A DNA stretch of 20,657 bases. It comes from a virus. Positions 1 to 20,657 of this stretch are shown here, in pieces; the first letter of the stretch is position 1; every line of letters begins with the position of its first letter. The stretch is taken from positions 1 to 20,657 of IMG/VR virus record IMGVR_UViG_3300035670_011648; one strand, given 5' to 3'. A program made the translations under genes and the position numbers. Below the pieces are notes generated by a model. It was not told where the DNA came from. It saw only the letters and a list, made by a program, of their open reading frames with translations, and did not search any database.

Positions 1-759
1 AATGTGTATTATCTAAACATAGAAGGTAGACTTAAGAAAAGAGACCTCGAAGGCATACCCGGTCTAGATCTCGACAGATTTGATGTTATTGGTTCTCAGC
101 AAGGAAAAATATTACACGCCGAAGAATATTTGCAAATAGCAGAAAGAATTATTAATGAGGAGCCAGGAAGCATACTGATTATAGACTCATATTCTGCACT
201 ATGTACCGAAGCAGAAATTACTAGTGATATGGATAAAATGCAAAGAGCAGATGGTGCTAAATTATTAGCTAAATTTTGTCGTAAGGTTGCCAATGTGATT
301 CCGGTTAACAAAAATATAGTAATAGGCATTACACATCTTATGGGTAATCCAACTGGTTATGGGGCAGAATTTAAGGAGAAGTCTGGACAGGCTATTGCAT
401 ATCAAACTGATATTAAGATTAGAGCAAAAACCTTTAGTCCATGGGTGTTGAGCAGTAGTAGTACACAAATTGGTCAAGAAATTCAATGGCAGGCAGTATG
501 TTCTGCTCTTGGTCCTCCGGGTGGTACGATTACATCTTATATTCGATATGGAGAAGGTATAGATAGATATACTGAGCTAATTGTACTAGCATCAGATATG
601 GGGCTGATCAACAAAGGTGGAGCTTGGTATACATTAGACTTTTTAGCAGACAAACCAAAATTTCAAGGAACAGAAAAGGTTAGAAATTATCTGATAGAAA
701 ACCCAGATGCATATCAAACACTTTATAACGAAGTCAAAAATATGATGGGTATCAAGTGA
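1..759 (+). CDS. RecA/UvsX-family recombinase (5' end outside window)
   Basis: ATP-dependent strand-exchange protein that would form filaments on ssDNA for recombination-dependent replication and repair. The reading frame is open to base 1, so the N-terminus with the Walker A loop is missing. Visible RecA hallmarks are the strand with catalytic Glu (YLNIEGR) at the very start, Walker B (SILIIDS), an L2-like region (GITHLMGNPTGYG) followed by SGQAIAYQTDIKI, and the C-terminal KGGAWYT segment, which matches the AGAWY segment of bacterial RecA. It ends with a NYLIENPDA-type helix as in RecA. About 252 residues are present, so roughly 80-120 are probably missing. The stop TGA directly abuts the next ATG, so the two are likely translationally coupled. 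Whether it is closer to RecA or UvsX cannot be settled without the N-terminus. Family assignment is secure. Confidence 0.9.
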   Translation, partial: NVYYLNIEGRLKKRDLEGIPGLDLDRFDVIGSQQGKILHAEEYLQIAERIINEEPGSILIIDSYSALCTEAEITSDMDKMQRADGAKLLAKFCRKVANVIPVNKNIVIGITHLMGNPTGYGAEFKEKSGQAIAYQTDIKIRAKTFSPWVLSSSSTQIGQEIQWQAVCSALGPPGGTITSYIRYGEGIDRYTELIVLASDMGLINKGGAWYTLDFLADKPKFQGTEKVRNYLIENPDAYQTLYNEVKNMMGIK

Positions 760-1182
760 ATGATAGTTAAAGATTTAGATGGAAACAATCATAATTGGCA
801 ACTTATCGGCAACTCATCCCATGCCAAAGCTGTTAATAAGTCTGCGTTGCATTTACAAGCAAGGACGTTACTGAAAGATCTTTTTCCAACACTATCTATT
901 CTAGAAGAGGTTTCTATCCCATTAAGAAGGTCTGAAACCCTGTATCTGGACTTTTACATACCTATGATTAAAGTTTGTGTGGAAACACACGGAGAACAAC
1001 ATTATAAATTCGTAGGACACTATCATCATAACATGATGGGTTTTATGAAACATAAAAAAAGAGACAAAGAAAAAATTGAGTGGTGCCAACTCAATAATAT
1101 TACTTACATAGAATTACCCTTTAATGAAACGCCGGATAATTGGTCTGAAAGGATAAAAAATGAATACCAAGGAACAAGTTGA
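760..1182 (+). CDS. VSR/DUF559-like PD-(D/E)XK nuclease
   Basis: Small protein (140 aa) with the signature of the VSR/DUF559 branch of the restriction-endonuclease fold. It shows a hydrophobic strand with Asp (LYLDFYIP, D64), then a strand with Glu and His (VETHGEQHY, E75 to H81), a basic helix (KHKKRDKEKIEW) and a closing strand (ITYIELP). This is known for DNA mismatch or nicking endonucleases and phage resolvase-like enzymes. Here it follows the recombinase gene with no spacer, so a role in processing recombination or replication intermediates is a reasonable inference. The usual K of the E-x-K motif is His in this protein, as is common in the subfamily. It overlaps the next gene by 23 bases. 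The fold is fairly sure; substrate is unknown. Confidence 0.7.
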   Translation: MIVKDLDGNNHNWQLIGNSSHAKAVNKSALHLQARTLLKDLFPTLSILEEVSIPLRRSETLYLDFYIPMIKVCVETHGEQHYKFVGHYHHNMMGFMKHKKRDKEKIEWCQLNNITYIELPFNETPDNWSERIKNEYQGTS

Positions 1183-1642
1183 GTCTTGGGATAAAATCCT
1201 AGATGAATACGAAACATCTATAGGTTTTGCAGCTTATAGGAATGACGCCTTTTCAACAGATGAGCTGCAACATTATTTGGCAATGAATAGGAATGATCTC
1301 GAAAAATTAACACCAGAGGACTGTGCTCAAATTGCCTATAGGCTTTGTCAATTTGCTTTTCATATACAAAGAACAATTAATAGAGAACTAGCAAGATATA
1401 ATTGGGCAGATGAGAGTATTAAGGATACTATAGCGGATGATATCAATAACTATAAGGGGTATGGCTATATAGAAAAATCCCAACAAGCTATCAAACACAA
1501 TGAAAAGGCCAGTGCTTTGAATAAAATAAAAAAGTATGCCAAACAACGCAGCGACCGACTACAATACCTAGCAGGCAATATCAAAAATCTATCTGATATA
1601 TTGTTGTCAATACAAAAAAGCAAAAATATTTCTAATAAGTAA
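1160..1642 (+). CDS. Helical phage protein; candidate UvsY-like recombination mediator
   Basis: 160-aa, probably all-helical, charged protein with no catalytic motif, signal peptide or membrane segment. It starts with an AAAGGA ribosome site at 1148-1153 inside the upstream nuclease gene. The middle holds a helix with Cys, aromatics and Gln (AYRLCQFAFHIQ) followed by N-x-E-L-A-x-x-x-W. The C-terminal quarter (KKYAKQRSDRLQYLAG, then NLSDILLSIQKSK) resembles in pattern the C-terminal helices of T4 UvsY, which loads UvsX onto gp32-coated ssDNA. The T4 set recombinase, mediator, helicase would fit the position between the RecA-like and DnaB-like genes. The UvsY idea rests on size, helicity, context and a loose pattern only; treat the product as unknown. 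Confidence 0.6.
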   Translation: MNTKEQVESWDKILDEYETSIGFAAYRNDAFSTDELQHYLAMNRNDLEKLTPEDCAQIAYRLCQFAFHIQRTINRELARYNWADESIKDTIADDINNYKGYGYIEKSQQAIKHNEKASALNKIKKYAKQRSDRLQYLAGNIKNLSDILLSIQKSKNISNK

Positions 1643-1660
1643 GTAACAAGGAACTAGTTA

Positions 1661-3127
1661 ATGATTCTAACAGACCCGGCTGCTGAAAGAGCTGTTTTGG
1701 CTGGCATATGTTCATATGGCGAAGACGCATATCTGGATGTGGCCGACATTGTACAAGAAAGCTCTTTTACTATAGATAGTAATGCTATCATTTTTAAGTG
1801 TCTTAAAACTCTTTGTGAGAGTAGTCAAAAAACCATAGATATAGCATCTATTTATTCTGTGGCCCAGGAACTGGGTTTGTCTAATATATTAGCCAAAAAA
1901 GAAGAAACACAACACTTAAAGGCTATTATAGATTTTCCTGTCAGTTTAGATAATGTTAGAAAATTTGCTGCCAAAATAAGAAAGCTTGAAATAGCCAGAC
2001 TATTACGTAAACAGTTAGAGAATACACAAGATAAAATCCTAGAAGTTACTGGTAATGAACCAATATCTTCTATTATAGGTATAGCCGAAGATAGTATATT
2101 CAACTTCACGTCCTTGCTTAATGATACCGATAGTGGTCCAGAAAAGATCGGTAACGACATAGAAAACTATGTACAATTACTAGAAGAACACAAAGTAGAT
2201 CAAGTTGGTATTCCAACTGGATTTCCTATCTATGATCAATCTATAGGTGGTGGCTTAAGAAAAGGAACTGTCAATGTGATTGCTGCCAGACCAAAAACAG
2301 GTAAAACACTATTGTCAGATAATATGGGTAGAAATATAGCAGCACAGGGTATTCCAGTTTTAAATATGGATACCGAAATGAACAAAGAAGACCATATACA
2401 TAGACTTTTAGCTATGATGACAGAGATAGAAATTAATGCTATCGAAACTGGTAAGTTTGCAGAATCTCCAGAAAAAAAGAGTAAAATATATAAAGCAGTG
2501 GAGGCACTTAAGGAAACTAAGCTTTATCATAAAAGTATTGCTGGTAAATCTTTCGAAGATCAGCTTTCCATTATGAGAAGATGGTTGGTTAAAGAGGTGG
2601 GATTAAACCCGGATGGTACGGCTAAAGAGTGTGTAATTTTTTATGATTATCTTAAGCTAATGGATTCAGCTGGTATATCTCAAGATATGAAAGAATATCA
2701 GGTTTTGGGTTTTATGATGACTAGCCTACACAACTTTGCTGTTAGATACAAAGTGCCAGTGGTTGCCTTTATTCAGTTAAACAGAGACGGTATCACTAAA
2801 GAAAGCACAGACACAGCTAGTGGATCAGATAGAATCATATGGCTATGTAGTAATTTTACTATCTTTAAGCGTAAGTCTGACGAAGAAATAGCGGAAGATG
2901 GTCCAAATAATGGAAATCGTAAGTTAGTGCCACTCATCAGTAGACACGGCGGCGGATTGGACGATAATGACTATATCAACTGCCACATGAAGGGATGGTG
3001 TGCAAAAATTACAGAAGGACAAACCAAGCTGGAAATCAATAATTCAACAAATACTAAAAAAGACGGATTTATAATTAACTCAGAAGATACAAATGAAGAC
3101 AATGAACAAGTCATCCCGTTCGTATGA
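1661..3127 (+). CDS. DnaB-like replicative DNA helicase
   Basis: Hexameric 5'-3' replicative helicase of the DnaB/gp41 family, 488 aa. Domain order: DnaB N-terminal helical domain (starts LTDPAAERAVLAGI), a linker near residues 150-185, then the RecA-like ATPase core (TGFPIYDQSIGGGLRKGTVN). Walker A is RPKTGKT (K215), the Glu-containing strand follows (MDTEMNK), Walker B is IFYDYLKLMD (D329), and the H3/H4 region reads VVAFIQLNRDG. The basic stretch FTIFKRK lies where the arginine finger and ssDNA loop sit in the family. The start ATG is preceded by AAGGA at 1648-1652 with good spacing, and the N-terminus matches DnaB proteins. It overlaps the primase gene, consistent with helicase and primase acting together. 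The C-terminal ~40 residues are polar and acidic and probably disordered. Confidence 0.93.
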   Translation: MILTDPAAERAVLAGICSYGEDAYLDVADIVQESSFTIDSNAIIFKCLKTLCESSQKTIDIASIYSVAQELGLSNILAKKEETQHLKAIIDFPVSLDNVRKFAAKIRKLEIARLLRKQLENTQDKILEVTGNEPISSIIGIAEDSIFNFTSLLNDTDSGPEKIGNDIENYVQLLEEHKVDQVGIPTGFPIYDQSIGGGLRKGTVNVIAARPKTGKTLLSDNMGRNIAAQGIPVLNMDTEMNKEDHIHRLLAMMTEIEINAIETGKFAESPEKKSKIYKAVEALKETKLYHKSIAGKSFEDQLSIMRRWLVKEVGLNPDGTAKECVIFYDYLKLMDSAGISQDMKEYQVLGFMMTSLHNFAVRYKVPVVAFIQLNRDGITKESTDTASGSDRIIWLCSNFTIFKRKSDEEIAEDGPNNGNRKLVPLISRHGGGLDDNDYINCHMKGWCAKITEGQTKLEINNSTNTKKDGFIINSEDTNEDNEQVIPFV

Positions 3128-4253
3128 TCAGCAAAAACTCAAAATTGTTTGCGATCAGGTGTGCGACAATATTGAAGAATTGCTAGAAGCTTTAGATGTC
3201 GAAGACTATAAGCTTTCTACCAAAATGGTTACTATGTCATGCCCCATACATGGTGGAGACAACAGCTCTGCTGTAAATATATATCATGTGGGAGATCACT
3301 ACAGGGGTAACTGGACATGTAGAACCCACGGCTGTGAAGAAATCTTTAAAAACTCCATCATAGGTTTTGTACGAGGCGTTCTATCCAGAATAGAATATGG
3401 TTGGGTAAAAGATGGAGACAATACTGCTTCGTTCAAAGAGGCTGTGGATTTTTGTTTAAAGTTTCTCAACAAGAATATCAAAGATATTAAAGTATCAAAA
3501 TCTAGTAATGAAAAACTGACATTTACCAGAATTGTGGAGAGTGTCAAGAACAGCACCGTTAGTCCCGCACTATCTAGTGTCACTCGTTTACAGGTTAGAC
3601 AATCTCTACAAATACCATCATCCTATTATATCGAAAGAGGATATTCTGATAACATATTAAATAAATATGACATAGGTTTGTGCGATAAGCCTAACAAAGA
3701 AATGTATAATCGTGTTGTTGTACCCATATACTCTAATGATGGGCAACACATTGTTGGCTGTACTGGTAGAAGCATTTTTCCTGCTTGTCATAAATGTGGT
3801 CATTATCATGATGGCAATGACACTTGTCCAGATAAAAATAATTTATGGAAATATTGCAAATGGAAACATAATGCAGGATTTAAATCACAAGAATATCTAT
3901 ACAACTTCTGGTTTGCTAAAGAACACATTCAAAAGACTAAAACAATTATTCTTGTAGAAAGCCCAGGAAACGTATGGAGACTAGAAGAATCTGGTATACA
4001 CAACAGCGTAGCCATCTTTGGATCATCTCTGAGTGACAAACAAAAATTATTAATTGATTCATCTGGGGCTATGAATATAATATTACTAATGGACAATGAC
4101 GACGCCGGACAAAAGGCCGTTAAACAAATTACTGATAAATGCAAAAAAATATATAGAATTTATAATCCCACCTTTTCTAAATCGGATGTGGGTGAAATGT
4201 CAATAGAAGAAATTCAATCAATTCTACTTCCTCAAATACTAGGTATCAAATGA
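3093..4253 (+). CDS. DnaG-like primase (CHC2 zinc finger + TOPRIM)
   Basis: RNA-primer synthase for the phage replisome, 386 aa, shorter than bacterial DnaG because the C-terminal helicase-binding domain is absent. The zinc domain has C50-x2-H53 then C76-x2-H79-x-C81. The catalytic core contains a DnaG-like middle part (YYIERGYSDNILNKYDIGL, RVVVPIYSNDGQHIVGCTGR) and a TOPRIM domain with VES (E289) and the metal motif DNDDAG (D334, D336). Between them is an additional Cys/His cluster, C232-x2-C235 ... C245, which may bind a second zinc. It overlaps the helicase end by 35 bases; ATG at 3102 (26-base overlap) is an equally possible start and neither has a clear ribosome site. It overlaps the kinase by ATGA. 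Confidence 0.9.
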   Translation: MKTMNKSSRSYDQQKLKIVCDQVCDNIEELLEALDVEDYKLSTKMVTMSCPIHGGDNSSAVNIYHVGDHYRGNWTCRTHGCEEIFKNSIIGFVRGVLSRIEYGWVKDGDNTASFKEAVDFCLKFLNKNIKDIKVSKSSNEKLTFTRIVESVKNSTVSPALSSVTRLQVRQSLQIPSSYYIERGYSDNILNKYDIGLCDKPNKEMYNRVVVPIYSNDGQHIVGCTGRSIFPACHKCGHYHDGNDTCPDKNNLWKYCKWKHNAGFKSQEYLYNFWFAKEHIQKTKTIILVESPGNVWRLEESGIHNSVAIFGSSLSDKQKLLIDSSGAMNIILLMDNDDAGQKAVKQITDKCKKIYRIYNPTFSKSDVGEMSIEEIQSILLPQILGIK

Positions 4254-4885
4254 TCATAGCACTAGCAGGCAGAAAACAATCTGGCAAGAGTACTTCTTGC
4301 GAATATATACAGATGCTTCTTAAGGCGCATACAAACTTATCCTGTAAAATATATAGTTTTGCTGACCCCTTAAAACAGGATATTTGCATAAATATTCTTG
4401 GATTAACATATGAACAGTGCTATGGTACAGATGATGATAAGAATACGCTTACTCCCCTAATGTGGAAAGATATGCCAGAATATAATATTACATGGACATG
4501 GAACGACGAATATGATTCTAGTGGATATATGACAGCCAGACAAGTCATGGAGTTTGTAGGCACTAGTATATTTAGACGCATGAAACATAATGTCTGGTCA
4601 GCAGCCACAGTCAACAAAATCAGATCAGAAGATATAGATGTGGCATTAGTAGCTGATTGTCGTTTTCCAAATGAAGTAGAAGCCATTCAAAACAATGGGG
4701 GTGTTGTTATTAGACTAACAAGAGACCCATTTCAGTCTAAGTCTGATAGTGAATCAGCTTTAGATCGGTGTTCTTTTGATTGGTCACTATTTGACTATGT
4801 TTTAGATAACTCAGATACTACATTAGAACAAAAAAATAATCATATACATCAATTTCTTACCAGTAAAGGAATACTAAAATTATAA
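4250..4885 (+). CDS. Deoxynucleoside monophosphate kinase
   Basis: P-loop kinase, 211 aa, resembling T4 gp1-type dNMP kinases, which phosphorylate deoxynucleotide monophosphates to raise the dNTP pool during phage replication. Walker A is GRKQSGKST (residues 7-15). Further family features are SFADPLK, the VADCRFPNEVEAI segment in the region of the Lid/NMP-binding core, and VVIRLTRDP. Length is close to the family norm. The start overlaps the primase stop as ATGA. The stop codon TAA (4883-4885) appears to overlap the real start of the next gene. Kinase identity is firm; the exact nucleotide substrates cannot be read from sequence. Confidence 0.85.
   Translation: MIIALAGRKQSGKSTSCEYIQMLLKAHTNLSCKIYSFADPLKQDICINILGLTYEQCYGTDDDKNTLTPLMWKDMPEYNITWTWNDEYDSSGYMTARQVMEFVGTSIFRRMKHNVWSAATVNKIRSEDIDVALVADCRFPNEVEAIQNNGGVVIRLTRDPFQSKSDSESALDRCSFDWSLFDYVLDNSDTTLEQKNNHIHQFLTSKGILKL
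4865..4870 (+). promoter_or_regulatory. Ribosome-binding site supporting a non-AUG start at 4882
   Basis: AAAGGA inside the 3' end of the kinase gene, 11 bases before the ATA at 4882. No comparable purine-rich site precedes the first ATG (4924) of the nuclease, so this SD argues for initiation at or near 4882-4885. The spacing is slightly long. Confidence 0.4.
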
Positions 4886-5922
4886 TTACATATTTTAGAA
4901 GCTCATCGTATAACACACACTCAATGTGTGAACAGCAATATTTTTTTGAATATGTGCTAGGTTATCGAGGACCAAGTAATCAGAAGGCTGATAAAGGTAC
5001 GATTGTACATAAGGTATTAGAAATACTGGCTTTTGTACAACAAACCAAACAAAATACAGAATCATCTTTTGTTGATGACATTGTAGGTTGTGTGAACATC
5101 AATGACTATGATCTAGATCAGATAATAGATCAGGTTTACGAATATTATACATCTAGGTTTCATCATCATAAGTGGTCTTCCAAAGACCTAGATGATTGTC
5201 GTTCGTGGGTTTACAAAGCTATCACATATAATAATGGGATGTTTGATCCTAGGAATAGAAACATACTATGTCCAGAACAACATTTTGACATAACCATTCC
5301 TGAAGAATGGGCCAAATATAAGTATAACACTGCACAGGGCGTTATAGAAGGTAATTTAGCTATTAAGGGCACAATAGACTTAATAACACAAGTAAGCGAC
5401 AACACTATAGAAATAGTAGACTGGAAAACTGGCAGAAGGCTAAATTGGGCGACTGGTCAAGAAAAAACCCAAGAAAAATTAGAGGACGATCCACAACTAA
5501 GAATATACCACTATGCTGCTCAAAAACTATATCCTCATATAGACCATATTATGGTAACTATTTTTTTCATCAATGATGGTGGAGCATTTAGTATATCTTT
5601 TGATAAAAGCGATCTACCCAAAACAGAATATATGTTAAAAGACAAATTTGACATTATCAGAAAAACCAAAAAACCTAGGTTGCATAAAAGTTGGATGTGT
5701 AGCAAACTATGTCATTATGGTAAGACTACATTTGAGAATACTAATGTATTACCCATACTAGAATATAGAGATGGCCAATTATGCAATGTGAATTCTCATA
5801 TGACTAAATGTGAACAAGTCAAACACGATATAGAGTTGAAAGGTATTGATGCTGTGGTTGACGAATACACAGTTCCAGGATATACTGTTGGAAAATACAA
5901 AGCACCAGGAAGCGTTGAATGA
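4882..5922 (+). CDS. Cas4/RecB-like PD-(D/E)XK exonuclease, probable ATA start
   Basis: Single-strand or end-processing nuclease of the Cas4/AddB/RecB nuclease group, likely used in recombination. Counting from 4882, the motifs are H43 (GTIVHKVLE), D166 (GTIDLI) and D180-W-K182 (EIVDWKTGRR), the classic RecB-type active site. Cysteines at C16 and in the C-terminal CSKLCHYG segment suggest a Cas4-like iron-sulfur or metal site. The first ATG is 4924, but the frame is open upstream and encodes ITYFRSSSYNTHSMCEQQYF, the expected N-terminal segment of this family (I/M-TYFRxSS, then the Cys, then QYFFEYVLGY). The only starts that include it are ATA (4882) or ATT (4885). An ATA start gives a 4-base overlap with the kinase stop, the same geometry as the ATGA junctions elsewhere. 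It ends overlapping polymerase part 1 by ATGA. Confidence 0.82.
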   Translation: MITYFRSSSYNTHSMCEQQYFFEYVLGYRGPSNQKADKGTIVHKVLEILAFVQQTKQNTESSFVDDIVGCVNINDYDLDQIIDQVYEYYTSRFHHHKWSSKDLDDCRSWVYKAITYNNGMFDPRNRNILCPEQHFDITIPEEWAKYKYNTAQGVIEGNLAIKGTIDLITQVSDNTIEIVDWKTGRRLNWATGQEKTQEKLEDDPQLRIYHYAAQKLYPHIDHIMVTIFFINDGGAFSISFDKSDLPKTEYMLKDKFDIIRKTKKPRLHKSWMCSKLCHYGKTTFENTNVLPILEYRDGQLCNVNSHMTKCEQVKHDIELKGIDAVVDEYTVPGYTVGKYKAPGSVE

Positions 5923-7796
5923 AAACCTATATTCCTCTACATGTACATTCTCACTATAGTTTGTTGGATGGATTGTCTAAGCCAAATCAGATCGCTGATC
6001 GTTGTAAAAAAATTGGTGTTGGGTCATGTGCTTTGACAGATCATGGCAACATAGCCGGATCGGTACAATTTCATAACACTATGAAAAAAGCTGGTATCAA
6101 ACCTATTTTAGGTTGCGAACTATATATCAGTGACTCTGATCCGTCTATAAAAGAGAAAGACAATCACACGCATCATTTTTTGATTCTGGCCAAGAATTTA
6201 AAAGGATGGAATCAATTAATGAAAATTATTTCTGAATCCAATAGAGAAGACTATTTTTATCGTAAGCCTAGACTTAGCATGGAGAAGTTGGGGAGTTTTC
6301 TAGACGGAAATCTTATTGGGTTTTGTGGTCATTTAGGATCATATGTTGCCGATCATATACTGGAGAATGATAAGATTAAAAAAGATTGGCAAAAAATAGG
6401 CGTTGAGAAAATTGCTATGATCAAAGAATTGTTTGGAAATGATAATTTTTTTCTTGAAACACAATTAATGGATCAACAGCACAACCCAATACAAAAAGAT
6501 CTTAGTGAGTGCATAAGAGAATTGGGACAAATGACCAAGACTAAAATTATTTGTACGCCAGACGCACACTATGCAGAAAAAGAAGACGCTATAGATCAAA
6601 GAATATTACTGTGTAATAATTTAAAAACAACGTTCTCTGAAATTAATAAAAAAATCATCAATAACGAACCTGTTCCTATGTCAACCTTTTTTGTTTCAGA
6701 CAATTATTATATTTTGTCTCCGGAAGAAATGAGGGATTTACATAATGAGAGCGAAATAGAAAATACATTGCTGGTAGATTCTATGTGTGAAGACTATGAT
6801 ATTTCTCACAAACCAATGTTGCCTCCCTTTAAATGTGAAGGAGGGCCAGATGAATACCTTAGACAACTATGTAGAGAAGGTTGGCTACAAAAAATTGCCA
6901 AAATTATACCAAAAGAGCAACAAGATCAATATACTGACAGAATCAAGTATGAGCTATCTGTTTTACAGGGTGCTGGTCTGTCCAGCTACTTTTTAATAGT
7001 GTCCGACATAGTGAATCATGTGCGCTCTAGCGGGTGGCTACCGGGTCCAGGCAGAGGTTCTGCCGCTGGTTGTTTGGTGTCGTATCTGATAGGAATTACC
7101 AGTATTGATCCTATAAAATATAATCTAATCTTTGAAAGATTTTATAATTCTGGTAGAAATACTGCTAATCGTATCTCCATGCCAGATATAGACGTAGACG
7201 TACCTATCAACAAAAGAGAATATGTGATATCATATATCAAGAACAAATATGGTAATAATAACGTATCTCAAATGATTACTTTTAACACGTTGAAAGGTCG
7301 TGGGGCTCTAAAAGATGTTCTTAGAGTATATGGAGATATTACCTTCGACGAGATGAATAATATCACCAAAACGATACCTGACGAAGCCAAGATTGCCGAC
7401 GAATTGCAGGAAATGAAAGAGGAATACGGAGAAGCATCAATAATACAGTGGGCGTTAGAAAATAATGCTGACAAACTCAAGACTTGGTGTTATATTAATG
7501 AAGATGACGGTTCTCTTGCCGGTCCATTGGCTAAAAGATTTGAACAGGCTATAAGACTGGAAGGAACAAAGGTTAACCAATCCAGACACGCAGCTGGTAT
7601 CGTTATTTCTGATCAATATTTAGGCAATGTTTGTCCTATGGTATATGACACCAAAAATAAGCAACAGATTGCGGGTATGGAAATGCAAGACTTAGAAACT
7701 CTTGGTATTATCAAATTCGATATTCTCGGAGTTGCGATGTTAGATAAAGTAATGACAGTAAGTGACTTATTGAAAAATGGAGGTAGTTATGAATAA
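5919..7796 (+). CDS. DNA polymerase III alpha, N-terminal half (PHP + palm)
   Basis: First piece of a C-family (DnaE-type) replicative polymerase, 625 aa. The PHP domain at 1-~225 keeps what looks like the full metal-ligand set: H8, H10, D17, D41-H42 (TDHGN), E67, the HTHH cluster at 83-86, H138 and D215-A-H217. E. coli DnaE has lost part of this set. The palm has GPGRGSAAG (376-384), the catalytic PDIDVDV (422-428) and the third catalytic Asp in IIKFDILG (D601). The product stops 24 residues after that Asp, before the fingers. The missing fingers, beta-binding and OB parts are encoded at 8678-10300. The stop overlaps the next ATG by 8 bases (ATGAATAA), so this is a designed gene end rather than a frameshift. 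The N-half cannot be a complete polymerase by itself. Confidence 0.93.
   Translation: MKTYIPLHVHSHYSLLDGLSKPNQIADRCKKIGVGSCALTDHGNIAGSVQFHNTMKKAGIKPILGCELYISDSDPSIKEKDNHTHHFLILAKNLKGWNQLMKIISESNREDYFYRKPRLSMEKLGSFLDGNLIGFCGHLGSYVADHILENDKIKKDWQKIGVEKIAMIKELFGNDNFFLETQLMDQQHNPIQKDLSECIRELGQMTKTKIICTPDAHYAEKEDAIDQRILLCNNLKTTFSEINKKIINNEPVPMSTFFVSDNYYILSPEEMRDLHNESEIENTLLVDSMCEDYDISHKPMLPPFKCEGGPDEYLRQLCREGWLQKIAKIIPKEQQDQYTDRIKYELSVLQGAGLSSYFLIVSDIVNHVRSSGWLPGPGRGSAAGCLVSYLIGITSIDPIKYNLIFERFYNSGRNTANRISMPDIDVDVPINKREYVISYIKNKYGNNNVSQMITFNTLKGRGALKDVLRVYGDITFDEMNNITKTIPDEAKIADELQEMKEEYGEASIIQWALENNADKLKTWCYINEDDGSLAGPLAKRFEQAIRLEGTKVNQSRHAAGIVISDQYLGNVCPMVYDTKNKQQIAGMEMQDLETLGIIKFDILGVAMLDKVMTVSDLLKNGGSYE
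7779..7783 (+). promoter_or_regulatory. Strong SD for the 61-aa gene, inside polymerase N-half
   Basis: GGAGG five bases before the ATG at 7789. It selects 7789 over the in-frame ATG at 7777 and is one of the strongest ribosome sites in the replication block. Confidence 0.7.
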
Positions 7797-7974
7797 GCTA
7801 TTTTCTGAATTAAATGTTGGAGACCAATTTAAGGTACAAGGCTCTGACACCACATATAGAAAAATAGAAGCAGTAAAGGTTAGTTGTTGTAGATCTATTA
7901 ACGCAGAAGACATTTCTAATGTCGCTAACAGGACTTTTCTCGCCCCAGGAACAGTAGTAGTAATTAATGGCTAA
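7789..7974 (+). CDS. Small conserved-looking phage protein, unknown function
   Basis: 61-aa product beginning MNKLFSELNVGDQFKVQG. The alternating pattern (VGDQFKV, TTYRKIEAVKV, RTFLAPGTVVVI) suggests a small all-beta barrel. It has a Cys pair (SCC) but no catalytic motif or membrane segment. The start is set by GGAGG at 7779-7783. It overlaps polymerase part 1 and the exonuclease by exactly 8 bases each. It lies between the two halves of the polymerase alpha subunit, so it might help the halves or the exonuclease associate; that is inference from position only. I do not recognise the family. Confidence 0.75.
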   Translation: MNKLFSELNVGDQFKVQGSDTTYRKIEAVKVSCCRSINAEDISNVANRTFLAPGTVVVING

Positions 7975-8662
7975 TAATCAAAAAATTTGTGTGTTTGATC
8001 TGGAAACAGACGGCAAGGATCCTAATGTTTGTAGTCCCGTACAAATTGCTGCGATCATAGTGGATCCTTTTAAGCTGGAGATTGTGCCAGATTCTGAATT
8101 TAATATCAACTTAAAACCATCGGCTTTAGAAAGCGACAATAATTACAAGTATGAAGATTCTGATGTTTTAGATTTTCATGCTAAAGTTAAAAATAGTTCT
8201 AAAGCATCTATATTAGAAGAATGGCATAATTATCCTAAGCAGGAAGCTGGATGGAAGATGTTTGTCTCATATTTAGAGATGTATCATCTAAGACCAGATA
8301 AAAAATCGTGCTTTACAGCTCCTATAGCAGCCGGATATAATATCAACCGATTTGACCTTAAGATCATAGAAAAGCTGAGTATTAAATATAAAAACGTGAA
8401 TAAAGAAGGTAATTCATCTTTGTTCTATCCTAGAGATGTGATAGATATTATGAACTTGATTTTTTATTGGTTTGAAGGCTCTAAGGAATTAAGCAGCTAT
8501 ACATTAGACAATGTAAGAGATTATCTTGGCATATCTAAAGAAGGGGCACACGATGCTCTAAAGGATGTTAAAGATTCGGCAAATATCTTGGTTAGATTTT
8601 TAAAGCTACATAGAAAACTAGCTGCCAAGGTTAAATTTAAAGATTCATTTTTGGTGGACTAG
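7967..8662 (+). CDS. DnaQ-like DEDDh 3'-5' exonuclease (proofreading subunit)
   Basis: 231-aa member of the DEDDh exonuclease family that includes Pol III epsilon, which removes misincorporated nucleotides. The motifs are present in order: ExoI D11-L-E13 (FDLETDG), ExoII D130 (GYNINRFDL) and ExoIII H195-x4-D200 (GAHDALKDVKDSA). Family length is about 180-240 aa. There is no recognisable clamp-binding tail. Its position between the two parts of the alpha gene makes proofreading for that polymerase the obvious role. The gene ends in TAG, the only TAG among the plus-strand genes here, and the frame continues open from that stop into polymerase part 2 (five codons then its ATG). The start overlaps the upstream gene by ATGGCTAA; no clear SD is seen. 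Confidence 0.9.
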   Translation: MANNQKICVFDLETDGKDPNVCSPVQIAAIIVDPFKLEIVPDSEFNINLKPSALESDNNYKYEDSDVLDFHAKVKNSSKASILEEWHNYPKQEAGWKMFVSYLEMYHLRPDKKSCFTAPIAAGYNINRFDLKIIEKLSIKYKNVNKEGNSSLFYPRDVIDIMNLIFYWFEGSKELSSYTLDNVRDYLGISKEGAHDALKDVKDSANILVRFLKLHRKLAAKVKFKDSFLVD

Positions 8663-8677
8663 CCCTATAATAGATTT

Positions 8678-10300
8678 ATGGAATACTATACATTTGACTG
8701 CGGGTGTAAGTTCCCACTTATCGGAAAGTCTGATGGGGAAACTATGCCAAAAATTGATTTCTCTACAGATATTCTATCTCTGAATTTTGAGTGTGCTAGA
8801 ACCTGGGAAATGATTTCTGCTGGTAATACCAAAGGTTGTTTTCAGCTAGAATCAAGACTTGGTCAAAGCATGGCAAAAAAACTCAAGCCATCAAATATAG
8901 AAGAACTATCTGCTCTGATTAGTATCATGAGACCCGGATGCCTAGAAGCTATTAGAGATGGTAAAACTGTTAGTAATCATTTTATAGACAAGAAAAACGG
9001 ATTAGAGTCTATTGATTATTTTAATGAAGCACTAGAACCGATACTAAAAACCACATTCGGCGAAATGGTCTATCAAGAGCAAGCAATGGAAATTGCTCAA
9101 AAAATAGCTGGTTTTGATTTACAAGAAGCTGATCAATTAAGAAAAGCTATTGGTAAAAAGAAACCAGAGGAGATGGCAAAGCTTAAAACAACATTTATCG
9201 AAGGCTGCAAAAAAACTAAAATTGTATCGACAGAGGAAGCAGAGCAAATTTTTAGCTGGATTGAAAAATCTCAGAGATATTCATTTAATAAATCTCATGC
9301 TGTTAGTTATGCTATTAATGCATATCTGTCAGCATATAGTAAAGCACACTTTCCCAAAATCTTTTTTGCATCATATCTCAAATATGCCAAAGATAAAATT
9401 GATCCACAACAAGAAATCAAAGAGTTAGTTAAAAATGCTACAGAAATGGATATTGATATTTGTGTACCCGATTACCGATTACTGAATCAGTTTTTCGTAA
9501 TAAGAAATAATAAAATCTACTTTGGTCTAACAGACATTAAGGGTGTAGGAGAGTCAGTATATAAAAAAATAGTAGAACTATCGAAAAGACTCAATGTTAA
9601 AAGCTTATCGTGGATAGAAATAGTACTATACGTATTATTGAATATTAATGCTACAGCAGCCAAGGCTTTGATTTGTTCTGGAGCCTTTAGTTATATTCCT
9701 AAGCATCGTACAGAAATGTTGTTCGAATATGAGATTTTTAGTCAGCTAACCAAAAAAGAAATAGAATACCTGTTATCTGTTGGTTCTGTTAAAGATTTTA
9801 ATATTTTGCAACTTCTTAATATTTTAACCAAAAAAAGCAGACTGACTCAAAACAGGGTCAATATTATTAATGCGTTAATTAGTTCTGTTGTGCATCCTCC
9901 ATACTCTTTAGAAGATAAAATAGAATGGATTTGTGATAATGAGAGCGCCTTACTGGGTATTAATTTAACATACTCTAAAGTAGATTCATATGATATTACT
10001 ATGACTAATACTACTTGTAAAGAATTTAAAGACTCTAATCGCAAAACAATTATTATAGCTGGTGAAATAGATAATGTTAATGTTATCAAAATTAAAAATG
10101 GCAAAAATAAGGGTAACGAGATGGCCTTTGTCAGTATTTCTGACGGAACGGGACATATCGACTCTGTAGTGTTTTTTACAGAACAATTGGCGATATATAG
10201 AAACCAATTGTTTGATGGTAACATACTAATTTTTCAAGGGTCTAAATCTTTTAAAAGAAGTGACTTGGTAGTAGAAAAATGCTATGTTCCAGCTGCTTGA
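8678..10300 (+). CDS. DNA polymerase III alpha, C-terminal half (fingers, beta-binding, OB)
   Basis: Second piece of the split C-family polymerase, 540 aa. It begins with a short Cys-containing segment (YTFDCGCKFP, residues 4-13), then the fingers motif NTKGCFQLES (50-59), the IMRPG and MVYQEQAM segments, and SFNKSHAVSYA (202-212), all characteristic of DnaE. Tandem helix-hairpin-helix-like sequence follows (VPDYRLLNQ ... YFGLTDIKGVGES), and the last ~95 residues form an OB fold (IIIAGEIDNVNVI ... FVSISDGTGHIDSVVF). It contains none of the catalytic Asp residues, which are in the N-half. Start ATG 8678 has no SD; 15 bases separate it from the exonuclease stop. The two halves together reach about 1165 aa, the size of a bacterial DnaE, so together they account for a full-length subunit. 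Confidence 0.92.
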   Translation: MEYYTFDCGCKFPLIGKSDGETMPKIDFSTDILSLNFECARTWEMISAGNTKGCFQLESRLGQSMAKKLKPSNIEELSALISIMRPGCLEAIRDGKTVSNHFIDKKNGLESIDYFNEALEPILKTTFGEMVYQEQAMEIAQKIAGFDLQEADQLRKAIGKKKPEEMAKLKTTFIEGCKKTKIVSTEEAEQIFSWIEKSQRYSFNKSHAVSYAINAYLSAYSKAHFPKIFFASYLKYAKDKIDPQQEIKELVKNATEMDIDICVPDYRLLNQFFVIRNNKIYFGLTDIKGVGESVYKKIVELSKRLNVKSLSWIEIVLYVLLNINATAAKALICSGAFSYIPKHRTEMLFEYEIFSQLTKKEIEYLLSVGSVKDFNILQLLNILTKKSRLTQNRVNIINALISSVVHPPYSLEDKIEWICDNESALLGINLTYSKVDSYDITMTNTTCKEFKDSNRKTIIIAGEIDNVNVIKIKNGKNKGNEMAFVSISDGTGHIDSVVFFTEQLAIYRNQLFDGNILIFQGSKSFKRSDLVVEKCYVPAA

Positions 10301-10324
10301 CTTATGTGTGGCGTATGCTATCAT
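10297..10324 (+). promoter_or_regulatory. Sigma70-type extended -10 promoter for SSB
   Basis: TTGACT (-35, 10297-10302), 16-base spacer, TATCAT (-10, 10319-10324) immediately preceded by the extended -10 element TGC (10316-10318). It overlaps the stop of the polymerase C-half and sits about 45 bases before the SSB start. It matches the host vegetative-type consensus well and is the only convincing promoter I found in the window. Confidence 0.65.
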
Positions 10325-10354
10325 ATAGTGGTGTCGATTACTTTGGTTTATTAC

Positions 10355-10360
10355 AAGGAG
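10355..10360 (+). promoter_or_regulatory. Strong SD of SSB gene
   Basis: AAGGAG eight bases before the ATG at 10369, a near-perfect ribosome site that fits high expression of SSB. Confidence 0.75.
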
Positions 10361-10368
10361 ATTAACGA

Positions 10369-10749
10369 ATGAATATTGTTATTATTAGAGGTAATCTTGC
10401 TAGGGATCCTGAAGTTAGAACTGTTAGTACCGGAGGTAAGGAAACTTCTGTTGTGAACTTTACGGTTGCTACCTCTAGAGAGTATACTAAGTCCAACGGT
10501 TCCAAGGATAAGATTACTTCTTTTATACCATGTGAAGCATGGGATACGGGTGCGGAGATTATCGGTCGTTCTTTTAAGAAGGGCGATTTAGTTCTTGTAG
10601 AAGGATCAATCAGAAACGATTCTTGGGAAAAGGATGGAGTAAAGCATTCCACCTTGAAGATTCGTGTCAATAACTTCTCAAAGATTACAAAGCTATCCGC
10701 TGGTACTAAGAACTCGGAAGCAAATAAAGAAGAGACAGTAGCTTTCTAA
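10369..10749 (+). CDS. ssb: Single-stranded DNA-binding protein
   Basis: Bacterial-type SSB, 126 aa, coating ssDNA at the fork and during recombination. OB-fold landmarks are MNIVIIRGNLARDPEVR, a VVNFTVATSREY strand, FIPCEAWDTGAE (the xxxWxxxAE motif) and KKGDLVLVEGSI. The short tail ends EETVAF, an acidic/hydrophobic tip like the DDDIPF of bacterial SSBs that recruits partner proteins. Codon use differs from its neighbours: 12 of 13 lysines are AAG, while the first lysines of the following gene are all AAA. With its own promoter, strong SD and terminator, this looks like a highly expressed, separately controlled gene. The tip lacks the canonical Asp-Asp-Asp run. Confidence 0.95.
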   Translation: MNIVIIRGNLARDPEVRTVSTGGKETSVVNFTVATSREYTKSNGSKDKITSFIPCEAWDTGAEIIGRSFKKGDLVLVEGSIRNDSWEKDGVKHSTLKIRVNNFSKITKLSAGTKNSEANKEETVAF

Positions 10750-10768
10750 CTTTAGAAACTAAATAAAG

Positions 10769-10800
10769 AGAGGCTATGTATAAAAGCATAGCCTCTTTTT
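10769..10800 (+). terminator. Intrinsic terminator after SSB
   Basis: Perfect 10-bp stem (AGAGGCTATG at 10769-10778 pairing with CATAGCCTCT at 10787-10796), 8-base loop, then a T tract ending at 10800. Classical rho-independent form. It ends only nine bases before the next start codon. Confidence 0.88.
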
Positions 10801-10809
10801 GTATTTATT

Positions 10810-12504
10810 ATGAGCAAACCACTTAAAATTTTATTTTGTAACGAAGCTAGTTTTCTTAGTACAGGTTTTGCCGTATACGGTAAAGAATTTCTTAAAAGAT
10901 TATCCAAAGATCCAAGATTTTATGTGGCTGAGCTTGCTTGCTACGGTTATGTAAACGACAAAAGAGATAAAGATGTTAACTGGAGATATTACGCCAACGC
11001 CGTACATTCTCATGACTCTAGGTTTAGTGTATACGAGTCGAATAGAGAAAACCCGTTCGGAAGATGGAGATTTGAAAAAACGGTTTTAGACTTCAAACCA
11101 GATGTAGTTATAGATATTAGAGACTACTGGATGAATTCTTATCAAGCACTATCTCCTTTAAGGAGATATTTTCATTGGATACTAATGCCCACTATTGATT
11201 CTTATCCACAACAAGAAAGCTGGCTAAACACTTATATAGATGCTGATGCTATCTTTACCTATTCCGACTGGGCAAAAAATGTATTGGCTCTACAAACCAA
11301 CAATAAAATTAATTATATAGATACAACATCTCCTGGTATAGATACCGACATATTTTTGTCTCTTAACAAGACAGATTGTCGTCAAAAATGGGGAATACCT
11401 GAAGATATTTTTCTGGTAGGTTCTGTTATGAGAAACCAGAAACGCAAACTAATCCCTGAACTCATCAAAACAGTTAGATCTATCATAGATCATCTTGTTG
11501 ATATTAAACATCCATTGGCTAACAAAATATTTTTATATCTTCATACTGGCTATCCAGATTATGCTGGTTGGAATATTCCCAATATTCTCAAAGAATATAG
11601 GATGTTAAACAGAACGCTACTAACCTATGTGTGTAAAGCATGTAGGCATGTTTTTGCCGATGTATACAGCGGTATTCATCGAGTATGTCCTAAGTGTAAA
11701 AATAAATCATGCAGTATGCCATCTGTGAATCACGGCATTTCTGAGAACGATTTAGTCGCACTGTATAATGCCTTTGATTTTTATGTACAATATTCTATTT
11801 GTGAAGGTTTTGGTATGCCTCAGGTAGAAGCAGCGGCTTGTGGTATTCCCTTAGCCACTGTTAACTACAGCGCTATGGAGGATATCGTTAATAAATTGGA
11901 TGCACAACCTATCAGAGTGTCTACGTTCTTTAAAGAACTAGAAACACAAGCAATCAGAGCATATCCAGATAATGAAGATTTGAAAAATATCATCATAAAC
12001 TTTATCAACCTGCCACAACCTATAAAAAGCGTCAAAGCACAAAAAATTAGAAGCCTATGTACGCAACACTATAATTGGGATAATATTTACAGCAAATGGG
12101 AAACATATCTCTTGTCTCTATATAATCAAAAACAAGAAAAAACATTTGATCCATATGATATGATAAAAAATATGCAGACTAAACCACTATTGGACTTGGA
12201 AGTGATCAAGCAATCTAACGGCAGTGTTTATGACAAAATAAGCCACATCTACACACATTATCTCGATAATATCGATCAATCTAATTCGTATGAAATGTTA
12301 AATATGGTTAATAAGCTAATAACAAAAAATTCTATTGGTGATCATCAAGTATCGAGTTACGACTGGGAAGATGCTGTTCAACAATTTAATACTATGATCA
12401 ATAATCATAATACAATTATAAATTTTGTAAAAGACAATACTGCTATAGAAGAAGATTTTATTCAGTATGCCAATATCAAAGATCCGAGAATTAAAAGTGA
12501 ATAA
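10810..12504 (+). CDS. GT-B (GT4-like) glycosyltransferase with internal zinc ribbon
   Basis: 564-aa nucleotide-sugar-dependent glycosyltransferase. The N-terminal Rossmann domain begins ILFCNEASFLSTGFAVYGKE, the interdomain region contains TSPGIDTDIF as in GT4 enzymes, the donor domain starts LVGSVMRNQKRKLIPELI, and the E-x7-E motif is CEGFGMPQVEAAACG (E332, E340). Inserted in the donor domain is a zinc ribbon, C275-x2-C278 ... C293-x2-C296, not part of the standard fold. The ~130 C-terminal residues after the GT domain are polar and of unknown role. Phage GTs of this kind modify DNA, virion proteins or host surface glycans; which one cannot be read here. There is no SD, and the SSB terminator ends just before the ATG. 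It overlaps the next gene by 8 bases. Confidence 0.88.
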   Translation: MSKPLKILFCNEASFLSTGFAVYGKEFLKRLSKDPRFYVAELACYGYVNDKRDKDVNWRYYANAVHSHDSRFSVYESNRENPFGRWRFEKTVLDFKPDVVIDIRDYWMNSYQALSPLRRYFHWILMPTIDSYPQQESWLNTYIDADAIFTYSDWAKNVLALQTNNKINYIDTTSPGIDTDIFLSLNKTDCRQKWGIPEDIFLVGSVMRNQKRKLIPELIKTVRSIIDHLVDIKHPLANKIFLYLHTGYPDYAGWNIPNILKEYRMLNRTLLTYVCKACRHVFADVYSGIHRVCPKCKNKSCSMPSVNHGISENDLVALYNAFDFYVQYSICEGFGMPQVEAAACGIPLATVNYSAMEDIVNKLDAQPIRVSTFFKELETQAIRAYPDNEDLKNIIINFINLPQPIKSVKAQKIRSLCTQHYNWDNIYSKWETYLLSLYNQKQEKTFDPYDMIKNMQTKPLLDLEVIKQSNGSVYDKISHIYTHYLDNIDQSNSYEMLNMVNKLITKNSIGDHQVSSYDWEDAVQQFNTMINNHNTIINFVKDNTAIEEDFIQYANIKDPRIKSE

Positions 12505-13393
12505 CAAATTAGTATTTTTATCTAACACTAAAAATAGTTTTTGCGATAATCTAAAAAAAGAAGCAGAACCCAAAGAACTTTGCTTGATACAGCTTAACGA
12601 ATTAGAGCATCCATATATTTCAAAAAAATTTCATAAAAATATCTGTATACCAGATATCAAACTATTGAGTGATATATCAATACCTCCAGAATACAGATTT
12701 ATTGACCATTTGTGCTGTACTAATGATTTGGTCTCATCCATATTAGACAACCAAAACCTAGAACACTTTAAGCTAAATTATAAGTGGAATCCTATAGATC
12801 ACGAGATACAAATAAATAATACATATAAAAATATGTTTAAATATGGGGCTGTATTTAACTATAGAGATGATCAGGTGATTTTACAAGATTTGCTATATGT
12901 TTTCTATGAAGCTACAAAAAATACAGACAATGTGATATTATTATTGTACGTATCCCATGAATCTAACAAAGAAGTCGTGGAAGATATTAAAAACTTACAC
13001 AACAGACTTAATATCAAACCGCATCAATCTAAAATTTTGTTATATACACAACAGAGCTTTGATGATATTAGTAAAATGTCTTTGATCAATATCTGCGACT
13101 GTATGATGCTTTTCAATTCTATAAGCATAGACGAACTAATATATAATCATACATTATTCAAAAATAAAACATTAATGTCTAAATACAAACTTTATAACTC
13201 TAATCATAATATAAAAATACTAAATACGACTAAAAAAATGATTAAATACAAGGGAAAGCGAAAATTTTACGAACATATAGATATACATAATTTATATACA
13301 TATTTGACAACAATCAATCATGACAACGGTATGCAAATTATGATGAATCATCAGCCACCACAATCCACAAATATTTCAGCTATTCTATGTTAA
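12497..13393 (+). CDS. Degenerate GT-B glycosyltransferase-like protein
   Basis: 298-aa product from GTG 12497, chosen because GTGAATAA overlaps the GT stop by 8 bases exactly as at 7789 and 16518, and because the protein then opens with a Rossmann-type strand (NNKLVFLSN). ATG 12467 would add ten residues. The second half has the layout of a GT4 donor domain: a strand before a helix (YGAVFNYRDDQVILQDLLY), NVILLLYVSHESNKEVVEDI, and near residue 200 CDCMMLFNSISIDEL, where GT4 enzymes have D-x-hydrophobic-S ... E. The normal E-x7-E and glycine-rich loops are not recognisable, so catalysis is doubtful. Very AT-rich with many ATA and AAT codons. Homology is inferred from pattern, not a strong motif. 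Confidence 0.6.
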   Translation: MNNKLVFLSNTKNSFCDNLKKEAEPKELCLIQLNELEHPYISKKFHKNICIPDIKLLSDISIPPEYRFIDHLCCTNDLVSSILDNQNLEHFKLNYKWNPIDHEIQINNTYKNMFKYGAVFNYRDDQVILQDLLYVFYEATKNTDNVILLLYVSHESNKEVVEDIKNLHNRLNIKPHQSKILLYTQQSFDDISKMSLINICDCMMLFNSISIDELIYNHTLFKNKTLMSKYKLYNSNHNIKILNTTKKMIKYKGKRKFYEHIDIHNLYTYLTTINHDNGMQIMMNHQPPQSTNISAILC

Positions 13394-14103
13394 ATTCTAT
13401 ATTATACAATAGGCTATATGAGCGTGATGAGCATATAAATAAAATACTTTATATCAAAGCGAAATCTTTGTTTGATGTCATTGTAGAAATGGTATTATCC
13501 GATAAAATTATTAGTTCTACAATCAATAATCCATACAATGGATATATAATATATAATCAAATTATTATTAATGATGTTACCCCACATTATAAGCTTATAG
13601 ACAATTTAGAAGATAGCAGTCATTTAATAATATTTTTGCACGAAGATCTCGATAGACTTAAAACAGAAGATACTATGATTGTATGCAGTAAAATTAAACA
13701 ATCTAAAGTTATCAATTTTCATACAAAATCTAAACTAAACCCAGGAACGGGTATACAATATGCTATACCTAAACCGCCAAAAATTAATGATGAGCAGCGC
13801 CATAAAAATTTGTTGATATTGGGTCAAAATATTAGATCAAAAATTACCAATGCTGATATTGTTGTTGACTTTGATGAGCTGAGATCATACAATGATATTG
13901 TATCTTTGTTGCAGCAATACAAGGTGGTTGCTTGTGATCATGTTGTAGAAAAAATGTTAGCACAAAGCATGGGATGTAAAACAATAGGCTGTGGTAATAT
14001 AGTGTCAGACATAGCTAATGAAGCCTATGACAATAATCTTAAGATCAATTATGACTTTAAATCTTTTACAGCACAGCTAAACAAATTAGTGAATAATAAA
14101 TGA
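13387..14103 (+). CDS. Degenerate GT-B donor-domain-like protein
   Basis: 238 aa. The C-terminal half resembles a glycosyltransferase donor domain: NLLILGQNIRSKI (141-152), NADIVVDFDELRSYNDI, LLQQYKVVACDHVVEKMLAQ (E188), then SMGCKTIGCGN. The succession of surface position, Glu, and small residue plus Gly/Cys turn is that of the E-x7-E region of GT-B enzymes, but the second Glu is missing. The N-terminal half contains a Rossmann-like strand (HLIIFLHEDLD). It overlaps its upstream neighbour by 7 bases and the downstream one by ATGA. An inactive subunit or scaffold partner of the active GT is possible. Function not recognised. Confidence 0.55.
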   Translation: MLNSILYNRLYERDEHINKILYIKAKSLFDVIVEMVLSDKIISSTINNPYNGYIIYNQIIINDVTPHYKLIDNLEDSSHLIIFLHEDLDRLKTEDTMIVCSKIKQSKVINFHTKSKLNPGTGIQYAIPKPPKINDEQRHKNLLILGQNIRSKITNADIVVDFDELRSYNDIVSLLQQYKVVACDHVVEKMLAQSMGCKTIGCGNIVSDIANEAYDNNLKINYDFKSFTAQLNKLVNNK

Positions 14104-14477
14104 ATATACTAGATATAAGTAATCAAACCATAGAAGAAATACATAATATCCCAAATCACTCACAATTATGTATTGTACATAACAATATAGACTTGTTACA
14201 AGATAAGCCGACAGCTTTTGATACTATTATTTCTAAACTAAGAATAGGCGGCGAGTTTATATTGTTTTTTACCGATGTGAGCGCCCTGTTGTCTGATTGT
14301 CAAAACAACATCATATCCAAACAAGACTTCTGCAACAACATGCAGAATGTTAAATACTATACCGACTATAATGAACTGTCTTATTATATTATGAATTTAG
14401 AACCAAATATTAGTCTATATAAGCATGTTAGAGAAAACTATAAAATAATTATATCCTTAGTAAGAAAGCAATATTAA
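14100..14477 (+). CDS. Short methyltransferase-like fragment protein
   Basis: 125 aa. The middle reads DTIISKLRIGGEFILFFTDV (41-60), the typical motif-V/VI region of class I SAM methyltransferases (helix, x-L-R/K-x-GG-x-hydrophobic strand, D), and the end (YKIIISLVRKQ) resembles their last beta hairpin. The SAM-binding N-terminal motif (hydrophobic strand, D/E-x-G-x-G-x-G) is absent; the preceding part instead gives LCIVHNNIDLL. It therefore looks like half a methyltransferase fold that has lost cofactor binding. It overlaps upstream by ATGA and downstream by one base (TAATG), so it is kept in the operon and is not obviously a pseudogene. Confidence 0.5.
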   Translation: MNILDISNQTIEEIHNIPNHSQLCIVHNNIDLLQDKPTAFDTIISKLRIGGEFILFFTDVSALLSDCQNNIISKQDFCNNMQNVKYYTDYNELSYYIMNLEPNISLYKHVRENYKIIISLVRKQY

Positions 14478-15202
14478 TGAATACAGAATGTACTAAATGC
14501 ATATTTTATAATGAAGAACATTGGTGTGATTTTTCCATACCTTCTGTTCTTGATACCAAAAAGTACAACACAGATGAAACAACCCATACTATCAATGATT
14601 ATAAATGTAATTATGCTTTTGGTAAACAAACTTTTGAGTTTATAAAAGACGAAACAAAAGAATCTATTAGTGAGAAAATTTTTAATAGAAATAGATTATC
14701 TGTATCTTTGGTGGTTAATTTTGACAATTGTAATACTACGACAGAAGCTATCTGTGATATTATAGAAAACTTAGCTTTTCAGCCATCCAATATTTTATGT
14801 TATGGAAAAAAGATCTCAGCTAACGATATTACAACATTCAAAGATAAAAGTCCTATTCCTTGGAAACTAAATCAAATTCAGCCGGATATTCCAGATACAT
14901 TAGCTTTGGCGTCTAGTGTAGATACCACCACGGGTAAAAACAATACTGTGGGATTTTTACATATCAATTCAGAAGAATCTCTGCTAGACCTAGATAACCT
15001 AATAAATGGTTTACATATTAGTATTGTCATTAATAATAACGTGGGCATTTTTTATAAAACACAAAATAATATTGATGGAATGTTTATGTTTTATGATGAT
15101 TATAAAACCATAGGTACCGATAAACTGATTTTGATAGACTCCCCTTGGCTATTTTTTAATCTAGATTCGTATAAACAAACACCGGTTCATACATACATAT
15201 GA
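14477..15202 (+). CDS. Unknown protein with N-terminal Cys motif, possibly GT-A-like
   Basis: 241 aa. The N-terminus has C5-x2-C8-x8-C17 ... C44, a likely zinc or Fe-S site. Next comes a strand-helix unit (LSVSLVVNFDNCNTTTEAICDIIENL), which looks like the start of a GT-A nucleotide-sugar-binding fold, but the D-x-D metal motif expected later is not evident. The product also carries NNTVGFLHINSEESLLDLDNLI and GLHISIVINNNVGIFYK, which could be the rest of such a fold. Start shares one base with the upstream stop (TAATG); the end overlaps by ATGA. I do not recognise a family. Its position inside the glycosyltransferase-like block is the only functional hint. Confidence 0.5.
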   Translation: MNTECTKCIFYNEEHWCDFSIPSVLDTKKYNTDETTHTINDYKCNYAFGKQTFEFIKDETKESISEKIFNRNRLSVSLVVNFDNCNTTTEAICDIIENLAFQPSNILCYGKKISANDITTFKDKSPIPWKLNQIQPDIPDTLALASSVDTTTGKNNTVGFLHINSEESLLDLDNLINGLHISIVINNNVGIFYKTQNNIDGMFMFYDDYKTIGTDKLILIDSPWLFFNLDSYKQTPVHTYI

Positions 15203-15888
15203 TCGATATCGTATTTGTTATTCCTGAAATTACCAAAGGTATGAAGTCTTTTGGACCAAAATCTTTGATTCATATAAAAAACATATCTGTTATTGAACAT
15301 CAGCTAATGCAAATACGTTCACATTTTCGAAATAATCATATATACTTGCTTACAGGTTTTGAGTCAGATAAAATTAAAAAAGTAGTTTCGTCATCCAGAT
15401 ATGTTACTAAAAAAAAGCATATTCACATCTTAGAAAATAAATCATATGAATCTCATAATCAAACATCGTCAATCCACCAGTATGCTCAACAGTATCAATC
15501 CAATCACGGAGCTATGTTTATTAACAATGGTATATTAACCAAATATAATTTTTCAAAAATAATTAACAAAAACAAAAATCACTTATTTTTTGTAGGAGGA
15601 CAAAAGGCTAACTTTAATATTGGTAGTTCTCAACTAGATTCAATTGAATATTTGTTTTACGATCTTCCTAATTTGTGGTCAGAATGTGTTTATCTAACCA
15701 ACCAATCAATTCATTATATTAAAGAACTGAATATTGATAATATTAAATCTATTTTTTTCTTTGAGCTAATAAACCAGCTTATAGATAAGCAGTTTGAATT
15801 CGACAGTGCAACAATACCAAAAACACAAATACTCAAAATCATTAATATAAAAGATACCTCCAAAGTTAAAAATTTTATCAATGCCTAA
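15199..15888 (+). CDS. Nucleotidyltransferase-like (NTP_transferase fold) protein
   Basis: 229 aa. The N-terminus, VFVIPEITKGMKSFGPKSLI then VIEHQLMQIR, follows the layout of sugar-phosphate nucleotidyltransferases (hydrophobic strand, G-x-G-x-R-M loop, P-K-x-L, then I-x-x-Q-L). Here the loop is TKGMKSFGPK: K21 of the PK motif is kept, but the Arg before Met is Gly and the small-residue loop is altered. A later segment, GAMFINNGILTKYNF, sits where such enzymes place the metal-binding Asp (D-x-D or G-D); no Asp is present. Active nucleotidyltransferases make NDP-sugars for glycosyltransferases, so a modified or inactive form fits the neighbourhood. Overlaps: ATGA upstream, 8 bases downstream. 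Confidence 0.6.
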   Translation: MIDIVFVIPEITKGMKSFGPKSLIHIKNISVIEHQLMQIRSHFRNNHIYLLTGFESDKIKKVVSSSRYVTKKKHIHILENKSYESHNQTSSIHQYAQQYQSNHGAMFINNGILTKYNFSKIINKNKNHLFFVGGQKANFNIGSSQLDSIEYLFYDLPNLWSECVYLTNQSIHYIKELNIDNIKSIFFFELINQLIDKQFEFDSATIPKTQILKIINIKDTSKVKNFINA

Positions 15889-16525
15889 AACAAAAATTAT
15901 TATCTCCAATACGCGATCTAGATTTCTTAACATGCTGCGAAATAATCTTGTCAGTCATGTCAATAATATAGATGCTTATGTCGTTGACGTTAATGATATT
16001 TTTAAAGCATATGACATTATTAAACCCGCTCATATTTATCTTGATAAAAACGATACACATAATAAAGCTATCAAATTATTTAAGCAAGATATTATTTTAC
16101 AGAGCGGTAACTGTACTATACATGATAACGACTCGGCGTTTTGTCATATTACTGATATTAAAATATATTACAATCAAAACCTAAAAAGAAACAATACTCT
16201 AGCAATTATATTTGACTCATACTCAGACGATAATTTGTTACAAAAACTAGATGCTGATAGTATACCGTATCATATATTTGATTCGCCTCATATATTACAT
16301 AAATATAATTTAGGCTTATTAACAGACAACGAAAAAGCACACATTATGAATACTTATCGTGGCATCATTACACCACACAAAGCATATATAGCAGAAAGCA
16401 AAATTTGTAACTGTCCACACTATGATATGTTGGACCCTGATAGTATTATCAATAATAAGCTACAAAATTTCAACGATGCAGTTATTGATATCAACGAATA
16501 TATTAAAAACAACTTATATGAATAA
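15881..16525 (+). CDS. Unknown, Rossmann-like; possible degenerate glycosyltransferase
   Basis: 214 aa. The N-terminal unit (TKIIISNTRSRFLNMLRNNL, with ADAYVVDVND-like spacing afterwards) suggests a Rossmann strand-turn-helix. The second half, NTLAIIFDSYSDD, then YHIFDSPHILHKYNLGLL, then YRGIITPHKAYIAESKICNC, runs in the same order as the donor-domain end of the protein encoded at 13387-14103 (strand, L-rich helix, Y-x-hydrophobic strand, A-E/Q, small, C-x-C), so the two may be distant relatives. No catalytic residues can be assigned. Start overlaps the previous stop by ATGCCTAA and the end overlaps the next ATG by ATGAATAA. Function unknown. Confidence 0.5.
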   Translation: MPKTKIIISNTRSRFLNMLRNNLVSHVNNIDAYVVDVNDIFKAYDIIKPAHIYLDKNDTHNKAIKLFKQDIILQSGNCTIHDNDSAFCHITDIKIYYNQNLKRNNTLAIIFDSYSDDNLLQKLDADSIPYHIFDSPHILHKYNLGLLTDNEKAHIMNTYRGIITPHKAYIAESKICNCPHYDMLDPDSIINNKLQNFNDAVIDINEYIKNNLYE

Positions 16526-16979
16526 AAATCTAGATATAGGCATTATAGCCAATACAGCAAATCAGTTTATTCTAGGCTGCAAAATACTTAATGAGTATAT
16601 TATTAATCGTCCAGAGAAACAAAGTATTATTTTTCATACTAATGATGTTGATTATTTTAATACTAACTTGATTCCTATTCTGCCGATTTGTGAATGCAAG
16701 TTCTTTTACGGCAACTTATTAGTGTTCGATATACAAGGACTAACTATTGCTCTTGACTGTCCGAATATTTCACAGATTATCCTATATCTACAGGATCACA
16801 TATGGCAGTCACACTCAAACAGGTCATATTTTAGCCTATATCAACTATTCAATCATCCAAAAATAGTAGTTGTTGCTACAGACGAACAGAAAGCACATGA
16901 TTATTATCATTGTTGGAGTAGAAAACCAGACCTAGTATGCGGAGACATAAGCTATGACAAACTTTCACAAGTCTTATAA
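16518..16979 (+). CDS. Unknown small Rossmann-like protein
   Basis: 153 aa from ATG 16518, chosen because ATGAATAA overlaps the upstream stop by 8 bases, as at two other junctions, and because the product opens with a nucleotide-fold-like strand (LDIGIIANTANQFILGCKIL). An in-frame ATG at 16422 would lie deep in the upstream gene. Other strands are KIVVVATDEQKAHDYYHCW and QGLTIALDCPNISQIILYL. I see no catalytic motif. Last of the degenerate glycosyltransferase-like series; its end overlaps the endonuclease by 26 bases. Function not recognised. Confidence 0.5.
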   Translation: MNKNLDIGIIANTANQFILGCKILNEYIINRPEKQSIIFHTNDVDYFNTNLIPILPICECKFFYGNLLVFDIQGLTIALDCPNISQIILYLQDHIWQSHSNRSYFSLYQLFNHPKIVVVATDEQKAHDYYHCWSRKPDLVCGDISYDKLSQVL

Positions 16980-17763
16980 TGTTTTAACAGATCAAGAAAA
17001 ACAAAAAATCATTCACAAGCTGTATCATCAGGACAAAATGAGTTTTGCAGATATAGCCAAAGAATATAATACTTATGCTAATCGCGTCAGAAGAGATGCA
17101 AAATCTTTTAATATTCCTATTAGAAATAAGTCGGAAGCCCAAAAGAATGCTCTTAACATAGGTAAGCACAAACATCCAACCAAAGGTAGTGTTAGAGATC
17201 AAGAAACTAAAAACAAAATAGGTATGTCTGTTCTTAAGTCTTGGTCAGAAATGTCTACTCAAGAATTACAATCTCGTAAAAATAAAGCTAAGGCAGCGTG
17301 GGATGCTTTAGATGACAATACTAAAAGCAATATTTTACAAAAGGCCAACGAAGCAGTTCGACAAGCTAGTAAGGTAGGATCTAAGCTAGAAAAATATTTA
17401 TTAGAAAAGCTACTAAAAGATGGTCATAGGGTAGACTTTCATAAAGAGCAAATGTTGGTAAACACCAAGTTGCAAATAGACATTTTCCTGCCTACTATCA
17501 ATACGGCCATAGAGGTGGATGGGCCGTCTCATTTTGAGCCAGTATGGGGTGATGAATCCCTGAAAAGAAATATCAAGTATGATAATAAAAAAACCGGTTT
17601 GATTTTAGGTAAAGGTCTTGTACTAATCCGAATCAAACAAACCAAAGATTTCTCTAAATCTAGAGCCGAAATAATCTTTGAAAGACTACAGACAGAATTA
17701 ATAAAAATTGCAAACAAATTTCCAGAACCTAATAATAGAATTATAGAACTAGGAGACGAATAA
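16954..17763 (+). CDS. HTH + PD-(D/E)XK endonuclease, homing-endonuclease-like
   Basis: 269 aa. Residues ~12-57 form a resolvase-type helix-turn-helix (LTDQEKQKIIHKLYHQDKMS, then FADIAKEYNTYANRVRRDAK), followed by a lysine-rich region with NUMOD3-like repeats (SEAQKNALNIGKHKHPTKGS; ETKNKIGMSVLKSWSEMS). The C-terminal catalytic domain has E146 (GSKLEKYL), D176 (LQIDIFLP), E187-V-D189 (AIEVDGPSHF) and H193, the VSR/DUF559 or EDxHD type found in free-standing phage homing endonucleases. SD GGAGA at 16941-16945. No obvious split or intron-bearing target is visible next to it, so a domesticated recombination nuclease beside the annealing protein is the alternative. The catalytic fold also occurs, without the DNA-binding part, in the gene at 760-1182. 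Confidence 0.75.
   Translation: MTNFHKSYNVLTDQEKQKIIHKLYHQDKMSFADIAKEYNTYANRVRRDAKSFNIPIRNKSEAQKNALNIGKHKHPTKGSVRDQETKNKIGMSVLKSWSEMSTQELQSRKNKAKAAWDALDDNTKSNILQKANEAVRQASKVGSKLEKYLLEKLLKDGHRVDFHKEQMLVNTKLQIDIFLPTINTAIEVDGPSHFEPVWGDESLKRNIKYDNKKTGLILGKGLVLIRIKQTKDFSKSRAEIIFERLQTELIKIANKFPEPNNRIIELGDE
17751..17756 (+). promoter_or_regulatory. SD for the annealing-protein gene
   Basis: AGGAGA seven bases before ATG 17764, inside the end of the endonuclease gene. Fixes the start that follows directly after the upstream TAA. Confidence 0.6.
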
Positions 17764-18483
17764 ATGGCTAAGAGCAAGGAAAAGACAGTTGATGTTTCGG
17801 AAGTGGTAGAAAAGAAAGTAGGAATCAATGATCTAGAATGGAACGACTATGTTCTTGGTCTATTATCAGAAGATGAAAAAATTGCCGGCAATCCTACAAC
17901 AGATGGTTTAAGAAGAATTTTTGAAATAGCCTTAAATTGTAGACTAATATCGTCAACCACAACTGTTGTACAAAGCCCTGACCCGAATAACGAAAAAAGG
18001 GCCACTGTAGTTCATTCTCTAACCTATCGTTTAAATCCTGAGGTGTCCGACCCAGAAGGTTTAAATATGTTGACTGTGGATGGCTCTGCTGACGTTTATT
18101 GGGGTAATTGTGACAAAATCTATCGCAATCATCCTGTAGCAGTAGCGGAGACCAGAGCCGAGGGACGAGCACTAAGAAGAGCATTGAGACTCAGGAAAGT
18201 TGTGGCTGCTGAAGAGTTGGCCACTAATATAGAGGATGATCCTACAGGGGATTCTGTTTCTAGAATTAGTAGTAATCAAATTAATTTTATAGATGTTATG
18301 TCAAAAAGGTTAAACATTAATACTTTAGCACTAATCAATAGTCTTGGTTTTGATAGTAAATATATTAAAAACTTGATGCATGAAGATGCTGTTGCTATAA
18401 TAAGGGAGCTATCTAAGCATCAACAAAATTTGGACACCGTGTCTGAAAGCTTAAAGGGCTATGACGAATCATGGAAATTGTGA
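17764..18483 (+). CDS. Probable single-strand annealing protein (Rad52/ERF-like)
   Basis: 239 aa. The central segment PVAVAETRAEGRALRRALRL (124-143) is the kind of basic helix that ends the core of Rad52/Sak- and ERF-type phage annealing proteins (compare the K-A-x-T-D-A-L-K-R-A-L-R pattern of Rad52). It is preceded by strands (ATVVHSLTYRLNP; ADVYWGNCDKIY) suited to the beta-sheet of that fold. A separate helical C-terminal domain (SSNQINFIDVMSKRLNIN onward) resembles the tail of such proteins. The role would be annealing complementary ssDNA in recombination. Context agrees: a nuclease lies upstream and a zinc-ribbon protein downstream. Good SD and start. The family is inferred from pattern; no single diagnostic residue settles it. 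Confidence 0.55.
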   Translation: MAKSKEKTVDVSEVVEKKVGINDLEWNDYVLGLLSEDEKIAGNPTTDGLRRIFEIALNCRLISSTTTVVQSPDPNNEKRATVVHSLTYRLNPEVSDPEGLNMLTVDGSADVYWGNCDKIYRNHPVAVAETRAEGRALRRALRLRKVVAAEELATNIEDDPTGDSVSRISSNQINFIDVMSKRLNINTLALINSLGFDSKYIKNLMHEDAVAIIRELSKHQQNLDTVSESLKGYDESWKL

Positions 18484-18490
18484 GGCACAT

Positions 18491-18841
18491 ATGAAACTAA
18501 CATATAAAGCGAGCGATAAATTAGCTTTTGAAATCGAAGGTGAAGGACAAAAAGAAGTATTCAAGGGTTTAGCCACGGTACAAGAAATCTTTGGAGAAGA
18601 AAAGTGCGGACTATGTAGTTCTAACAGTGTCAGATTCGTAGTAAGAAATGTAGATGATAATGATTACTATGAAATGAGATGTAATGAGTGTGGAGCCGTA
18701 TTAAGTTTTGGTCAACACAAAAAGGGTGGCACCCTATTTCCAAAGCGTAAAGACGACGAAGGTTCATGGCTACCAAATAAGGGCTGGTATAAGTGGCAAA
18801 AAGATCAGGCTTCTACAGATAAGTCTAAAGGTAAAAAGTAA
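18491..18841 (+). CDS. Zinc-ribbon phage protein
   Basis: 116 aa from ATG 18491, selected by GAGG at 18482-18485 and by the protein then starting at a natural strand (MKLTYKASDKLAFEIEGEGQ). The ribbon is C39-x2-C42 (KCGLC) and C64-x2-C67 (RCNECGA), with NDYYEMRCNECG between, then a GQHKKGGTLFPKRK segment and a GW-x-x-W ending. Proteins with this layout are familiar beside phage recombination genes; their role is not known to me, and ssDNA or partner binding is a guess. The C-terminal tail is lysine-rich (TDKSKGKK). It is the last plus-strand gene before the direction change. Confidence 0.7.
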   Translation: MKLTYKASDKLAFEIEGEGQKEVFKGLATVQEIFGEEKCGLCSSNSVRFVVRNVDDNDYYEMRCNECGAVLSFGQHKKGGTLFPKRKDDEGSWLPNKGWYKWQKDQASTDKSKGKK

Positions 18842-18848
18842 ACAAATA

Positions 18849-19298
18849 TTACCACTTGTGAATCGGGCAGTGCTGGTCTGACCAATCTAATTTAGAAATA
18901 AATCTAGCTTGTCTAGAAATTGGACAGCCGCACTGCATACAAGCCGAGCCATCAAAAAACTCACAGCTTTGACATATAGCATATCTTTTATTTCTTTCTG
19001 TTGTCGAAGTTCTTCTAGCTCCTGATAATATATGTTTTACTGATGCTTTGAGAAAATTATATGTCTTAATAAAGATATTTGGTTGTTTATATACAACTTT
19101 TATAGGTTCTGGACGATACTTGCTATCTATCTCTAGAACACTATTCTGTATTTTTTTATGGCATGGCATCTTAATTTGTGTTTGATTATGTTTATCAGAC
19201 ACTATAAACTCTGTTCCACAGACAGAGCATTTATATTTTCCTTCAGACACCTCATATAATTCACAAAATATATTATCATCAAAAAATTTGATTTGCAT
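18849..19298 (-). CDS. Cys-rich zinc protein at the virion-module edge
   Basis: 149 aa on the minus strand. Two metal sites: an N-terminal one, C24-x2-C27 ... C46-H47, and a dense C-terminal one with C109-x2-C112 ... C120-x2-C123-x-C125 ... C144 (ICQSC, CMQCGCP, HCPIHKW). The final pattern CxxC-x7-CxxCxC-x18-CPxxKW is a recurring one in small phage proteins encoded near tail and structural genes. No enzyme motif is visible. It converges with the plus-strand operon across only 7 bases and is last in the minus-strand cluster, close behind the Thr/Pro-rich gene. Confidence 0.7.
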   Translation of the reverse strand: MQIKFFDDNIFCELYEVSEGKYKCSVCGTEFIVSDKHNQTQIKMPCHKKIQNSVLEIDSKYRPEPIKVVYKQPNIFIKTYNFLKASVKHILSGARRTSTTERNKRYAICQSCEFFDGSACMQCGCPISRQARFISKLDWSDQHCPIHKW

Positions 19299-19304
19299 AT
19301 TATA

Positions 19305-20168
19305 TCATCCTGAATCTGGTACTTGAGTACAAGTAAAATAAGTTGTTTCTGTAGGCGTTAAAGTAGGAGTTTGTGTTTGTGTAGGAGACGGGGTTGGTGT
19401 GCGAGTTGACGTCTGAGTTTTGGTCTGTGTATTGGTTTGAGTTGGTGTTGGAGACAAACTCATAGAAGGAGATACCGAAGGCGAAGGAGATGGGGGAGGA
19501 GTGCTAGTGGGTGTGGATGAAGGGGTTTTGGTTATTGTGGGAGTTAAACTAGACGATGGTGTTATAGACGGTGTGACAGGAGGAACGCTAGGAGCTGGGA
19601 CTAGCATAAATGGAATCCTAACTTCTCCTTCAACAATTTTCACGTTAAAAGGATATATAAGTTCACGACATGTGTTAGTGGGAATACTAAGGCTAGAATC
19701 TACTGGCGGGCATATAAAAACTTTTTTAAGTAAATTACCATAGTCTCTACTGGCGACTTGTTCGGTATTATCATCTATAATTTTTCCAGGACCTATAATC
19801 AAAGAAGATAATGGTTTGACATAGCCGCAATCTCCTGCTTCATTAGTATAACAAAATTTGACTTTGGTTCCAATAGCAGTTCCGATAAAATATTTGATAC
19901 CTGGACGAGTGGGTGTTGGAGAAGGGGTGGGTGTTTTTGTTGTGGTATGAGTGGGTGTTTGTGTAGGAGTACCAGTACTGGTAAGCGTTGGAGTAGGTGT
20001 GTTGGTTGGTGTTTGTGTTGGTGTCTTACTGGGCGTTCTGGTGTTAGTTGGGGTTTGAGTTTTGGTTGGAGATGGTGTGTTAGTGGGGGTGGTGGTTTTG
20101 GTCGTTGTATTACTAGGAGTAATAGAAGGAGACGGAGTAGGCGTTCTGGTGATACAAATAGTTCTCAT
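19305..20168 (-). CDS. Mucin-like Thr/Pro-rich protein, likely virion-associated
   Basis: 287 aa. Two low-complexity regions of T-P, S-P and T-x-T units (residues 8-89 and 191-275) flank a globular core of about 100 residues (GIKYFIGTAIGTKVKFCYTN onward) with C106, C114, C153 and C167 that could form two disulfides. Such T/P linkers are common in exposed virion or tail-associated proteins of aquatic phages and provide long stretches of possible O-glycosylation sites. No signal peptide or membrane segment. The start is 2 bases after the upstream stop (TAG, CT, ATG), so translation is coupled. No enzyme domain seen. Function unknown. Confidence 0.65.
   Translation of the reverse strand: MRTICITRTPTPSPSITPSNTTTKTTTPTNTPSPTKTQTPTNTRTPSKTPTQTPTNTPTPTLTSTGTPTQTPTHTTTKTPTPSPTPTRPGIKYFIGTAIGTKVKFCYTNEAGDCGYVKPLSSLIIGPGKIIDDNTEQVASRDYGNLLKKVFICPPVDSSLSIPTNTCRELIYPFNVKIVEGEVRIPFMLVPAPSVPPVTPSITPSSSLTPTITKTPSSTPTSTPPPSPSPSVSPSMSLSPTPTQTNTQTKTQTSTRTPTPSPTQTQTPTLTPTETTYFTCTQVPDSG
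19344..19598 (-). repeat. Thr/Pro-coding low-complexity tract (distal)
   Basis: Irregular short repeats encoding T-P, T-x-T and S-P units (protein residues 191-275). The plus strand is G/T-rich here, with runs such as GGGGGAGG near 19493, unlike the surrounding AT-rich DNA. A site prone to repeat-length change by slippage. Confidence 0.7.
19902..20147 (-). repeat. Thr/Pro-coding low-complexity tract (proximal)
   Basis: Second irregular T-P/T-x-T repeat tract (protein residues 8-89), with alternating ACN and CCN codons on the coding strand and G/T-rich complement. It mirrors the distal tract on the other side of the globular core. Confidence 0.7.
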
Positions 20169-20170
20169 AG

Positions 20171-20657
20171 CTATTCTAACAATGTAGGCATTGATTTTTG
20201 TTCACTATTATCACAGCCAGTTGCGCTAGTGTCATATTCGTATGGAATCCATTCGAAAATATTTAAAGTCTGTAAATTAAAGGTTTTCATTTCAACGCCA
20301 TCCCTACTACCAAAAAATGCTCTAAAAATCATCTCATTAAGTAACTTATAATAAGAAGGTACGGTATTTCTGACAACCCCAGGATTACTCTTTTGTGTGA
20401 AAGAACATATCCATGACAGGAAAGTATTTTTTATATCCATCCCATCGGTTCTACTAAATCCACCACGAGCTGTTGTTCCATTTGGAGAGAGAATATATTT
20501 ATCATAAACCATATCAAAATTCTTTAGTTTTCTAGTAATATTTTTAAACCTAATTAAAATTTTAGTTTTTTTATCAAGAATATCAGCAGCCTTAACATAC
20601 TTACCACTACCGTGTGTATTTTTAGGAACCCAATATTGTTCTTTAGTTACAAATATA
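20171..20657 (-). CDS. Unknown protein, N-terminus outside window
   Basis: The minus-strand frame is open from the window edge to TAG at 20171-20173, so at least 161 codons belong to a gene that starts further right. The visible part begins inside a lysine-rich region (TKEQYWVPKNTHGSGKYVKA, then KKTKILIRF) and continues through GFSRTDGMDIKNTFLSWICS and VPSYYKLLNEMIFRAFFG. No catalytic motif or membrane segment is visible. A virion or tail role is plausible from position beside the Thr/Pro-rich gene, but I do not recognise it. An internal ATG at 20512 is not the likely start because the frame continues upstream. Confidence 0.6.
   Translation of the reverse strand, partial: IFVTKEQYWVPKNTHGSGKYVKAADILDKKTKILIRFKNITRKLKNFDMVYDKYILSPNGTTARGGFSRTDGMDIKNTFLSWICSFTQKSNPGVVRNTVPSYYKLLNEMIFRAFFGSRDGVEMKTFNLQTLNIFEWIPYEYDTSATGCDNSEQKSMPTLLE

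Follow-up and report, generated by a model that had tools for sequence, protein, structure and literature searches.

The window analysed here is an entire IMG/VR virus record of 20,657 bp, a contig fragment of 20.7 kb that carries a replication module on the + strand. The module runs from a RecA fragment through a DnaB helicase, a Toprim primase, a dNMP kinase and a PD-(D/E)XK nuclease to four genes of the polymerase region and a single-strand DNA-binding protein (SSB). Open reading frames and domain matches place the four polymerase-region genes exactly where a preliminary description of this DNA had put them, and the locus comprises the following features.

1661..5922, + strand: DnaB helicase, Toprim primase, dNMP kinase and PD-(D/E)XK nuclease (Cas4/RecB-like), assigned by Pfam, the nuclease also by PHROGs.
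5919..7796, + strand: N half, DNA polymerase III alpha, 625 aa, PHP and palm domains with D423/D425/D601 (PF02811, PF07733, phrog_405).
7789..7974, + strand: 61-aa protein of a lineage-specific family, function unknown (profile, alignment A4).
7967..8662, + strand: DEDDh 3'-5' exonuclease, 231 aa, a probable proofreading subunit (PF00929, phrog_192).
8678..10300, + strand: C half, 540 aa, Cys-x-Cys leader, fingers, HhH (beta-binding) and OB fold (PF17657, PF14579, PF01336, phrog_405).
7790..8677, no strand: palm/fingers break, holding the small gene and the exonuclease gene; neighbouring genes overlap or nearly abut (overlap statistics).
10369..10749, + strand: SSB, immediately 3' of the C half (PF00436 1e-25, phrog_44).

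The outer two of the four genes divide the domains of a PolIII alpha subunit between them. The N half matches the PHP domain (PF02811, 1e-35) and the full length of PF07733 (7e-74), and the C half matches the fingers (PF17657, 2e-46) and, above the cut-off, HHH_6 (8e-9); its OB match falls slightly below the Pfam cut-off, and the modelled OB fold resembles solved OB folds with Z of about 12. On phrog_405, a family of single-chain phage polymerases, the N half covers positions 42–615 and the C half continues from 615 to 1066. Both lines agree with the earlier claim that one gene holds the PHP domain and the palm with its three catalytic Asp, and another the fingers, beta-binding and OB domains. 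The break falls at about residue 565 to 584 of E. coli alpha and 629 to 639 of Taq alpha, and a profile comparison with solved structures equates the C half with E. coli alpha 584–1057. It lies C-terminal to the Asp of KFDxLG and N-terminal to the fingers, that is, in the palm–fingers linker and just past the third catalytic Asp region, as first described. The split intein of cyanobacterial DnaE sits near FNKSH, a site other than this linker, which bears out the claim that the two breaks differ.

Active-site residues are kept on both sides of the break. D423, D425 and D601 are invariant in alignment A2, and each N-half catalytic Asp is present in 101/105 distinct relatives, with gaps where genes are broken, or a single altered sequence, accounting for the rest. 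In the fingers, R155, K156, K160, Q133 and H207 are conserved, the first three in 104 of 105 sequences. The C half has no tau-binding C-terminal domain, and inspection of alignment A1 by eye revealed no clear sliding-clamp binding motif.

The order N half, exonuclease, C half is kept in 204 loci, the window included, with 105 distinct exonuclease sequences among them. These are the loci in which all three large genes are present; they came from IMG/VR searches with either half and from one GTDB genome search, and several are overlapping fetches from one contig. No fusion of any two of the three genes occurs among them. An outward walk with divergent members, seeking an unsplit sister of the clade, gave further split members alone, and the nearest unsplit polymerases are about 30–35% identical. 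Bacteroides phage DAC19, one of the top exonuclease matches from isolates, was considered as another split polymerase (exonuclease followed by proteins of about 555, 76 and 636 aa); the three proteins are really a terminase, a small ORF and an NAD ligase. Three GTDB contigs (L117–L119, from Alphaproteobacteria, Chitinophagia and Flavobacteriales MAGs) have the split polymerase as well; because these are probably co-binned phage contigs, we claim no host.

The gap between the halves holds both the 61-aa protein and the DEDDh exonuclease, as the ORFs and PF00929 attest. A profile finds the small gene in 202 of the 204 loci, and in 20/20 large contigs it is single copy and always in this gap. Its product carries the motifs F..l.vG..F and SCC...NA (alignment A4), with no match in Pfam and no tblastn match among isolated phages. 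Two related contigs, L137 and L140, have no small gene, and only a stop codon parts the N half from the exonuclease. Because of these two contigs, the small protein is not strictly required; they amount to a natural deletion in which the split persists without the gene.

Gene spacing at the junctions is tight throughout. In the window, the N-half and small genes overlap by 8 nt, as do the small and exonuclease genes, and 15 nt separate the exonuclease gene from the C half. The commonest distances across 85 non-redundant loci are −4 nt (N/small), −8 nt (small/exonuclease) and −4 or −8 nt (exonuclease/C half). The small and exonuclease genes overlap in most of these loci, as do the exonuclease and C-half genes; the N-half and small genes overlap in about half, and the rest are mostly within 5 nt. 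Such distances are typical of translationally coupled genes, as asserted from the window. At the third junction, with its 15-nt spacer, the window differs from most relatives, where the two genes overlap by 4 or 8 nt.

Close relatives (about 81–90% identical) differ by dN of about 0.08–0.14 in the N-half, exonuclease and C-half genes, with dS near saturation. Where computable, dN/dS ratios are 0.03–0.06 for these three genes, dS being too saturated for exact values, and 0.06–0.16 for the small gene. Both halves are therefore under strong purifying selection. No second intact dnaE was found in 20 contigs of 75–233 kb whose completeness is not established; each carries a single N-type and a single C-type locus, apart from one in which a split intein interrupts the N half. 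Neither PolA nor PolB (PF00136) was found in the 14 large contigs tested, nor was a beta clamp gene. Because there is one copy per contig and neither PolA nor PolB, the split PolIII alpha would be the sole recognisable polymerase of the 14 contigs. The large contigs gave no match to the Pfam terminase profile and none to a gp23 profile, the latter in a search without a working control.

We asked how the two halves are predicted to fold relative to each other using a relative, L005, that is 83% identical to the window in the N half and 81% in the C half. In this locus the palm and the C half share a reading frame, and the contiguous stretch was folded with AlphaFold2, the gap reading as about 291 meaningless residues. 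The chain has a mean pLDDT of 69.5, with the junk mostly under 50, and comes without PAE or an interface score. It superposes on the Taq PolIII alpha ternary complex 3e0d (Z 31.4, 640 residues, 4.2 Å), on M. tuberculosis 5lew (Z 34.0, 542 residues, 4.3 Å) and on PolC 3f2c (Z 26.5, 470 residues, 3.5 Å), with aligned ranges that span the palm into the C half and superpose as one body. Both halves must be in place in the model, because neither alone is long enough for those residue counts. The N-half model matches solved PolIII alpha residues 1 to about 640, PHP included, with Z of about 32. AlphaFold2 thus sets the palm and the C half together as in intact PolIII alpha, where a failure to dock would have spoken against a two-chain enzyme. 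This supports, without proving, the idea that the halves retain a compatible canonical interface; AlphaFold may merely reproduce the known family fold.

Conservation, single copy, selection and the predicted docking of the halves together favour the reading that we consider likely: the two proteins are the parts of one replicative DnaE-type polymerase that associate non-covalently, with the exonuclease as proofreader and the small protein as an accessory. The PHP–palm chain would supply the three catalytic metal-binding Asp, and the fingers–HhH–OB chain the dNTP- and template-binding surface and the DNA contacts. Made side by side from overlapping or nearly abutting genes, the halves would join through the normal palm–fingers interface, giving an active site like that of single-chain DnaE. 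The exonuclease, made in step with them, would most likely be an epsilon-like proofreader, and the small protein an accessory that might act as a chaperone or bridge the junction. We infer the physical complex, its activity and the roles of the exonuclease and the small protein. In a more demanding version, put forward tentatively as a real but not the expected possibility, the core is obligately multi-chain, palm and fingers are never joined, the exonuclease (and mostly the 61-aa protein) hold the chains together, and assembly switches on both synthesis and proofreading.

The Pfam match of the exonuclease is PF00929 (1.5e-10), and D11, E13, D130, H195 and D200 are invariant in 105/105 distinct sequences. 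The model resembles DinG, RNase T, DnaQ and TREX folds, and the closest solved folds also include ExoI and PolC. The gene is a separate ORF 3' of the palm, whereas PolC carries its exonuclease domain as an insertion in its own PHP domain. In an AlphaFold model of the N half, junk and exonuclease as a single chain, both parts fold; this model carries no interface measure and is silent on docking. In E. coli, the tail of epsilon wraps around the PHP domain to which it binds (PMC3642679), and in Pbunavirus PA11P1 (MN131143) a DnaQ-like (epsilon) exonuclease gene overlaps the alpha gene, although there alpha is unsplit and the exonuclease gene precedes it. Because of these two precedents, we would place the exonuclease on the N chain as a proofreader.

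Alternatively, the halves may be genuine and assemble while the exonuclease is a separate, co-transcribed nuclease (for primer removal or for processing single-stranded DNA ends) and the PHP domain proofreads. The PHP ligand positions H8/H10/H42/E67/H86/H138/D215/H217 are retained in about 85–100% of the 105 distinct sequences, as this alternative would have it, and the presence of RNase T, ExoI and TREX beside DnaQ and PolC among the closest solved folds is in its favour. Yet several members have altered ligands (of the 105, eight have L for H8, eight have E or G for H10 and five have Y for H217), in contrast to the invariant residues of the exonuclease, which is also encoded inside the polymerase gene at every locus and matches phrog_192, annotated as 'DNA polymerase exonuclease subunit'. 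We regard a proofreading PHP as unlikely. Because the PHP ligands are mostly kept yet altered in several members, the comparison hints that the indispensable nuclease is the DEDDh enzyme rather than PHP.

Much less probable is that the halves act apart or that the polymerase is inactive, the N half serving as a PHP nuclease or nucleotidyltransferase and the C half as a DNA-binding protein while the host polymerase copies the phage. Host-dependent replication is common among phages, and the missing clamp in the 14 contigs would fit such dependence; the active-site residues of both halves are nevertheless conserved together, the halves always co-occur, and the model docks them as in intact enzymes.

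We also consider it very improbable that a single covalent chain is produced in the end, whether through frameshifting or readthrough, an intron or a cryptic split intein. True split inteins do occupy two other sites of the same polymerase in the relatives L035 and L086, and in the window the exonuclease and C-half genes share a frame with one TAG in between. At the junction itself, however, Pfam detects no intein (Hint) domain at either end, consistent with the earlier report of ends without intein features, and Rfam finds no intron or other RNA in the window. A fixed frameshift or readthrough is ruled out by the relative frames of the N-half, exonuclease and C-half genes, which differ among loci and are never all three alike. 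Selection also acts on both of the conserved genes in the gap.

The chance is negligible that the polymerase is a pseudogene lately broken by a mobile element, or that faulty assembly made the split, and sequence comparison already refutes both. Endonuclease genes do break phage dnaE in KLEB27-3 and MMB025 (within the fingers) and in L117, but the order seen here is shared by 204 independent or overlapping loci in one deep clade with strong purifying selection, and neither inserted gene encodes an endonuclease.

To place the split in the family, we built a tree in which 33 split members were joined by 24 further polymerases, taken from one MAG and from additional phage records. All split members fall on one branch (SH-aLRT 100) with a long stem. 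Rossellomorea phage phiT1 is placed outside this clade, on a long branch whose position is unsure. Because phiT1 is split at the palm–fingers linker yet falls outside the clade, the linker is probably a tolerant site that has been used at least twice. Elsewhere in the family, the Jayan polymerase is broken inside the palm, and its near-identical relative PS1 is intact. We propose that the split arose once, in the ancestor of the clade, and that the enzyme has consisted of two chains ever since. It may, for instance, have begun with the insertion of a split intein or an endonuclease gene, the mobile part disappearing once the halves could assemble unaided.

A split polymerase is fixed in a large clade of uncultivated tailed phages, which suggests that an enzyme normally made as one chain can function as an assembly of separate chains. 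In nearly all depictions, a replicative polymerase is a single chain in which palm and fingers have to move in concert. If the two-chain reading is true, the covalent palm–fingers link is dispensable, and the clade is a natural system for testing how the palm–fingers interface holds and moves. That the gene for the probable proofreader lies right at the break raises the idea that fidelity is controlled by the order of assembly. The phages also offer a naturally split polymerase for engineering.

The preliminary description called the enzyme an unusual multi-subunit polymerase, which stands in part. Open-licence full texts gave us no account of an exonuclease enclosed by a palm/fingers split, and as far as we searched the fixed arrangement is undescribed; that phage PolIII alpha splits elsewhere, and in phiT1 at this very linker, is already known. 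Of two surveys of bacterial C-family enzymes that we searched for splits, one (PMC3919608) mentions none but the cyanobacterial intein splits, besides fragments blamed on frameshifts, and in the other (PMC12926913) the word is used in other senses.

Single-chain DnaE alpha subunits (Taq 2hpi/3e0d, M. tuberculosis 5lew/7pu7, E. coli 2hnh/5fkv) have the same order of PHP, palm, fingers, HhH and OB, and our two halves align to consecutive parts of that one chain; the differences are the two genes, the missing tau-binding domain and the extra Cys-x-Cys leader on the C half. In phiT1 (gp18–gp20, PV767480), alpha is broken at the same linker, with a small ORF of 49 aa in the gap. That gap has no exonuclease, the proteins are 29–34% identical, and, with phiT1 placed outside the clade, its split is probably independent. 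Two PolIII alpha genes have been noted in Microbacterium EF phages (PMC7302621), and in these and other actinophages (Onyinye, Madi, Anakin, Trina) the genes are adjacent, sometimes with a small ORF between, but the break comes after PHP, the first gene encoding about 300–345 aa, and palm and fingers share one chain. In OM43 phages MEP401/MEP402, and in most of their group, PolA is divided over two ORFs that flank a small one of unknown function (PMC10580990); this enzyme belongs to family A, and the authors of that study allow for an intron. Group 2.2 jumbo phages, which also have a PolB, encode a minimal PolIII alpha without PHP in two genes that lie far apart (Iyer et al. 2021, PMC7824862). 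There too, two phage proteins are thought to reconstitute a C-family enzyme, but that split parts the NTP-binding from the Mg2+/template-binding subdomain, with other domains besides PHP also missing, whereas here PHP is present, the genes are adjacent and PF00136 is absent from the 14 contigs. Cyanobacterial DnaE is likewise encoded by two genes (Caspi et al. 2003, as cited in PMC3919608) and is rejoined by protein trans-splicing at a later site; our halves break elsewhere and lack intein ends. Beside the distant genes of jumbo phages and the split inteins of cyanobacteria, the exonuclease-enclosing split adds a further arrangement to the debate on the origins of C-family polymerases.

At its new N-terminus (window:8678-8800, residues 1-40), the C half of the split polymerase, comprising the fingers, HhH and OB domains, differs from intact DnaE in bearing a conserved Cys-x-Cys leader and a conserved Cys39. 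The leader and Cys39 possibly form a metal-binding or docking cap; some members of the split-polymerase clade lack the leader (L007, L083 and L099).

The gap between this chain and the N half (PHP and palm) varies in content among the related phage loci. L137 and L140 have no 61-aa gene in the gap (5260-5318 in each), and in both loci the N half and the DEDDh exonuclease share a single frame, parted only by a stop codon (TAAATG). Elsewhere an HNH-like ORF lies between the N half and the small gene (L059:2130-2813), and two unrelated ORFs of 146 and 191 aa separate the exonuclease from the C half (L013:10769-11784); the palm/fingers gap seems to attract extra genes.

Additional breaks occur within the chains themselves. 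The polymerase of L035 contains two split inteins:

7637-10031, palm split intein, ends PGPGRG/CFIPD... and ...VHN/SAAGCL
10879-13827, fingers split intein, ends SFNK/SILAN... and ...ATSN/SHAVSYA

The Pfam intein/Hint matches at this locus fall below threshold yet are consistent, and an endonuclease-like ORF (11814-12770) lies between the halves of the fingers intein. Counting the fixed palm/fingers split as well, four ORFs would together encode this polymerase. In L086 (4053-7142) the PGRG site likewise holds a split intein, whose halves enclose a different ORF (5513-6307) that, as judged by eye, has cysteine motifs and a Vsr/PD-(D/E)XK-like stretch; this arrangement is a 'fractured gene'. 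L117 belongs to a contig that binning placed in an Alphaproteobacteria MAG; at 1942-4935 an ORF resembling a LAGLIDADG-type endonuclease, with no intein ends, interrupts the palm immediately ahead of the DxD motif. It may represent an intron or else a disabling insertion. The N half of L139 is in four pieces and the C half of L197 in two overlapping pieces, probably through frameshifts or sequencing errors.

Downstream of the polymerase, the window encodes:

10810-12504, possible glycosyltransferase-like ORF
16954-17763, homing-endonuclease-like protein (phrog_559, phrog_9084), Vsr-like stretch at its C-terminus
19305-20168, minus strand (against the rest of the window), Thr/Pro/Ser-rich low-complexity protein with TPTPT repeats

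After the first of these comes a run of tightly packed plus-strand ORFs (window:12000-16980) in which GC is lower, at about 0.27-0.30, and the GC skew is reversed; this run looks like an acquired block. Two more minus-strand ORFs surround the Thr/Pro/Ser-rich protein gene.

The Bacillus phage polymerases of Jayan and PS1 are nearly identical; that of PS1 is intact and that of Jayan is broken in the palm, with a small ORF between the parts, which makes the Jayan break a recent, natural one. In Rossellomorea phage phiT1 (L209:3986-7268), alpha is split at the same palm/fingers linker, with a 49-aa ORF in the gap, and this phage, being isolated and culturable, offers a convenient laboratory model of two-chain assembly.
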